DNA of 64,000 bases from Roseinatronobacter alkalisoli (GTDB lineage Bacteria > Pseudomonadota > Alphaproteobacteria > Rhodobacterales > Rhodobacteraceae): NCBI RefSeq assembly GCF_028745735.1, contig NZ_JAQZSM010000009.1, forward strand, positions 62,001-126,000, read 5' to 3'. Below, piece after piece: positions 1-64,000 of this stretch (position 1 is the first letter of the stretch; each line of letters opens with the position of its first letter). A model generated the notes under the pieces. It searched no databases, had not been told where the DNA came from, and saw only the letters and a program-made list of their open reading frames with translations. Position numbers and translations under genes: made by a program.

Positions 1-362
1 TGCACGAAATCCACAGCCGCCGCCACAAATGCCGCGACACCAGATTTCATGTCACACGCGCCACGCCCCCAGATACGGCCCGCATCAATATCCCCGCCAA
101 AGGGTGCGCGGGTCCAGTCATCGGGGTTGCCAAGCGGCACCACATCGGTATGGCCATTAAACCCCAAGCTGCGCGCATGCCCCCGCGCGCCCCAACGCGC
201 GAACAGGTTGGGCGTGCCGTTGCGGTCAACACGGATGCAGGTGAACCCCGCCCCTTCCAGCACGGATTGTAGCAATTGCAGCGCACCGCCTTCTTCCGGG
301 GTGACAGACGGGCAGCGGATCAGGCTTTGCGTCAGCGCAACGGGGCACAGCGTATCAGTCAT
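1..362 (-). CDS. dapE: Succinyl-diaminopimelate desuccinylase, N-terminal part (runs off the window)
   Basis: A zinc-dependent M20 peptidase-family enzyme that hydrolyses N-succinyl-LL-diaminopimelate to LL-DAP and succinate, in the lysine and peptidoglycan precursor pathway in the cytoplasm. The first 120 residues read without interruption from the ATG at 362. They include the conserved [13 protein letters not shown] segment, with metal-ligand His and catalytic Asp, the [10 protein letters not shown] stretch, and the [11 protein letters not shown] motif. All three are diagnostic of DapE. The ATG overlaps the end of the upstream small gene by 8 bases, so the two are probably translationally coupled. 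The C-terminal half lies before base 1. Confidence 0.95.
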
Positions 363-717
363 TTTCATCCGCATCACTGAACCATGTTTTCTGCGCAACA
401 ATCACGGCGTTTTCGGCCAATGCGCGCGCCATCAGGTCACGTTCTTCGGCGGGCACTTCGTCACCCGCAGCAAGCCGTTCATCCAATGTACCATAGCTGG
501 TGACATCCAGGGGGCGCAAATCAGCCTGTTTCAGCACGGCCACGGTTTCGCGCACGGCCTCCCCCTCATCCACGCCGGTCGCATAGACCAGCAGCCCCGC
601 GCCAGTCGCCCCTTTGGGCAAGCTGTCACCAGGCATATGCCCCAGTTCAACCAGAAGCGTATACACCTGTTGCGGGCGTTTGGGCTTTTCGGGGGCCGGG
701 GCTGGTGTGTCGGGCAT
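355..717 (-). CDS. Conserved small protein of unknown function upstream of dapE
   Basis: A 120-residue soluble protein with a Pro/Ala/Lys-rich N-terminus and no signal peptide or membrane segment. I do not recognise the family. The C-terminal half is acidic ([19 protein letters not shown]) and ends DADEND. The ATG at 717 was chosen because AGGA lies about 9 bases before it. An in-frame GTG at 744 has no ribosome site at suitable spacing. The stop overlaps the dapE start by 8 bases, so it is probably co-transcribed with dapE. No function is assigned. Confidence 0.75.
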
Positions 718-852
718 GGGCGGGGTTCCTTTTGCTCTTTTCACTGTCAGGAATTAGCCCGCAGGGCAAGCCCCCGATGCGCGCAGGGGGCTGGTCCCGG
801 TGGCCGGGTTTCGGTATGGAAAGGGCTGAAACAGTCAAGCGGAGTGCCAGCC

Positions 853-1944
853 ATGCCCCATACGATCGCGGAAATTGCCCAGGCATTGGGACTGCGTGCC
901 GAAGGGGCGCTTGATCTGGCCATCACCCATGCCGCTGAACCTGCACAGGCGGGGCGTGATGCGCTGGCCATGGCAATGGACCCAAAATATGCCGCAGGGC
1001 TGGCGCAGGGGCAGGCACAGGCCGCCATCCTGTGGGACGGCGCGGACTGGCAGGCGCTGGGACTGAAAGCTGCGGTCTTTGCCCCGCGCCCCCGCTGGGC
1101 CATGGCGGGCATTTCCGAATTGCTGGATCCGGGCTATGATTTCGGCGCAGGCATTCACCCGCAATCCTTTATTCACCCGAGCGCACGAGTGGCCGACGGG
1201 GCTTGCATCGGCCCCTTCACCAGCATCGGCGCGCGCGCGGTCATTGGCCCGAATGCCCGCATTGCCCCGAATGTCACCGTGGCCGAAGATGTAGTGATCG
1301 GTGCGGATGTCATTTTGCATGCGGGCGCGCGCATCGGCGCGCGTGTGCGCATCGGGGACCGTTTCATCGGGCAGCCCAATTGCGTTGTGGGCGGTTGCGG
1401 GTTCAGTTTTGTCACCCCCGAACCATCCGGCGCGGAAGATGTGCGTGCCAGCCTGTCGGGGGAACGGCAGGTGCGCGCACAGAAATGGCACCGCATCCAG
1501 TCTCTGGGGGCCGTGCGCATTGGCGATGATGTGGAACTGGGCGCAAATTCATCCATCGACCGGGGCACCATCCGCGACACTGTTATCGGGTCCGGCACCA
1601 AGATCGATTCGGTCTGTCAGATCGGCCATAATGTTCAGATGGGCGAAGACTGCATGATGTGCGGCATGGCGGGCGTTGCGGGGTCCGCGCGCATTGGCAA
1701 CCGTGTCCTGCTGGCGGGCAAGGTTGCCGTGAATGACAATATCTTCGTGGGCGATGATGCGATTGTCGGCGGGGCCAGCCGGGTGTTTACCAATGTCCCC
1801 GCCGGGCGCGCGGTTCTGGGTGATCCGGCCACCAAGCTGGAAACGCAGCTGGAAATCCGCAAGATCATCCGCCGCCTGCCGCGACTTGTGGCAAATGTTG
1901 CCAAGTTGCAGGACGCCGTTTTCGGCCCGGATCGCAAGGGGTAA
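853..1944 (+). CDS. lpxD: UDP-3-O-acylglucosamine N-acyltransferase
   Basis: Third step of lipid A synthesis: transfers a 3-hydroxyacyl chain from acyl-ACP to the 2-amino group of UDP-3-O-acylglucosamine in the cytoplasm. The 363 residues match the family length. Residues 1 to about 100 form the uridine-binding domain ([12 protein letters not shown], then [14 protein letters not shown]). From about residue 105 come left-handed beta-helix hexapeptide repeats ([20 protein letters not shown] and on). The catalytic His is in QIGHNVQMG, near residue 259. The C-terminus is helical. The frame stays open far upstream, but the ATG at 853 follows GGAG by 8 bases and begins the conserved domain. It stands alone, away from lpxA and fabZ. 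Confidence 0.95.
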
Positions 1945-1990
1945 CGGGCCACGTTCAGCCTGAAGTCCAAGGGTCGCGGGCCGTTGAGTT

Positions 1991-2166
1991 CCCAAAGGCG
2001 CGGAGCCAAGGCCGCAGGCTGGCCCGCGCCACCGGTGGGCCGTCCCGCAGCCTACCCGTTCCGCTGGCGTCATGCCAAGCGTTTGAGCTTAGGATCATGC
2101 CGCCTGCATAAAGTGAATTCCTCCGACGCCGGACCGGCAGCCCCCGGCCCACCGCTGGCGCGGGCT
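1991..2166 (-). repeat. Dispersed 176-bp inverted-arm repeat, copy 1 (reverse orientation)
   Basis: Full-length copy of the repeat also present at 22322, 42735 and 59065. Read on the minus strand it opens with GCCCGCGCCAGCGGTGGGCC and CTGCCGGTCC. The core carries TTCACTTTATGCAGGCGGCA. It closes with a near-complementary second arm (GACGGCCCACCGGTGGCGCG), then a tail ending CTCCGCGCCTTTGGG. It fills most of the 357-base gap between the convergent ends of lpxD and ask. No coding potential is evident in it. Confidence 0.85.
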
Positions 2167-2248
2167 ATATTCATTCACCACTGCCCCCCTCAGCCCTGAA
2201 CCGGCCAGCACTTGCGGTTGCCATCCGATACGAACGTGTCCATAAATC

Positions 2249-2278
2249 AAAGCCCGCAACCGGAAGGCTGCGGGCTTT
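2249..2278 (-). terminator. Rho-independent terminator of the ectoine operon
   Basis: Perfect 10-bp stem AAAGCCCGCA / TGCGGGCTTT around a 10-base loop, 23 bases beyond the ask stop codon. The flanking A and T runs allow it to work in both directions, so it may also stop read-through from lpxD. Confidence 0.85.
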
Positions 2279-2301
2279 GGGATGTTTCATATCACTGCTG
2301 T

Positions 2302-3741
2302 TCAGGCGGCCTTGCGCGGCGCGGCTTTCGCGGGTTCGTTTTCTGCTTCGGTCACCATGGCATGGTGCAACACCTTGATCGCCTCATTCTTGCTGTCGCG
2401 CGGCAACAGGAACTGCACTTCGACACGGCGCAGGCCCTGCTGGGCGGCCAATGCCTTGATACCGGCATCTTCCAGCGCCATCAGACCGCGCGCCAGCACC
2501 GAAATCTCGCGCAGGTCAGACCCGATGACTGACACCATGGCCAGCGGACGCGCTGTCACTTCGGCATTGGGATAGGTTTTCAGGATATCGCTTTCAACAC
2601 GCCGGATGGCCTTCAGCGACCCGCTCAGATAATGGGTGATGGTATTGGCATTGGAATGTTTCGACACGATCCAGATATTATGCCGTGCCAGCGCCTCCAG
2701 AATGCAGGCGTCATAGCCTTTGACACCCACCATATCGGGTTCATGCACTTCAAACGCATGCACACCAAGTCCGGTGACCATTTCCACCCGCCCGGCACTT
2801 CCGCCATCGGGACCGATCAGCGTGCCCGGATCTTCGGGTTCAAACGCGTGTTTCACGCGCAAGGGCACATCCGCGCGGCGCAGCACGCGCGCCGCATTCG
2901 GGTGAATAGCTTCCATCCCCAGATTGGACAACTGATCGGCCACGTCATAGCTGGTGCGACCAATCTTGCGGGTGTTTTCTTCGCCGACGATTTTCGGATC
3001 CGCCGATGACAGGTGGAATTCCTTGTGGATGATCGCTTCTGCCGCGCCGGTCTGGGCGGCCAGATGCGCGAATACCACTTCAGAATAGCCGCGATCATAT
3101 TCGCGCATCAGCCCTTCCGCGCAATGCGCGTAACCCGTGACAATCGGCAGTTCAGACGCAAAATCAATGCCTTCCATCGCATTGTTCAGGCGATCTGACA
3201 GGGAAGGATTGCTGTCATCACGCCAGCCTGACAGATCGACGAAGCGCGCGTTCACGCCTTGGCGTTGCAGCAGCAGTGCCGTGACAAAGGCGGAGTGCGC
3301 CTCTCCCATGCCGGACAGCAATTCGCGCACGGTCTGCATTTGCTGATCGATGCGGAAATGGCCATACGACCCCAGACGCTGCAAATCCAGCAGACAGGCA
3401 CGCGCCCCTTCGATCCGGTCGCGCACGAAAGCATCGGCGCGGTCGCGGTCGCCGTCATGATCCAGGATATCACCGTGAATTTCGCACATGCGCGCGGCAG
3501 TATCGCGCAACGCATCGCCCCAGCCCGCGCCACTGTCATCATTGGCAAAACGGGCATAGACACCGGGCGATCCGGTCTTTTTATGTTCCAGCAGCATATT
3601 GGTGATGCCGCCAAATGCCGACACGACAAAAACGCGGTTATAGATTGCGCCCTGATCGCGGTTGCCGACATATAACGTGTCCAGCAATTCGCGGGCGCGG
3701 CTCATACATGTGCCGCCGATTTTCTCAACTGTGTGGGTCAT
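2302..3741 (-). CDS. ask: Aspartate kinase of the ectoine cluster (Ask_Ect type)
   Basis: Phosphorylates L-aspartate, feeding aspartate semialdehyde to EctB. This is the specialised aspartokinase linked to ectoine clusters. The start MTHTVEKIGGTCM is the signature opening of that subgroup (the usual K-x-GGT phosphate-binding segment). Later motifs include VSAFGGITNMLLEH, the substrate-binding HLSSADPKIVGEENTRKIG and a C-terminal pair of ACT-like regions (VKGYDACILEALARHNI; MVSVIGSDLREI). The 479 residues fit the subgroup. The ATG at 3741 has no clear Shine-Dalgarno sequence and lies just after a hairpin behind ectC, so translation may depend on upstream ribosomes. Last gene of ectABC-ask. Confidence 0.93.
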   Translation of the reverse strand: MTHTVEKIGGTCMSRARELLDTLYVGNRDQGAIYNRVFVVSAFGGITNMLLEHKKTGSPGVYARFANDDSGAGWGDALRDTAARMCEIHGDILDHDGDRDRADAFVRDRIEGARACLLDLQRLGSYGHFRIDQQMQTVRELLSGMGEAHSAFVTALLLQRQGVNARFVDLSGWRDDSNPSLSDRLNNAMEGIDFASELPIVTGYAHCAEGLMREYDRGYSEVVFAHLAAQTGAAEAIIHKEFHLSSADPKIVGEENTRKIGRTSYDVADQLSNLGMEAIHPNAARVLRRADVPLRVKHAFEPEDPGTLIGPDGGSAGRVEMVTGLGVHAFEVHEPDMVGVKGYDACILEALARHNIWIVSKHSNANTITHYLSGSLKAIRRVESDILKTYPNAEVTARPLAMVSVIGSDLREISVLARGLMALEDAGIKALAAQQGLRRVEVQFLLPRDSKNEAIKVLHHAMVTEAENEPAKAAPRKAA

Positions 3742-3749
3742 GGGGTTTC

Positions 3750-3775
3750 GGGCAGGTGGCTTTTCACCCCTGCCC
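3750..3775 (-). other. Intercistronic hairpin between ectC and ask
   Basis: GGGCAGG and CCTGCCC arms are separated by 12 bases, and an inner GGTG/CACC can extend the stem. It lies in the 43-base ectC-ask gap, 8 bases before the ask ATG, where a Shine-Dalgarno sequence would normally be. It may lower ask expression relative to ectABC. Confidence 0.5.
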
Positions 3776-3784
3776 ACCTTTGGT

Positions 3785-4171
3785 TCAGGAATTTTCCAGC
3801 GCGTAAGACCCGTCTTCGCGGTGCACTTCATTGCCCGTCACAGGCGGGTTGAAGCAGCACGCAAAGACCATTTCGGTCTTGCAACGCAGCGTGTGCTTGT
3901 CATGCAGGTTCAGCGCATACATGACACCGGGGCGCAGCTCATGCACCTCGCCGGTGGCAAGATCTTCAATACTGCCTTCGCCCGCGATGCAATACACGCT
4001 TTCAAAGTGGTTCTTGTAGTGGAACGTATGTTCACTGCCCGCCGCAATGGTGGTGATATGGAACGAAAACCCCATCCCGTCATCGGCCAGCAACAAGCGC
4101 ACCGATTCCCATTGCTGGGCGCCAACACGGCGGTCGGTTGTTTTTTCCTTGTGGAAATCACGAATGATCAT
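3785..4171 (-). CDS. ectC: L-ectoine synthase
   Basis: Cyclises N-gamma-acetyl-2,4-diaminobutyrate to ectoine with loss of water; an iron-dependent cupin-fold enzyme in the cytoplasm. The 128 residues match the family. Visible are the N-terminal [16 protein letters not shown], the cupin segment [20 protein letters not shown] with metal-ligand Glu and Tyr candidates, and [21 protein letters not shown], which carries another ligand His. Its start is 6 bases after the ectB stop, so it belongs to the same transcript. No ectD hydroxylase gene is nearby, so 5-hydroxyectoine is not predicted from this locus. Confidence 0.97.
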
Positions 4172-4177
4172 GGCTGC

Positions 4178-5455
4178 TTACTCCGCTGCGATTCTTTGAC
4201 TGGCTTGTGCCTGAACGGCAGCTTCAAGGATATCAAGCCCGGCTGCAAACTGTTCCTGCGCAATGGTCAGCGGGGCCAGAACCTTGACCACTTCATCATG
4301 CGCGCCGGATGTTTCGATGATCAACCCATGCTCGAAACATGTCGCACAAATGGCCGCAGCCATGTCGCCATTGCCCACATCGATACCCTGCATCATGCCG
4401 CGCCCCTTCAGGCGCGCACCCGGAACACAGGCCGCAATCGCGCGCAGGCGTTCGGTCAGATAAGCGGATTTCGCTTCGGTCTGGCGCTGGAATGCGTCAT
4501 TCGACCAGAATTTTTCCAGCGCGACCCGTGCCGTGACAAAGGCATGGTTATTGCCGCGGAACGTGCCGTTATGTTCGGCCGGTTTCCACACATCCAGATC
4601 AGGGCGGATCAACAGCCCGGCAAAGGGCAGGCCCATCCCCGACAGGGATTTCGCCAGCGGAATCAGGTCCGGCTGAATGCCCATCCCCTCGAAACTGAAG
4701 AAGGGACCAGTGCGGCCAATGCCTGCCTGAATGTCATCCATGATGATCAGCGCGCCATGTTCGCGCGCAAGCGTTTGCAGCCCTTTCAGGAATTCCGTGC
4801 TGGCGGCGTTCAGCCCGCCTTCGCCCTGCACAGGTTCGATCAGGAATGCCGCAGGCGCGTCAATCCCGCTGGACGGGTTTTCCAGCATCGCACGGATCAT
4901 CGACAGGGAATCAACCCCTTCCATAGCACCCTCATAGGGCATGCGCACCACGCCGGACAGCGCCATACCGGCCCCTGCCCGCTTGCCAGCATTGCCGGTT
5001 GCAGCCAGCGCGCCCATGGTCATGCCATGAAACCCGTTGGTAAACGCAATGATCGTTTCGCGCCCTGTGGTCTTGCGCGCCAGCTTCATCGCGGCCTCGA
5101 CCGCGTTCGTGCCGGTGGGGCCGGTGAACATGAATCGGTAATCCATGCCGCGCGGTGTCAGGATCAGGCGTTCAAACGCGTCCAGAAACTCTGCCTTGGC
5201 GTCGGTATGCATGTCCAGACCATGGGTCACACCGTCACGGCTGATATACTCCAGCAGCGCTGCTTTCATGTCAGGGTCGTTATGCCCGTAGTTCAGCGAG
5301 GAACACCCGGCCAGAAAGTCGGTATAGTTGCGCCCCTCGGCATCGGTCATCGTGGCGTTCTGCGCCTTGGTAAATGTCACCGGAAAGGCGCGGCAATAGC
5401 TGCGCGCCTGCGATTCACGGCGTGAATAAATGTCGGTCTTGGAACCGTTGGTCAT
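4178..5455 (-). CDS. ectB: Diaminobutyrate-2-oxoglutarate transaminase
   Basis: PLP-dependent class III aminotransferase making L-2,4-diaminobutyrate from aspartate semialdehyde with glutamate as amino donor. The 425 residues are full length. Motifs in order: FLAGCSSLNYGHNDPDMK; MFTGPTGTNAVEAAMKLARK (phosphate-binding turn); LIEPVQGEGGLN; IMDDIQAGIGRTG, with the Asp that contacts the PLP ring nitrogen; and DLIPLAKSLSGMGLP, with the Schiff-base Lys. A GAGAGG lies upstream of the ATG. It sits between ectA (50 bases upstream) and ectC (6 bases downstream). Confidence 0.97.
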   Translation of the reverse strand: MTNGSKTDIYSRRESQARSYCRAFPVTFTKAQNATMTDAEGRNYTDFLAGCSSLNYGHNDPDMKAALLEYISRDGVTHGLDMHTDAKAEFLDAFERLILTPRGMDYRFMFTGPTGTNAVEAAMKLARKTTGRETIIAFTNGFHGMTMGALAATGNAGKRAGAGMALSGVVRMPYEGAMEGVDSLSMIRAMLENPSSGIDAPAAFLIEPVQGEGGLNAASTEFLKGLQTLAREHGALIIMDDIQAGIGRTGPFFSFEGMGIQPDLIPLAKSLSGMGLPFAGLLIRPDLDVWKPAEHNGTFRGNNHAFVTARVALEKFWSNDAFQRQTEAKSAYLTERLRAIAACVPGARLKGRGMMQGIDVGNGDMAAAICATCFEHGLIIETSGAHDEVVKVLAPLTIAQEQFAAGLDILEAAVQAQASQRIAAE

Positions 5456-5505
5456 GGCTTTTGGCCTCTCAATACGTCAATGAAGTGGTCTGCCCGCGGT
5501 AGGAT

Positions 5506-6048
5506 TCAGGCTGCGATACGCAGCGCCTTGCGTGGCAGGTTGATTGTCACCAGATGCTCGGTCGCATGCTGGCCATCCAGATGATTATCGCAATCGAAAT
5601 GCGGTGCATCCGCAAGACGCCCCCCCAGATCGCGCGCGAAACTGCGGAACAACCCCCAGGACGCGCCGTTGCTTTTGGTAATCGTGGTTTCCATGGCCTG
5701 CACTTCTGCGCAGGCGGGGCGGTTGAGCAACGCCTTCAGCATACGTTTGCCCAGACCAAGCCCGCGCGCATCTGCATGCACCGCGACCTGCCAGACGAAT
5801 ATCGTATCGGGCTGGTCGGGCGGGATATGGCCGGAAATCCAGCCCAGCACCTGACCATCGCGTTCGGCAAGAACGCAGGTTTCGGCAAAATGGTCGCACT
5901 GAACAAGGTTCATATACATCGAATTCTGATCCAGCGGTGGGCAGGCCGCAACCAGCTTCCAGACCTCGGACCCGTCTTCCTTGCATGGCTTGCGCAGGTG
6001 TAACAGGTCACCACTCGCGCTTACAATTTTCAGGTTTTCTTTCGACAT
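5506..6048 (-). CDS. ectA: Diaminobutyrate acetyltransferase
   Basis: GNAT-fold enzyme that N-acetylates L-2,4-diaminobutyrate with acetyl-CoA; first committed ectoine step. The 180 residues carry HLRKPCKEDGSEVWKLV, CPPLDQNSMYMNLVQCDHF (typical of EctA) and the acetyl-CoA pyrophosphate loop ARGLGLGKRML. The ATG at 6048 (MSKENLK) is chosen because upstream in-frame codons are only TTG-type and lie inside the promoter. AAGGA is about 20 bases ahead, longer than ideal. A sigma-70-like promoter ends about 35 bases upstream, making this the first gene of the operon. Confidence 0.95.
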   Translation of the reverse strand: MSKENLKIVSASGDLLHLRKPCKEDGSEVWKLVAACPPLDQNSMYMNLVQCDHFAETCVLAERDGQVLGWISGHIPPDQPDTIFVWQVAVHADARGLGLGKRMLKALLNRPACAEVQAMETTITKSNGASWGLFRSFARDLGGRLADAPHFDCDNHLDGQHATEHLVTINLPRKALRIAA

Positions 6049-6083
6049 GTGCTCATTTTCTGGTCGTTTCCTTTGGAGTACGA

Positions 6084-6111
6084 TATATAGCGACCTCAGA
6101 TATTTTTTCAA
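6084..6111 (-). promoter_or_regulatory. Predicted sigma-70 promoter of ectABC-ask
   Basis: On the minus strand TTGAAA, a 16-base spacer, then TATATA. Initiation would be near 6077, leaving a leader of about 30 bases before ectA. The whole divergent ectA/regulator region is AT-rich, unlike its surroundings. A regulator binding site probably overlaps it, but none is clear by eye. Confidence 0.55.
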
Positions 6112-6134
6112 CCGTAAGGAAATATGGACGCAGC

Positions 6135-6165
6135 TTGACGAATTATTATAAAAATATCATATACT
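6135..6165 (+). promoter_or_regulatory. Possible promoter of the ectoine regulator gene
   Basis: TTGACG followed, after a 19-base spacer, by TATACT. Both boxes are close to the sigma-70 consensus, but the spacing is long. It faces the divergent MarR-type gene and is back-to-back with the ectA promoter. Confidence 0.35.
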
Positions 6166-6275
6166 TACCACCATAATACCGCTAAAATTCCACCTGAATC
6201 CAAAAAATTGTTTCGTTTATGCAATTATTCGCTTGGCAAAGCATTTTTCGGGCGATCGGCGAAAACCTTATAAAG

Positions 6276-6839
6276 ATGGGCCTTGAACTTATGCATCCCG
6301 CGCGGCAATGTGGCGGTTACCCATTCCAGAACTGCAAGGCTGACGTGACCGACCGTTCTTCTGACACGCTGATAGCGCTGCGCCGGATCATGCATGCGCT
6401 TGACGGCAATGCCCGCGCGATGGCGCGGGCGTCCAACCTGTCGCAGGCGCAATTGCTTGTGCTTTATACGCTGGCCAGCAACGGGCAGGAAATGCCGCGC
6501 GACATTGCGCGCGCGCTTGGCGTTGGTCAGGCCACGATTTCCACCCAGATTGACAAGCTGGAACTGCGCGGGCTGGTGCGGCGCGAACGCCGTCATTCCG
6601 ACCGGCGCGCGATTTGGGTTATCCTGACAGATACCGGGCGCGCCCTGCTGGACCAGACACCCGACCCGCTGCATGAACGTTTCACCACGCGGTTTCGCAA
6701 ACTGGAAAGCTGGGAACAGACCATGTTGCTGGCCGCAGTCGAACGCCTGGGCAGCCTGTTTGACGCTGAAAACACAACGCCCTTCCCCCCGACAGAGGAT
6801 GCGCGCAGCACAATCGTCGTGGAAGAGGCAGAGGGTTAA
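6276..6839 (+). CDS. ectR: MarR-family regulator divergent from ectABC-ask (EctR type)
   Basis: Winged-helix DNA-binding protein. The core reads LRRIMHALDGNARAMARASNLSQAQLLVLYTLA, then the recognition region DIARALGVGQATISTQIDKLELRGLVRR and the wing RRHSDRRAIWVILTDTGRALL. Position and type match EctR regulators of halotolerant methylotrophs, which repress ectABC. The start is uncertain: ATGs at 6276 and 6291 lack good ribosome sites, while a GTG at 6345 has AAGG 8 bases before it and would give 164 residues. The stop lies 17 bases from the convergent valS stop. Confidence 0.8.
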   Translation: MGLELMHPARQCGGYPFQNCKADVTDRSSDTLIALRRIMHALDGNARAMARASNLSQAQLLVLYTLASNGQEMPRDIARALGVGQATISTQIDKLELRGLVRRERRHSDRRAIWVILTDTGRALLDQTPDPLHERFTTRFRKLESWEQTMLLAAVERLGSLFDAENTTPFPPTEDARSTIVVEEAEG

Positions 6840-6856
6840 CCCCTGCCCCTGATCTG

Positions 6857-9800
6857 TCAGGCAATATCCTGAAGTTGCGCCAGCGCGCGGCCAAGGCGGT
6901 CAATCTCTTCCCCCAGAAGGGCGGATTTCTCGCGCGCTTCACTCACCACCTCTTCCGGCGCGCTGGCCACGAACCGGGCGTTGTTCAACCGCCCTTCAAT
7001 GCCCGCGCGTTCCTTTTCGGCCTTGGCCTGTGTCTTTTGCAGCCGGTCTTTTTCGGCGGCAATATCGATCACCCCCTCCAGCGGCAGCCCGAACGTGCCC
7101 CCTTCGACCGCGACGGTAATGGACCCTTTGGGCAGGGCATCGACCTGTTCCAATGACGCAATCCGCGCCAGTTTCGACACCAGCGCCATGTTGCGCGCCA
7201 GCGCCGCCTGCCCGTCTGCATTCAGGTCCAGTTGCACCATGTTCAGCTTCAGCCCCACCGGCACGCGCAATTGCTGCCGCGCGGAGCGGATGGTTTCGAT
7301 CAGCCCGATCACCCAGTTCATTTCGCGCATGGCGGCCGCATCGACCAGTTCCGCACCATACTCGGGCCAGTCCGCATGCGCGCAGATCTTGTCGCGCGCC
7401 CCCGTCAGGTGCCACAATTCTTCGGTGATGAAGGGCATGATCGGGTGCAGCATGATCATGCACTGGTCCAGCACCCAACCCATGGTGTCGCGGGTTTCCT
7501 GCGCCTGATCCCCGTCAAACAGCGGTTTGGCGAATTCCACATACCAGTCGCACACTTTGCCCCAGACGAAGGCATAAAGCGCATTCGCGGCATCGTTGAA
7601 CCGGTAATCATTCAGCGCGGCATCCACGGTTTCGCGCACTTTGGCGGTTTCTGACATGATCCAGCGGTTGACAGTCGCTTGCGCTTGCGGTGGGGCCGCT
7701 TGCGTTCTGTGGTTTTCCCAAACCCCGTTCATTTCGGCGAACCGGCAAGCATTCCACAGTTTGGTGGTGAAATTGCGATACCCCGCAATGCGTTGGGTGT
7801 CGAGTTTCAGAACCCCGCCCATGCTGGCCATGGACGCATTGGTGAAGCGCAGCGCATCCGCGCCGAATTCGTCAATGATTTCCAGCGGATCGACGACATT
7901 GCCAAGCGATTTGGACATCTTCTTACCCTTGGCATCGCGCACAAGGCCGTGCAGATAGACATGGTGGAAGGGGATGTCATCCACCACCGCCAGCTGCATC
8001 ATCATCATGCGCGCGACCCAGAAGAACAGGATGTCCTGCCCGGTGATCAGAACAGAGGTCGGGAAGAACCGTTTAAGCTCATCCGTCTGCTCCGGCCAGC
8101 CCAGCGTCCCGATGGGCCAGAGGCCCGAGGAAAACCATGTGTCGAGGACGTCGGGGTCGCGCCAAAGTCGCACGATCACTGCACCGGGCTTTCCTGGGAG
8201 ATCAGGCCTTTTCATATGCCAAGCACCAAGATCCGGTTCATACCGCGCGAATTGTATCTCTACTGGCTCGCCAAGTTTCTTCGAGAAGTATGCGTGAGCT
8301 TCGGCATAAACTTCCTCTAGGGTGCCTTTGCAAAACTGGCGCGTTATGTGACCGAATTTTGCACCGTAGGGATGATCGAATGAACCCTGTTGCTCCAACT
8401 CGGACGCAGGTCTGATGAAACCATCATCTCCAATATCGCCCGCGTACCAAACCGGTATCTGATGCCCCCACCACAACTGCCGCGAAATGCACCATGGCTC
8501 GATATTCTCCAGCCAATGGAAATAGGTCTTCTCACCCGACTCCGGCATGATCTTCACCCGGCCATCACGCACCGCATCCAGCGCAGGCCCGACAACCTTT
8601 TCGGCATCGACAAACCACTGGTCGGTCAACATCGGCTCAATCACCACTTTTGAGCGGTCGCCAAAGGGTTGCATGATCTTCTTCGCCTCAACCAGCGGCA
8701 CCTGCTCTGCGGGATCATCGTCCTCGCCCAGCTTGCGCCCCAGCCGCGGGTCATCCGCGCGGGTCATCACCGCCAGCCCCTCGGCGGTGATTTCCGCCAC
8801 CACAGCCTTGCGGGCGTCATAGCGGTCGAGGCCGCGCAAATGGTCGGGCACAAGGTTCAGCGCGTCGGCCTCTGCCTCCGACAGCACCCGCTCGCCGCGC
8901 GCCACTGCGCCCGCAATCTCAGCCGCCTCGGCATAAGGCGCACCATCGGCGCGCATCTGCGCTTTGGTGTCCATCAACCGGTACATCGGAATCCCGCCGC
9001 GCTTGGCCACGCCATAGTCATTGGCATCATGCGCGCCGGTAATCTTGACCGCGCCGGACCCGAAGGCGGGGTCCGGGTACTCATCGGTGATGATGGGAAT
9101 CAAACGACGATGTTCTTTCGGGCCAACAGGGATTTCACATAGTTTTCCGATAATTGGCGCATAACGTTCATCTGATGGATGAACTGCAACCGCGCCATCG
9201 CCCAGCATGGTTTCGGGCCGCGTGGTGGCAATGGAAATGTAATCGCGCATTTCATCGACAACCACAGCCCCATCGGCATCCTTCTCGACATAGCGATAGG
9301 TCGCGCCACCGGCGAGCGGATATTTGAAATGCCACATATGCCCGTCCGTCTCGATATTCTCGACTTCCAGATCGGAAATGGCGGTTTCGAAATGCGGATC
9401 CCAGTTGACCAGCCGCTTGCCGCGATAGATGAGGCCCTTGTTATACATGTCCACGAAGACCTTGATCACGGCATCGTGGAAATTGCCGTCCTCGCCGGGC
9501 GGGCAATTCGGCGCCCCTGACATGGTGAAGGCATTGCGCGACCAGTCCAGCGAACAGCCCAACCGCTGCAACTGCCCGATAATGGTGCCGCCCGATTGCG
9601 CCTTCCACTCCCAGACTTTCGCAAGAAATTCGTCGCGCGTGAAATCAGTGCGCTTCTTGCCGTCCTTGGCCAGTTCGCGTTCCACCACCATCTGGGTGGC
9701 AATGCCCGCATGGTCCTGCCCCGGCTGCCACAGCGTGTCGAACCCCTGCATCCGCTTCCAGCGCACCAGAATATCCTGAAGCGTGTTGTTGAACGCATGG

Positions 9801-9961
9801 CCCATATGCAGGCTGCCGGTCACATTGGGCGGCGGAATCATGATGCTGAAGGCGTCATCGCGGCGCTTGTTTGCACCTGCCTTGAACGCGCCGGCCTGTT
9901 CCCAAAGCGCGGCAATGCGCGCCTCGGCGGTTTTTGCATCAAAATTCTTGTCCATCGCCAT
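6857..9961 (-). CDS. valS: Valyl-tRNA synthetase
   Basis: Class I aminoacyl-tRNA synthetase attaching valine to tRNA-Val, with an editing domain. The 1034 residues start MAMDKNFD. The HIGH motif appears as HMGH at residues 52-55 in [20 protein letters not shown] is at 681-685. An anticodon-binding domain follows, and a charged C-terminal coiled coil ([20 protein letters not shown]). Bases about 8195-8465, residues about 500-590, have only about 50 percent GC against well over 60 percent around them, and codon choice unlike the rest of the gene. This suggests recombination inside the gene, but the frame and motifs remain intact. Confidence 0.97.
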
Positions 9962-10104
9962 CTGTCCGGCCCCGCTTTTCGTGTTTGACCCCGTATGTAA
10001 CGCCCCGCGCGGTCAAGGGAAAGCCCCGCAACAGCACGGTTTGCGGGTTCGGTGCTTTGGGTTAAGATAGGCAAAACAGCAGTGCGCAACACGGGTGCAA
10101 GGCC

Positions 10105-10824
10105 ATGCAACGCAAACCGGTATCCTATTGGCATCTGATCAAGCGGCTGCGGCTGTATTGGCTTGGCTTTCCACTGGTTTTTGCGTTGGGATTCGGCGGT
10201 ATTGCCCTGAGCATAGGGGCGCAAGTGGCGCTGCTGGCGCGCGAAGGGGTAAGCGGTGACGCCCTGGTGATTGCCCGCCAGATTGAACGGCGGCGCGATT
10301 CGGATGGCAAGGAAACCGTGTCCTATTACCTGCGCTATCGCTACAATGCCGAAGGCCGCGCCGAGCCGATCGAGAAACGCCAAAGCGTCAGTCGCAGGCT
10401 GTATGACCGGGCGCGCGAAGGCCAGTCCATTCCCGTAACCTATGCATGGACACAGCCCGAACGTGCCAGCGTTGATCTGCGCCATGACCGGATCGGGCTG
10501 ATCATTTTTGGCACGATCGGCGCAATCGCTTCTGTGGTCACGCTGGGATTGGGCTGGTGGATGCTGGGGCGCAAGCTGTCGATCATCCGCGCCCTGCGCC
10601 ATGGTGAAATCCGCGAGGCGCGTGTCACGGCGCTGGAGCGCACCAATACCGAAATAAACAAACAGCAACAATACAGGCTGGAATGGCGCGACGCGACAGG
10701 GGCCGAGGGGCGCTCGATGATGGCAAGCCATAACAAGCTTGCAGCCTACCCTGTCGGCGATGTGATCATTGTCTATATCGACCCGAAAACCGGCACCGGC
10801 TGGTGGGACGTGCAGGTCTGCTAG
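10105..10824 (+). CDS. DUF3592-like two-helix membrane protein
   Basis: A 239-residue protein with a membrane helix near residues 15-45 (LYWLGFPLVFALGFGGIAL), an extracytoplasmic domain with YYLRYRYNAEG and GQSIPVTYA segments, a second helix near 133-155 (LIIFGTIGAIASVVTLGLGW), and a second small domain ending IIVYIDPKTGTGWWDVQVC. The alternating beta domains ending in V-x-Y-x-P resemble DUF3592. Biochemical role unknown. Its stop overlaps the convergent LacI-type gene by 4 bases, so the two mRNAs are complementary at their ends. Confidence 0.75.
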   Translation: MQRKPVSYWHLIKRLRLYWLGFPLVFALGFGGIALSIGAQVALLAREGVSGDALVIARQIERRRDSDGKETVSYYLRYRYNAEGRAEPIEKRQSVSRRLYDRAREGQSIPVTYAWTQPERASVDLRHDRIGLIIFGTIGAIASVVTLGLGWWMLGRKLSIIRALRHGEIREARVTALERTNTEINKQQQYRLEWRDATGAEGRSMMASHNKLAAYPVGDVIIVYIDPKTGTGWWDVQVC

Positions 10825-11855
10825 GCTTTGCGGATGGTGTCGCCTTGCTCGACCCGGGGCGCAAGCTCGATCCGTTTGCCACCGATGATGCCGTCATCGC
10901 TGACCCCGGACACGATCTCGGCCGCTTTCCGACCAATTTCATGGCGACACGCGTCAGTGGTGGCCAGCCGCATTTTTAAGCCCGCCAGCATTTCCAGCCC
11001 GTTAAACCCTGCAAGCCCGATTGTATTGGGCACGTCCATCCCCTGATCCAGGCAAAACAGCAGGCCCCCTGCCCCAATCATATCATTGGAGTAATACAGA
11101 AAATCCAGATCTGGACTGCGCTTCAAGATCGCTTGTGTCATCTCGCGCCCCTTGGCCAGAGATGACCCGCCCGCGTAATGTTCGGTATCTGCAAGCTGCA
11201 AGCCTGCCTCGGCCAGAACCTCGGCAAAACCTTCCAGGCGTTTGCGCGCGCGGTGGTCATCTGGCATTTTCGAGCCCAGAAACCCGATCCTGCGATAGCC
11301 CGCGGCCAGAATGGTCTGTGCCATCTCGCGGCCCGCCCGCTTGTGCGAAATACCGACAAGAGCATCAATTGGCTCGCCGTCAATATCCATGATCTCGACA
11401 ATCGGAATACCGGCATTTGCCAGCATGGCTCGCGCGGCATCGGTATGCTCTAGCCCTGCCACAATCATCCCCGAAGGCCGCCATGACAGCATTTCATAGA
11501 TGACGTTTTCCTCACGATCGAGCTTGTAATCGGACGCGCCAAAAACGGGTTGCAGCCCCGAATCTTCCAGCGCTGTTGAAATCCCGCCCAGCACTTCGGG
11601 AAACACCATATTGGCCAGCGACGGTATGACCACCCCCACCAGATTAACCCGCTGGCTGGCCAGCGCACCGGCAATCTTGTTGGGCACATAGCCAAGCGCC
11701 TTGGCCGCAGCCAGCACCTTGTCACGCGTTGCAGGCGACACATCGGCACGGTTGCGCAACACGCGGCTGACAGTCATTTCGCTGACACCGCTGGCTTCGG
11801 AAACATCGCGCAGCGTCAGCGGCCGGTGGCTTTCGGGGGGAAGATAAGGGGGCAA
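10821..11855 (-). CDS. LacI/GntR-subgroup transcriptional regulator
   Basis: Sugar-responsive repressor of 344 residues. The helix-turn-helix and hinge read LTLRDVSEASGVSEMTVSRVLRN through YVPNKIAGALASQR. The periplasmic-binding-fold effector domain begins VNLVGVVIPSLANMVFPEVL, and the C-terminus holds GLAGFNGLEMLAGLKMRLATT. The overall pattern is closest to gluconate (GntR) repressors. The TTG at 11855 is the likely start because AGGA lies 8 bases before it and no ATG precedes the HTH. No sugar transport or catabolic genes lie beside it, so it is an orphan whose targets are unknown. Confidence 0.85.
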   Translation of the reverse strand: MPPYLPPESHRPLTLRDVSEASGVSEMTVSRVLRNRADVSPATRDKVLAAAKALGYVPNKIAGALASQRVNLVGVVIPSLANMVFPEVLGGISTALEDSGLQPVFGASDYKLDREENVIYEMLSWRPSGMIVAGLEHTDAARAMLANAGIPIVEIMDIDGEPIDALVGISHKRAGREMAQTILAAGYRRIGFLGSKMPDDHRARKRLEGFAEVLAEAGLQLADTEHYAGGSSLAKGREMTQAILKRSPDLDFLYYSNDMIGAGGLLFCLDQGMDVPNTIGLAGFNGLEMLAGLKMRLATTDACRHEIGRKAAEIVSGVSDDGIIGGKRIELAPRVEQGDTIRKA

Positions 11856-11888
11856 ATCGGTAATCCTGCAAGTGTCTGGATAATGTGA

Positions 11889-11902
11889 TGTTAGCGCCTG
11901 AT
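11889..11902. promoter_or_regulatory. Possible LacI-family operator upstream of the regulator
   Basis: TGTTAGCGCCTGAT matches the left half of the usual LacI-family palindrome TGTTAGCGCTAACA perfectly, with a poorer right half. It lies about 35 bases before the chosen start, a position suited to autorepression. Confidence 0.4.
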
Positions 11903-11974
11903 GACAACAATGAGCAAGAGCGAAGCCGCCCCCCCGTGACAAGCGCCGCGTGAAGGGGTATTGCAGGGCGCGCT

Positions 11975-12051
11975 GGCCCCGTGGCTCAACTGGATAGAGC
12001 AGCCCCCTCCTAAGGGGCAGGTTGCAGGTTCGAATCCTGCCGGGGTCACCA
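11975..12051 (+). tRNA. tRNA-Arg(CCT)
   Basis: 77 bases including an encoded CCA. The acceptor stem is GGCCCCG/CGGGGTC. The D arm is GCTC...GAGC. The anticodon stem GCCCC/GGGGC encloses the loop CTCCTAA, giving anticodon CCT. The T arm is GCAGG TTCGAAT CCTGC. The discriminator is A. It reads the AGG codon. No terminator-grade hairpin follows immediately. Confidence 0.97.
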
Positions 12052-12283
12052 AGATTTCAATGATCTGCGCGGCGCTGGTACTTCCGCGACCCCCGTTCAC
12101 CCCGGCAGATTGGGCTTGGTCCGGCCACATTATTCTCGGCAAACATGGCGACAAGCTTTCCACTTGTGCGCAGCAAAGGCTCTGGCGAATCTTTGCGTTA
12201 ATGCGCGCGGCCTTCGCCGGTTGAGGGTGCAGGTCATCGAAGCAGAAAACCGGTTCCCGCCTTATCCCTCAACCTGCGCCAGT
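12052..12283. other. Gap between tRNA-Arg and the polyamine permease gene
   Basis: 232 bases at a convergent junction with no supported gene. A long-loop inverted repeat, GGTTGAGGG near 12220 and CCCTCAACC near 12266, could form a weak structure behind the permease operon. The 176-bp repeat is absent here. Confidence 0.5.
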
Positions 12284-13135
12284 TTATTGCGGGGACAGGC
12301 CGCGCATCCGTTCGCCCCTGCGGCGCAGCAGTTCAACCACAGTCAACAGCGCAACCGACACCATGACCAGAATGGTTGCCACTGCCAGAATTGTCGGGCT
12401 GATATCCTCGCGGATACCGGACCACATTTCCCGCGGAATGGTGCGCTGTTCAACGCCGGCCACAAACAACACCACGACAATTTCATCAAATGAAGTGATG
12501 AAGGCAAAGAGTGCGCCCGAAATCACGCCGGGCAGAATAAGTGGCATCGTGATCTTGAAAAAGGTGCGCGTCGGCGATGCGCCCAGATTGGCCGCGGCCC
12601 GCGTCAGGGAATGGTCGAACCCGACCAGGGTCGCTGTGACCGTGATCACGACAAAGGGGGTGCCAAGCGCCGCATGTGCCAGCACGACACCCAGATAGGT
12701 CTGTGCGATATTGATGCTGGAGAAGAAGAAGAACATCCCCGCAGCCGAAATGATCAGTGGCACAATCATTGGCGAAATCAGAACGCCCATGATCAGCGCC
12801 TTGGCGGGCATTTCCGAGCGCGACAGACCAAGTGCGGCCAATGTTCCCAGCGATGTGGACAGCAGGGTTGCCGCAATCCCGATACCAAAGGAATTGCGGA
12901 TTGACCGCATCCAGCTGTCAGACCCCAGAAAATCCTGATACCAGCGCAAGGAATACCCATCCGGGTTCAGTGTCAGCATTTCCCGCGTGAAGGTAAAATA
13001 GGGCTGCGCATTGAAACTCAGCGGGATCATGATCAGAATCGGCGCCAGCAGGAAGAAGAAGATCGCAAAGCAGATCACCCGGAAGGCGTAATGCCAGATC
13101 TTGTCCTTGGCGGTATAATATGCGGGAAGTGCCAT
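12284..13135 (-). CDS. potC: ABC transporter permease, spermidine/putrescine PotC type
   Basis: Inner-membrane subunit of a polyamine-type importer. The 283 residues have about six membrane helices, starting with VICFAIFFFLLAPILIMIPLSF. The ATPase-docking EAA-like loop reads LTRAAANLGASPTRTFFKITMPLILPGVISG. The stop lies 232 bases from tRNA-Arg. It starts 12 bases after the PotB-type gene and is the last cistron of the four-gene minus-strand operon. The polyamine substrate is inferred from family resemblance only; related systems carry other cationic or small organic substrates. Confidence 0.88.
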   Translation of the reverse strand: MALPAYYTAKDKIWHYAFRVICFAIFFFLLAPILIMIPLSFNAQPYFTFTREMLTLNPDGYSLRWYQDFLGSDSWMRSIRNSFGIGIAATLLSTSLGTLAALGLSRSEMPAKALIMGVLISPMIVPLIISAAGMFFFFSSINIAQTYLGVVLAHAALGTPFVVITVTATLVGFDHSLTRAAANLGASPTRTFFKITMPLILPGVISGALFAFITSFDEIVVVLFVAGVEQRTIPREMWSGIREDISPTILAVATILVMVSVALLTVVELLRRRGERMRGLSPQ

Positions 13136-13147
13136 GTCGTTGCCCCC

Positions 13148-14443
13148 TTACCCGAGTTTCAGGCTGTCAGCGCCGACAAGCCGGTTATACAGCCAATACA
13201 GCACCAGAACCCCCACCAGCAGCATCGTGCCAAGTGCGGCCGCCAGCCCCCAGTTCAGGGATTGCTGGATATGACGTGCAATTTCATTGGAGATCATCCG
13301 CCCCGACTGGCCACCCACAAGCGCGGGCGTGATGTAATAGCCGATGGAAATGATGAACACCAACACGCCCCCTGCCCCGATTCCCGGCAATGTCTGAGGG
13401 AAATACACACGGCGGAACGCGGTCCACGGCGTGGCGCCAAGGCTTTTGGCCGCACGGGTATAAGTGACGGGTATGGTGCGCATGACCGAATACAGCGGCA
13501 ACACCATGAAGGGCAGCAGAATATGCGTCATAGCTATGATCGTGCCGGTCTGGTTATAGATCATGTTTAATCGGTTCCCGTCCGAAATCAGCCCGATATT
13601 GACCAGCAGTTCATTGATGACACCTTGTTGTTGCAACAGCACGATCCAGGCAGATGTCCGCACCAGAAGTGATGTCCAGAAGGGCAACAGCACCGCGATC
13701 ATCAGCAGGTTGGCATAGCGCATCGGCAGATTCGCCAGGAAATAGGCAATCGGGAAACCAAGCGCGAAGGTCATGAAGGTAATTGCAAGGCTCAGCGCCA
13801 ATGTGCGCCCGAACAACGAGACGTAGATCCGCCGGTTTTCATCGCGCTGCACGATATTTCCGGCCTCGTCATATTCGCGGTCCAGCGCCGCGACATAGTA
13901 GGATGCGGTAAGCGGGCGGCCTTCGCGCTTGATAATGCGCCATAGTTCCGGCTGGCCCCACAGGCGGTGGGCATCCGTGAAGGCGTCGGAAAACGGGGCT
14001 TCGAAATTCGGGACATCACGCGAGGTGCGCGAAATTGCACTGCGCGCCGCGCTGAGTTCATAGTTCAGGCGAATGCCAAGCGGACCGATCGCCTGTTCAC
14101 GGCGCGGGCGATCAAGGTCTTCCAACATGTCGGCATGCAGCGCGGCAAAGACAGGTTCATCAGGTATGCCCTGCCCGTCCCATGTTTCCAGCGCCTGAAG
14201 GGTGCGCGGCAATGCATTGACGATCTGCGGGTTATCAACCGACCGCCACATCATCTGTGCGATAGGAAAAGCAAAGAAAATCAAAATGAAGGCAAGCAAC
14301 GGTGCCACCAGCGCCAGCGCGGTCAGTTTGCGGCGGCGGTTCGCACGTTCAAGCGCCCTGCGCAATGGCGTTCCATCCGCGGTGACCAGTTTTTCGCGGC
14401 GGGCGGGTGGCGGCGCAGTTAGGGTCGCATCGGCCTGAGACAT
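13148..14443 (-). CDS. potB: ABC transporter permease, PotB type with a large periplasmic insertion
   Basis: Second permease of the importer. The start at 14443 (MSQADATL) has AAGGA 9 bases ahead. The 431-codon frame gives a first helix (LTALALVAPLLAFILIFFAF) near residues 40-60. A hydrophilic segment of roughly 130 residues follows, rich in Arg, Glu and Asp, before the second helix (LALSLAITFMTFALGFPIAYFLA). The EAA loop is RAAKSLGATPWTAFRRVYFPQTLPGI. Classical PotB proteins are near 280 residues and lack this long insertion, which should face the periplasm. It may help dock the substrate-binding protein. Confidence 0.87.
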   Translation of the reverse strand: MSQADATLTAPPPARREKLVTADGTPLRRALERANRRRKLTALALVAPLLAFILIFFAFPIAQMMWRSVDNPQIVNALPRTLQALETWDGQGIPDEPVFAALHADMLEDLDRPRREQAIGPLGIRLNYELSAARSAISRTSRDVPNFEAPFSDAFTDAHRLWGQPELWRIIKREGRPLTASYYVAALDREYDEAGNIVQRDENRRIYVSLFGRTLALSLAITFMTFALGFPIAYFLANLPMRYANLLMIAVLLPFWTSLLVRTSAWIVLLQQQGVINELLVNIGLISDGNRLNMIYNQTGTIIAMTHILLPFMVLPLYSVMRTIPVTYTRAAKSLGATPWTAFRRVYFPQTLPGIGAGGVLVFIISIGYYITPALVGGQSGRMISNEIARHIQQSLNWGLAAALGTMLLVGVLVLYWLYNRLVGADSLKLG

Positions 14444-14484
14444 GAGTAATTTCCTTGCAGCATAGGCAGGACAGCCGGTCACGT

Positions 14485-14512
14485 ACCGGGCGCGCGGTAC
14501 CGCGCGCCCGGT
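14485..14512. other. Perfect 28-bp palindrome between binding-protein and permease genes
   Basis: Both halves of the 28 bases are fully complementary around a central GGTACC, with arms starting ACCGGGCGCGCG. It sits 18 bases after the binding-protein stop and 41 bases before the potB start. There is no T run, so a 3'-stabilising or partial-termination stem-loop is likelier than a full terminator. This would explain high binding-protein and low permease output. Confidence 0.7.
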
Positions 14513-14530
14513 TTGTTCAGGATACGCAGA

Positions 14531-15634
14531 TTATTGCAGCATCCAGTTTGCAAAACGCTCGCGCATTTCATCGCCGTAATCGACCCAGAAATCATTATCC
14601 AGCACGATTGGCGCATAGTAGTTGTCGGGGTTCGTGGGCATATGCGGGCCCATGTCAATTCCCAGATCAGCATGCTCGCCGACAAGTTCAGCCGATGATG
14701 CGCGCGCCGGACCATAGCTGATGAACTTCGCCTGATCTGCCAGACGCTGGGTGTCGGTGGCGAAATGCAGATAGTCCATCACCACTTCCATGTTCGGGCC
14801 ATCTGCGGGCACAACCCAGCCGTCCCATTCCACGACCTGACCATCCCAGATGATGGCAGCATCCATGCCCTCGACCTCGATGGCCTCGAACATCCGGCCG
14901 TTATAGCCGGTGGCAAAGGCAACTTCGCCATCCGCCAGAAGCTGCGGTGCCTGTGCGCCTTCGGTCCAGAAAATGATGTGGTCCTTGATCGTGTCGAGTT
15001 TCGCGAAAGCGCGGTCCACACCTTCAGGGGTTCTCAGCACGTCATAGATATCTTCGGGGTCCACGCCATCGGCATAAAGCGCCCATTCCATGTTCGTGCC
15101 CGGACGGTCCTGCAGTGCGCGACGACCGGGGAAGTTCTCGACATCAAACAGATCATTGATGCTGGCCGGATGCGCACCATCTTCGAATGCGCCCGGACGA
15201 TAGGTCAGCACAGTTGAATACACGATCTGCGGAATGAAGCATTCCCCAAGGCTGCCGGGAAGGAAATCTTCGCTGGCAGGCGTGCCATCGGGTGCAGCGG
15301 CCAGCATTTCATCATGGTCGATCTGCATGATGATGCCTTCGTCACAGGCAAGCTGCGCATCAGACGGCAGCATGTCGACCAGATCCCAGGTCACGTTGCC
15401 CGCCTGGCTTTGCGCCCGCAGACCGGCCAGCGCGTTGGCAGACCCGTCGTCATTGTTGATGGTCACATGTGGGTTCGCTTCCATATAGGGATCATGATAA
15501 GCGCGTTGCTGGCTGGCGGTATATGCGCCGCCCCATGATACGATGGTCAGCGAAACCGGGTCTTGCGCAGCCGCACTCAGCGCCAGAACGCTGGCAGCGG
15601 CACTCAGACCGAACAGTTTTGTTGTCGATGACAT
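14531..15634 (-). CDS. potD: Periplasmic substrate-binding protein, PotD/PotF-like
   Basis: Exported soluble receptor of the importer. Residues 1-23 are a signal peptide (KLFGLSAAASVLALSAAAQ), with cleavage near the AAAQD junction. The mature domain begins VSLTIVSWGGAYTASQQRAY, a standard opening of COG0687 polyamine-binding proteins. It continues with VDMLPSDAQLACDEG, VYSTVLTYRPGAF and SINDLFDVENFPGRRALQDRP. The 367 residues fit the family. AAGGAGG precedes the ATG at ideal spacing. It lies between the ATPase and permease genes in the order A-D-B-C. Confidence 0.88.
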   Translation of the reverse strand: MSSTTKLFGLSAAASVLALSAAAQDPVSLTIVSWGGAYTASQQRAYHDPYMEANPHVTINNDDGSANALAGLRAQSQAGNVTWDLVDMLPSDAQLACDEGIIMQIDHDEMLAAAPDGTPASEDFLPGSLGECFIPQIVYSTVLTYRPGAFEDGAHPASINDLFDVENFPGRRALQDRPGTNMEWALYADGVDPEDIYDVLRTPEGVDRAFAKLDTIKDHIIFWTEGAQAPQLLADGEVAFATGYNGRMFEAIEVEGMDAAIIWDGQVVEWDGWVVPADGPNMEVVMDYLHFATDTQRLADQAKFISYGPARASSAELVGEHADLGIDMGPHMPTNPDNYYAPIVLDNDFWVDYGDEMRERFANWMLQ

Positions 15635-15660
15635 AGATAACCTCCTTGGTTAGTTAATCG

Positions 15661-15685
15661 CGCCAGATATACTCTGGCGTTTTTT
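15661..15685 (+). terminator. Terminator-like hairpin with its T run on the opposite strand
   Basis: CGCCAGA / TCTGGCG around a 5-base loop, followed on the plus strand by six T. The surrounding genes run on the minus strand, so as a terminator it would only stop antisense transcripts. In the sense message it is a leader hairpin between the ATPase gene and the binding-protein gene. Confidence 0.5.
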
Positions 15686-15733
15686 ATGTTGTCCCGTCCC
15701 CGGTCCATACAAATATTGGCCGCGCATACCGCG

Positions 15734-16837
15734 TCAGGCGTGGTCGAGCGCGCGACAATCCGTCGGCATCCAGCCGATTTCGATCATGTCACCCGGCTTG
15801 TGCCGCACCTGATCAGGCGCGTTGCGGGTTTTCATGATGAAATTCTCGTTTCCGGCCACTTTCAGGCGCGTGCGAAACACATCGCCCATATAGATGAATT
15901 CCTTCACCTCGGCCTTGATGGTGTGGGCGTGGGCGCCCAACCGGTCCTTGTTGGACTCTACCCGTTCGGGACGAATGGACACAGTGGTCCGTTCACCAAC
16001 CTTGTTCACATTGACAGGTTTGGCGTCGATAACCTCGCCACCATCCAGCTCAACAATACAGGTTTCGCCCCTTATCTCTTTAATAACGCCATCCAACGTG
16101 TTGTTTTCGCCGATAAACTGCGCAACGAAGCTGTTACGTGGCGCTTCATACAGCACATCCGGCGGGTCCAGTTGCTGGATGCGCCCGTCATCGAACACGG
16201 CAACATTGTCGGACATGGTCAGCGCTTCGGTCTGGTCATGGGTCACATAGACAGTGGTGATCCCCAGATCATGCGCAAGGCGGGTTATTTCAAACTGCAT
16301 ATGTTCGCGCAATTGCTTGTCCAGCGCGCCCAGCGGTTCATCCATCAACACCAGTTCGGGTTCAAACACCAGCGCGCGTGCAAGCGCAATACGCTGCTGC
16401 TGTCCACCCGAAAGTTGCGCAGGCCTGCGATTGGCGAAGGCGCCCATCTGCACCATGTCCAGCGCGCGCATGATCTTCTTCTCGCGGTCGGACTTGCCCA
16501 TTCCCCGCACTTCCAGCGGAAAGGACAGGTTTTCTCCCACTGTCATATGCGGAAACAGCGCGTAATTCTGGAACACCATGCCGATGCCACGCTTATGTGG
16601 CGGCACCGAATTGATCGGGCGCCCATCAAGCAGGATTTCGCCATGTGTTGCTGTTTCAAACCCTGCCAGCATCATCAGGCAGGTTGTTTTGCCGGACCCG
16701 GACGGGCCGAGCATTGTCAGGAACTCCCCCCTTCCCACCGAAAGGTTCAGATCCTTGACCACCAGTGTTTCGCCGTCATAGCTTTTCTGGACGCCATCAA
16801 ATACGACAAATCCGTCGCGCGATTCAGATGCGCTCAC
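15734..16837 (-). CDS. potA: ABC transporter ATPase, PotA type
   Basis: Cytoplasmic ATPase energising the importer. The start is a GTG with GGGGAG upstream. Visible are Walker A GPSGSGKTT (about 44-52), the Q loop VFQNYALFPHMTV, the signature LSGGQQQRIALARAL, Walker B LVLMDEPLGALD and the switch His in YVTHDQTEALTMSD. A C-terminal regulatory TOBE region follows from about residue 280 (VSIRPERVESNKDRL). The 367 residues are typical. First gene of the four-gene transport operon. An AT-rich 260-base stretch ahead of it probably holds the promoter. Confidence 0.92.
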   Translation of the reverse strand: MSASESRDGFVVFDGVQKSYDGETLVVKDLNLSVGRGEFLTMLGPSGSGKTTCLMMLAGFETATHGEILLDGRPINSVPPHKRGIGMVFQNYALFPHMTVGENLSFPLEVRGMGKSDREKKIMRALDMVQMGAFANRRPAQLSGGQQQRIALARALVFEPELVLMDEPLGALDKQLREHMQFEITRLAHDLGITTVYVTHDQTEALTMSDNVAVFDDGRIQQLDPPDVLYEAPRNSFVAQFIGENNTLDGVIKEIRGETCIVELDGGEVIDAKPVNVNKVGERTTVSIRPERVESNKDRLGAHAHTIKAEVKEFIYMGDVFRTRLKVAGNENFIMKTRNAPDQVRHKPGDMIEIGWMPTDCRALDHA

Positions 16838-17097
16838 GCTGATCTCCCCGTGTGTCGGCGGTATCCCGCTCTTTTCATGACACCAGTAAAACCAACGATT
16901 TCCAACATTGCAACCAGTAACTACAGAGGCGTCGGAATAAGCAAAAAATCAGTAATAATTCCGGCAAAATGCTTAATTTGCGGTCGTTTTCACCGCCTAT
17001 CAGGCAGGGAAGCAACCATATTGCCATATACGCATCTGCCGCCACACCCCGGGAACCGGCATATGACGCAAAACTGGATTCACAGGCTTCAGATAAA

Positions 17098-17184
17098 TGG
17101 TGCGGTCGAGAAGACTCGAACTTCCACGGGAGTTACCCCACAGCGACCTCAACGCTGCGCGTCTACCAATTCCGCCACGACCGC
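17098..17184 (-). tRNA. tRNA-Leu(GAG)
   Basis: 87 bases including CCA, with the long variable arm expected of tRNA-Leu. The acceptor stem is GCGGTCG/CGACCGC. The anticodon stem CAGCG/CGCTG encloses TTGAGGT, giving anticodon GAG. The T loop is TTCGAGT. The discriminator is A. It reads CUU/CUC codons. Confidence 0.96.
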
Positions 17185-17276
17185 ACATGACTTGGTGGCG
17201 GCGTAATACTCGGTCACCTTGCGCTTGTGAAGGGGGAAAACGCGCAGAATTCACGAAAGCGGCGCTGGCCCTGACA

Positions 17277-17306
17277 GAAGGGCGCGCAAGTGACTGCGCG
17301 CCCTTC
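17277..17306 (-). terminator. Strong hairpin behind the envelope-protein gene
   Basis: Perfect 12-bp arms GAAGGGCGCGCA / TGCGCGCCCTTC with a 6-base loop, 28 bases beyond the stop of the gene ending at 17335. No T run follows, so it is either a Rho-assisted terminator or a 3' stabiliser. Confidence 0.5.
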
Positions 17307-17334
17307 ACTATTGTACTGTTCTTTCTGCGCCGGA

Positions 17335-18990
17335 TCAGTCTTGCGGGATCACGAAAACCGGCAGGGCCACGTCCGTGGCGGTGGCGTCGGGTTGTTGCGG
17401 CACCTGGCCGAATACAGCATCGCGCAGCAGGCTGTCGCGTTCAGGCTGCGTGGGCGCAAAGACCGCGCGTTTTGCAGGGTCAAACCCCAGCTCATACCAT
17501 GCCAGCGCCAGATCCTCGCGCTTGGTGGCGCCAAAGCCCTGCACCAGATGGTGGCCCATTAACTCGCCATAGGCACGTTCGCCCAATGTGGCCAGCAACA
17601 GTGCCGCGCCAAGGGCAACATCCAGTTTGTCCTGACGATACCCCACCGCCAGACAAATGCGCGCCGTATCCGTCAATTGCTGCGGGCTCATCCCGGTTTG
17701 CAGCACGAATGCGCTGACCGACGCCATAACGTCCGCCTGCGGCTGAACCGACAGGGCAGACACAAACGGCTGCAGCGACGGGGCAAAGGCCAGACACTGT
17801 TCTGTGATCTGCGCCGCACTCACGCCTTGCACCTGCGCAATCAGGTCTTCGCCATCTGCCATGGCATAGGTGCGCGCAAGACAGAATTGTTCGTTCAGAA
17901 CCATCGCAGGATCGGTCATGGTATCGCGCGTGGTAAAGCCGCCATTGGCATTTGTCAGCAGGTTCACACGGTCACAATGCGACACCAGCGAACGCTCTGC
18001 CTGCGCGGTCCCGAAGAAATTCGGGATTGCGGGCGCAGCTGCGGCGGCAGCCTCTGAATCCGGATTGCGTGCCGCGGGCTGCGCCGATGGCACCGACAGC
18101 GCAACTTCGGTGCTGGGGGATGGCGCTGCGGGAACCGCTGGTTGGGGGGCGGCCACAGTCACCGGTTGTTGTTGCGCACCCAGTTCACATGCGCCGCGCG
18201 TACAGGTGAACATCGCGGGCGTCACATTGAAGGCCTGAAAATCATTGCGGACATAGCCTTCGGGGGTGGATACGAACACCTGCACCGTGCAGGCCTGCGC
18301 ACTGCACCAGAAGGCACTGCCCGTCACCGATGTATCCAGAATATAATCCGTGCGCCCGTCCCCGTTCAGATCCGCAAGCTGAATGAACCCGGCGCGCTGG
18401 ACCAGTTGCATCGCACTTGGGTCAGACGAGGCCGCGATTTCATCAACCGCAGTGGCAACGGCGGCGGGCAGGCCGTAATTGCCCGCGCTTTGCGTTGGGC
18501 TGCGGCCCGACATTTCATCGCGCACCACCATGACCAGCCCGCGCAACCCGTTGGGATGGCTGGACACGGTCTGCGCCACCTGCGGCCCGCCGGAAATGGC
18601 ACGCTGATGCGCGGTCAGCAGGATGTTGCGTTCAAACTCCGACAACTGGCCAGTGCCCGCAAAACCCAGAAATACCTGATATTCGGAAATACCTGCGCGG
18701 GAGCGTGGCCCGATCGCGCCATCCGGTGTGCCCACATTCCAGCCGAAATGGTTCAGCGCGGTCTGCACCGACCGGTTCTGTTCGCGCTGCGCGGTGTTGA
18801 CGGCGGCGCGCGGCGCGGTTCGTTGTACCTGCACGCGCTGTTGGCGGTTGCGTTGGTCATTGACGATGGCACCGCCAATAATCCCGCCGATAATGCCGCC
18901 CACGATCCCTTCCTGCGCTTGCGCTTGCTGGACCGGGAACGCGGCGACACTGATAGACAGCGCAGCTAATAAACTGTATCTGGCAACCAT
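17335..18990 (-). CDS. Periplasmic protein with peptidoglycan-binding-like domain
   Basis: Exported 551-residue protein. Residues 1-25 are a signal peptide (YSLLAALSISVAAFPVQQAQA). A glycine zipper follows (GIVGGIIGGIIGGAIV), then a basic Gln/Arg linker. A PG_binding_1-like domain, VQTALNHFGWNVGTPDGAIG to EYQVFLGF, spans about 75-110. A low-complexity Pro/Ala/Gln linker near 265-310 leads to a Cys-containing C-terminal domain without a family I recognise. The ATG at 18990 follows AGGAG. It probably binds cell wall or is anchored in the envelope. No catalytic motif is visible. Confidence 0.72.
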   Translation of the reverse strand: MVARYSLLAALSISVAAFPVQQAQAQEGIVGGIIGGIIGGAIVNDQRNRQQRVQVQRTAPRAAVNTAQREQNRSVQTALNHFGWNVGTPDGAIGPRSRAGISEYQVFLGFAGTGQLSEFERNILLTAHQRAISGGPQVAQTVSSHPNGLRGLVMVVRDEMSGRSPTQSAGNYGLPAAVATAVDEIAASSDPSAMQLVQRAGFIQLADLNGDGRTDYILDTSVTGSAFWCSAQACTVQVFVSTPEGYVRNDFQAFNVTPAMFTCTRGACELGAQQQPVTVAAPQPAVPAAPSPSTEVALSVPSAQPAARNPDSEAAAAAAPAIPNFFGTAQAERSLVSHCDRVNLLTNANGGFTTRDTMTDPAMVLNEQFCLARTYAMADGEDLIAQVQGVSAAQITEQCLAFAPSLQPFVSALSVQPQADVMASVSAFVLQTGMSPQQLTDTARICLAVGYRQDKLDVALGAALLLATLGERAYGELMGHHLVQGFGATKREDLALAWYELGFDPAKRAVFAPTQPERDSLLRDAVFGQVPQQPDATATDVALPVFVIPQD

Positions 18991-19082
18991 TGGAATGCTC
19001 CTGCTGAAAATGACATTCGTTCACTTTAGCGCGAGTTTCCATGCAGGCCCATCTTTTTTTGCCGCCACAGCAAGAGGACCGC

Positions 19083-19763
19083 ATGACCACCACCCCCGTC
19101 GAATGGCGCAACCTGCCCGGGCTTTCGGATTACACCGCGACCCTGCGCGCCATGGAGGACCGCGTTGCGCAAATTGCCGCAGGCGACGCCGCTGAGGCGG
19201 TCTGGCTGCTGGAACACCCGCCCCTTTATACCGCAGGCACCAGCGCCCGCCCCGAAGACCTGACCGCACCCGACAGGTTTCCGGTATTTCAGGCAGGGCG
19301 CGGCGGGCAGTATACCTATCACGGCCCCGGCCAGCGGGTCGCCTATGCCATGCTGGACCTGAACCGGCGCGGGCGCGATGTGCGCTGCTTTGTCCACCAG
19401 ATGGAAGACTGGGTCATCGCCACGCTGGACCAGTTCGGCATTCGCGGCGAACGGCGTGCAGGGCGTGTGGGTGTGTGGGTTGTGCGCCCCGACAAGCCCC
19501 CTGCCCCTGACGGCACCCCGCGCGAGGACAAGATTGCAGCAATCGGCATCAAGCTACGCCGCTGGGTCAGCTTTCACGGGTTGTCCATCAATGTGGAACC
19601 TGATCTTGGCCATTTCGACGGAATCATCCCCTGCGGAATACGCGATCATGGCGTCACGTCACTGGTGGATCTGGGTCTGCCGGTGACACTGGAAGACGTG
19701 GATCTGGCGCTGCAACAGGCTTTCGCGCAGGTCTTTGGCGACACACCGCAAAAGTGCGGTTGA
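19083..19763 (+). CDS. lipB: Octanoyl-ACP:protein N-octanoyltransferase
   Basis: Moves an octanoyl group from ACP to the lipoyl domains of 2-oxoacid dehydrogenases and GcvH, the first step of endogenous lipoate synthesis. Motifs are [30 protein letters not shown], the active-site Lys in [12 protein letters not shown] and the catalytic Cys in [14 protein letters not shown]. The 226 residues match LipB. The ATG at 19083 is favoured because AGAGGA sits before it; an earlier in-frame ATG at 19041 has none. A short CCGCA/TGCGG hairpin overlaps its stop. Confidence 0.95.
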
Positions 19764-19790
19764 GTCGCGCGTCATCATGTCGCAGGCGCC

Positions 19791-19804
19791 TTGATCCAGA
19801 TCAA
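19791..19804. promoter_or_regulatory. FNR/FnrL-type box upstream of ctaD
   Basis: TTGATCCAGATCAA is a perfect TTGAT-N4-ATCAA palindrome, the consensus of the oxygen-sensing Fe-S regulators FNR, Anr and FnrL. It lies 193 bases before the ctaD start and 27 bases after lipB. It implies oxygen-dependent control of cytochrome oxidase. Whether the effect is activation or repression depends on the unmapped start site. Confidence 0.75.
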
Positions 19805-19997
19805 AAAAACCCGCCATTGCGACATATTGACGTTGCCCAAACGCATGTCACATTCTAGAACCACCATATGCCGTATCTGGCGTGGTCGGCCCTGTCTGAC
19901 CATTCAGCACGGATTACGCGCGGGCGGGGACAGCCCCCCGCTTACGAGGGAAAGCAGTCGCGGACAACGCGGCAGGAACCGGGAACTGGAGTAGCCA

Positions 19998-21665
19998 ATG
20001 GCCGACGCAGCCACCCATGATCACGGGCACGAAGACACCCGCGGGTTCTTCACCCGCTGGTTCATGTCCACGAATCATAAAGATATCGGGATATTATATC
20101 TCTTTACCGCCGGCATCGTCGGCTTTATCGCAGTGGCCTTTTCGGTTTACATGCGCATGGAACTGATGGAACCGGGTGTTCAGTACATGTGTATGGAAGG
20201 CGCCAGCCTGACCGCGCAAAGTGACTGTACGCCCAACGGCCATATCTGGAACGTGCTGGTCACGGCGCATGGCATCCTGATGATGTTCTTTGTGCTGATC
20301 CCGGCGCTGTTCGGTGGTTTCGGTAACTATTTCATGCCGCTGCATATCGGTGCCCCGGACATGGCCTTCCCGCGCCTGAACAACCTCAGCTACTGGCTGT
20401 TTGTCGCAGGTTCGGCGCTGGCAGTCGCATCGGTTCTGTCGCCGGGCGGCAATGGCCAGCTTGGGTCCGGTGTGGGCTGGGTTCTGTATCCGCCACTCTC
20501 GACAAATGAAGCCGGCTATTCCATGGATCTTGCGATTTTCGCGGTCCATGTGTCGGGCGCGTCGTCCATTCTGGGCGCAATCAACATCATCACCACGTTC
20601 CTGAACATGCGCGCACCGGGCATGACCCTGTTCAAGGTGCCGCTGTTTGCATGGTCAATCTTCATCACCGCATGGATGATCCTGCTGGCGCTGCCGGTTC
20701 TGGCCGGGGCCATCACCATGCTGCTGACCGACCGGAATTTCGGCACCACCTTCTTTGATCCGTCAGGTGGCGGTGATCCGATCCTGTATCAGCACATCCT
20801 GTGGTTCTTTGGCCACCCGGAAGTGTATATCATCATCATTCCCGGTTTCGGCATCATCAGCCATGTTATCGCGACCTTCTCGCGCAAGCCCATCTTCGGC
20901 TATATGCCAATGGTCTGGGCAATGATCGCGATTGCGGTTCTGGGCTTCATCGTCTGGGCGCACCACATGTACACTGTGGGCATGTCGCTGTCGCAGCAGA
21001 CCTATTTCATGATGGCAACCATGGTGATTGCGGTGCCCACAGGCATCAAGATCTTCAGCTGGATTGCAACCATGTGGCGTGGGTCGGTGTCGTTTGAAAC
21101 GCCGATGCTATGGGCCTTCGGGTTCCTGTTCCTGTTCACCGTGGGTGGTGTGACCGGTCTGGTCCTGTCGCAGGCACCGATCGACCGCGTCTATCATGAC
21201 ACCTATTATGTGGTCGCGCATTTCCACTATGTGATGTCGCTTGGCGCTGTATTCGCGCTGTTTGCGGGTATCTATTTCTGGATGGGCAAGATGTCGGGGC
21301 GGCAATACCCCGAATGGGCTGGCAAGCTGCATTTCTGGGCAATGTTCATCGGCGCCAACATCACCTTCTTCCCGCAACATTTCCTTGGCCGTCAGGGCAT
21401 GCCGCGTCGCTATATTGACTATCCCGAAGCCTATGCGCTGTGGAACTACATCAGTTCCATCGGGGCGTTCATCAGCTTCGCATCCTTCCTGTTCTTCATC
21501 GGTATCGTCTTCTACACGCTGCGCTACGGTCAGCGCATCACCGAGAAGAACTACTGGAACGAACATGCGGATACGCTGGAATGGACCTTGCCCACGCCCC
21601 CGCCCGAACACACGTTCGAGCAGCTTCCCAAGCGCGCGGACTGGGACAGGGCACCCGCGCATTAA
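19998..21665 (+). CDS. ctaD: Cytochrome c oxidase subunit I (aa3 type)
   Basis: Catalytic subunit of the terminal oxidase: reduces O2 at the heme a3-CuB centre and pumps protons, in the inner membrane. The 555 residues have 12 membrane helices. Visible are a heme a His region ([19 protein letters not shown]), the CuB/Tyr segment [17 protein letters not shown], two CuB His in WAHHMYTVG, and the heme-ligand pair in [14 protein letters not shown]. It is a lone ctaD with no subunits II or III beside it, as is common in Rhodobacter and Paracoccus. The ctaD message may end at a hairpin inside the next gene. Confidence 0.98.
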
Positions 21666-21688
21666 CACCCGGAGGCATGGCATAAATC

Positions 21689-22243
21689 ATGCCCGCATAC
21701 TGGACGATAACACCAAAGGCCCCGGGCACTGCGCCCGGGGCCTTTGCGTTGACCAGCGCGGCCGGGGCCGAATACCGGCTGGACCTGCGGCCGAATATTT
21801 CCATGGGAAACCGTGGCTTTGTCCGCGTTATCAGCATCAGCGCGTTGTTCCTTGCGCTGCCCCTGATCGCTGTTCTGGGAACGCCGGTGCTATGGGGGCT
21901 TTTGCCGTTTATGGGGCTGGTGCTCTGGGCGCTGTGGTATGCGCTGATGCGCAACCGCAGCGAACGCGAAACCCTGTATGAAACCCTGCGCCTGACCCGC
22001 GATGCGTTTGAACTGACCCATGTAACGCCCCACCGCCCCGCGCAGCACTGGCAGGCCAACCCGTTCTGGGTACGGATTTCGTTGCAGGAAAAGGGCGGGC
22101 CGGTGGAAAACTATCTGACTCTGCGCGAGGGCGGCGGCGGCGGCGGTGGCGGGCGCGAGGTCGAACTCGGCCGGTTCCTCAGCCCCGACGAACGCGCAAC
22201 GCTGCATGACGATCTGTCGCGCGCGCTACGCCATCTGCGTTGA
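21689..22243 (+). CDS. DUF2244 membrane protein
   Basis: A 184-residue protein with two adjacent membrane helices near residues 50-90 (ISISALFLALPLIAVLGTPVLWGLLPFMGLVLWALW), a soluble domain with HWQANPFWVRISLQEKGGPVENYLTL, and REVELGRFLSPDERATL. These are the hallmarks of DUF2244, often found near respiratory oxidase genes; its role is unknown. A run of eight glycines near residue 152 comes from a GGC microsatellite. Codons 9-19 form a terminator-grade hairpin. The ATG at 21689 gives the N-terminal MPAYWTITP expected from the family. GGAG is 14 bases upstream, rather far. Confidence 0.85.
   Translation: MPAYWTITPKAPGTAPGAFALTSAAGAEYRLDLRPNISMGNRGFVRVISISALFLALPLIAVLGTPVLWGLLPFMGLVLWALWYALMRNRSERETLYETLRLTRDAFELTHVTPHRPAQHWQANPFWVRISLQEKGGPVENYLTLREGGGGGGGGREVELGRFLSPDERATLHDDLSRALRHLR
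21715..21745 (+). terminator. Terminator-grade hairpin inside the start of the DUF2244 gene
   Basis: Perfect 13-bp arms AAAGGCCCCGGGC / GCCCGGGGCCTTT with a 5-base loop, ending in TTTGCGTT. It starts 50 bases after the ctaD stop, where a ctaD terminator is expected, but 26 bases inside the next coding frame. It may attenuate the distal gene or act as a translation-coupled switch. Confidence 0.65.
22130..22153 (+). repeat. GGC microsatellite in the DUF2244 gene
   Basis: Five to six GGC units, with one GGT interruption, encode a polyglycine run. Slippage of whole units would vary Gly number without shifting the frame. Confidence 0.8.
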
Positions 22244-22321
22244 AGGCACTGTACTGATAAGGGGGAATGGGGCTGTCTTGGGGTGGTTCTTTCAGCATGA
22301 AATGGCCGATGTCGCGCACGA

Positions 22322-22498
22322 AGCCCGCGCTATCGGTGGGCCGGGGTCTGCCGGTCCCACGTGGAAGGGGTTCACTTTATGCAGGCGTCATAATCCTAAG
22401 CTCCAAGGCTTGAATCAGCACCAACGGAACCGGCAGGCCGCGGGACGGCCCACCGGTGGCGCGGGCCAGGCTTCGCCCTTGGCTCCGCGCCTTTGGGA
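22322..22498 (+). repeat. Dispersed 176-bp inverted-arm repeat, copy 2
   Basis: Full-length copy of about 177 bases in the convergent gap between DUF2244 and the amidase gene. The left arm is GCCCGCGC, CGGTGGGCCG and CTGCCGGTCC. The right arm, its imperfect complement, is GGAACCGGCAGGCC, GGCCCACCGG and GGCGCGGGCC. The core holds TTCACTTTATGCAGGCG. The tail is CTTGGCTCCGCGCCTTTGGG. Confidence 0.88.
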
Positions 22499-22529
22499 CA
22501 TACCATTCTCTGATATGCAAAAGCAGCCC

Positions 22530-23192
22530 CTACCGCCGCGCGGCACTGAACCCGTCTGCCACGGCTGACGCGCGCATCCGGTCCTGCGCGCATTCCGGTC
22601 CCTGCCCCCAAGGCCGGAAGCGCAGACGAAATGCCTGCAGGCGCTTGTCCGATGCCGCATCAGGGTAGCCGATCGCATCAAGACTGGGGCCAAGCGGGCG
22701 GTCCGTCCCCTGCCCTTCGGGCCACAATGCCAACCCCTGAAGCGCCAGACGCCGCCAGTCGAAACGCGCGCCGGGGTCTTCCTTGCGGTCGGGGGCCATG
22801 TCGGAATGGGCAATCACATCGACAGCGGCGATTTGCCAGCGCGCCATTATCTGACCCAGCAAGCTTTCCAGCGCAGTCATTTGCGGGTTCGGGAACGGCA
22901 TATCCCCGCGATTGGCCAGTTCAATCCCGATGGAGCGCGAATTGACATCGCCCTTGCCGCACCATAGTCCCGCCCCAGCATGCCAGGCACGCTGATCCTC
23001 TGCCACCATCTGCACGACATCGCCCTGCGGCGATATCAGGTAATGGGCCGAAACCTGAAATTCCGGGTCGCACAGGCGCTGAAGGGCGGCCGCAGTGCTG
23101 TGCATGCCGGTATAATGCAGGACAATCAGTTCAGGCCGCGCGCCATTGCGCCGCGGCCCGTAATTCGACGATGGGTGCCAGATTGCCCCCAT
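22530..23192 (-). CDS. amiD: N-acetylmuramoyl-L-alanine amidase, AmiD/Amidase_2 type
   Basis: Zinc amidase cutting the lactyl-amide bond between MurNAc and the stem peptide, used in peptidoglycan recycling. Zinc ligands are visible in IVLHYTGMHS (His) and IAHSDMAPDRKEDPGARFDW (His and Asp-Pro segment), with VSAHYLISPQGDVVQMVAEDQRAWHAG between. The 220 residues show no clear signal peptide, so location is uncertain: homologues may be cytoplasmic or lipid-anchored. It starts 6 bases after the lipoprotein gene, so the two are probably one operon. Confidence 0.88.
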   Translation of the reverse strand: MGAIWHPSSNYGPRRNGARPELIVLHYTGMHSTAAALQRLCDPEFQVSAHYLISPQGDVVQMVAEDQRAWHAGAGLWCGKGDVNSRSIGIELANRGDMPFPNPQMTALESLLGQIMARWQIAAVDVIAHSDMAPDRKEDPGARFDWRRLALQGLALWPEGQGTDRPLGPSLDAIGYPDAASDKRLQAFRLRFRPWGQGPECAQDRMRASAVADGFSAARR

Positions 23193-23198
23193 GGCGCG

Positions 23199-23984
23199 CT
23201 ACTGGCGCGCGCGCACAGTCGTTGCGGCCTGCCGGAACGGGGTCGGGTCCCACCAGCAGGCAAATCCGTCGCCATCAGGGTCCAGATGGTTGGGGTCACG
23301 TTCCGGTCCGCCCGCCATCAGGAACGCATCCTGCGCCAGATCCTGCGTTGCGAATTGCGAACAGGCCGCTTCCCAGCGCTGCCAGCGCAGCGGGTGGCGG
23401 CGGGTATAGCGCTGCTCGCCCACATTGTGGCGCGTGGACAGCGCATAGACAAACAGGTTCGGCCCGTCACCTGTGCCGATCTCATCCTGTGACACGCGCA
23501 CCTGCGGAACATGGTCGCGCGTCACAACGCGGTTTTGCTGGGGCGTGCCAAAGGGTTGCGGGGTGAATTGCTGATCACTGACGCCTGCACTGCTGCTGGC
23601 CGGTGCCTGCTGTTGCGGCGCCGCGTCGGCGGTCTGGAACTGACCGGACGGTTGTTGCTGCACCGGTGTTGGCTGTACGGGCTGCCCGCGCACGGCCGCG
23701 ACCGCTTCGGCACCGATAGCGCCGCCTGCCGCCGCCTGCTGGGTGCTTTGCTGCTGGGGCGCGAATTGCGGCCCTGCGCGCCCGGCAACCTGCCCCTGCG
23801 CGGCCTGTTGCCGCCGGATGCGCGACAATTCTTCCTGCGCGCGCATATACTGGGCATAATCGCTGAAACCGACACCCCGGCCAGTGGTGTCAACCACGTT
23901 GGAATAAGGTGGCGCCGTGTCACACGCTGCAAGCGTGATCAACGCGGCCAGGGCCACAGCGGGAACAAGTACATAGCGTGTCAC
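23199..23984 (-). CDS. Lipoprotein with a C-terminal Excalibur-like motif
   Basis: A 261-residue secreted lipoprotein. The signal YVLVPAVALAALITLAAC ends in a lipobox (LAAC), with the acylated Cys near residue 21. The middle (about 55-155) is a low-complexity Gln/Ala/Pro linker. The C-terminus, DPNHLDPDGDGFACWWDP, resembles the Asp-rich calcium-binding loop of the Excalibur domain. Its role is unknown; it probably works in the envelope with the downstream amidase gene. Confidence 0.78.
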   Translation of the reverse strand: MTRYVLVPAVALAALITLAACDTAPPYSNVVDTTGRGVGFSDYAQYMRAQEELSRIRRQQAAQGQVAGRAGPQFAPQQQSTQQAAAGGAIGAEAVAAVRGQPVQPTPVQQQPSGQFQTADAAPQQQAPASSSAGVSDQQFTPQPFGTPQQNRVVTRDHVPQVRVSQDEIGTGDGPNLFVYALSTRHNVGEQRYTRRHPLRWQRWEAACSQFATQDLAQDAFLMAGGPERDPNHLDPDGDGFACWWDPTPFRQAATTVRARQ

Positions 23985-24017
23985 GTTATTTATGCCTTCG
24001 GATCATTTTGCCGGAAC

Positions 24018-25499
24018 TTACCACCATTTCGCGGGTTTGGAAACAAATCCGGCGGCCCCCTCAAGAACATGTGCAGTCTTCAGCAATTCGCCTTCTTCCC
24101 AGGGGCGGCCGATCAGTTGCAGACCCAGCGGCAGACCCTGAGCATCCAGTCCGGCAGGCAGGGCAATGCCCGGCAGACCGGCCAGATTAACCGTCACAGT
24201 GAACACGTCATTCAGATACATCTGCACCGGATCAGCATTGGCCATTTCCCCCAGACCGAATGCAGCAGACGGGGTTGCCGGGGTCAGGATCGCATCAATC
24301 CCATCCGCGAACACAGTGTCAAAATCGCGCTTGATCAGGCTGCGCACCTTGCGCGCACGGTTGTAATAAGCGTCATAAAACCCCGCCGACAGAACATAGG
24401 TGCCGATCATCACGCGGCGCTGCACTTCGGCCCCGAACCCTTCGGCGCGGGTTTTTTCGTACATCTGGGTAATGCCGTCGCCTGCGGCCAGTTTCGCGCG
24501 GTGGCCATAGCGCACCCCGTCATAGCGCGCCAGATTGCTGGACGCTTCGGCAGGGGCAATCACGTAATAGGCCGGCAGCGCGTATTTCGTGTGCGGCAGC
24601 GAAATATCCACAATCTCCGCGCCCGCATCACGCAGCATATCGGCCCCTTGTGCCCAAAGTGCCGCAATCTCTGTGGGCATGCCATCAATCTGATACTCAC
24701 GCGGAATGCCGATCTTCTTGCCGCGAATGTCGCCTGTCAGCATTGATTCGAAATCCGGCACCGGCAAATCGGCGCTGGTCGAATCCTTGGGGTCATGGCC
24801 GCACATCGCCTGCAGCATGATGGCCGCATCACGCACGGTTTTCGTCATCGGCCCCGCCTGATCAAGGCTGGACGCAAAGGCCACAATCCCCCAGCGCGAA
24901 CACCGGCCATAGGTGGGTTTGATCCCGACTGTACCGGTAAATGCCGCAGGCTGGCGGATGGACCCGCCCGTGTCGGTTCCCGTGGCGGCAAGGCACAGAT
25001 CCGCCGCGACCGCAGCCGCCGACCCGCCCGATGACCCGCCCGGTGTCAGGTCACGCCCGTCCACTTTCCACGGGTTGACCGCATTGCCATAGACCGAAGT
25101 TTCATTGCTGGACCCCATGGCGAATTCATCCATGTTCAGCTTGCCCAGCATCACTGCGCCCGCATCGCGCAACTGCCCGCTGACGGTCGATTCATATTCG
25201 GGGCGAAAGCCCTTCAGAATGCCGCTGGCGGCCTGCGACGCCACGCCTTCGGTGCAGAACAGATCCTTGATGCCCACAGGAATGCCGCACATTGCGGGCG
25301 CATCGCCTTCGCTGATGCGTGCATCCGCCGCTTTCGCGCGTTCCAGCGCCAGATCAGGTGTTTTATGCACAAAGGCGTTCAACTGGTCCGCGCCATCAAT
25401 CGCGCGCAGGCAGGCTTCGGTCAGCTCCACCGAGGTCACGTCACCCGCGCGCAGACGGTCGCGCGCATCGGCCAGTGTCAGTTTGTTCAGATCGCTCAT
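24018..25499 (-). CDS. gatA: Asp-tRNA(Asn)/Glu-tRNA(Gln) amidotransferase subunit A
   Basis: Amidase-signature subunit that releases ammonia from glutamine for transamidation of misacylated Glu-tRNA(Gln) and Asp-tRNA(Asn). The 493 residues are typical. The Ser-cisSer-Lys triad is visible as Lys in [11 protein letters not shown] and the Ser pair in [18 protein letters not shown], with the conserved [14 protein letters not shown] loop. The start overlaps gatC by 4 bases (ATGA), so the two are translationally coupled. gatB is not in the window. Confidence 0.97.
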
Positions 25500-25786
25500 T
25501 CGACCACCTTCGGAACTGCAAAAAACCCTTCGCGTGCATCGGGGGCATTCGACAGGATACGCGCCTGAATACCGCCATCGGTCACCGCATCTGCACGACG
25601 TTTCAGCCGCATCGGCGTCACCGATGTCATCGGTTCCACCCCCTCGACATCCACTTCGTTCAGTTCTTCCATGAAGGTCAGAATGCGCGACAGGTCTTGC
25701 GCCAGCGCGGGCAGGTTTTCATCGGGCACGGCAATACGGGCCAGATGGGCGACCTTGCGCGCGGTTTCCAGATCGATTTCGGACAT
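25496..25786 (-). CDS. gatC: Asp-tRNA(Asn)/Glu-tRNA(Gln) amidotransferase subunit C
   Basis: Small belt-like subunit wrapping and stabilising GatA-GatB. The 96 residues contain [39 protein letters not shown] and the C-terminal [12 protein letters not shown], all standard for GatC. The ATG at 25786 (MSEIDLETA) follows GGAG. Six further in-frame upstream residues are unlikely to be translated. First gene of the gatCA pair. Confidence 0.96.
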
Positions 25787-25920
25787 GATGGCTCCGGCTT
25801 GCACAGGGATACAACGGGGGGGCGTTCATGCGCGGTTTAGCGGGATGGGCCGGGGGGTGCAAGCGGCGCGACAGGGCAAGGCAGCATTCCCGCCCTGCCC
25901 TGTCGTTTATAATGCGCAGA

Positions 25921-27819
25921 TCACGGGATCAGCTTGGCAATGATCATATCTGCGGCCTCTTCCGGGGACATGCGCGTGGTATCGATGCGGATTTCAGGCG
26001 CATCGGGCGCTTCATAAGGGGAATCGATCCCTGTGAAGTTCTTCAACTCCCCGGCGCGCGCTTTCGCATAAAGGCCCTTCACATCGCGCTTTTCGGCCTC
26101 TTCCAGGGGAGTGTCCACAAACACCTCGACGAACTCGCCCGCAGGCAGCATGCCCCGCACCATGTCCCGTTCCGACCGGAACGGCGAAATAAAGGCCGTG
26201 ATCACGATAAGCCCGGCATCGGCCATCAGCCTGGCCACTTCGCCCACCCGGCGGATGTTTTCAACACGGTCCGCTTCGGTAAAGCCAAGATCCTTGTTCA
26301 GACCATGGCGCACGTTATCCCCATCCAGCAGGAATGTGTGCCGGTTCATGCGCGCAAGTTTCTTTTCCACCAGATTGGCGATGGTCGATTTCCCCGACCC
26401 CGACAAACCCGTCATCCACAAGACCAGCGGCTTCTGGTTCTTCATGGCGGCGTGATGCTCGCGCGAAATATCCGTTGCCTGCCAGTGGATATTCTGCGCG
26501 CGGCGCAGCGCAAAATTCAGCAGACCCGCGCCAACCGTGCGGTTGGTCATCTTGTCGATCAGGATGAAACCACCCAGATCACGGCTTTCGGTATACGGCT
26601 CAAACGGGATTTCGCGGTCTGTCGTCAGGGTCGCCACGCCAATACCGTTCAGATCCAGCGTTTTACAGGCCAGATGTTCCATCGTATTGACATTGATCTG
26701 GTATTTAGGCTGCGCAACAACCGCGCTGACGGTTTGCGGGCCGATTTTCAGCCAATAGGCGCGGCCGGGCACCATGTCGTCATCTTCCATCCAGATGACA
26801 GTCGCTTCGAACTGGTCGGCCACTTCGACAGGTTTTTTCGCAGCCGTGATCACCTGCCCGCGCGAACAGTCAATCTCATCCGCGAAGCATAGCGTCACCG
26901 CCTGCCCCGCCACGGCCATGTCCAGATCGCCATCCATGGTGACGATGCGCGAAATTTTCGTCGTCTTGCCGGATGGCAGCACGCGCACATCATCGCCCAC
27001 CTTCACCTGCCCGGTCGCAATGGTGCCCGCGAAACCGCGAAAATCCAGATTGGGGCGGTTCACCCACTGCACCGGCATGCGAAACGGCTTCAGCTGTTCG
27101 GCGGTCTGGTTCAGTTCCACCGCTTCCAGATGTTCCAGCAACACAGGGCCATCATACCAGGGGGTATTGTCGCTGCGGGTGGTGATATTATCCCCCGCCA
27201 GGCCCGAAATCGGGACCGGCGTGAAGTCTGCAATCCCGATGCTTTGGGCAAAATCGCGGTAATCAGCCACGATCCTGTCGAACACAGCAGGGTCATACCC
27301 CACAAGGTCCATCTTGTTGACGGCCAGCACAATATGGCGAATGCCGATCAGATGCGCCAGATAGCTGTGCCGCCGCGTCTGGGTCAGGATGCCCTTGCGC
27401 GCATCAACCAGAATCACAGCCAGATCCGCGGTTGACGCACCAGTCACCATATTGCGGGTGTATTGTTCATGCCCCGGCGTGTCGGCGACGATGAACTTGC
27501 GCTTTTCGGTCGCAAAAAACCGGTACGCCACATCGATTGTAATGCCCTGTTCGCGCTCGGCCGCCAGCCCGTCCACCAGCAGCGCGAAGTCAATCGCTTC
27601 GCCCTGGGTGCCGACACGTTTGCTGTCGGCCTCCAGCGTTGCAAGCTGGTCTTCGAAAATCATCTTGCTGTCATACAGCAACCGCCCGATCAGCGTTGAT
27701 TTCCCGTCATCCACCGACCCGCAGGTGATGAAGCGCAGCATGGTCTTGTGCTGGTGCGTTTCCAGATATTGGTCGATATCTTCGGCAATCAGCGCATCGG
27801 TCTTGTAAATCTCGTTCAT
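25921..27819 (-). CDS. cysNC: Bifunctional sulfate adenylyltransferase subunit 1 / APS kinase
   Basis: Fusion enzyme of assimilatory sulfate activation. The N-terminal CysN GTPase drives APS formation with CysD; the C-terminal CysC makes PAPS. In the 632 residues, G1 GSVDDGKST is at about 34-42, with [12 protein letters not shown] and [10 protein letters not shown] following. The APS kinase P loop [15 protein letters not shown] begins near residue 457, followed by [15 protein letters not shown] and [17 protein letters not shown]. The ATG at 27819 (MNEIYKTD) follows GAGGGG. It lies 13 bases after cysD. Confidence 0.96.
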
Positions 27820-27832
27820 TGCGTCATGCCCC

Positions 27833-28738
27833 TCAGAAATAGCCTTCTTGCTTCTTTTTTTCCATGCTCGCGGCCTGATCATGGTCAATCGCGCGGCCCT
27901 GGCGTTCGGATGTCGTGGTCAGAAGCATTTCCTGAATGATTTCCGGCAGGGTTTTCGCGGTGCTTTCGACCGCGCCAGTCAGCGGGTAGCAGCCCAGCGT
28001 CCGGAACCGGATGGACCGCATCACCGGTTCTTCCCCATCCGCAAGGGCAAAGCGGTCATCATCGACCATCAGCAACAGCCCGTCGCGCGTGACGGTCGGG
28101 CGTTCATCGGCATAATACAGCGGCACAATTTCAATATTTTCCAGATGGATATATTGCCAGATGTCCAGTTCGGTCCAGTTCGACAACGGGAAGACGCGCA
28201 TCGATTCGCCCTTGTTCTTGCGCGCATTATAAGTACGCCACAATTCGGGGCGCTGGTTTTTGGGGTCCCAACGATGGCTGGCCGTGCGAAAGCTGAAAAT
28301 CCGCTCTTTCGCGCGACTTTTCTCTTCATCCCGGCGCGCGCCCCCGAAAGCGGCGTCAAACCCGTGCAGGTCAAGGGCCTGTTTCAGCCCTTCGGTTTTC
28401 CACATATCAGTGTGCAACCCGCCATGATCGAAGGGGTTGATGCCCTGACGCACCGCGTCGGGGTTTTGATGCACCAGCAATTGCATGCCAGCCTTGCGGG
28501 CCGCCTTGTCGCGCAGCGCATACATGTCGCGGAATTTCCAGGTCGTATCGACATGCAATAACGGAAAGGGTGGCGGTGCCGGATAGAAGGCTTTTTTCGC
28601 CAGATGCAGCATCACGGCACTGTCCTTGCCGACGCTATACAGCATAACGGGCTTGTCGGCCTGCGTGACCACTTCACGCATGATATGGATTGCTTCCGCC
28701 TCCAGGCGTTGAAGATGGGTCAGGTTGGTCACATGCAT
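27833..28738 (-). CDS. cysD: Sulfate adenylyltransferase subunit 2
   Basis: Adenylylates sulfate to APS. The PP-loop ATP-pyrophosphatase motif [17 protein letters not shown] is near residues 35-50. [20 protein letters not shown] and [24 protein letters not shown] follow, and the C-terminus is EKKKQEGYF. The ATG at 28738 ([19 protein letters not shown]) gives 301 residues, the usual size. ATG and GTG codons further up (28765, 28801) would add a non-conserved tail. Operon cysD-cysNC. Confidence 0.95.
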
Positions 28739-28800
28739 GGTCGGTATCTCTTGTTCTTGTGCCATGCACAGGGCTGTAACGACTGGCGCACTGCTCGTCA

Positions 28801-28890
28801 CCTCCCATTTGGGAGGAATTTACTTGCAGGCAGATCATTTTTCCGGATTCCGGCGAAAAATTTCCGAATGCCGAACAATATTCCGGATTT
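28801..28890. promoter_or_regulatory. Repeated TTCCG motifs and a palindrome upstream of cysD
   Basis: CCTCCCATTTGGGAGG (28801-28816) is a perfect palindrome. Three direct motifs follow at 28841, 28862 and 28881: TTCCGGATT, TTCCGAATG and TTCCGGATT, spaced 21 and 19 bases, about two helical turns. The layout suggests cooperative regulator binding, perhaps a sulfur-responsive LysR protein. The identity is inference. Confidence 0.45.
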
Positions 28891-29004
28891 CAAGCAACGA
28901 GCGCTTCCGCGTTTCAATGATACCTCTCTCTTATGTGCGCCAAAATGCGTATCCCTGCCCGTCGTCCATTGCGGCCAGTATCAGGTGAACGCCGCGTCCT
29001 CACT

Positions 29005-29796
29005 TCAGCGGCGCAGCAATGTCAGCGCGACCGACGCAGGCGACATGGAAACCTGCATCTCGCGTATCTGGGACATCACCAGAAACCGCTTGATCAGCTT
29101 GTCCATATTCTCTGGTTCGGACAGCGCTTGCAGGTTCGAGACATTAAACCGGCGCGAAACAGAGGATTTCAGGCGCACGACCTGCTGATCCACATCCAGC
29201 GCGCCGAATTCCTTCGGCAGGCCCAGCGCTGTTTCCATGACCTTTCGCATTGGCGCATTGCCCAATACCGCAAACCATTGCGCGTTATCAGATGCATATC
29301 CCTGTACCAGATCCGGCAATTCGCGCTGCAGGGCCAGCGCCATGCGCATATCCTGATTCTGCGCGCCCACCGCCCGCTCGAAACTGCGCGACTGGAATTG
29401 CGCTGCGATACGTTCCTTCAGATCACCGGGTGCCACGGTTTTGGAACCAGCAGTCAGAAACCCCAGATCCTGCGCCAATGCCTTATAGCGTCTATCTGTC
29501 AGGCGATTGGCAAGGGCCTTGCGGTCATCAACCCCGTCATCGATGATCTTGCGGATGAACGCCCCGCTGTTGATGTCATCCTCCAGCCCATAGGCCGACA
29601 GGATAACCCGAAAGCTGCGGCGGTCCTTGACCAGATCTTCGGTGGACGAAATCGCCGCAAAATTCTGGCGGAAATGCGCAAGATCGTTCTTTACCGCAGG
29701 CGCGGCAGTAAAACTTGCTTCCTGCCGCTCTCGCGTCTTGTTCAGGAAGGCCCAGCCGGCAAGCCCCCCGATGGGGATGACCGGCTGGAAACTCAT
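29005..29796 (-). CDS. DUF1217 flagellar-locus protein
   Basis: A 263-residue protein beginning MSFQPVIPIGGLAGWAFLNKT, the typical opening of DUF1217, with repeated helical segments (SFRVILSAYGLEDDINSGAFIRKII; DDRKALANRLTDRRYKALAQDLGF). DUF1217 proteins occur in rhodobacterial and rhizobial flagellar clusters. Their biochemical role is not established. The start overlaps flbT by 4 bases (ATGA), making it the last gene of fliC-flaF-flbT. Confidence 0.85.
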   Translation of the reverse strand: MSFQPVIPIGGLAGWAFLNKTRERQEASFTAAPAVKNDLAHFRQNFAAISSTEDLVKDRRSFRVILSAYGLEDDINSGAFIRKIIDDGVDDRKALANRLTDRRYKALAQDLGFLTAGSKTVAPGDLKERIAAQFQSRSFERAVGAQNQDMRMALALQRELPDLVQGYASDNAQWFAVLGNAPMRKVMETALGLPKEFGALDVDQQVVRLKSSVSRRFNVSNLQALSEPENMDKLIKRFLVMSQIREMQVSMSPASVALTLLRR

Positions 29797-30197
29797 TGCC
29801 GGTTCGAGGCAATCAGCCTCGCCTCTCGCGGCAGCAACGCACGCAGCGCCTTGAGTGCGGCATAATATTCCGCATCCGTGATTGCGGCTGTCGCATCATC
29901 CAGCAGTTTCCTGCTGTCGTGGTCAGTAAAAACCTGGCTGAGCTGCTCGATGGACCGCAGCAGGGGCTGGCGCGTATCCTGCGGCAGGGCATCCCCCGAC
30001 AAGACAAGCTGCGCAAGATAGCAGGTGCGCTTTACCGGGGTATTTGCCTGCTGTGGGTGGATCGCGTCGCGCAGGCGCAGGACATGCGCGTTCGGGGTCC
30101 GCACGGACAGGCTTGTGCGCCGGTCCCCGTTTTCGATCACTGCGCCATTCAGCAGAACCCGTTCATGCGGCGCAAGCCGGATTACAAGATTGCTCAT
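29793..30197 (-). CDS. flbT: Flagellin post-transcriptional repressor FlbT
   Basis: Small RNA-associated regulator. In Caulobacter FlbT acts on the 5' leader of flagellin mRNA and speeds its decay when assembly stalls. The 134 residues contain LVIRLAPHERVLLNGAVIENGDRRTSL and ILRLRDAIHPQQANTPVKRTCYLAQL in near-family form (here HVLRLRDAIHP). The start overlaps flaF by 4 bases and the end overlaps DUF1217 by 4 bases. Two hairpins in the fliC leader are plausible targets. Confidence 0.93.
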   Translation of the reverse strand: MSNLVIRLAPHERVLLNGAVIENGDRRTSLSVRTPNAHVLRLRDAIHPQQANTPVKRTCYLAQLVLSGDALPQDTRQPLLRSIEQLSQVFTDHDSRKLLDDATAAITDAEYYAALKALRALLPREARLIASNRQ

Positions 30198-30571
30198 GTG
30201 GTTTCCGCCTTTCCTGCAAGGCCCCGCATGACAGCCAGATTAATGTCAACCAGCACCTCTGCGTTTTCCCTGCCATCCAGCACCTGATCGGTATGGCGCA
30301 GGGAAAACTGTGCCAGTCCAAGAAGCTGCAGGCGCAGGCTGTCGGGCAACTGGTTACCCGGCGTGGCCAGATCAATCGCCAGTTCCACCCAAAGCCTGCG
30401 GTTTTCATGCATCGCTTCAGCCAGAGCCGCAAAGATGAATGGCTGTGCCTTGATCGCGCTACGCATTCGCGAGGTGATTCTGGAAATCAGTTCATATTCG
30501 ATTAGGCGTGGCGTCTTGTAGGCTGTATTCGGCACACCATAGGCAGCGGCAGCCATGACATGGGCGTTCAT
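30194..30571 (-). CDS. flaF: Flagellin synthesis regulator FlaF
   Basis: A 125-residue helical protein that promotes flagellin synthesis or secretion and counteracts FlbT in alphaproteobacteria. Conserved segments are TPRLIEYELISRITSRM, ENRRLWVELAIDLATPGNQLPDSLRLQLLGLA and LVDINLAVMRGL. It lies 82 bases after fliC, behind a strong hairpin, and overlaps flbT by 4 bases. The ATG at 30571 has a GGGG about 7 bases ahead. Confidence 0.93.
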   Translation of the reverse strand: MNAHVMAAAAYGVPNTAYKTPRLIEYELISRITSRMRSAIKAQPFIFAALAEAMHENRRLWVELAIDLATPGNQLPDSLRLQLLGLAQFSLRHTDQVLDGRENAEVLVDINLAVMRGLAGKAETT

Positions 30572-30618
30572 CCTGAATCCCCGTTCTGGAATTGAATAAT
30601 GATCACTGATCTGGACAT

Positions 30619-30642
30619 GAGTCCCCCCGAAGGGGGGAACTC
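30619..30642 (-). terminator. Stem-loop between fliC and flaF
   Basis: GAGT plus CCCCCC pair with GGGGGG plus ACTC around a 3-base loop, with two unpaired bases. It lies just beyond the fliC stop and has no strong T run. It probably protects or partly terminates the abundant flagellin message. Confidence 0.6.
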
Positions 30643-30653
30643 ACATCATATTA

Positions 30654-31964
30654 TCAGCGGAAGAGCGCCAGAATGTTCTGGGGCTGCTGGTTGGCGATCG
30701 ACAGCGACTGGGTTGCCAGCTGCTGCTGCACCTGAAGCGCCTGCAGGCGTGCAGATGCGGCTTCCATATCAGCATCAACCAGACTGCCGATACCAGTTGT
30801 CAGCGCGTCAGACAGGTTCTTGATGAATTCTGCCTGCGTGTCGATCCGGGTCTGGGCGGAACCGAAAGCCGCCGCCGAATCGATGGCGGTCTGAATCAGA
30901 CCTTCGATTTCCGTCAGGGCGGAACGCGCGCCTGCCGCGTTGCTGACGTCAATCTCGGCCAGCGCTTCCAACCGGCCGCCGACTTCAACATCATTGGTCT
31001 GAATTGCCTGAAGGTTGAACGTGTCTCCAGCCACACCTGTCTCACCCGTGAAGGTCACCGTTGCAACACCATTGGCCGCAACCGTCACTGCGGCCGCAAT
31101 GCTTGTATTCGCCCCAAGCGTGCCTGCTTCAACGGCAGCTGCCACGCGCTGGTTGAACGCATTTGCCAGGCCGTTCGCCACATCCGTCTGGGTGTCCCCG
31201 TCGCGCGCGACATAGCTGACATCACGCGTCATATCGTTGAACGCCGCACCGACAGTACCGGCCGATCCGGTGATGTTGATCTGAACGCCCATGCCGGCCA
31301 CAGCGCTGTCAATAACCAACGCCGTCGTGTTGGGGGTCGCGGCACCAGCGAGCGGTACCACGGCGGCGGCATCCAGCGCGCCGCTAATATTCGCACCACT
31401 GCCTGCCGCATCAGCCGTGCCAACGCTCCAGTCGGTCGCCTGCGTTCCCAGATCCTGCTTGATAACACCGATATTGGCCGATGCAACGGTGCCATCAGAA
31501 GACCGGTCAAGAGAGGACAGGATATTCACTGTGCCCGAACCCGCAGTGTTCTCACGGTTGGTCAACAGGTTCAGCCCGTTGAACTGTGCTGCAGAGGTGA
31601 TCGTGCTGATCTGTTCGCGCAGTGCAACAATATCCGTCTGGATTTTTCCGCGATCGACATTTTCTTCCTGCGCCGCGACAATCCGCCCCTTCATCTGGGT
31701 CAGCAGGTCGGTCACGGTTTCCGCCGCCTGCGTGGCCACGGCCACAGTTGAACGGCCCAGCGCCAGACTGTCAGAAATTGCAGAAAACCCTTTGACATCA
31801 GCCTGCATGGATTTCGAGATTGCCCAGACCGCTGCGTTGTCTCTCGCCGAGTTGATCGATTTCCCGGTCGAGATTTCGCTTTGGGTCTGCGCCATTCCCT
31901 TATTGATGCCGCGCATGGTTTGCAGCGCCACCATTGCGCCGGTATTGGTCAGAATGCTTGACAT
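30654..31964 (-). CDS. fliC: Flagellin
   Basis: Filament subunit secreted by the flagellar type III apparatus. The 436 residues have the conserved N-terminal D0/D1 region (SSILTNTGAMVALQTMRGIN; STGKSINSARDNAAVWAISK) and C-terminal D1/D0 region ending QQLATQSLSIANQQPQNILALFR. The central Ala/Thr/Val-rich domain (about 140-330) is variable and surface-exposed. The ATG at 31964 (MSSILTN) follows AAAGG. It has its own leader with two palindromes, so it is probably separately transcribed from the upstream flgN-like gene. Only one flagellin gene is present here. Confidence 0.96.
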   Translation of the reverse strand: MSSILTNTGAMVALQTMRGINKGMAQTQSEISTGKSINSARDNAAVWAISKSMQADVKGFSAISDSLALGRSTVAVATQAAETVTDLLTQMKGRIVAAQEENVDRGKIQTDIVALREQISTITSAAQFNGLNLLTNRENTAGSGTVNILSSLDRSSDGTVASANIGVIKQDLGTQATDWSVGTADAAGSGANISGALDAAAVVPLAGAATPNTTALVIDSAVAGMGVQINITGSAGTVGAAFNDMTRDVSYVARDGDTQTDVANGLANAFNQRVAAAVEAGTLGANTSIAAAVTVAANGVATVTFTGETGVAGDTFNLQAIQTNDVEVGGRLEALAEIDVSNAAGARSALTEIEGLIQTAIDSAAAFGSAQTRIDTQAEFIKNLSDALTTGIGSLVDADMEAASARLQALQVQQQLATQSLSIANQQPQNILALFR

Positions 31965-31980
31965 GTTGTGCCTTTCCGTT

Positions 31981-32021
31981 TGTGCATTTTGCACATGAGT
32001 TTTGGGTCATCCGCCGGATGA
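31981..32021 (-). promoter_or_regulatory. Two palindromes in the flagellin leader
   Basis: TGTGCA-TTT-TGCACA at 31981-31995 and TCATCCG-C-CGGATGA at 32007-32021. Both are perfect and lie 17-57 bases before the fliC start, just ahead of the ribosome site. As RNA they would be two short hairpins in the 5' leader, suitable for FlbT/FlaF control. As DNA they could be operators. Confidence 0.55.
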
Positions 32022-32182
32022 GGTTTGGTGCATTCTGCATTCAGCCGGGTTGTTTGAAACCGCGTCAGATCAGCCTTCTGCCAACAGGGTCGAGATTGCG
32101 ACAAGCAGGTTTACAGATAGTGAACAGACGCATGATTCGATGACGATCTGCCCGGATTTCCACCAACATGGTAAACGCGGTC

Positions 32183-32521
32183 TCAGGCCTTGCGGGCCAG
32201 TTTCCCGGACTGCGGCAAGAGCGGATTCTGCGTACCATCCTTCTGATAGAACAGCGCATTTCTGGCATTGTGATGTTGCATCACCACGCTGCGCACGCCT
32301 GCGATTCCCTTTGCGACCGCGCCCAGAAACGCCTGATTGCGCAAATTGGCCTTGCGCAAGGTATCAAGCCCGGCCTTGGGCAATGGTTGCCCCGAGAGCG
32401 CGCCGAGAAGCGCTTCCTTCTGTTCCGCCAGCGCCTCCAGCCTGTCAAAATCCGCCGCCAGAAGGGCCTGCCCCTCCTCCGTGAGCACGGCCTTCAGCTG
32501 CGACAGTAATTCATCAGGCAT
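32183..32521 (-). CDS. flgN: FlgN-like flagellar export chaperone
   Basis: A 112-residue, almost wholly helical protein (LSQLKAVLTEEGQALLAADFDRLEALAEQKEALLGAL, then TLRKANLRNQAFLGAVAKGIAGVRSVV) with the length and heptad pattern of FlgN chaperones for hook-associated proteins. Sequence similarity in this family is weak, so the call rests on shape and neighbours. The start shares TAATG with the flgJ-like stop, indicating tight coupling. Confidence 0.7.
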   Translation of the reverse strand: MPDELLSQLKAVLTEEGQALLAADFDRLEALAEQKEALLGALSGQPLPKAGLDTLRKANLRNQAFLGAVAKGIAGVRSVVMQHHNARNALFYQKDGTQNPLLPQSGKLARKA

Positions 32522-32814
32522 TATTCACCCTCCCTGTTCCGGTCGCTTGCGCGAATCATCATCTCCGCCAAGCCAATCCCGCCCTGTGCCGCAATTGCGC
32601 GCGCCTGCGCATCCACAAGGAAGGAAGCGAACTGGTCCTCGCCGACACCGCTTTCAATGCCGGATATGGGTTTCCCCGCGCCTGCAGCGCGCAATAGCTC
32701 TGCAAGAACAATAGCTTCGAATTCTGTGGCGGCCGCCCTATGCGGGTCTGCACGGGCTGAGGGCGGCCTGTCAACTACCGTCATCCGGGCGTGCATCTGT
32801 GTGACTTCAAGCAT
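32521..32814 (-). CDS. flgJ: FlgJ-like rod-binding protein lacking the muramidase domain
   Basis: A 97-residue protein whose core, AAATEFEAIVLAELLRAAG, and FASFLVDAQARAIAAQGGIGLAEMMIRA match the N-terminal rod-binding domain of FlgJ. The C-terminal peptidoglycan hydrolase domain of enterobacterial FlgJ is absent, as in many alphaproteobacteria, so the rod must be admitted through the wall by another enzyme. Divergent from fliK across about 100 bases. Confidence 0.85.
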   Translation of the reverse strand: MLEVTQMHARMTVVDRPPSARADPHRAAATEFEAIVLAELLRAAGAGKPISGIESGVGEDQFASFLVDAQARAIAAQGGIGLAEMMIRASDRNREGE

Positions 32815-32913
32815 GTGAATCCCCTTTCATGCGTGGCTGATCTGAAAATACCTGCCTGCTGGTAAAGATTCGGTAATCACTTTGTGCGATGGTGCCTTAT
32901 TCAGGAGGATGCG

Positions 32914-34329
32914 ATGGTCATCGGCAGCGTAACAGATCCGCCCGCACCGCAGGGCAAAGTGACATCCGCGCAAAAGGAATCGGCACGCAACTCTGGTCCT
33001 GGGCCCGGACATGGCGGTGAATTCGCGCATGTCATGGCGGACCTGTCCAGATCCGCCGTGCAACCTGTGCGGCCATCGCCGGATCAACGCGGGGCCACAC
33101 CGGATGCGCCCCTTCCTGCGCAGATGGAGTTGGATGACACGCACATCCCGACACTGCATATTGACGCGGCCACCCGCGGTATGGACGACAACGCGCCACA
33201 TCCACCAGCGCAGGAACTCGCGGAAGTTTCCGCCCTGCCCGCGCCACCGGAACCCGATGACACATATCCGGAACATGAAACAGCGGCAGCCCCTGTCGGA
33301 CTGCATTCTGCGCGATTACTGCAGCCGGATGAACCGCCAGTCGCGTTGCGGAATGCAGCGGTGGTGCAAACGGACATACCGCGCAAAATAACGCAACCCG
33401 GGCTACAAACCGAGTCAGAAGCAAAGTCGGCGCGCAGCCATGCCCATTCCCTGCTGGCAGCGCAGGTCACCGCATATGAACCGACAGTTTCCGTGCCTGC
33501 GCTGAAGGCTGCGTATGACCTGCCATTCGGCAATACGGTCGCTGCTCCCGCCCCGGTATATGTATATAATGCGGAAGACGTGCCGCAATTTCCGTCCGGG
33601 CCGGGCAGACCGGAAATAACTCCCATCCAGATTCCGCAAGCCACGGTCATCACCGCCGCAGAACCGCATCTTTGCGGCCCGGCGCTGGCGCGAAAGGACA
33701 CCCCCGCGGCCGGGACACCGCAGGTTGTGAGCGCAACCACAGCGCCTTTGCCGAGTTTGGCGGGCCACGATACCCAGGTCCTGGCAACACAGCCGCAACT
33801 ACCGCACGCCCCCGGCCCGCACGGCGCATTCGCCCCCCCGGACGAGCCTGATCTGCCCCCCCCCGATGACGCGGCCCCGCTCCCAGTCGCGGGCCTTGGG
33901 GCAAGTGAAACAACCGCCGGACAGACCGCACGCCCGGTCATGCCCGTGCTAAGGGGGGACGGACCGCTTCCTTCCGCACTTGCGCAGGCCCTGCATGAGG
34001 CAGCACAAACCGGCGAAACCGAACTTGATCTGGGTGACAGGGGCAGACTCCGGCTTGCTGTATCGGCGCTGGACGGATCCGTCCAGATATCCATGCTTTC
34101 GGGGCGCACAGATATGCTCGACCAAATAAAAAGGTCGCTTCATCTGCTCCTCGACGATCTGACGGCGCTGGGTTTTCAGAAAATTGACCTGAAGCTGGTT
34201 GACGACTCGGGGGGGCGGGCCATGCACAGGATCCAGGTTACCGACGGAATTGCCGAGTATCCTGCCCCTGCGATAACCGGACAACACGGCGCACCGCCCG
34301 GCAGCATTGGAATGGATATCCGGCTATGA
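32914..34329 (+). CDS. fliK: Flagellar hook-length control protein FliK
   Basis: Secreted ruler protein ending hook growth and switching export specificity. Of the 471 residues, the first about 350 are a Pro/Ala-rich disordered stretch. The C-terminal Flg_hook domain is visible from GETELDLGDRGRLRLAVSALDGSVQISM to LLLDDLTALGFQKIDLKLVDD. The ATG at 32914 follows AGGAGG at ideal distance. It precedes flgD by 133 bases on the same strand. The first 350 residues would not be recognisable without the C-terminus. Confidence 0.88.
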   Translation: MVIGSVTDPPAPQGKVTSAQKESARNSGPGPGHGGEFAHVMADLSRSAVQPVRPSPDQRGATPDAPLPAQMELDDTHIPTLHIDAATRGMDDNAPHPPAQELAEVSALPAPPEPDDTYPEHETAAAPVGLHSARLLQPDEPPVALRNAAVVQTDIPRKITQPGLQTESEAKSARSHAHSLLAAQVTAYEPTVSVPALKAAYDLPFGNTVAAPAPVYVYNAEDVPQFPSGPGRPEITPIQIPQATVITAAEPHLCGPALARKDTPAAGTPQVVSATTAPLPSLAGHDTQVLATQPQLPHAPGPHGAFAPPDEPDLPPPDDAAPLPVAGLGASETTAGQTARPVMPVLRGDGPLPSALAQALHEAAQTGETELDLGDRGRLRLAVSALDGSVQISMLSGRTDMLDQIKRSLHLLLDDLTALGFQKIDLKLVDDSGGRAMHRIQVTDGIAEYPAPAITGQHGAPPGSIGMDIRL

Positions 34330-34462
34330 ACATAAGGATACACTGCCCGCGCGGGGCAAAGCAGGTCTTGCAAACCAAATGTCGCTCCGCGCGCCAAAGC
34401 CCTGTTCCCGCCGCCGGACACGCTTGGCCCTGTCCCCCTGACCCAGCATAAGAAGGACGCCC

Positions 34463-35116
34463 ATGTTCAGCATGATTGACACAGCCACGACCACCAACGC
34501 TGCATCCGGCAGTTCCGCCCCGCCAACGAAAAGCGGCTTCAGCGACGGGTCAGATTTTGCCATGTTCCTGCGGATGCTGACCACTCAGATGCAGAACCAG
34601 AACCCGTTAAACCCTGTGGAAGCGTCCGATTTCGCTGTCCAGCTTGCGACATTCTCTGGCGTCGAGCAGCAGATTCAGACCAATCAGCTGTTGGGCAGGC
34701 TCGCGGATCAGATGATCTTCTCTGATCTGGCAAACTGGCTGCACAAGGACGTAGCTACGGATGCGCCCATATATTTTTCTGGCGCGCCCCTGACTGTAAA
34801 TGCCCCGCCGGTGGCGCATTCCACCAGCCGGGACGTGGTTATTTCGTCGGTTGACGGGCGCGAACTCGCGCGGGTTCCCGTCAGTGCACAGCGGGGCGAC
34901 ATCACGCTTGATCTGGGGCAGGATCTGCCTGACCCATTGCCGCATGGAGCCTACCAGTTCACGGTGGAGGATTTTCAGGGCAGTGGCAGCTTGGGTACCA
35001 GCAAGGCTGTTCAGTATGCCCCTGTGCAGGAAGTCCGCAACAATAATGGCCAGATCGTTCTGGTTCTGGAAGGCGGAGTCCAGATCAGTAGCGCGCAAAT
35101 CACCGCCGTCCGGTAA
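34463..35116 (+). CDS. flgD: Flagellar hook-assembly scaffold FlgD
   Basis: Capping protein needed for polymerisation of hook protein FlgE. The 217 residues begin with a low-complexity stretch, then the conserved FlgD core, DFAMFLRMLTTQMQNQNPLNPVEASDFAVQLATFSGVEQQIQTNQLL (about 31-75). A beta-rich C-terminal domain follows (VVISSVDGRELARVPV; GAYQFTVEDFQGSG). The ATG at 34463 has AGAAGGACG ahead. It ends the plus-strand flagellar pair; flgE is not in the window. Confidence 0.94.
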   Translation: MFSMIDTATTTNAASGSSAPPTKSGFSDGSDFAMFLRMLTTQMQNQNPLNPVEASDFAVQLATFSGVEQQIQTNQLLGRLADQMIFSDLANWLHKDVATDAPIYFSGAPLTVNAPPVAHSTSRDVVISSVDGRELARVPVSAQRGDITLDLGQDLPDPLPHGAYQFTVEDFQGSGSLGTSKAVQYAPVQEVRNNNGQIVLVLEGGVQISSAQITAVR

Positions 35117-35714
35117 ACGTGGATGCGAATCTCGTGATACCTGCGCTGTGGGTTGCATGCCCTTACCCGAAGGGGCCTCGCCCAGCCTGCCCGCGTCCTG
35201 CCCAATGGTCCACCACGCCCTGCACAGACATATTGCCCTTGTCTGGAAAGCGCGACACCGGTTTCAAGCCACGCGCGTCATGCGCCGTACCGCGCGAGTA
35301 GCGCATGTTGCCAGACAAAGGGGGAGCCGTTTTCTGCTTCTCGAACATCCGAAATCAAGAGGTCAGAATGCGGCGCGCTTGTTTTATGCTGATCCCGGCT
35401 TTTGTGGGAGTAGAGAGCCAGCGCGCCACGCCATTTTAGCGCGCACTGGCGGTGGTCGGATCGTCACGGGCTTGGTCGTGAAGAACCGTTTCAGGGTGTG
35501 ATCAGCTATTATCTTCGCCTGAGGCCTGAACGGGTACAAGACGATGCATGACGCCCTCTGCACCCAGCATAGGACAAGCAGGTTGCGCAATAAACGGCCG
35601 ACAACTCGTTGCGGGGCGCGCGAATGTGAATGCGCACGCGAAGTGATCCGGCATCATGATCATGTCTGCCGGAACCGCAAGCGCGCCTGACGCGGATGAC
35701 AGCCATGCACAACG
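35117..35714. other. Gene-free region after flgD with decayed sequence
   Basis: About 600 bases at a convergent junction without a credible intact gene. An imperfect inverted repeat (CCCTTGTCTGG at 35236 and CCAGACAAAGGG at 35311, 64 bases apart) could be the ends of a small mobile element or an RNA stem. On the minus strand, 35502-35765 gives an 87-codon frame containing ADMIMMPDHF, faintly like the MPDH motif of REP-associated tyrosine transposases, but the second His is lost. Probably gene debris. Confidence 0.5.
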
Positions 35715-35782
35715 CCGCACCATCGGCGACCCGGCGTCTGCCGGTCCCATGTCGGATATGTTCACGTTACGCGGCCTCCATA
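35715..35782 (+). repeat. Dispersed repeat, copy 5 (degenerate left end)
   Basis: CATCGGCGACCCGGCGTCTG, CCGGTCCCATG and TTCACGTTACGCGGCCTCCA follow the left arm and core start of the intact copies with many mismatches. The right half is missing. It lies in the flgD/betA convergent gap. Confidence 0.6.
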
Positions 35783-35887
35783 CCCCGGCATCCGGGCGCG
35801 GGCCTGTTCCGCGTTATTCAATCCTCCGGGGGGCTACGAAAGGCCAGCCCCCGCAAACGCGATGTCCAAACCCGGATCGATCGCGCG

Positions 35888-37528
35888 CTAACGCTGGCTA
35901 CAGGCCCAATCGGGTGCCATGCTGGGGGCCAGGTTTTCGGGGGCCAGGCATCTGCCAAGGATGTGATCGGCAATCTTTTCCCCGACCATGATCGATGGCG
36001 CGTTCAGGTTCCCGTTCGGAATGCGCGGAAAAACCGAGCTATCCGCAACCCGCAGCCCCTGTACGCCAATGACACGGCCCTGCGGGTCCACCACCGCAAG
36101 CGGATCGTCAGCTTTGCCCATGCGCGCGGTGCCACAAGGATGATACGCACTTTCGACATGCTCGCGGATGAAATCATCCAGGCCCGCGTCCTCGCTCACC
36201 TGCGCGCCGGGCTGAATCTCGTGGCGCAGATAGGGTTCGAATGCCGCCTGCCCCATGATTTCGCGCGTCAGCCGGATGCAACTGCGGAACTCCGTCCAGT
36301 CGTCCGGATGGCTCATGTAATTGAAACACACGCGCGGGGTATCCTGCGGGCGCGAGGAGCGCAGCTTCACCCAACCACGGCTTTTGGACCGCATCGGGCC
36401 GACATGGGTCTGGAAACCATGCCCTTCGGCCACGGCCTTGCCGTCATAGCGCACGGCAATCGGCAGGAAATGATACTGGATATCGGGGTAATCGATCCCC
36501 GCGCGCGACCTGATGAAGGCACAGGCCTCGAACTGGTTCGACGCGCCCGGTCCCTTGCGCGTGAACAGCCATCGCGCACCCACCCATGCCTTGCCTGGCA
36601 GCGACCAGTATTTGTAAAGCGTGATCGGCTGGGTCGCGGCATATTGCAGATAGAGTTCCAGATGGTCCTGCAGGTTCTGCCCCACGCCGGGGCGGTCCGC
36701 GCGCGGCGCAATATCATGTTCAGCCAGATGTGCTGCGGGGCCTATTCCCGACAACATCAGCAATTTCGGGGTGTTGATGCTGGATGCGGCCAGAACAACC
36801 TCTGCGCGCGCATGCAGAATGCGCCCATCAATCAGCCTGACGCCGGTTGCGCGTTGATCGTCGCTGAACAACACCTGCGCAACCTCGCCGCGCACCAGCC
36901 GCGCCCGCCCGGTTGCCAGCGCGGGGCGCAGATAGGCATCCGCCGCCGACCAGCGCTGCCCGCGCCAGATCGTGGCTTCCATTGTGCCAAAACCTTCCTG
37001 CGCGGCACCGTTATAATCGTCGGTCAGCGGATAGCCTGCCTGCTGCCCGGCGGTCACAAAGGCGTCGAACAAAGGATTTTCGCGTGCGCCGCGTGTCACA
37101 TGCAGCGGACCACCAGTGCCGCGCCATGGCGAGGGGGCACTGCCATGCCAGTTTTCCATACGCTTGAAATAGGGCAGCACATCGGCATAACCCCAGCCGC
37201 TGGCGCCACTCTCGGCCCAATGGTCAAAATCTTTTGCGTGGCCTCGGACATAGACCATGCCATTGATGCTGGACGACCCCCCGATCACCCGCCCGCGCGG
37301 GCAGGCCAGAACCCGTCCGCCCAGATGCGGCTCCGGTTCGGTCCGGTAGCCCCAGTCATAGCGGCGCATGTTCATGGGATAGGACAACGCGCCCGGCATC
37401 CGGATGAAGGGGCCAATATCGCTGCCCCCCGCTTCGACAATCAGCACAGAACGCCCGGCTTCAGCCAGTCGCAGCGCAACGGCTGATCCACCGGACCCCG
37501 CGCCCACAATGATGTAATCAGCATCCAT
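35888..37528 (-). CDS. betA: Choline dehydrogenase
   Basis: FAD-dependent GMC oxidoreductase converting choline to betaine aldehyde, and partly on to betaine; membrane-associated in other bacteria. The 546 residues open with the ADP-binding fold [24 protein letters not shown] signatures are [21 protein letters not shown] and [18 protein letters not shown]. The active-site His lies in [13 protein letters not shown]. The C-terminus carries a short extra tail ([15 protein letters not shown]). It follows betB after 111 bases containing two hairpins. Operon betI-betB-betA. Confidence 0.95.
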
Positions 37529-37559
37529 GTTCGTCTACCCCGTCAGCGGCATTGCGCCT

Positions 37560-37612
37560 GCGCGCCGACAGGCGCGCCAATGAAAATCGTGTCGCGCGCC
37601 CTTGGGCGCGCG
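37560..37612 (-). other. Tandem GC hairpins between betB and betA
   Basis: GCGCGCC-GACA-GGCGCGC at 37560-37577 and CGCGCGCCC-TT-GGGCGCGCG at 37593-37612, both perfect. They occupy the 111-base intercistronic gap and lack T runs, so RNA processing or reduced read-through into betA is plausible. Confidence 0.55.
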
Positions 37613-37639
37613 TCCGCAAGGTCAGGCCAGGCGGCACGG

Positions 37640-39091
37640 TCAATAAGGTGCATCGACATCGCCCAACCCCAGATAGACTGATTTGACACGTGTATAATGC
37701 TCCAGTGCGGCATGGCCGTTTTCACGCCCCACCCCGCTGGCCTTGACCCCGCCAAAGGGCATTTCAACCGGGGTCAGGTTATAGGCATTCACCCAGACAA
37801 TGCCTGCCTGCACGGCGCCTGCGACCCTGTGCGCCCGCGCCAGATCGCGGGTGAACACCCCTGCCGCCAGCCCGTATTCAGTGGCATTTGCCCGCGCGAC
37901 GACATCTGCCTCATCAGTGAAATCCAGCACCGACATGACAGGGCCAAAGATTTCTTCGCGCGCCAATGCCATGTCATCGCGGACATCGGCAAAAACCGTG
38001 GGCTGCACGAAACAGCCGCTTGTCCCATGGCGCGCGCCGCCACAGACCAGCCGCGCGCCCGCGTCAATACCGCCCGCGATATGACCCAGCACCTTGTGCA
38101 TCTGCGCATCCGACACCAGCGGTCCCATCTGTGTCGCCTCATCCAGCGGGTCACCCAGCCGGATCCGGTTGGTGCGCGCGGCCAGCCGGTCCAGAAACGC
38201 CGCCTTTATGTCCTGATGCACAAAGACCCGGGTACCGTTGGAACAGACCTGCCCCGCCGAATAGAAATTGGCCATGATCGCCGCGCTGACCGCATTTTCC
38301 AGATCCGCATCGTCAAAGATGATCAATGGTGATTTGCCACCCAGTTCCATGGTCACGGCGCGCATACCTTCGGCGGCAGCGGCATAAACCTTGCGCCCGG
38401 TGGGCACCGACCCTGTCAGCGACACTTTGGCCACGCGCGGATCAGTGATCAGCCCCGCGCCCACTGCGCCGCGCCCCTGCACCACGTTGAACAGCCCCGC
38501 AGGCAGGCCCGCCTCATGCAGGATTTCGGCCAGTGCCAGCGCGCTTAGCGGCGTCACGTCTGACGGTTTGAACACCACCGCATTGCCGAAGGCCAGCGCG
38601 GGTGCCGCCTTCCAGCAGGCAATCTGGATCGGGTAGTTCCACGCGCCAATACCCACGCAGACCCCCAGCGCCTCGCGCAGGGTATAGGCCATATCGCCGC
38701 CCAGCGCGATGGTCTGGCCAGTCACAGTGGGCGCAAAGCCTGCGTAATATTCAAACGCATCCGCGCCCGATGCCGCATCCGCGACCAGCGTTTCCTGCAG
38801 CGGTTTGCCAGTGTCGAGTGTTTCGAGAACCGACAGATCATGGTTGCGCGCGCGCAATATCATCGCCGCGCGATGCAGGATACGGCCCCGTTCCACCGGG
38901 GCCAGCGCCGCCCATGCGGGCTGAGCCTGCTGCGCGGCGCTCAGCGCGCGCGACATGATGTCAGGGGTCGCTTCATGCAGGCGCGCGATCACCTCTCCCG
39001 TGGCGGGATGGATGCTGTCGAGCACCGCGCCGCTTGTGTCCTCAATCCATTCACCTGCAATGAAATGGCTGGCTTTCGGTTGTGCTTTCAT
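37640..39091 (-). CDS. betB: Betaine aldehyde dehydrogenase
   Basis: NAD(P)-dependent aldehyde dehydrogenase oxidising betaine aldehyde to glycine betaine in the cytoplasm. The 483 residues show [23 protein letters not shown], the NAD-binding [13 protein letters not shown], the active-site Glu in [13 protein letters not shown] and the catalytic Cys in [31 protein letters not shown] is near the end. Two adjacent ATGs (39094, 39091) overlap the betI stop; the second is better spaced from AGAGG. Coupled to betI. Confidence 0.95.
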
Positions 39092-39675
39092 CATGCCCTC
39101 TTGTTCAGGGCGGCGCGCAGCCAGCCCGTGACCTGTTGTTCGGCGCGCGCGCCATTGGGTTCGCCCTGACCCAGCGCTTCGCGCAGGTAAACGCCATCGA
39201 TCATGGCCGCCACCGCTTCGGCCATATCCGCCGCAGTTCCCGTCCCCGCAAGCGGGCGCAGGGCATGGCGCAGATTGCTGCGCAGGCGTTGCTGATAAAT
39301 GCGCAGCAGGCGCGCGGCCTGCGTATTGCGCTGTGCCATCACATAGAAATTCAGCCATGCCGACACGGCGTCCCGGCGGAAATTACTGCCACTGAACGAC
39401 ACCCGGATCAGCGCCTGCAAGCGTTGCTCCGGTCCCTGCGCCATGACCAGCGCGCCGCGCATTTCCGCGCCATAGACCGCAAGAATATGACGCATCGCCG
39501 CCAAAAACATCTGCTCTTTGGACCCGAAATAGTGGTGCGCCAGCGCCGATGACATGCCCGCGCGCCGCGCAATCCGGCTGACTGTGACCTCCAGCGCGCC
39601 GGTTGCGCCAATCTCGGCAATTGCTGCCTTGATCAGTGCGTCGCGCCTGATAGGCTCCATTCCAAGCTTCGGCAT
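39091..39675 (-). CDS. betI: Choline-responsive TetR-family repressor
   Basis: Represses bet genes and releases DNA when choline is present. The helix-turn-helix is [31 protein letters not shown] (about 31-60). The C-terminal ligand domain follows BetI pattern ([29 protein letters not shown]). The 194 residues begin [14 protein letters not shown]. The ATG at 39675 is favoured over a TTG 6 bases earlier. It overlaps betB and is divergent from choX, with a palindromic operator between. Confidence 0.93.
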
Positions 39676-39735
39676 GGTCAATCCTTGCGTATTCAGTTCA
39701 TATTTTCGGTTGCAAGATGACTAGCTTATTGTTTA

Positions 39736-39751
39736 TTGATTGGTCAATCAA
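39736..39751. promoter_or_regulatory. Predicted BetI operator between betI and choX
   Basis: TTGATTG-GT-CAATCAA is a 16-base inverted repeat with 7-bp perfect arms, in the 104-base divergent region. Position and TetR-like symmetry make it the best candidate for choline-controlled repression of both betIBA and choXWV. Confidence 0.65.
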
Positions 39752-39779
39752 GAAAAACTCAAAACCGGGAGAGATGCCT

Positions 39780-40706
39780 ATGACCCTTCGTCTGACAACA
39801 TTCGCCGCCGCCGCAACATTTGCCGCAGCGCCCGCTTTCGCAACCTGCGACCAGATCACATTTTCCGATGTGGGCTGGACCGACATCACCGCCACCACCG
39901 CTGTTGCAACCACCCTGCTGGACGCGCTTGGCTATGACACCACCACATTGGTCCTGTCGGTGCCCGTCACCTATACATCCATGGCCAATGGCGATGTGGA
40001 TGTGTTCCTTGGCAACTGGATGCCCACGATGGAAGCAGACATCGCCCCCTATCGCGACGCGGGCAGCGTGGACACTGTGCGCCGCAATCTGGCCGGTGCG
40101 AAATACACGCTGGCCACCAATGCCGCAGGCGCGGCCCTTGGGATCACGGATTTCGCCGGTATTGCCGCGCAGGCCGATGCGCTGGAAAACCGCATCTACG
40201 GGATTGAACCGGGCAATGACGGCAACCGCCTGATTCTGGACATGATCGAAGCCGATGCCTTCGGCCTGTCGGGGTTTGAAGTGGTCGAAAGTTCGGAGCA
40301 AGGCATGCTGGCGCAGGTCGCCCGCGCCGACCGCCGCGACGAGCCTGTCGTCTTTCTGGGGTGGGAGCCGCACCCGATGAATGCCAATTTCGACCTGACC
40401 TATCTGGCCGGGGGTGATGACTGGTTCGGCCCTGATTTCGGCGGTGCAGAAGTCTATACCAACACCCGCGCCGGTCTGGCCGCGGAATGCCCCAATCTGG
40501 GCCAGTTCCTGAACAATCTGGAATTCACCCTTGCGCTGGAAAACGAAATCATGGGCGCCATCCTGAATGACGGCACCACCCCGGAAGATGCCGCACATGC
40601 CTGGCTGTCGGCCAATCGTGATGCGATCACGCCATGGCTGGACGGGGTAACCACCCGCGACGGTGGCGACGCGCTGGAAGCTGTGCTGTCCGCACTGGAC
40701 GGCTGA
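39780..40706 (+). CDS. choX: Choline ABC transporter substrate-binding protein
   Basis: Periplasmic receptor for choline uptake. The signal peptide RLTTFAAAATFAAAPAFA precedes mature TCDQITFSDVGWTDITATTA, typical of ChoX/OpuAC proteins. ATGs occur at 39774 and 39780; the second has GGAG at better spacing and gives 308 residues. VFLGNWMPTMEADIAPY and FLGWEPHPMN supply the aromatic residues that usually box quaternary amines. First of choX-choW-choV, followed by a stable hairpin. Confidence 0.93.
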   Translation: MTLRLTTFAAAATFAAAPAFATCDQITFSDVGWTDITATTAVATTLLDALGYDTTTLVLSVPVTYTSMANGDVDVFLGNWMPTMEADIAPYRDAGSVDTVRRNLAGAKYTLATNAAGAALGITDFAGIAAQADALENRIYGIEPGNDGNRLILDMIEADAFGLSGFEVVESSEQGMLAQVARADRRDEPVVFLGWEPHPMNANFDLTYLAGGDDWFGPDFGGAEVYTNTRAGLAAECPNLGQFLNNLEFTLALENEIMGAILNDGTTPEDAAHAWLSANRDAITPWLDGVTTRDGGDALEAVLSALDG

Positions 40707-40717
40707 CGCACAAGGCA

Positions 40718-40741
40718 GGCCCCGATTCACCGGTCGGGGCC
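40718..40741 (+). other. Hairpin between choX and choW
   Basis: GGCCCCGA / TCGGGGCC with an 8-base loop, 11 bases after the choX stop and 53 bases before choW. It is the same arrangement as the palindrome behind the PotD-type gene and probably sets higher receptor than permease levels. Confidence 0.6.
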
Positions 40742-40794
40742 GGTTTGCGTGCCGGACCTGATCCGGAGCTATTTGCCAGAACTGGAGCAGCAGC

Positions 40795-41646
40795 GTGAGC
40801 GACATTTTCACCAAACCCGTCACCGATGCGAAAATCCCTGTCGGGCGCAGCGTCGCAGCCGCCTTTGACTGGCTTCAGGATACGTTCATCACCGCCTTTG
40901 ACGGGCTGGAAGCCGCCCTGCGCAGCATCATCGGCCTGCTGGCCACCATGTTGCAGACCCCGCACCCCTTTGCCGTGATCGCGGGGTTTTGTGCCGTGAC
41001 TTGGGTGTTACAGCGCCGCCTTGTGCCGGTGCTGATTGTCGCGGCCTGTATGCTGTTTGCCCTTAATCAGGGGTATTGGGTGCTGACCATGCAAACCCTG
41101 ACTCTGGTGCTGGCATCCTGCATTGTCTGTATGGGGGTTGGTGTGCCCGTCGGCATTTATTCCGCGCATCACCCACGGTTCTACCGTATGCTGACCCCGG
41201 TTCTGGACCTGATGCAAACGCTGCCGGTATTTGTGTATCTGATCCCCGTGCTGGTGTTGTTCGGGCTGGGCATGGTGCCGGGGCTGGTGGCCACAGTGAT
41301 ATTTGCCATGCCTGCGGCCATCCGGTTGACGGAACTTGGCATCCGCTCCACCCCCAAGGCGCTGAATGAAGCGGCCACTGCCTTCGGGGCGACCACGGGC
41401 CAGCGCATACGCAAGGTTGAACTGCCCTATGCCTTTCCGCAGATCATGGCGGGGTTGAACCAGACCATCATGCTGTCGCTGTCCATGGTCGTCATCGCCG
41501 GGCTGGTCGGGGCGCCGGGGCTGGGTGTTCCGATTGTGCGCGCCCTGAACACAGTCAATGCCGCATTAGGGTTCGAGGCAGGCGCGGTCATTGTCGCCGT
41601 TGCCATCATGCTGGACCGCATGCTGCGCGTGGAGGTGAAACCATGA
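40795..41646 (+). CDS. choW: Choline ABC transporter permease
   Basis: Integral membrane subunit. The 283 residues have about six helices (for example TLVLASCIVCMGVGVPVGIYS, MQTLPVFVYLIPVLVLFGLGMVPG). An ATPase-contact loop is LNEAATAFGATTGQRIRKVELPYAFPQIMAG. This is the ProW/OpuAB subclass. It starts with GTG at 40795, with GGAG ahead, and overlaps choV by ATGA. Confidence 0.93.
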   Translation: MSDIFTKPVTDAKIPVGRSVAAAFDWLQDTFITAFDGLEAALRSIIGLLATMLQTPHPFAVIAGFCAVTWVLQRRLVPVLIVAACMLFALNQGYWVLTMQTLTLVLASCIVCMGVGVPVGIYSAHHPRFYRMLTPVLDLMQTLPVFVYLIPVLVLFGLGMVPGLVATVIFAMPAAIRLTELGIRSTPKALNEAATAFGATTGQRIRKVELPYAFPQIMAGLNQTIMLSLSMVVIAGLVGAPGLGVPIVRALNTVNAALGFEAGAVIVAVAIMLDRMLRVEVKP

Positions 41647-42683
41647 CCGACCCCGCCATCCGTTTCCGCAATGTCTCCATCGTTTTCGGCAAGAATCCTT
41701 ATAAGGCAATTCCGCTGATGGAAACCGGCCAGAGCCGCGATGACATCAAACAGGCCACGGGCCAGGTGCTGGGCGTACATGACTGCACGCTTGATGTCGG
41801 ACATGGTGAAATTGTCGTTCTGATGGGCCTGTCGGGGTCCGGAAAATCAACGCTGCTGCGCGCGGTCAACGGGCTGAACCCCGTTGTTCAGGGCGATGTG
41901 CTGGTCCATGACGGGGTGGGGCTGGTCAGCGTGCCAAAGGCCAACCGCGCCAGCCTGCGCCGCCTGCGCACGCGCAATGTTGCGATGGTATTTCAGCAAT
42001 TCGGCCTGTTGCCATGGCGCAGCGTGCGCGAGAATGTGGGTTTTGGGCTGGAACTGGCCGGCGTGGCGCGGCGCGACCGGCGCGACAAGATCGCTGAACA
42101 GCTGGAACTTGTGGGCCTGTCGCAATGGGCCGATCAGCCCGTCAGCGCGCTGTCGGGCGGCATGCAGCAACGTGTGGGGCTGGCGCGCGCCTTTGCCACA
42201 GATGCGCCGATCCTGCTGATGGATGAACCCTTTTCCGCGCTGGACCCGCTGATCCGCGCGAAATTGCAGGATGAGCTTCTGGAATTGCAGCAACGCCTGA
42301 AACGCACCATCCTGTTTGTCAGCCATGATCTGGACGAGGCCTTCAAACTGGGCAACCGGATTGCCATTCTGGAAGGTGGCAGAATGGTCCAGTGTGGCAC
42401 CCCGGCGCAGATATATTCAAACCCCATCAGCCCCTATGTCGCGGAATTCGTCGCCAATATGAACCCGCTTCAGGTACTCTGTGCCCGCGATGCACTGGCG
42501 CAGGGCAGCGTGCCGGGGGCAATCGGCACGGTAGATGCGGATATGCCGGTGCTGGCGCTGATGGACCGGATGACCACGCGCACCACCTGCCTTGCGGTGC
42601 AGGATGGAGACCAGACCCTTGGATATGTCACACCGCAATCCATTCTGACCGCACTGACCGCAAAACGTGGTGTCATGCACTGA
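41643..42683 (+). CDS. choV: Choline ABC transporter ATPase
   Basis: Energises choline import. The 346 residues hold Walker [12 protein letters not shown] (about 62-72), the Q loop VFQQFGLLPWRSV, the signature ALSGGMQQRVGLARAF, Walker B ILLMDEPFSALD and switch FVSHDLDEAF. The N-terminal FGKNPYKAIPLMETGQSRDDI is typical of ProV-like proteins. The C-terminal CBS-like region is short (about 280-346). The gene overlaps choW by 4 bases. A repeat copy begins about 50 bases after its stop. Confidence 0.93.
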   Translation: MTDPAIRFRNVSIVFGKNPYKAIPLMETGQSRDDIKQATGQVLGVHDCTLDVGHGEIVVLMGLSGSGKSTLLRAVNGLNPVVQGDVLVHDGVGLVSVPKANRASLRRLRTRNVAMVFQQFGLLPWRSVRENVGFGLELAGVARRDRRDKIAEQLELVGLSQWADQPVSALSGGMQQRVGLARAFATDAPILLMDEPFSALDPLIRAKLQDELLELQQRLKRTILFVSHDLDEAFKLGNRIAILEGGRMVQCGTPAQIYSNPISPYVAEFVANMNPLQVLCARDALAQGSVPGAIGTVDADMPVLALMDRMTTRTTCLAVQDGDQTLGYVTPQSILTALTAKRGVMH

Positions 42684-42734
42684 CGCGGCGCGCGCTTTTG
42701 TGGCCTGAAGGGGACATTGATGCTTGGATCAAAC

Positions 42735-42861
42735 CCCCGCAATCGGCGGGCCGGGGTCTGCCGGTCCGGCGTTTGAGAAGTTCACTTTATGCAGGCGGCA
42801 CAATCCTGAGTTCATAAGCTTGGCGTGACATCAACGAAACCGGCAGGCCGCGGGACGGCCC
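42735..42861 (+). repeat. Dispersed repeat, copy 3 (3' end cut at a stop codon)
   Basis: The left arm CCGGGGTCTGCCGGTCCGGC, core TTCACTTTATGCAGGCGGCA and start of the right arm CCGGCAGGCCGCGGGACGGC are well conserved. It then stops exactly where the convergent transglycosylase stop codon begins, losing about 45 bases of right arm and tail. The gap is 178 bases. Confidence 0.85.
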
Positions 42862-43734
42862 CTACCCTGCACGCCCGATATGGAACACGCAGCCATCGCT
42901 GGGCAGTTCGGGCAATGTGGCGCATAAGCCCCGCGCCACCAGCCAGGATGCCAGCACCTTTGGTACATAATCGCGGGTTTCGGCATAGGGGGGAACGCCC
43001 GCATTGCGCCGCACGGCCCCTTCGCCTGCGTTATAACCCGCCAGCGCCAGCACGATGTCATTGTCGAAATGCCCCAGCAGCCAGTTAAGGTATGCGACCC
43101 CGCCGCGGATATTCTGGCCGGTGTCAAACGCATCCGTCACGGAAAACCGCGCCGCTGTGGCGGGGATCAGTTGCATCAGCCCCTGTGCGCCCGCATGGCT
43201 GATGGCATCGGCGCGGCCCGCTGATTCAACCGCGATGACCGCCAGCACCAGCGCGGGCGACACATTCGTTCCGACCGTGGCGCGCAGAATATCCGGACCA
43301 TAGGCCTGCGCAACTTCCTGCAGGAACTGCAGGCGCGGCACCGGCACATCGCGCCCGGCGGGCGGGGCGTTCAGCGCCGACATCGCCGACAGGAACCGCC
43401 CCTGTTTGTCGTCAATTGCGGGCGACACGCTGTCCCAGAACCAAGCAAGGCTGGATGCGGGCGCGGGTGCTGGCCCCTCTCGGTCAGTCCGCGCCATGGA
43501 TTGCGGGCTGGGGCGGGCGGCCATGAAGCGCGCCTGTTCTTCGGGGTCGATCTGCACAGTAATGCGCGGGCCGGTGCCCGCCCCCGGCACAACACGCCGG
43601 AAGGTGAAATCATTGCCCTGGGCCATAGTGTTTTCCTGGGCCGGACTGGTTTGCGGGGCCACCACCAGTGCCGCGCCCAACAGCAATGACGCGGCCCATG
43701 GGGCCAGTGGGCGCGAAGGCGCGATTTTCGACAT
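42862..43734 (-). CDS. Lytic transglycosylase (SLT/GH23 family)
   Basis: Cleaves the MurNAc-GlcNAc bond, forming 1,6-anhydroMurNAc. The 290 residues start with a signal peptide (PWAASLLLGAALVVAPQTSPAQ). A linker leads to the SLT domain from about residue 155: catalytic Glu in LVLAVIAVESAGRADAISHAGAQGLMQLIPATA, then GVAYLNWLLGHFDNDIVLALAGYNAGEGAV. It lies between choV and the Flp/Tad locus on the opposite strand. A pilus- or flagellum-related role is possible but unproven. Its stop codon abuts a repeat copy. Confidence 0.92.
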   Translation of the reverse strand: MSKIAPSRPLAPWAASLLLGAALVVAPQTSPAQENTMAQGNDFTFRRVVPGAGTGPRITVQIDPEEQARFMAARPSPQSMARTDREGPAPAPASSLAWFWDSVSPAIDDKQGRFLSAMSALNAPPAGRDVPVPRLQFLQEVAQAYGPDILRATVGTNVSPALVLAVIAVESAGRADAISHAGAQGLMQLIPATAARFSVTDAFDTGQNIRGGVAYLNWLLGHFDNDIVLALAGYNAGEGAVRRNAGVPPYAETRDYVPKVLASWLVARGLCATLPELPSDGCVFHIGRAG

Positions 43735-44085
43735 CCGGTTTTACTGCTCTTTCACTTTTTTGCATCAATATGCCCTGAAAGCGGAAAATTTTCCAGTTCT
43801 TAAATTTTACCGGTTCTTTCCGGCATGGCTGCCCGCTGACACGCTGCCGCTGCTGTGGTGACGCCTGTAAAACAAGCTGTGCCTTCGGTTTTATGGCCCG
43901 CAAACCCGCCTGAAAGAAAATTAAAGAAAAATACACAAAACCCTGAAGGGTACGAAAATCGTACCTTTTCTGCCCAAATCAGAACACGATTCACTGGCTT
44001 ATTCATCCTCAGCCAAACGGTGAACGAAATGGTCTGAGTAACCGGTTCGGCAGAGTAGAAAACGTTCAAACCTGGAGAATATATT
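43735..44085. promoter_or_regulatory. Divergent control region between transglycosylase gene and flp
   Basis: 351 bases, AT-rich. GGAAAATTTTCC (43783-43794) is a perfect palindrome close to the transglycosylase start. GGTACGA-AAA-TCGTACC (43949-43965) is a perfect 7+7 inverted repeat 120 bases before flp, followed by TTTT. The second could be an operator or a leader attenuator of the pilus operon. No gene is seen. Confidence 0.55.
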
Positions 44086-44316
44086 ATGAAACTGTTCGCA
44101 AACATCAAAACCTTCGCTGCTGACGAATCCGGTGCTGTTACCGTGGATTGGGTCGTTCTGACCGCCGCCATCGTGGGCCTGGGCATTGCGGTTATCGCAT
44201 CGGTCCGCACCGGCACCAGCGATCTGGCCAGCACGATCGGCGGTGCACTGACGGGTGCCACAGTTGACGCAACCGGCGTTACGCTGGGCACCGGCGAAGA
44301 AGATGTCGACGGCTAA
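44086..44316 (+). CDS. flp: Flp-family pilin
   Basis: Major pilin candidate of the Tad pilus. The 76 residues have a basic leader (MKLFANIKTFAADESG), a processing site after Gly, then the hydrophobic helix AVTVDWVVLTAAIVGLGIAVIASV. In canonical Flp pilins the residues at +5 and +6 are Glu-Tyr; here they are Asp-Trp. The C-terminus is Gly/Thr-rich and acidic (GEEDVDG). GGAG precedes the ATG. A strong hairpin follows, suited to a highly expressed first gene. Confidence 0.85.
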   Translation: MKLFANIKTFAADESGAVTVDWVVLTAAIVGLGIAVIASVRTGTSDLASTIGGALTGATVDATGVTLGTGEEDVDG

Positions 44317-44346
44317 GCCTCACTGGCATCAAAAGAATTTCCTGTT

Positions 44347-44372
44347 CGCCGCGCATCACCGGATGCGCGGCG
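44347..44372 (+). terminator. Hairpin behind flp
   Basis: Perfect 11-bp arms CGCCGCGCATC / GATGCGCGGCG around ACCG, 30 bases after the flp stop, no T run. It should separate abundant pilin message from the assembly genes. Confidence 0.65.
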
Positions 44373-44516
44373 ACTTCCTGTGATGCCGCCGCCCCGCGTG
44401 CGCCATTCCCAAACTTGCCACAGTCGGGCCAATAAGGTGCCGCAGTTTCGTGGGATATTCGGCTGTAATGGTAAATCCCTGTCAGGGGATCTTCGTAGTA
44501 CGTAAGGAAACACGCT

Positions 44517-45356
44517 ATGCGCCTATTATTCGCAGCAATTCTTCTGGCAGGGCTTGGGCTTGCAGGCTTTGCTGTCTATCAGACCCAGCAATATGTCGGC
44601 CAGATGGAACGCGAACTGGTCGCAGCCCGTTCCGCGCAATCCGCCGGTCCCGAAACCGTCGAAATATACCTGACCAGCCGCAACCTGCGCTATGGTGAAC
44701 GCATGGTACCGGCAGACCTGATCACCGCCCCTTTCCCCGCCAATGCGGTACCCGTGGGCAGTTTCACCGATATTGACGCAATTTTTCCCGATGGCATCGC
44801 GCACCGCACTGTCTTGCGCGCCATGGACACCCGCGAACCCCTGCTGACCAGCAAACTGACCGAACCGGGCAAGGAAGCTGGCATCACATCGCATCTGACC
44901 CCTGGTAAACGCGCCTTTACCATTGACGTGAACCATACCAGCGGGGTTGCGGGCTTCCTGAGGCCCGGAGACCATGTTGATGTGTTCTGGACCGGGCGTT
45001 CACGCGAATCCGGCGAAATGACCAGCCTGATTGAACCGCGCATGCGCATCATCGCCGTTGACCAGAGCGCGGATATGGAACGCCGCTCCGAAGCCACGCT
45101 TGCGCGCAACGTCACGGTCGAAGCCCTGCCCGAACAGGCCGCGGCACTGGCGCAGGCACAAAGTTCCGGCCGTTTGTCGCTGGCGCTGGTGGGTATCAAT
45201 GACGATTCCATATCAGGCGCGATTGAAATGACGCAGGACCGCCTGCTGGGTGTCGTGCGCGAAGAACATGTCGCGGTCGAACCGGAACGCACCTGCCATG
45301 TGCGCACCCGTCGTGGGAACCAGCTTGTGCTGATTGAAACGCCCTGCACAAACTGA
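44517..45356 (+). CDS. cpaB: Flp pilus assembly protein CpaB/RcpC
   Basis: Periplasmic or inner-membrane-anchored factor of the Tad secretion system, linked to the outer-membrane secretin. The 279 residues have an N-terminal anchor (LLFAAILLAGLGLAGFAVY), a SAF-like domain (VEIYLTSRNLRYGERMVPADLI to PLLTSKL), and a CpaB core with TPGKRAFTIDVNHTSGVAGFLRPGDHVDVFWTG. AAGGAA precedes the ATG. A terminator-like hairpin follows its stop, so distal tad genes may have another promoter. Confidence 0.92.
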   Translation: MRLLFAAILLAGLGLAGFAVYQTQQYVGQMERELVAARSAQSAGPETVEIYLTSRNLRYGERMVPADLITAPFPANAVPVGSFTDIDAIFPDGIAHRTVLRAMDTREPLLTSKLTEPGKEAGITSHLTPGKRAFTIDVNHTSGVAGFLRPGDHVDVFWTGRSRESGEMTSLIEPRMRIIAVDQSADMERRSEATLARNVTVEALPEQAAALAQAQSSGRLSLALVGINDDSISGAIEMTQDRLLGVVREEHVAVEPERTCHVRTRRGNQLVLIETPCTN

Positions 45357-45385
45357 CGGATTTCCAGCATTCTGCCTGACTGACA

Positions 45386-45414
45386 GCGCGCGGTCCCGCA
45401 TCGCGCGCCCTTTT
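45386..45414 (+). terminator. Probable terminator after cpaB
   Basis: GCGCGCG / CGCGCGC around a 9-base loop, followed by CC and TTTT. It lies 30 bases beyond cpaB and would isolate flp-cpaB from cpaC onward. Confidence 0.65.
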
Positions 45415-45507
45415 GTCCCTCGTATTATACCCCTGATGTTGCCTGACACAGCCACCATATGCTGTGACAGTGGTGCGCGGCCCTGCCAGATCAGGCCCGT
45501 TCATGAT

Positions 45508-45562
45508 AAAAGTTGCAAAATTCACATCAGCAACGCGCGCCAAGCACTGAAAACTTGCAAAA
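45508..45562. promoter_or_regulatory. Direct repeats before cpaC
   Basis: AAAAGTTGCAAAA (45508-45520) and AAAACTTGCAAAA (45550-45562) are 42 bases apart, four helical turns, and 79-133 bases before the cpaC start. The rest of the 284-base gap is gene-free. They look like paired regulator sites or curved promoter DNA. Confidence 0.4.
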
Positions 45563-45640
45563 AAATCCGATTTACGCCATGCTCTGGCAAAATGGGGAAA
45601 ACCCCGCAATGAAACAGGCAGTTGTTCGAGGCAGGTTCAG

Positions 45641-47032
45641 ATGAAGTTCAAGACATTGGCGGCGGCACTGCTTGCAGCAAGCGCGCTTGTAGTTGCGGTC
45701 CCGACGGGCGCGCATTCGGAAACATTGCGCGTGCTCAATGGCACGTCATCATCCACCCTCAGCATTCCGATGAACAGGGCCGTGGTCGTGGAAACCGACA
45801 CGCCCTTTGCGGAACTGTCGATTGCCAATCCCGGTATCGCCGATATTTCCACATTGTCCGACCGGTCCATCTATGTGCTGGGCAAGGCACCGGGGCGCAC
45901 CACGCTGACCATTCTTGGCGCGGATGGCAGCCTGTTTTCCAATGTCGATGTGCAGGTCACCCCCGATATTGCCGAATTCCGCGAAAGATTGCGCCAGATC
46001 CTGCCTAATGAACGCATTGAGGTGCGCACCGCCAATGACGGCATTGTCCTGTCGGGCGTCGTGTCCACGGCCGCGCGGCTGGATGCCGCCATGGAACTGG
46101 CGCAGCGCTACGCGCCTGAGCGCGTGTCCAACCTGATGAGCGTGGGCGGCACACAGCAGGTCATGCTGAAAGTACGCTTTTCCGAAATGAACCGCGAAGT
46201 GCGCAAAAACCTTGGCATCAGCTTTCAGCTGAATGCGGGCACGCATGCACAATTCAGCAGTGGTACGCTGGATGGTGCAGGTACGGGCCTTCTGCCCGGT
46301 GCGACAGGTGGCCGCGAAGGGGCGTTGGGCTTTCGTGTCGGGGGCGGCAGCCTGACCGCGCAAGTGCTGCTGGAAGCGCTGGAAGCGCAGGGTATGGCGC
46401 GAACATTGGCCGAACCGAACCTGACTGCGCTGTCGGGGCAGGAAGCGTCCTTCCTTGCGGGGGGCGAAGTTCCGGTGCCTGTGGCCTCGACCGATGGGAA
46501 TATCGCCGTTCAGTACAGGCCATTCGGGGTGGAACTTCAGTTTACCCCGCGCGTGCTGGATGACAATGTCATCAACCTGACGCTGAATGCTTCCGTCAGT
46601 TCGATAGATACTGCCCTGTCCGGGGACGGGATCGGTGCAGGTGGCATTCCGGCGCGAGCCTTCCGCACGCGCGCCACCCAGACCACAGTTGAATTGCGCG
46701 ATGGTGAAAGCTTCGCAATCGCGGGCCTGCTGGAAGATGATTTCCGCGCCAATTCTAGTTCCGTGCCGTGGCTGTCCGATATTCCCATTCTGGGGGCCCT
46801 GTTCCGCAGTTCGGGCTATGAACGCCGCCAGACGGAACTTGTGATCATCATCACGGCGCATCTGGTTACCCCCACCCGCGGCGAGGCATTGATGCTGCCC
46901 ACAGACCGCGTGCGCCCGCCGTCGGAACGCGACCTGTTCCTGAGCGGCCGCCTGACATCGCGCAACAGCGGCGCCGAAGGCGAAGTGGCCCGGCAGGATT
47001 TCGGCGGCTCTTACGGCTATGTATTGGATTAA
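45641..47032 (+). CDS. cpaC: Flp/Tad pilus secretin
   Basis: Outer-membrane channel for the pilus (CpaC/RcpA). The 463 residues have a signal peptide (LAAALLAASALVVAVPTGAHS), a pilus-N domain (STLSIPMNRAVVVETDTPFAELSIANPGIADI), a BON-like segment (IEVRTANDGIVLSGVVSTAARLDAA), and the secretin domain (VMLKVRFSEMNREVRKNLGISF; EPNLTALSGQEASFLAGGEVPVPV; LSDIPILGALFRSSGYERRQTELVIIITAHLVTP). It is followed 3 bases later by the OmpA-like gene. Confidence 0.94.
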   Translation: MKFKTLAAALLAASALVVAVPTGAHSETLRVLNGTSSSTLSIPMNRAVVVETDTPFAELSIANPGIADISTLSDRSIYVLGKAPGRTTLTILGADGSLFSNVDVQVTPDIAEFRERLRQILPNERIEVRTANDGIVLSGVVSTAARLDAAMELAQRYAPERVSNLMSVGGTQQVMLKVRFSEMNREVRKNLGISFQLNAGTHAQFSSGTLDGAGTGLLPGATGGREGALGFRVGGGSLTAQVLLEALEAQGMARTLAEPNLTALSGQEASFLAGGEVPVPVASTDGNIAVQYRPFGVELQFTPRVLDDNVINLTLNASVSSIDTALSGDGIGAGGIPARAFRTRATQTTVELRDGESFAIAGLLEDDFRANSSSVPWLSDIPILGALFRSSGYERRQTELVIIITAHLVTPTRGEALMLPTDRVRPPSERDLFLSGRLTSRNSGAEGEVARQDFGGSYGYVLD

Positions 47033-47035
47033 GGT

Positions 47036-47653
47036 ATGAACAGACGTTTTTTCATGCTGGGCGCTGCGGGGGCCGTGCTGGTCGCCTGTGATGGTCCGAA
47101 TGCGCCGGAAGCAGGTATCGGTCTGGACGAAGGCGGCTTCGGCAACCCGACCATGCATAACACATTGGTACAAACCGGCCGCATCAACATTGCGGAAATT
47201 ATGACCCGCCGGTTTGAAGCAGAAGTTCCCGCAATGGTGAATTTCGCCTTCGACAGTGCCGTACTTGACGCAGAAGCCCGGCGCATTCTGCGTCATCAGG
47301 CACATTGGATGAAACAGTTCCCGGAACTGCGTTTCCGCATTTTCGGCCATACTGACGCCGTGGGCAGTGCGGCCTATAACCGGCGTCTGGGCCAGCGCCG
47401 CGCTGATGCCGTGCGCAGCTATCTGATGCAGCAAGGCATTCCGCGCAACAGCATCATCGCCACAGTCTCGCGCGGGCAGACACAGCCGTTGATCGTCACC
47501 CAGGGGCGTGAACGCGCCAACCGCCGGACGGTCACAGAAATTGCCGGCGCGATCCGTCGTCACCCCACAGTGATGAACGGCGAATATGCCCGCATCCTGC
47601 ACCGTGAATATGTGGCCAGCGCGGCCCCGCGACCAACGCAGGGAACACCCTGA
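47036..47653 (+). CDS. OmpA-family lipoprotein in the tad locus
   Basis: A 205-residue predicted lipoprotein (signal RRFFMLGAAGAVLVAC with lipobox VLVAC) and a C-terminal OmpA-like peptidoglycan-binding domain: VNFAFDSAVLDAEARRILRHQ, FRIFGHTDAVGSAAYNRRLGQRRADAVRSYL, and a diaminopimelate-binding Arg region. It sits where CpaD is usually found between secretin and TadZ genes. It may anchor the secretin to the wall. RBS AAGG is close to the ATG. Confidence 0.85.
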   Translation: MNRRFFMLGAAGAVLVACDGPNAPEAGIGLDEGGFGNPTMHNTLVQTGRINIAEIMTRRFEAEVPAMVNFAFDSAVLDAEARRILRHQAHWMKQFPELRFRIFGHTDAVGSAAYNRRLGQRRADAVRSYLMQQGIPRNSIIATVSRGQTQPLIVTQGRERANRRTVTEIAGAIRRHPTVMNGEYARILHREYVASAAPRPTQGTP

Positions 47654-48104
47654 TATTTCCCATCTGCTGAACACGGCCCGCGCCAGCATGTTCCCGCATC
47701 TATTGGCGGCGTGGGCGTTTAGTGGTGTCTGTGATGCCCATGGCCGCTGATTGCGTGCGGGCCCCACGGGGACTGGGCGCATCCCGCCATAATGCGGGCA
47801 TTCGCGCAACCAAAGGCGCGGAGCAAGGACGCAAACCCGCCGCGCAATCAGCTAGCCGTCCAGCGAGCCACCGGTAGCGCGGGCTTTAACGTCTGTTTCC
47901 CACCGCCAGACGGGCCATTCCATCCTGCACCAATCATGGCGCAGGATGCCCCCCTTTCGCAAAACCGTCGAACAATTGCATTTGTTTAGCCTAATTCTTG
48001 CCAGATTTGGGGACAATCCTGGGACAGTGTCATGGTCATTCCGTATCAGGGATGATTCCGCACATTGTATCGAACACGTATCAGTTAGTATTGGGGTTGG
48101 CCAA
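47654..48104. other. Gene-free gap inside the tad locus
   Basis: 451 bases between same-strand genes. It contains a short repeat relic (next entry), a GCGGGCCCC/GGGGAC-rich stretch, and an AT-richer segment before tadZ that probably holds a promoter. No coding frame is credible, so tadZ onward may be a separate transcription unit. Confidence 0.55.
47810..47885 (-). repeat. Dispersed repeat, copy 6 (internally deleted)
   Basis: CCAAAGGCGCGGAGCAAGG at the left matches the tail of copy 1, and CCACCGGTAGCGCGGGCT at the right matches its outer end. The 100 bases between are missing. Having only the two ends is typical of deletion derivatives of short inverted-repeat elements. Confidence 0.6.
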
Positions 48105-49328
48105 ATGGCAGGCGGAGTAACGGAAGAACCACGGATTCGGGCCTGTACGGTCTGCCGGGACGTTCGGAATTTCGATCTTCTGATCGAGGATATGGAAGCA
48201 GTTTTCCCCGAATCCTGGGGCGAGCTGACCTTTATCGAAACTGTGTCATTCCTGGATGATCCTGAAGCAGCCGATCTGGAATTGCTGGCCATCGCGCTCG
48301 ATGATGAGGATGCGGCCCAGACCAATCTGGTGCGGCTGCTTATTGAACGCGCGGCGGCGAAATCCATCCGGGTCATATTGATCGCGGAATCGCTGTCACC
48401 CATCCTGCTACACCAGTTGCTGCGTGCCGGTGCTGATGATTTCGTGCCCTACCCCCTGCCCGAAAACGCCCTGAAGGACACGATAGAGCGGATGCGCAAA
48501 TCCGCCCTTGCCGCAGTTGGCACGCCGACGACACCTGTATCAACCGGCAGAAACGGCAGAGTGTTCGCGGTGCAGGCCCTTGCAGGTGGCGCCGGGGCCA
48601 CGACATTCGCGGTCAATCTGGCGTGGGAACTGGTTCAGGCACAGAACAAATCCGCGCCATCGGTCTGCATTCTCGATCTGGATTTCCAGTCCGGGTCTGT
48701 GTCCACCTATCTGGACCTGCCACGGACAGAGAAGGTCTATGAAATGCTGTCCCAGACCAGCACGATGGACAGCGATGCGTTTTATTCCGCCTTGCAGAAA
48801 TTTCAGGAAAAGCTGCATGTGCTGACCGCCCCGTCCGACATGCTGCCGCTGGACCTGCTCTCCCCCGAAGAAATCGAGCGCGTCATCGGCATTGCACGGG
48901 ATAGTTTCGATATTGTCGTGGTCGACATGCCGCGCACCATAGTTCACTGGACCGAAACGGTACTGAGCGCGGCGGAGCAGTATTTCGCAATGATGGAACT
49001 GGACATGCGCAGCGCCCAGAATACCCTGCGGCTGATCCGCGCGCTGAAGGCCGATGGCCTGTCCACCGACAGGTTCCGCTTTGTGCTGAACCGCGCACCA
49101 CGTTTTACTGACCTTGGCGGTCGTTCACGCGCGAAGCGCATGGCCGAAAGCCTTGGCATTTCCATCGAAACCTTCATCCCCGATGGTGGCGCGCAGGTGC
49201 GTGACGCCAATGACCACGGCCTGCCGCTTGGGGAATTCGCGCCCAAGAACCCCGCAGGGAAGGAAATCCGCAAGCTCGCGCAGTCACTGCAACAGCCGCA
49301 GGGCACGGCAAAAATAGCCGCTGAATAA
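48105..49328 (+). CDS. tadZ: Pilus localisation ATPase-like protein TadZ/CpaE
   Basis: Places the Tad apparatus at the cell pole. The 407 residues have an N-terminal receiver-like domain (about 10-125, with FVPYPLPENAL) and a MinD/ParA-like domain from about 145. The P loop is atypical: ALAGGAGATTFAVNLAWEL lacks the Lys of KGGxGKT, as seen in other CpaE/TadZ proteins. ILDLDFQSGSVSTYLDL and VVDMPRTIVHWTETVL follow. The start at 48105 (MAGGVTEEPRIRA) has only a weak GGGG ahead, so it is less certain. Confidence 0.9.
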   Translation: MAGGVTEEPRIRACTVCRDVRNFDLLIEDMEAVFPESWGELTFIETVSFLDDPEAADLELLAIALDDEDAAQTNLVRLLIERAAAKSIRVILIAESLSPILLHQLLRAGADDFVPYPLPENALKDTIERMRKSALAAVGTPTTPVSTGRNGRVFAVQALAGGAGATTFAVNLAWELVQAQNKSAPSVCILDLDFQSGSVSTYLDLPRTEKVYEMLSQTSTMDSDAFYSALQKFQEKLHVLTAPSDMLPLDLLSPEEIERVIGIARDSFDIVVVDMPRTIVHWTETVLSAAEQYFAMMELDMRSAQNTLRLIRALKADGLSTDRFRFVLNRAPRFTDLGGRSRAKRMAESLGISIETFIPDGGAQVRDANDHGLPLGEFAPKNPAGKEIRKLAQSLQQPQGTAKIAAE

Positions 49329-49342
49329 CAAGGTTCGTATCA

Positions 49343-50785
49343 ATGTTTGCACGTTATCGCAAAGACACCGGCAGCAAGCCCGTTTCCGTGACCGCTGAAC
49401 CGGTCACCGCAACACCCGCTGCCAGCCGCCCTGAAACCCCGGTCCCTGCCGCCCCCCGTCCCGACGCACGGCACGCCGCCCGCGCTGCCGCCCCCGACAA
49501 GGTTGCGCTGCGCAGATTGCGGATCAACGCGATAAAAAGCGATCTGCATAAACGCCTGCTGGAAGACCTGAACCTGGCCGCGCTGGAAAAAGCCAGCGAA
49601 GCAGAGGTCCGTGCCGAAATCAGCGCGATCGTTGCAGAAGCATTGTCTGAATTTGACGTGGTGCTGAACCATGACGAGCGGATGATGCTGAATCAGGATC
49701 TCTATTTCGAGGTGATGGGTCTTGGCCCGCTGGAACCCTTGCTGGGCGATGACACGATCAACGATATTCTGGTCAATGGTCCGAAACAGATTTTCATCGA
49801 ACGCGCGGGGAAGCTGGAACTCAGTGATGTGACCTTCCGCGATGACCGGCACCTGATGCGGATTATCGACAAGATCGTGTCTGCGGTCGGGCGCCGTGTG
49901 GACGAATCCAACCCCTATGTCGATGCCCGTCTGGCGGATGGGTCGCGCTTCAACGCGATGGTTGCGCCAGTCGCAGTGGATGGCGCGCTGGTGTCCATCC
50001 GGAAGTTCAAGAAAGAAAAACTCGGCATTCAGGATCTGGTGAATTTCGGGGCCTTTTCGCCCGAAATGGCGCTGTATCTGGAAGCGGCAGTGGCAACGCG
50101 GCTGAATGTCGTTGTGTCGGGCGGCACCGGGTCAGGCAAAACCACAACCCTGAACGCGCTGTCCGGTTTCATTGGCAATGAAGAACGTGTGCTGACCATC
50201 GAAGATACCGCCGAACTGCAATTGCAGCAGATCCATGTGGGCCGTATGGAAAGCCGCCCCGCCAATATGGAAGGCAAAGGGGCCGTCACCCAGCGCGACT
50301 GTCTGCGCAACGCCCTGCGGATGCGCCCGGACCGTATTATCGTCGGCGAAACCCGCGGCGAGGAAGTGATCGACATGTTGCAGGCCATGAATACCGGCCA
50401 TGACGGGTCCATGACCACAATCCACGCCAACAACGCCCGCGACGGGATCAGCCGCCTGGAAAACATGGTCGCCATGGCGGGGCTTGAAATGCCGTTGCGC
50501 GCCGTGCGCAGCCAGATCGGTTCGGCGGTCAACCTTATCGTGCAGGTATCACGCCTGCAGGACGGGTCGCGACGTATGATGTCCATCACCGAGATTACCG
50601 GTATGGAAGGCGAAATCATCACCATGCAGGAAATCTTCCGCTTTGAACGTACCGGCCTGGAACCCGGCGGCAAGATTGTCGGCCATTTCACCGCAACCGG
50701 CCTGCGGTCACATTATGCCGATCGCTTTGCCCGCTGGGGCTATGAGCTGCCCGCAACCATTTATGAACCCACCGGCCCGAGGTAA
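49343..50785 (+). CDS. cpaF: Pilus assembly ATPase TadA/CpaF
   Basis: Hexameric secretion ATPase powering Flp pilus assembly. The 480 residues begin with a Pro/Ala-rich stretch, then NDILVNGPKQIFIERAGKLE and ADGSRFNAMVAPVAVDG. Walker A GGTGSGKTTTLNALSGF is near residue 260; ERVLTIEDTAELQLQQ (Asp box), RMRPDRIIVGETRGEE (Walker B) and GHDGSMTTIHANNARD (His box) follow. It starts 14 bases after tadZ. Confidence 0.96.
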   Translation: MFARYRKDTGSKPVSVTAEPVTATPAASRPETPVPAAPRPDARHAARAAAPDKVALRRLRINAIKSDLHKRLLEDLNLAALEKASEAEVRAEISAIVAEALSEFDVVLNHDERMMLNQDLYFEVMGLGPLEPLLGDDTINDILVNGPKQIFIERAGKLELSDVTFRDDRHLMRIIDKIVSAVGRRVDESNPYVDARLADGSRFNAMVAPVAVDGALVSIRKFKKEKLGIQDLVNFGAFSPEMALYLEAAVATRLNVVVSGGTGSGKTTTLNALSGFIGNEERVLTIEDTAELQLQQIHVGRMESRPANMEGKGAVTQRDCLRNALRMRPDRIIVGETRGEEVIDMLQAMNTGHDGSMTTIHANNARDGISRLENMVAMAGLEMPLRAVRSQIGSAVNLIVQVSRLQDGSRRMMSITEITGMEGEIITMQEIFRFERTGLEPGGKIVGHFTATGLRSHYADRFARWGYELPATIYEPTGPR

Positions 50786-50788
50786 CAC

Positions 50789-51754
50789 ATGTCCCTTAGT
50801 CCCCTGATCTATCTGGCGATATTCGGCGCGGTTGTTCTGGTTATTCAGGGCATCTATCTGCTGGCCTTCGGCAAGAGCATCGAGCATTCCACAAAAATGA
50901 ACCGGCGGCTGGACCTGATGGATCAGGGGCGCACCAAGCAGGACGTGATGGAACACCTGCGCAAGGAACGCGCGGCGCATGGGCGCGGCGCATCTGCGCT
51001 GCCGCTCTACGGGATGCTGCAATCGCATGCGCGCAAGGCCAATGTGGCCTTTACCCCTGCAACCCTGATCCTGCTGATGGCGGGGCTTGCGGTGTTCAGC
51101 TTCCTGCTGCTGTCGCTCACCACCTCTGCGACATTCGGTCTGCGCGCGGGGCTGGCTGCGGGATTCGGGTTTGGCGGGGTTTATTTCTGGCTGGCAGGCA
51201 AGGCCAAGAAACGGGTATCAGCAATCGAGGAACAGCTTCCCGAAGCCATTGAACTGATCGTGCGCAGCCTGCGCGTGGGGCATCCGTTCGGTTCGGCAAT
51301 GACCATCGCATCCGAAGAAGTGGCCGACCCCCTGGGCACCGAACTGGGCCTGATCGCGGATGAGGTCGCCTATGGCCGCGACGCGGGCGAGGCAATCGCG
51401 GAATTCGGCGACCGCCTTGATATGCAGGATTTGCGGTTTCTGGCCGTGTCCGTGTCCATTCAGCAAAAATCCGGGGGCAATCTGGCGGAAATTCTGGAAG
51501 GTCTGTCGAAGGTCATCCGCGCGCGGTTCAAACTGTTCCGCCGTGTCAGGGCGATTACCGCAGAAGCGAAATGGTCCGGCATGTTCCTGTCGGGGTTTCC
51601 GATTGCTGCAATGGTCATGATTCAGGCCATCAAGCCCGACTATTATGACAGCGTGAAGGAAACCCCCTTGTATATTCCGCTGGCCATTGTCGTCTGCGTC
51701 TTTTTGGTCGTGAACATTCTCTACATGCGCAAGATGACAAATATCAAAGTGTAA
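50789..51754 (+). CDS. tadB: Tad pilus platform protein TadB
   Basis: Inner-membrane GspF-like protein pairing with TadC. The 321 residues have membrane helices at the N-terminus (YLAIFGAVVLVIQGIYLLAF), near 90-135 and at the C-terminus (IPLAIVVCVFLVVNILYM). The T2SSF domain contains EEQLPEAIELIVRSLRVGHPFGSAM and LAVSVSIQQKSGGNLAEILEGLSKVIR. It starts 3 bases after cpaF. Confidence 0.94.
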   Translation: MSLSPLIYLAIFGAVVLVIQGIYLLAFGKSIEHSTKMNRRLDLMDQGRTKQDVMEHLRKERAAHGRGASALPLYGMLQSHARKANVAFTPATLILLMAGLAVFSFLLLSLTTSATFGLRAGLAAGFGFGGVYFWLAGKAKKRVSAIEEQLPEAIELIVRSLRVGHPFGSAMTIASEEVADPLGTELGLIADEVAYGRDAGEAIAEFGDRLDMQDLRFLAVSVSIQQKSGGNLAEILEGLSKVIRARFKLFRRVRAITAEAKWSGMFLSGFPIAAMVMIQAIKPDYYDSVKETPLYIPLAIVVCVFLVVNILYMRKMTNIKV

Positions 51755-51804
51755 GCCTGATCCTCGTATGGGGGCAGGACGTTTTAACGAAGGACGGGCG
51801 TAAG

Positions 51805-52782
51805 ATGTTGGACATGTTTCAGGGTGCATTCGGCATGATCATGCTGGCGGGGATCGGTGGTGTGGCCCTGATCGCAGTTGCCGGGCTTGCACTGGTGGCA
51901 AACGGACGGCCAGACCCGATGGCCAAATTCAGCGAAACCGCGTCACGCGCACGTCAGAATCAGGGCAGTGCCCAAACCTTGCGCCGCGCCGCCACTGGGC
52001 TTGATATGGCGGCCCTGCGTAAATATGCCAAGTTTCTGGAACCCACCGATGAAAAGGAACTGTCGGAAGCGCGCAAGAAACTGGTTCTGGCCGGCTATCA
52101 TGGCAAAAGCGCTGTGCGTGACCTGCACGCGATCCAGTTCCTGCTGGCGATCAGCGGTCTGCTTTTTTCGCTGTTGTTGATCTTCGTCATCCTGCCCGAC
52201 AAGCTGAACGGAACTGCCACTCTTGCGGCGGTCATGGTGGCACCCATGCTGATTGGCTACTTCATGCCACGCCGCTGGGTGGAACAACGCGCGACGGCCC
52301 GTCAGGAAGAAATCATGGCCGGGTTCCCCGATGCACTGGACATGATGCTGATCTGTGTTGAAGCGGGCCAGTCACTGGACCAGTCCATCCAGCGTGTCGC
52401 GCAGGAAATCCGCCCCGCCTATCCGGCGCTGAGCGAGGAACTGACAACTGTGGGCGATCAGGTGCGCGCCGGGCGCGAACGCGGCGAAGTGCTGCGCGAA
52501 ATGGCCAAACGTGTCGATCTGACCGACATCACGTCCTTTGTCACCGTAATGGTGCAGGCCGCAACCTATGGCACATCCATCACGCAGGCATTGCGTATCT
52601 TTGCTGCTGAAATGCGGGATAAACGCATCATGCGCGCCGAAGAGAAGGCCAACCTCTTGCCGACCAAGATGACATTGGGCACAATGATGTTCACGGTGCC
52701 GCCACTGCTGATCATTCTGATCGGTCCTTCTGTCGTTGGTGTGATGACAGAACTGAATGCAGGCGCCATCATGGGGAATTGA
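51805..52782 (+). CDS. tadC: Tad pilus platform protein TadC
   Basis: Second GspF-like membrane protein. The 325 residues include the N-terminal helix GMIMLAGIGGVALIAVAGLALVA, a helix pair near 110-155, the domain EEIMAGFPDALDMMLICVEAGQSLDQSIQRVAQEI to SFVTVMVQAATYGTSITQALRIFA, and a C-terminal helix. The stop overlaps the next gene's start (TGATG), a sign of coupling. Confidence 0.94.
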   Translation: MLDMFQGAFGMIMLAGIGGVALIAVAGLALVANGRPDPMAKFSETASRARQNQGSAQTLRRAATGLDMAALRKYAKFLEPTDEKELSEARKKLVLAGYHGKSAVRDLHAIQFLLAISGLLFSLLLIFVILPDKLNGTATLAAVMVAPMLIGYFMPRRWVEQRATARQEEIMAGFPDALDMMLICVEAGQSLDQSIQRVAQEIRPAYPALSEELTTVGDQVRAGRERGEVLREMAKRVDLTDITSFVTVMVQAATYGTSITQALRIFAAEMRDKRIMRAEEKANLLPTKMTLGTMMFTVPPLLIILIGPSVVGVMTELNAGAIMGN

Positions 52783-53372
52783 TGCCGCGTTCTGTTCTTG
52801 TTGCCTTCGCCTGCCTTGCCATTGTGACCGCAGCCTGCAGCCCTGCCCCGCCCGGGGGCGGCGGAACTGAGTTTGGCAAGGGGCCGGACCAGATGGGTCC
52901 GCAGGCCGGGCGCGGCGATGTCGCTGATGCCGTGGACGGGCTGATCGTCGGCCACCGGCTGATGGCGGCGGGTGAATTTGAACTGGCGCTGCGCGCCTAT
53001 TACCGCGCGATGGCGGAACAGGGCACATCGGTTGACGCGCTGTCGGCGATCGGGTCCGCAAACCTGCGGCTGGGCCGCGTTCAGCAGGCCGAACAGGTCT
53101 TGCGCCGCGCATTGGAACTGGACCAGCAGTTTGTGCCCGCGCATAACAATCTGGGCGTCGCCCTTGCCGAACAAAACCGCTGGGGCGAAGCGCAATTGCA
53201 TTTCCGCAACGCTTTTGCCTTTGACAGCGGGCAGGCGCGTGAAATCCGCGAAAATTTGCGTTTAGCCATCGAAAAGACTGCGCAAACCGGCTATGATGAC
53301 ACCGAGGCACATCAGCTTTCGTTGATGCGGCGGGGAACGGGCAGGTATCTGTTGCTGTCCACGCCACTATAA
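52782..53372 (+). CDS. tadD: TPR lipoprotein TadD-like (first of two)
   Basis: A 196-residue lipoprotein (LVAFACLAIVTAACSPA, lipobox TAAC) with tetratricopeptide repeats from about 60: MAAGEFELALRAYYRAMAEQG, AIGSANLRLGRVQQAEQVLRRALEL, FVPAHNNLGVALAEQNRWGEAQLHF. TadD lipoproteins help secretin assembly. The ATG at 52782 shares TGATG with tadC. Confidence 0.87.
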   Translation: MPRSVLVAFACLAIVTAACSPAPPGGGGTEFGKGPDQMGPQAGRGDVADAVDGLIVGHRLMAAGEFELALRAYYRAMAEQGTSVDALSAIGSANLRLGRVQQAEQVLRRALELDQQFVPAHNNLGVALAEQNRWGEAQLHFRNAFAFDSGQAREIRENLRLAIEKTAQTGYDDTEAHQLSLMRRGTGRYLLLSTPL

Positions 53373-53391
53373 GAGCAGTGAGGACGCAAAA

Positions 53392-54249
53392 ATGCGCCAC
53401 CCCGGATTGATTGCGCTGCTGGCAGGCAGCGTTTTTGTCGTAGCCGCGTGCGAAGGCAGCAAGCAGGCCGCAGTAACCCGCGCGATTGACAGCGTTGTTG
53501 CTGTCGATAATCAGAATATGGCCGATCTGATGCTGGCTGCGGGCAACCCCGAAGAAGCCGTTTCCTATTTCGCAGCGCAGGTGGAACGTGATCCCACCCA
53601 TCTGGGCAGCCAGCGCGGGCTGGCGCGGTCACTTGTACGCGCCGGGCGCGTCGCAGATGCGCTTCCCGTATGGCAGCGGGTCACAGCGGATGCGGATGCG
53701 ACCCATGATGACCGCCTGATGCTGGCCGATACCTATATCCGCGCCAATCGCTGGGCAGAAGCCGAACGCACCCTGAACGCGGTTCCGCCCACCCATGAAA
53801 GCTATGATCGCTACCGTCTGGAAGCCATCATCGCCGACAGCAAACAGCAATGGCAAAAGGCCGATCATTTCTATGAAACCGCCGCTGGCCTGACCACGCG
53901 CCCTGCGGGTGTGCTGAATAACTGGGGCTATTCCAAACTGACGCGCGGCGCGCCCCGCGACGCCGAAAGCCTGTTTGCACAGGCCCTTCAGCATGACCCC
54001 GACATGTTCACTGCCAAGAACAACATGGCACTGGCACGCGCGGCACAAGGCAATTACAGCCTGCCGCTGGTGCGTATGTCCCAACAGGAACGCGCGATGC
54101 TGCTGCATACGATGGCCATCGCCGCCATCCGCAAGGGCGACACCAATGTCGGCCGCACCATGTTAAGCGAGGCCATCGAAACCCATCCGCAGCATTTCGA
54201 GGAAGCCGTGCGTGCGCTGCGTGCGCTTGAAGGCGGGGGGCGCGGTTGA
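53392..54249 (+). CDS. TPR lipoprotein (second of two)
   Basis: A 285-residue lipoprotein (LIALLAGSVFVVAACEGS, lipobox VAAC) with several TPR motifs: MLAAGNPEEAVSYFAAQVERDP, RGLARSLVRAGRVADALPVWQRV, LNNWGYSKLTRGAPRDAESLFAQAL and AAIRKGDTNVGRTMLSEAIETHP. It lies 19 bases after the first and probably shares its role. The overlap with the next gene is 1 base. Confidence 0.85.
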   Translation: MRHPGLIALLAGSVFVVAACEGSKQAAVTRAIDSVVAVDNQNMADLMLAAGNPEEAVSYFAAQVERDPTHLGSQRGLARSLVRAGRVADALPVWQRVTADADATHDDRLMLADTYIRANRWAEAERTLNAVPPTHESYDRYRLEAIIADSKQQWQKADHFYETAAGLTTRPAGVLNNWGYSKLTRGAPRDAESLFAQALQHDPDMFTAKNNMALARAAQGNYSLPLVRMSQQERAMLLHTMAIAAIRKGDTNVGRTMLSEAIETHPQHFEEAVRALRALEGGGRG

Positions 54250-54755
54250 TGACACTTGCAAGCACGTCGGCGCTGTGGTTCCTGCCTTTCATTGCGCCAA
54301 TCAGCCTTTGGGTCGCCTGGAGCGACATGAAATGGATGAAAATCCATAACAAGGCCGTGCTGATCCTTCTGGGGATTTATCTGATCGTCGGGCTGATCGC
54401 GCTGCCGTTGCAGACATGGGCATGGGGCTGGGCCAATTTCGCCGCTGTGCTGGGCGTGGGCTTCGTGCTGAATGGCGTGGGCCTGCTGGGCGCGGGGGAC
54501 GCAAAATTCGCCGCAGCCATGGCCCCGTTCATCGCCCTGGGGGATCTGAGCCTGTTCCTGACCTTGCTGGGCGTGGTTGTCATCATCAGCTTTGCTGTGC
54601 ATCGCGTGCTGCGGCGGACCCCCCTTGCGCTGCATCTGGCGCCGGACTGGGAAAGCTGGCACCGCAGGGAATTTCCACTTGGACTAGCGCTGGGGCCTGC
54701 GCTGCTGTTTTATATTGCGCTGGCCGCATGTCTTGGCAATGGCAGCGCAGCTTAA
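54249..54755 (+). CDS. cpaA: Prepilin peptidase, CpaA/TadV
   Basis: Aspartyl membrane protease that cuts Flp prepilins. The 168 residues have the two catalytic Asp regions: WSDMKWMKIHNK (first loop) and GAGDAKFAAA (GxGD). About five membrane helices are seen. The protein lacks the N-methylation domain of PilD. Its cleavage target here would be Flp after the DESG motif. The ATG at 54249 shares one base with the TPR gene's stop. Confidence 0.92.
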   Translation: MTLASTSALWFLPFIAPISLWVAWSDMKWMKIHNKAVLILLGIYLIVGLIALPLQTWAWGWANFAAVLGVGFVLNGVGLLGAGDAKFAAAMAPFIALGDLSLFLTLLGVVVIISFAVHRVLRRTPLALHLAPDWESWHRREFPLGLALGPALLFYIALAACLGNGSAA

Positions 54756-54809
54756 CGTTTTTTCAGGGGCTGGCCCCGACCATCCGCCCATAAGCGCGAG
54801 CATTCCTTC

Positions 54810-56120
54810 ATGAATAGGCAGACACCGACCATCCAGCCCCCCGCCCCTGTCCGCACGCTTGCCGCCACCGGGCTGAGCACGGTGCTGATGCGCGATATTC
54901 TGATCAAGACCATCTACCGCATGTCACTGTCGCGGATCACTGATATCGCCCGCCATATCTGCCTGCCAATCCCGCAAACGATTGAACTGGTCGATCTGGT
55001 GCGTGCCGAACGCCTGCTTGAAGCGCGCAGCACAAAATCCGATGATGACGGAACCGAAGCCGCGTTTGAGCTGACCGAGGCAGGCAAGGCGCGCGCGACC
55101 TATGCGCTGTCGCAATCCGAATATTACGGGCCTATGCCCGTGCCGCTGGACAGCTACCGCGAACAGATCGAACGCCAGACCATCCGCAATATCCGCATTA
55201 CCCGGCGCGAACTGAAAATAGCGATGGGCGACCTGATCCTGCCCCCCAGCCTGATGGATGATCTTGGCCCTGCTGTCAGTTCCGGGCGGTCAATCCTGAT
55301 GTATGGCCCGCCGGGTAATGGCAAATCCTCGATCTCGAATGGTATCCGCGCGGCGATGGGGGATTGCATCTATGTGCCCCGCGCCATTGAAACCGCAGGT
55401 CAGGTGATCAGTGTTTATGACCCGATCGTGCATAAGCTGGTCAAGACATCCGACGACAACCCGTCACTTCTGCGCCAGAGTGGCAACCGCTTTGACAACC
55501 GCTATGTCTATTGCGAACGTCCGACAGTGATAACCGGCGGGGAACTGACCCTGTCGATGCTGGATCTGAACTACAATCCCACATCACGTACCTATCAGGC
55601 GCCCTTGCAGTTCAAGGCAACAGGCGGCGTGTTCATCATTGACGATCTGGGACGGCAGGAAGAACCGCCACAGGCGATCATCAACCGCTGGATCGTGCCG
55701 ATGGAAATGAATTATGACATCCTTGCCCTTGCGTCGGGCGAAAAATTCATTGTGCCCTTCGATACGCTGGTCATCTTCTCGACCAATTTCCACCCGAATG
55801 AAATTTTCGATCAGGCCGCGCTGCGCCGGATTTTTTACAAGGTCAGGATTGACGGCCCCAACCAGGCAGATTTCCTGAAAATCTTCGCAATGGTGGCCAG
55901 AAAACGCAGAATGCCACTGGATGAAGATGCAATCATCTATCTGATCCAGAAGAAATATCCGACCATAGACAATGTCTATGCCAATTATCAGCCGATCTTC
56001 CTGATCGACCAGATGATCAATATCTGCGAATTCGAAGGCAAGCCACGCCACATGACCCCCGAACTGATTGACCGTGCGTGGAAAAACATGTTCGTCCAGA
56101 TGGAAGACATCGCAAGGTAG
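54810..56120 (+). CDS. AAA-type ATPase at the end of the tad locus
   Basis: A 436-residue ATPase. The N-terminal part (to about 120) resembles a winged-helix module (MSLSRITDIARHICLPIPQTIELVDLVRAERLLE). Walker A GPPGNGKSSISNGIRAA is near 166. VFIIDDLGRQEEPPQAIINRW carries a Walker B-like IIDD. LVIFSTNFHPNEIFDQAALRRI holds a sensor-like Asn and a putative Arg finger. It lies 54 bases after cpaA, so co-expression is plausible. Its role is unknown; a remodeller of pilus parts is inference. Confidence 0.8.
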   Translation: MNRQTPTIQPPAPVRTLAATGLSTVLMRDILIKTIYRMSLSRITDIARHICLPIPQTIELVDLVRAERLLEARSTKSDDDGTEAAFELTEAGKARATYALSQSEYYGPMPVPLDSYREQIERQTIRNIRITRRELKIAMGDLILPPSLMDDLGPAVSSGRSILMYGPPGNGKSSISNGIRAAMGDCIYVPRAIETAGQVISVYDPIVHKLVKTSDDNPSLLRQSGNRFDNRYVYCERPTVITGGELTLSMLDLNYNPTSRTYQAPLQFKATGGVFIIDDLGRQEEPPQAIINRWIVPMEMNYDILALASGEKFIVPFDTLVIFSTNFHPNEIFDQAALRRIFYKVRIDGPNQADFLKIFAMVARKRRMPLDEDAIIYLIQKKYPTIDNVYANYQPIFLIDQMINICEFEGKPRHMTPELIDRAWKNMFVQMEDIAR

Positions 56121-56289
56121 GCATCTGGTGGTTCAGATCAGATCGCAATATCCCGTTTACGGGTGGTTCCGGGCATAAAGCGGATGTTGGCGCGCGCATG
56201 TAGCCCGCGCTTTTGGAATCCCCAAACACCCGCTTCATGCTGGTTTCTACCCAATCTTGCATTCCTCTGATGTCGGAATACTGCGGCGA

Positions 56290-56790
56290 TTACCCGATTT
56301 CTGCCGCGCGCGCTTCCAGCACATCAAACGGCACCCCCGGCTCCGCCTTGGCGCAGCGGATCACAAGCGATGTCTTGACCGTTGCGACATTCTCTGCGGC
56401 CAGCAGATCCTCTGTCAGGAAACTCTGAAAGCTTGACAGATCAGGGGCCACGCATTTCAGGATGAAGTCTATCTCGCCATTCAGCATATGGCATTCGCGC
56501 ACCAGCGGCCAATCCCGGCAGCGCTGTTCGAAACGCGACAGGTCGGCCTCTGCCTGGCTGTTCAGACCGACCATTGCAAATACCTGCACCTCGAATCCCA
56601 GATCACGCGCATTGACCTGCGCATGATAGCCGCGAATATATCCGGCTTCTTCCAATGTGCGCACGCGCCGCAAACATGGCGGCGCCGAAATACCGACTCG
56701 TTTGGCCAGTTCAACATTCGTCATGCGACCATCTGCCTGCAATTCGGCCAGTATCTTGCGATCGATGGGATCAAGCTTGCTGCCTGACAT
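56290..56790 (-). CDS. lrp: Lrp/AsnC-family regulator
   Basis: A 166-residue feast/famine regulator. Helix-turn-helix: LDPIDRKILAELQADGRMTNVELAKRVGISAPPCLRRVRTLEEAGYIRGY (about 6-55). The RAM ligand domain follows (VQVFAMVGLNSQAEADLSRFEQRC; VRECHMLNGEIDFILKCVAPDL). The ATG at 56790 has AAGGAGT 8 bases ahead. Divergent from trxB, a common pairing in Rhodobacterales. Confidence 0.93.
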   Translation of the reverse strand: MSGSKLDPIDRKILAELQADGRMTNVELAKRVGISAPPCLRRVRTLEEAGYIRGYHAQVNARDLGFEVQVFAMVGLNSQAEADLSRFEQRCRDWPLVRECHMLNGEIDFILKCVAPDLSSFQSFLTEDLLAAENVATVKTSLVIRCAKAEPGVPFDVLEARAAEIG

Positions 56791-56937
56791 GCGGACACTC
56801 CTTGAGATTTGCGACTTATGTATGCCGAAGCGCCCGCGCGCGCAATAATATTTCAAAGTTGCGCAATAAATTGTTCCGCCCCACGCGGCAAGGAATGCCT
56901 CTTGTGCTGCCCGCCCAAGTGCCTACATTGCGCGTGA

Positions 56938-57903
<966 letters not shown>

Positions 57904-57913
57904 TGCCATAGAA

Positions 57914-57947
57914 GGGGCCTGCGTGGCTGCGCGCGCATGCAGGCCCC
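57914..57947 (+). terminator. Hairpin behind trxB
   Basis: GGGGCCTGC / GCAGGCCCC with a 16-base loop, 11 bases after the trxB stop, no T run. It could be a Rho-assisted terminator. Confidence 0.5.
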
Positions 57948-58154
57948 ACTGATGCATGTCACCCTCGCATCTTCGCATGACGAAAACCGGTTCCCACGTC
58001 CGGGAACTGCACCCGCCCTGCTTCATCTTGCCAGAACATTCAAAACCATGCAGTGCCAGCGCACACCGCCCGATAAAATGACGGCCAGACGCAGTTGCGT
58101 CATCTGCCCTTCCCCCTACTGGCACATTACAATTCCCAGCCCTATATTGGCGGC

Positions 58155-59030
58155 ATGAAGAAAATTCTTGCCGCGCTCTGTCTGTTCCCTGCCCCCGCTT
58201 TGGCCGATTGTGTGGTGTTGCTGCATGGGTTGGCGCGCAGTGAATATTCCATGGCGGTCATGGAAGAAGCGCTGGAATTGCATGGTTATCAGACTGTCAA
58301 TCATGGCTATCCGTCCACCGCAGCCCCCATCAAGGATCTGCTGCGCCATGTGGGACTGGCCGTGCAGGAATGCAATACGGCGGGGCCGGTGCATTTTGTT
58401 ACCCATTCGATGGGTGGCATACTGGCAAGGGCCTGGCTGGACCGCACGCGCCCGGCGCAAATGGGACGGGTCGTGATGCTGGCCCCGCCCAATCATGGGT
58501 CGGAACTGGTGGATTACTTTTCCGATATCGAAGCATTTTCCTGGTTGAACGGCCCCGCAGGGCTGGAACTTGGCACGCATGAAGACGCGACACCGCAAAT
58601 GCTGCCGACAATGCCGGATTATGACCTGGGCATCATCGCGGGGGATCTTTCGCTGAACCCGCTGCTATCGTCGCTGATCGAAGGCGCGGATGATGGCAAG
58701 GTCTCAGTCGAAAGCACACGGCTGGACGGGATGCGCGACCATATCGTCATATCCGCCACCCATACATTCATCATGAACAACCCACTGGTCATTGCCCATA
58801 CACTGGAATTTCTGGAAGACGGGCAGTTCGACCATGACCTGACCCTGGCGGATGCGCTGCGCTATCTGGCCACGCCCACGCCATTTGGCGTCCTGACAGA
58901 ACAAGGCGCATTTCAGTCCATGCTGGAACGCAATCTGTTGCAGCATATACCCGATTCCGACACGCTAAGTCGCTGGGTCAAACCCGATATCCTGCGTAAC
59001 CTGACCACACCGCGCGACATCGAAAACTGA
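58155..59030 (+). CDS. Secreted alpha/beta hydrolase (lipase/esterase-like)
   Basis: A 291-residue protein with signal peptide [14 protein letters not shown]. The fold core begins [16 protein letters not shown], an oxyanion-like HG loop; the nucleophile elbow is [26 protein letters not shown] follows, and a late His may be in [13 protein letters not shown]. The C-terminal about 60 residues ([20 protein letters not shown] to the end) extend beyond the usual catalytic domain. No ribosome site is clear at the ATG (58155). The substrate is unknown. Confidence 0.82.
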
Positions 59031-59064
59031 CACGGCGCGCGCAGGGGGATGAAACGGGTGTTGC

Positions 59065-59240
59065 ACCGCACCATCGGTGGGCCGAGGTCTGCCGGTCCGG
59101 CGTTATAGGAGTTCACTTTATCCATGTCCATGCGGCCTCACTTCTGCATTCAAGGCTTGGCATGACGCTGGCGAAACCGGCAGGCCGCGGGACGACCCGC
59201 CGATGGCGCGGCGACCTGCGGCCTTTGTTCCGCGCCTTGG
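59065..59240 (+). repeat. Dispersed 176-bp inverted-arm repeat, copy 4
   Basis: Full-length, more diverged in the core (TTCACTTTATCCATGTCCAT) but with good arms: CATCGGTGGGCC, CTGCCGGTCCGGCGTTATAG on the left; GAAACCGGCAGGCCGCGGGA, GCGCGGCGACCTGCGGCC on the right. It fills the lipase/purK convergent gap. Confidence 0.85.
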
Positions 59241-59312
59241 CAGTCCTGATACCCGTTCTCCGGCCTGAAACCACCCTCAGACAGAATGGGTAGGGTCACT
59301 CTCACCCGGCAT

Positions 59313-60389
59313 CTACCCCTTCGGGCGCTGAATATGGTTCACATGGCCCATTTTCCGCCCCGCGCGACACTCTGGCTTGCCATAAAGATGCAGCGCCACA
59401 TCGCGGGCTTTCAGCAATTCCGGCAGGCGGTCCATGTCATCGCCGATCAGGTTTTCCATCACCACATCGGCATAACGCCCACCATCGCCCAAAGGCAGGC
59501 CCGTGACCGCGCGGATATGCTGTTCAAACTGGTCCACCGCGCAGCCATCCTGTGTCCAGTGGCCGGAATTATGCACGCGCGGGGCAATTTCATTCACCAC
59601 CAGCCCCTGCGCCGTGACGAACAGTTCCACACCCAGTACGCCGACATAATCCAGCGCATTCAGTATTTTCGCGGCAATCAACACAGCATCGCTGCGCTGC
59701 GCGGGGCTTAGCCGCGCAGGCACACGGGTTTCGCGCAAAATCCCGTCACGGTGCAGGTTCTCGCCCGGATCAAACGCCGCTACATCGCCATTCAGCCCAC
59801 GCGCGGCAATCACCGACACTTCATGGCTGAACGTGACAAACCCTTCCAGAATGGCCTCTGCGCCTTGCATCACGGCCAGTGCGCCTGCCGCGTCATCCGC
59901 GCTTTGCAGTCGCGCCTGCCCCTTGCCGTCATAGCCCAGACGGCGGGTTTTCAGAATCGCAGGTGCGCCAACCTTCGCCAGTGCCGCGTCCAGTTCCGCA
60001 GCGGTCGCGACGGGGGCATAAGGCGCAGTTGGCAGCCCCAGTTCGCGCAGGAAATCCTTTTCACTCAGCCGGTCCTGTGACACGGCCAGCGCCTGCCTAC
60101 CCGGCCGAATGGGACGCAGCGGTTCCAGCAGATCCAGCGTGGCCGTGGGGATGTTTTCAAACTCAAAGGTAATGACATCGACACCGGCGGCGAAGTTCTG
60201 CAAGGCGGTCGCATCATCCCAGGGTGCAGTGACCACCTTTTGCGCGACATGGCCCGCTGGTGGCAGGGGCGCAGGGTCATAGATGTGGCAGCGATAGCCC
60301 AGCCGCGCCGCCGCCATCGACAGCATGCGCCCCAACTGCCCGCCACCCAGAATGCCGATCACGCTGCCTGCTTCAAGCGCGTCAGTCAT
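59313..60389 (-). CDS. purK: N5-carboxyaminoimidazole ribonucleotide synthase
   Basis: ATP-grasp enzyme making N5-CAIR from AIR and bicarbonate in purine synthesis. The 358 residues begin [50 protein letters not shown]-grasp [16 protein letters not shown] and the C-terminal [10 protein letters not shown] are visible. The ATG at 60389 follows GGAGGAA and overlaps purE by 8 bases. Confidence 0.96.
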
Positions 60390-60870
60390 CGCTGGGTTCC
60401 TCCGGGATGGAGGCCGACAGATCATCGCGCCATTTATCCAGACGCACGGCAAGGTCAGGGTCGTTCAGCGCCAGAATACCTGCCGCCATCAGGCCCGCAT
60501 TGGCCGCCCCCGCCGCCCCAATGGCCATTGTCGCCACGGGAAAACCGCGCGGCATCTGCAATATGGAATACAGGCTGTCCACCCCCGACAGGGCGCGGGT
60601 CTGCACCGGCACACCGATCACCGGCACCCGCGTTTTCGACGCCATCATGCCGGGAAGATGCGCCGCCCCGCCCGCGCCCGCAATGATGACCTGCAAGCCG
60701 CGCGCAACTGCACCGCGCCCGTAATCCCACAGCCGGTCGGGCGTGCGGTGCGCTGACACGATTCGCGTTTCATAGGGAATGCCCAGATCATCCAGCAGAT
60801 TTGCAGCTTCGCGCATGGTCGGCCAGTCGGACTGGCTGCCCATGATGATCCCAACCTTGATATCCGTCAT
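60382..60870 (-). CDS. purE: N5-CAIR mutase
   Basis: Rearranges N5-CAIR to CAIR. The 162 residues carry [89 protein letters not shown]. Full length. First of purEK; the next gene purK overlaps. Confidence 0.97.
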
Positions 60871-60932
60871 CTTGCCCCCGGGTAAAAATGATTGCGCGCA
60901 CTATAGCGATGGGCTGCGCGGGTGCAATTGCA

Positions 60933-61151
60933 TCAGGCAATGATATCAGGGGTCAGTTCATCTGTGATACGGGAAATCTGATCCTTCAGCCGCAGTTTTT
61001 CCTTTTTCAGGCGCTGGATGGTCAGTTGCTGCGCCGATCCCTTTTCCTGCAAGGCGTCAATCGCCTCGTCCAGATCACGGTGTTTCTGCCGCAATACTTC
61101 CAGTTTGACGCGCAACACGCCTTCATGATCCATTTCCTGCGGAGAGTTCAT
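60933..61151 (-). CDS. YdcH/DUF465 small helical protein
   Basis: A 72-residue, highly charged coiled-coil protein (LRVKLEVLRQKHRDLDEAIDALQEKG, TIQRLKKEKLRLKDQI), matching DUF465. Its role is unknown. Near purE and divergent from hsp20. Confidence 0.85.
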   Translation of the reverse strand: MNSPQEMDHEGVLRVKLEVLRQKHRDLDEAIDALQEKGSAQQLTIQRLKKEKLRLKDQISRITDELTPDIIA

Positions 61152-61261
61152 TTTTATCCGTCATCTTTGTGTAACCTGCCGCTACAATAGCCGCAAATTC
61201 CCGTTCGCAAAAGCTTTTGTCGGCGCTGCTGCATATTCAGGCACCACGCGGGTGCGTACAT

Positions 61262-61290
61262 CTTGCGATTTACCGCATCCGCCCCATATA
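61262..61290 (+). promoter_or_regulatory. Heat-shock (RpoH) promoter of hsp20
   Basis: CTTGCGA, 13-base spacer, then CCCCATATA, close to the sigma-32 consensus (CTTGAAA and CCCCATNTA). Start would be near 61297, about 53 bases before hsp20. Confidence 0.75.
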
Positions 61291-61349
61291 TTTGACAAGG
61301 CTGCCATAACGGGGCCTGCAGCAAAGTCGCTTATGAAAGGGCCGGGCTG

Positions 61350-61790
61350 ATGAGTAAACTGACTTTTCCTTCTCACCCTTTGCTTTTGGGGTTTGACCAG
61401 CTGGAACGCCTTGTTGAACGCACGGCACGCAACGGCGCGGATGGCTACCCCCCCTTCAATATCGAAGTAACGGGCAGAAACAGCTTTCGTATTACCCTTG
61501 CTGTGGCCGGTTTCGGCGATGGTGATCTTTCGATTACGGTCGAGAAACGCCAGCTCATAGTGCGCGGCCATCAGCACAGCGACGACAAGGACGACCGCGT
61601 TTTCCTGCATCGCGGCATCGCGGCGCGTCAGTTCCAGCGCGTTTTCGCACTGGCCGACGGGGTGGATGTCGCACAGGCCTGTCTGGAAAACGGCCTTTTG
61701 CATGTCGACCTCAGCCGACAGGAACAGGAAGATACTGTGCAGACAATTGCGATCAAGCGTAGTCAAGGAAAGGATGCGACCCATGGATAA
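61350..61790 (+). CDS. ibpA: Small heat-shock protein Hsp20/IbpA-like
   Basis: ATP-independent holdase. The 146 residues have an alpha-crystallin domain from PPFNIEVTGRNSFRITLAVAGFGDGDLSITVEKRQLIVRGH to FALADGVDVAQACLENGLLHVDL (about 35-125). AAGGG is ahead of the ATG. Its stop overlaps the DUF1150 gene by 8 bases. RpoH promoter upstream. Confidence 0.95.
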   Translation: MSKLTFPSHPLLLGFDQLERLVERTARNGADGYPPFNIEVTGRNSFRITLAVAGFGDGDLSITVEKRQLIVRGHQHSDDKDDRVFLHRGIAARQFQRVFALADGVDVAQACLENGLLHVDLSRQEQEDTVQTIAIKRSQGKDATHG

Positions 61791-62007
61791 CAGCTTTCCC
61801 CTGAAACATACGGCGCGGCCAATCGTCTATGTCCGCCCGATCAAGGCCAGCGATCTGCCCGACGAAATTCGCGCGCAGCTGCCCGATGTCGCGCAAGTTT
61901 ACGCCATTCACCATGAAGAAGGTGAACAGATGGCCGTGGTCACGGACCGGACCATGGCCTTCGTGATGGCCCGCCAGAATGATTATGACCCGGTCAGCGT
62001 TCACTGA
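61783..62007 (+). CDS. DUF1150 protein
   Basis: A 74-residue protein (VYVRPIKASDLPDEI; HEEGEQMAVVTDRTMAFVMARQND), a conserved partner of hsp20 genes in Rhodobacterales, function unknown. The ATG at 61783 shares 8 bases with the hsp20 stop and follows GGAAAGG. It ends before a strong terminator. Confidence 0.9.
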   Translation: MDNSFPLKHTARPIVYVRPIKASDLPDEIRAQLPDVAQVYAIHHEEGEQMAVVTDRTMAFVMARQNDYDPVSVH

Positions 62008-62042
62008 CCTGACGGGAATAATCACAGCGCGACACGACATAT

Positions 62043-62069
62043 AAAAACGCCCTTAGGGGCGTTTTTTTT
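62043..62069 (+). terminator. Rho-independent terminator of hsp20-DUF1150
   Basis: AAAAACGCCC-TTAG-GGGCGTTTTT with a run of eight T. It also has A's on the left, so it may work in both directions. Confidence 0.9.
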
Positions 62070-62111
62070 GTATGCGCCGCAATCGCTGCGCGGGTTCAGT
62101 AAAATGCGAAA

Positions 62112-62136
62112 AAGGGCCGCGACATGCGCGGCCCTT
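62112..62136 (-). terminator. Terminator of groESL
   Basis: AAGGGCCGCG-CATGT-CGCGGCCCTT on the minus strand, followed by TTTTT, 30 bases beyond the groEL stop. Confidence 0.8.
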
Positions 62137-62165
62137 CCATTTCTGCCAGTTGGTGACAGGGCGTC

Positions 62166-63836
<1,671 letters not shown>

Positions 63837-63860
63837 CTATTTCTTGAAAATCGGAAGCGA

Positions 63861-64000
63861 TCAGGCCAAAACGCCCAGAATATCGCTTTCTTTCATGATC
63901 AGCAGCTCTTCACCATCGACGGTGACTTCGGTGCCCGACCATTTGCCGAACAGAACACGGTCGCCGGCTTTTACAGCCATCGCGATCAGTTCGCCGGAAT
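63861..64000 (-). CDS. groES: Co-chaperonin GroES, C-terminal part
   Basis: The C-terminal 46 codons are present: [21 protein letters not shown], then [23 protein letters not shown]. This is the beta-barrel closing strand of GroES. The rest lies after base 64000. It lies upstream of groEL as usual. Confidence 0.96.

Follow-up and report, generated by a model that had tools for sequence, protein, structure and literature searches.

Bacterial repeats that lie between genes are commonly interpreted as transposons or else as regulatory hairpins. In a stretch of 64,000 nucleotides from Roseinatronobacter alkalisoli (hereafter the window), a unit of about 176 bp recurs between genes, which raises the question of what this element is and how its copies come to occupy their sites. 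The initial annotation of the window listed four copies and two relics, described arms that would fold the whole unit into one long hairpin, and offered three guesses: a MITE, a large REP/BIME-like unit or a structured RNA element. The window is part of the R. alkalisoli genome, G000, a draft of 130 contigs and 4.84 Mb, and corresponds to C120:62001-126000. The comparison of orthologous neighbouring gene pairs drew on three genomes: G000, the metagenome bin G012, and G020, which is the only near-complete one of the three.

All four claimed copies, at 1991, 22322, 42735 and 59065, are present, the one at 1991 on the minus strand. As had been stated, three are complete, covering the full length of a 177-nt model of the conserved centre, and each lies between convergent genes: copy 1 (1991-2169, minus strand) between 1-1944 (+) and 2302-3741 (-), copy 2 (22319-22497, plus strand) between 21689-22243 (+) and 22530-23192 (-), and copy 4 (59060-59242, plus strand) between 58095-59030 (+) and 59313-60389 (-). 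Copy 4 also keeps a remnant of its left outer arm (GATGAAACGGGTGTTG) at 59048-59063 on the plus strand. Copy 3, again between convergent genes, consists of a left outer arm (GGCCTGAAGGGGACATTG) at 42702-42719 and a centre truncated at its right end (42748-42861, model positions 20-133), both on the plus strand. The arms, core and tail are common to the four copies, although the words quoted for them are not all exact in every copy. The site of copy 2 is also filled in G020 and G012 in the same orientation, whereas the orthologous site of copy 3 holds a copy of opposite orientation in both genomes, and that of copy 4 is opposite in G012. The two relics exist as well. One is a left fragment of 80 nt (35711-35792, plus strand, 35 bits), whose orthologous gene pair is without the element in G020 and G012; the other is a short form of about 80 nt in which the middle of the hairpin is missing (47809-47888, minus strand), at a site without the element in G020, G012, G021, G007 and G028. 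The tally was one trace short: at about 56162-56243 lies a collapsed scar, with diverged outer arms and a centre shrunk to one GCCCGCGC, and the orthologous convergent site of G012 holds a full copy. At window positions of about 35117-35887, the orthologous gap of G012 is longer by well over 1 kb; the additional DNA may be an insertion sequence, whose remnants the G000 gap may keep beside the relic at 35711-35792.

A covariance model was built, as the initial annotation had proposed, from an alignment of 30 copies. It gave at least 140 matches in G000 at E ≤ 0.001 among the best 150 of 4510 first-look candidates that were scored, two of the 140 entries being a single element read on both strands. 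Most matches (120/140) are 160 nt or longer, with 5/140 of 100-159 nt and 15/140 of 60-99 nt. The proposed genome-wide search with copy 2 likewise revealed far more copies, well in excess of what chance would give, at least 41 places by BLAST at E ≤ 2e-38 with 40 of 161 candidates scored. Against Rfam, the window at gathering score gave two tRNAs only, and 22250-22560 around copy 2 gave no match at E ≤ 5. Neither outcome that the annotation had set against its own claim, a search returning only these copies or a match to a known Rfam family, was therefore obtained. At G000 C98:10932-11347, two full copies lie in tandem in the same orientation, 59 nt apart.

The repeat is abundant in part of the genus Roseinatronobacter: the covariance model found it in 25 of 37 genomes and not in the other 12, and a genus scan placed G000, G012 and G020 as many-copy genomes with at least 74 places each. 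Across the bacterial family, with one genome per genus and at most the 18 best candidates scored in each, 39/149 genomes including G000 match the model, that is 38/148 other genera, and the matches are mostly 172-182 nt long. By BLAST, 0/24 genomes of other families match. No match was found in phage records, and plasmid records gave one, NZ_CP121115.1 of Roseinatronobacter sp. S2, with the repeat at five places. An exact-pattern scan of named genomes returned one metagenome bin (JAFIEO01) with three contigs. A second palindromic dispersed repeat (AGAGCATGTTGCTCAAAAGTGGGAACCGGTTTTGAGC...) was seen at about 1446000-1446200 of contig C1 in G020 (L244/L245) and in other gaps of G020 and G012; its core matches 10 times in 900 kb of G020, 4 times in 478 kb of G012, once in 749 kb of G000 and not in the window.

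The 176-bp unit stood as a conserved centre, but its ends proved to be internal, since outer arms extend the unit to about 220 bp. The flanks beyond the 177-nt centre carry these further, dyad arms, TGGCCTGAAG/CTTCAGGCCA or a TTTTGC/GCAAAA variant. The left side of a type A centre reads GCCCGCGCC-A-n-CGGTGGGCCG-GGGTCTGCCGGTCC, followed by a core of about 70 nt with TTCACTTTATGCAGGC, and the right side reads GGAACCGGCAGGCC-GCGGGA-CGGCCCACCG-GTGGCGCGG, followed by a small hairpin closed by CCGCGCC. Pairing of the centre arms, which are about 30 bp long, leaves a loop in which the motif CTTTAT is conserved (27/32 alignment rows by eye). The GCGCGG strand of this main centre hairpin also belongs to a second, small hairpin. 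In other genera and in part of Roseinatronobacter the inner arms are GGTGCGGCGATCC/AAATCGCCGTGCC, both sides having changed together. Three G000 copies, one of them at C1:384492, have a composite tail made of the small hairpin, then CGCCGCGCCACTGGCGCGACGGTCCC, then a second copy of the tail.

The stem was derived from, and its covariation measured in, the same MAFFT alignment of 32 copies from 28 genomes. In it 98.9% of cells pair, a percentage that leans upward because the copies were found with a covariance model rewarding pairing, and sliding the partners by 1-3 columns lowers pairing to 38-46%. Changes on both sides were found in 13 of the 30 pairs against 7.3 in shuffles, none of 500 shuffles being as high, and these are stronger evidence for the hairpin than the percentage paired. 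The initial annotation was right that the repeat forms a hairpin. The near-constant length, the covarying stem across genera and the conserved loop argue for a selected structure and for a protein that recognises it.

With the two 10-nt outer arms kept to within one mismatch and 170-270 nt apart, a scan found 18 well-kept TGGCCTGAAG/CTTCAGGCCA pairs in G000, 8 in G020 and 8 in G012, all 34 enclosing a full centre; most copies keep their arms less well. Measured between TGGCC and GGCCA, these 34 units span 219-275 bp with a mode of 220; 30 of them are 219-233 nt long and the remaining four, all from G000, 263-275. Both 10-nt outer arms lying 10-110 nt apart with no centre occurred nowhere in G000 and once each in G020 and G012, in neither case scar-like. 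Scars with diverged arms and no centre do occur, the observed ones having arms more diverged than, or lying outside, the set covered by that scan. Short forms were considered as ancestors of the family and rejected, as about 10 of the 14 short or partial matches examined by eye instead have the look of internal deletions and show more than one junction.

The copies are found at the 3' ends of genes, most of all in the gaps of convergent pairs. Pair occupancy was counted in stretches not chosen copy by copy, namely contig C1 and the window contig of G000 (524 kb) and the syntenic 500 kb of G020, with genes called by a simple codon-usage caller written for this analysis. In G000, 16/68 convergent, 0/68 divergent and 5/341 tandem gene pairs are occupied, and in G020 17/68, 0/68 and 5/339, respectively, resulting in Fisher p values for convergent pairs versus the rest of 6e-11 and 1e-11. 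Among the 82 classed G000 copies (of 140; those with enough flank, mostly chosen by score), 59 are convergent, 21 tandem and 2 divergent, and a single one overlaps a called gene, in agreement with the claim that the unit is non-coding. In the relatives, 49 of 51 copies picked by model score could be classed, two lying at contig ends, and comprise 25 convergent, 22 tandem and 2 divergent cases. Nineteen of the 21 tandem copies of G000 are nearer the 3' end of the upstream gene, and 8 of the 21 are in the sense of the genes.

This location at transcript ends, together with the compensatory changes and the conserved loop across genera, would suit a structured 3'-UTR RNA, the hairpin acting as a terminator, decay barrier or processing site in transcripts and any recombination being incidental. 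The commonest wobble states of the stem are G.U on the plus strand of the element (189 G.U versus 42 A.C cells in 174 copies). Such a bias, which would point to RNA or to a single DNA strand, had stood out in the first 30 copies, but in the 174 the pair positions are even, at 24 versus 23. For ERIC an action on transcripts is reported, and for YPAL a possible one (PMC2229807). However, the tandem copies have no sense bias, and orientation differs at shared sites. A crude scan found U-tract hairpins in 19/33 element-bearing versus 26/73 empty convergent gaps long enough to scan, and in gene pairs 56 and 172 they lie beyond the element. The RNA reading, which is compatible with an exchange of contents between sites, is possible but rather unlikely. 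The narrower idea of an intrinsic terminator is not supported, because the tail is mostly CTTTGGG, only the said minority of tandem copies is in sense, and separate U-tract hairpins remain at many sites.

Comparison of the close relatives G012 and G020 revealed a different kind of behaviour. Their median protein identity is 97.9% (289 pairs) and their median identity at fourfold sites 90% (250 gene pairs). Sixteen of the 17 compared sites are common to both, a share biased upwards because the presence of copies was the reason for choosing most stretches of the two genomes; when contig C89 is considered in full, 3/4 sites are shared. The one unshared site is a deletion between GCCCGCGC repeats. 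At the 16 shared sites, orientation is the same in 12 and opposite in 4. Core identity reaches 0.97 or more at only 3 of the 15 shared sites with full copies, whereas at the other 12 it averages 0.72 (0.62-0.85), the mean over all cross-genome pairs being 0.712. Three of the 15 comparable copies are orthologous in sequence, and the other 12 differ like random paralogues.

The swapped copies could in part be traced to donors. The copy at the own site is the best match only at the three orthologous sites of the 15. Of the 12 swapped G012 copies, three are near-identical (0.99-1.00) to the copy at some other G020 site, against 0.62-0.76 to the one at their own site. The remaining nine reach at best 0.76-0.93, with no near-identical donor among the copies compared, which were 38 from G012 and 53 from G020 of at least 74 in each. 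By eye, the likeness of the two flanks extends as far as the outer arms at seven of the 12 swapped sites and as far as the centre at one; at the other four, at least one flank is diverged throughout. The two outer-arm types of a unit are unlinked in G012 (8 AA, 9 AB, 3 BA, 4 BB; p=1; 24 of 37 copies typed on both sides), partly linked in G020 (10 AA, 3 AB, 7 BA, 14 BB; p=0.03; 34 of 53) and mostly matched in G000 (16 AA among the 19 typed on both sides, of 83). Copy diversity is 0.829 within and 0.826 between the species pools of G012 and G020, and this equality indicates shuffling and not a visible homogenisation. In the window region 56121-59312 (L200-L205), the three genes that lie between two element sites run the other way round in G020 compared with G012 and G000, and in G012 opposed copies bound the inverted segment.

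The argument for exchange is carried by three genomes and 15 comparable sites. The comparison of the two close relatives shows that the contents of shared sites have been replaced by other members of the family, in either orientation, faster than the flanking coding DNA changes, which suggests that copies swap contents and direction faster than they change sites. A chimeric G012 assembly is possible in principle and would need two false joins at each of the 12 sites; the label k141 in the G012 record is presumably an assembly word of 141 bases.

At the larger distance of G000 from G020 (fourfold identity 60%), sites are not stable and turn over too. A copy is shared at 3/10 sites in stretches not chosen copy by copy and at 20 of all 36 syntenic pairs that hold a copy in either genome, 16 being unshared. 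The shared copies carry no orthologue signal (core 0.66 versus 0.65), and orientation is the same at 10 and opposite at 9 of the 19 single shared sites, with five and five between G000 and G012.

Based on these comparisons, we propose that the element is probably a family of long palindromic REP/BIME-like intergenic repeats that are reshuffled by ectopic recombination. Ectopic homologous recombination (gene conversion) between copies would replace the content of a site. As the arms are long and self-complementary, donors could pair in either direction, so that the content would be swapped and the orientation randomised while the flanks are kept. Short forms and scars would arise by deletion inside the hairpin, and genes could be inverted when opposed copies cross over; over longer times sites would also be gained and lost. 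The sites would lie mostly where insertion spares promoters, and the selection on hairpin and loop may reflect recognition by a putative host factor. Ectopic recombination within self-complementary arms would explain the swapping, the random direction, the mixed arms, the scars and the inversion together.

The same turnover might instead be that of a MITE, a transposon that is not autonomous and depends on a putative transposase acting in trans, with swaps produced by precise excision and re-insertion at a preferred target between convergent gene ends. In keeping with a MITE, the unit is short and non-coding and has long terminal inverted repeats, which are paired and covary. Deletion derivatives with the same junction are found at several sites, and G000 and G020 differ in presence and absence, at the 16/36 unshared pairs overall and at 7/10 in the stretches not chosen copy by copy. 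Convergent-gene bias is also reported for repeats thought to be mobile, such as SPRITE (PMC3049150). Whole-unit transposition, however, predicts new sites and fixed ends, and it fits poorly with the mixed arms and varied breakpoints at shared sites: not one new insertion was found at the 17 G012/G020 sites while the content changed at 12/15, the limits of the exchanged parts are not constant, and single units combine arms of different types. The only transposase type searched for, Y1, was not found in G000, G012, G007, G019 or G021. No target duplication was readable, as five sites empty in G000 and filled in G020 are too diverged to read the ends, and the G012 differences examined for one are deletions or scars. 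A MITE is therefore an unlikely explanation of the exchanges.

Exchange of cassettes at fixed outer-arm sites by a putative site-specific recombinase would account for shared sites with changed content and direction, and some boundaries do fall at TGGCC/GGCCA. Such exchange predicts fixed ends, but the boundaries differ between sites and a single unit can combine a left arm of one type with a right arm of the other, making it improbable.

How does the repeat compare with known families? De Gregorio et al. (2006) reportedly placed YPAL, the Yersinia palindromic sequence or RU-2, just after stop codons. The repeat here has a placement of this type, 3' of stop codons and near dyad or terminator sequences. 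YPAL further resembles it in being intergenic, about 168 bp long and not A+T rich, with internal inverted repeats, and in having targets that span or adjoin dyad symmetry, which recalls the dyad outer arms (PMC2229807). The likeness is by description, and there are differences: YPAL belongs to other bacteria and is reported to show target duplications of 3-26 bp and recent filled and empty sites, and the passages describing it in PMC2229807 do not mention swapping of content or flipping at shared sites. SPRITE and RUP of pneumococcus are likewise enriched between convergent genes, SPRITE most strongly (PMC3049150), but both come from another phylum, and IS630-Spn1 is believed to mobilise RUP at TA sites (PMC2229807); a partner of this kind did not turn up in the transposase search here, which covered Y1. 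ERIC is also intergenic and forms one long stem-loop (PMC2267715), but it is 127 bp long with TA termini, and by inspection neither holds here. The Caulobacter CIR is an intergenic repeat of an alphaproteobacterium as well, alike by its description in PMC2229807.

REP, BIME and REPIN elements have a similar habit, being intergenic, palindromic, present in high copy and frequent between convergent genes according to PMC1525189. Although these properties would suit classical REP/REPIN spread by a RAYT (Y1) transposase, such spread is hardly credible and mobilisation of RAYT or IS200 type was rejected, because REPs are described as 20-40 bp long with GTAG or CGTC tags (PMC3733652) whereas the unit here is about 220 bp with no such end tag, and because REPINs are linked to RAYT (PMC3116915) whereas the Y1 model PF01797 passes its cut-off in 2/37 genus genomes, neither of them many-copy, with no match in G000, G012, G007, G019 or G021 and one just below the cut-off in G020. 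The observation made in the initial annotation is confirmed and its interpretation partly supported: of its three guesses, the large REP/BIME-like unit comes nearest, while the MITE is not established. In the literature search, to which subscription papers were mostly external, no description of the repeat or of the swapping pattern was found. The convergent bias and the hairpins are already known for REP and the pneumococcal repeats, and the new point is the dynamics, that is, the persistence of sites with turnover of their content.

What could trigger ectopic recombination? One version, which we hold to be quite doubtful, is a conversion drive, in which the hairpin of a copy would itself break or stall chromosomal replication and force repair from another copy. 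Such a process could maintain a chromosome-wide network whose sites pass hairpins to one another and flip them, and which persists across the family with little transposition, and the CTTTAT loop might be the mark read by the responsible protein. In E. coli, a 246-bp interrupted palindrome causes inverted duplications of the chromosome in the absence of SbcCD and RecA (PMC3315005). The canonical SbcD model (TIGR00619) passed its cut-off in G028 only, 1 of the 37 genus genomes, and not in G000, G012 or G020, so this nuclease, the obvious one for hairpins, is not proven to be the trigger, and canonical SbcCD was rejected in that role. Weaker TIGR00619 matches in 25 other genus genomes are mostly to the N-terminal part of an SbcD/YhaO-like phosphoesterase.

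A copy lies just upstream of the gene for this SbcD/YhaO-like protein in G000, G020, G021 and G019 (G000 C1:384492-384664; G020 C1:2740647-2740822; G021 C1:2664739-2664914; L317:2749-2926). The G000 genes upstream of it are, as we read their proteins, presumably a sirtuin-like deacylase and UvrC. A model search of 20 stretches from 20 genomes, together with those of G000 and G020, added a copy in G010 and, close by in G007, a degenerate one; the remaining 16 of the 20 genomes have none. The copy-rich G012 has a different neighbour and only a scar at this gene. The gene was rejected as a partner of the repeat, given the lack of a copy in 16/20 genomes and the mere scar in G012. The gap is filled in several species of both sequence subfamilies, so the site may be old while the sequence follows the genome.

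Between two close relatives, the sites of this repeat persist while their contents turn over, which separates the spread of such a family from its maintenance. Higgins et al. reportedly raised gene conversion for REP in 1988, and the suggestion that palindromic repeats evolve in this way becomes directly testable in pairs of genomes. For the chromosomes that carry them, the copies offer recombination points for local gene inversion.
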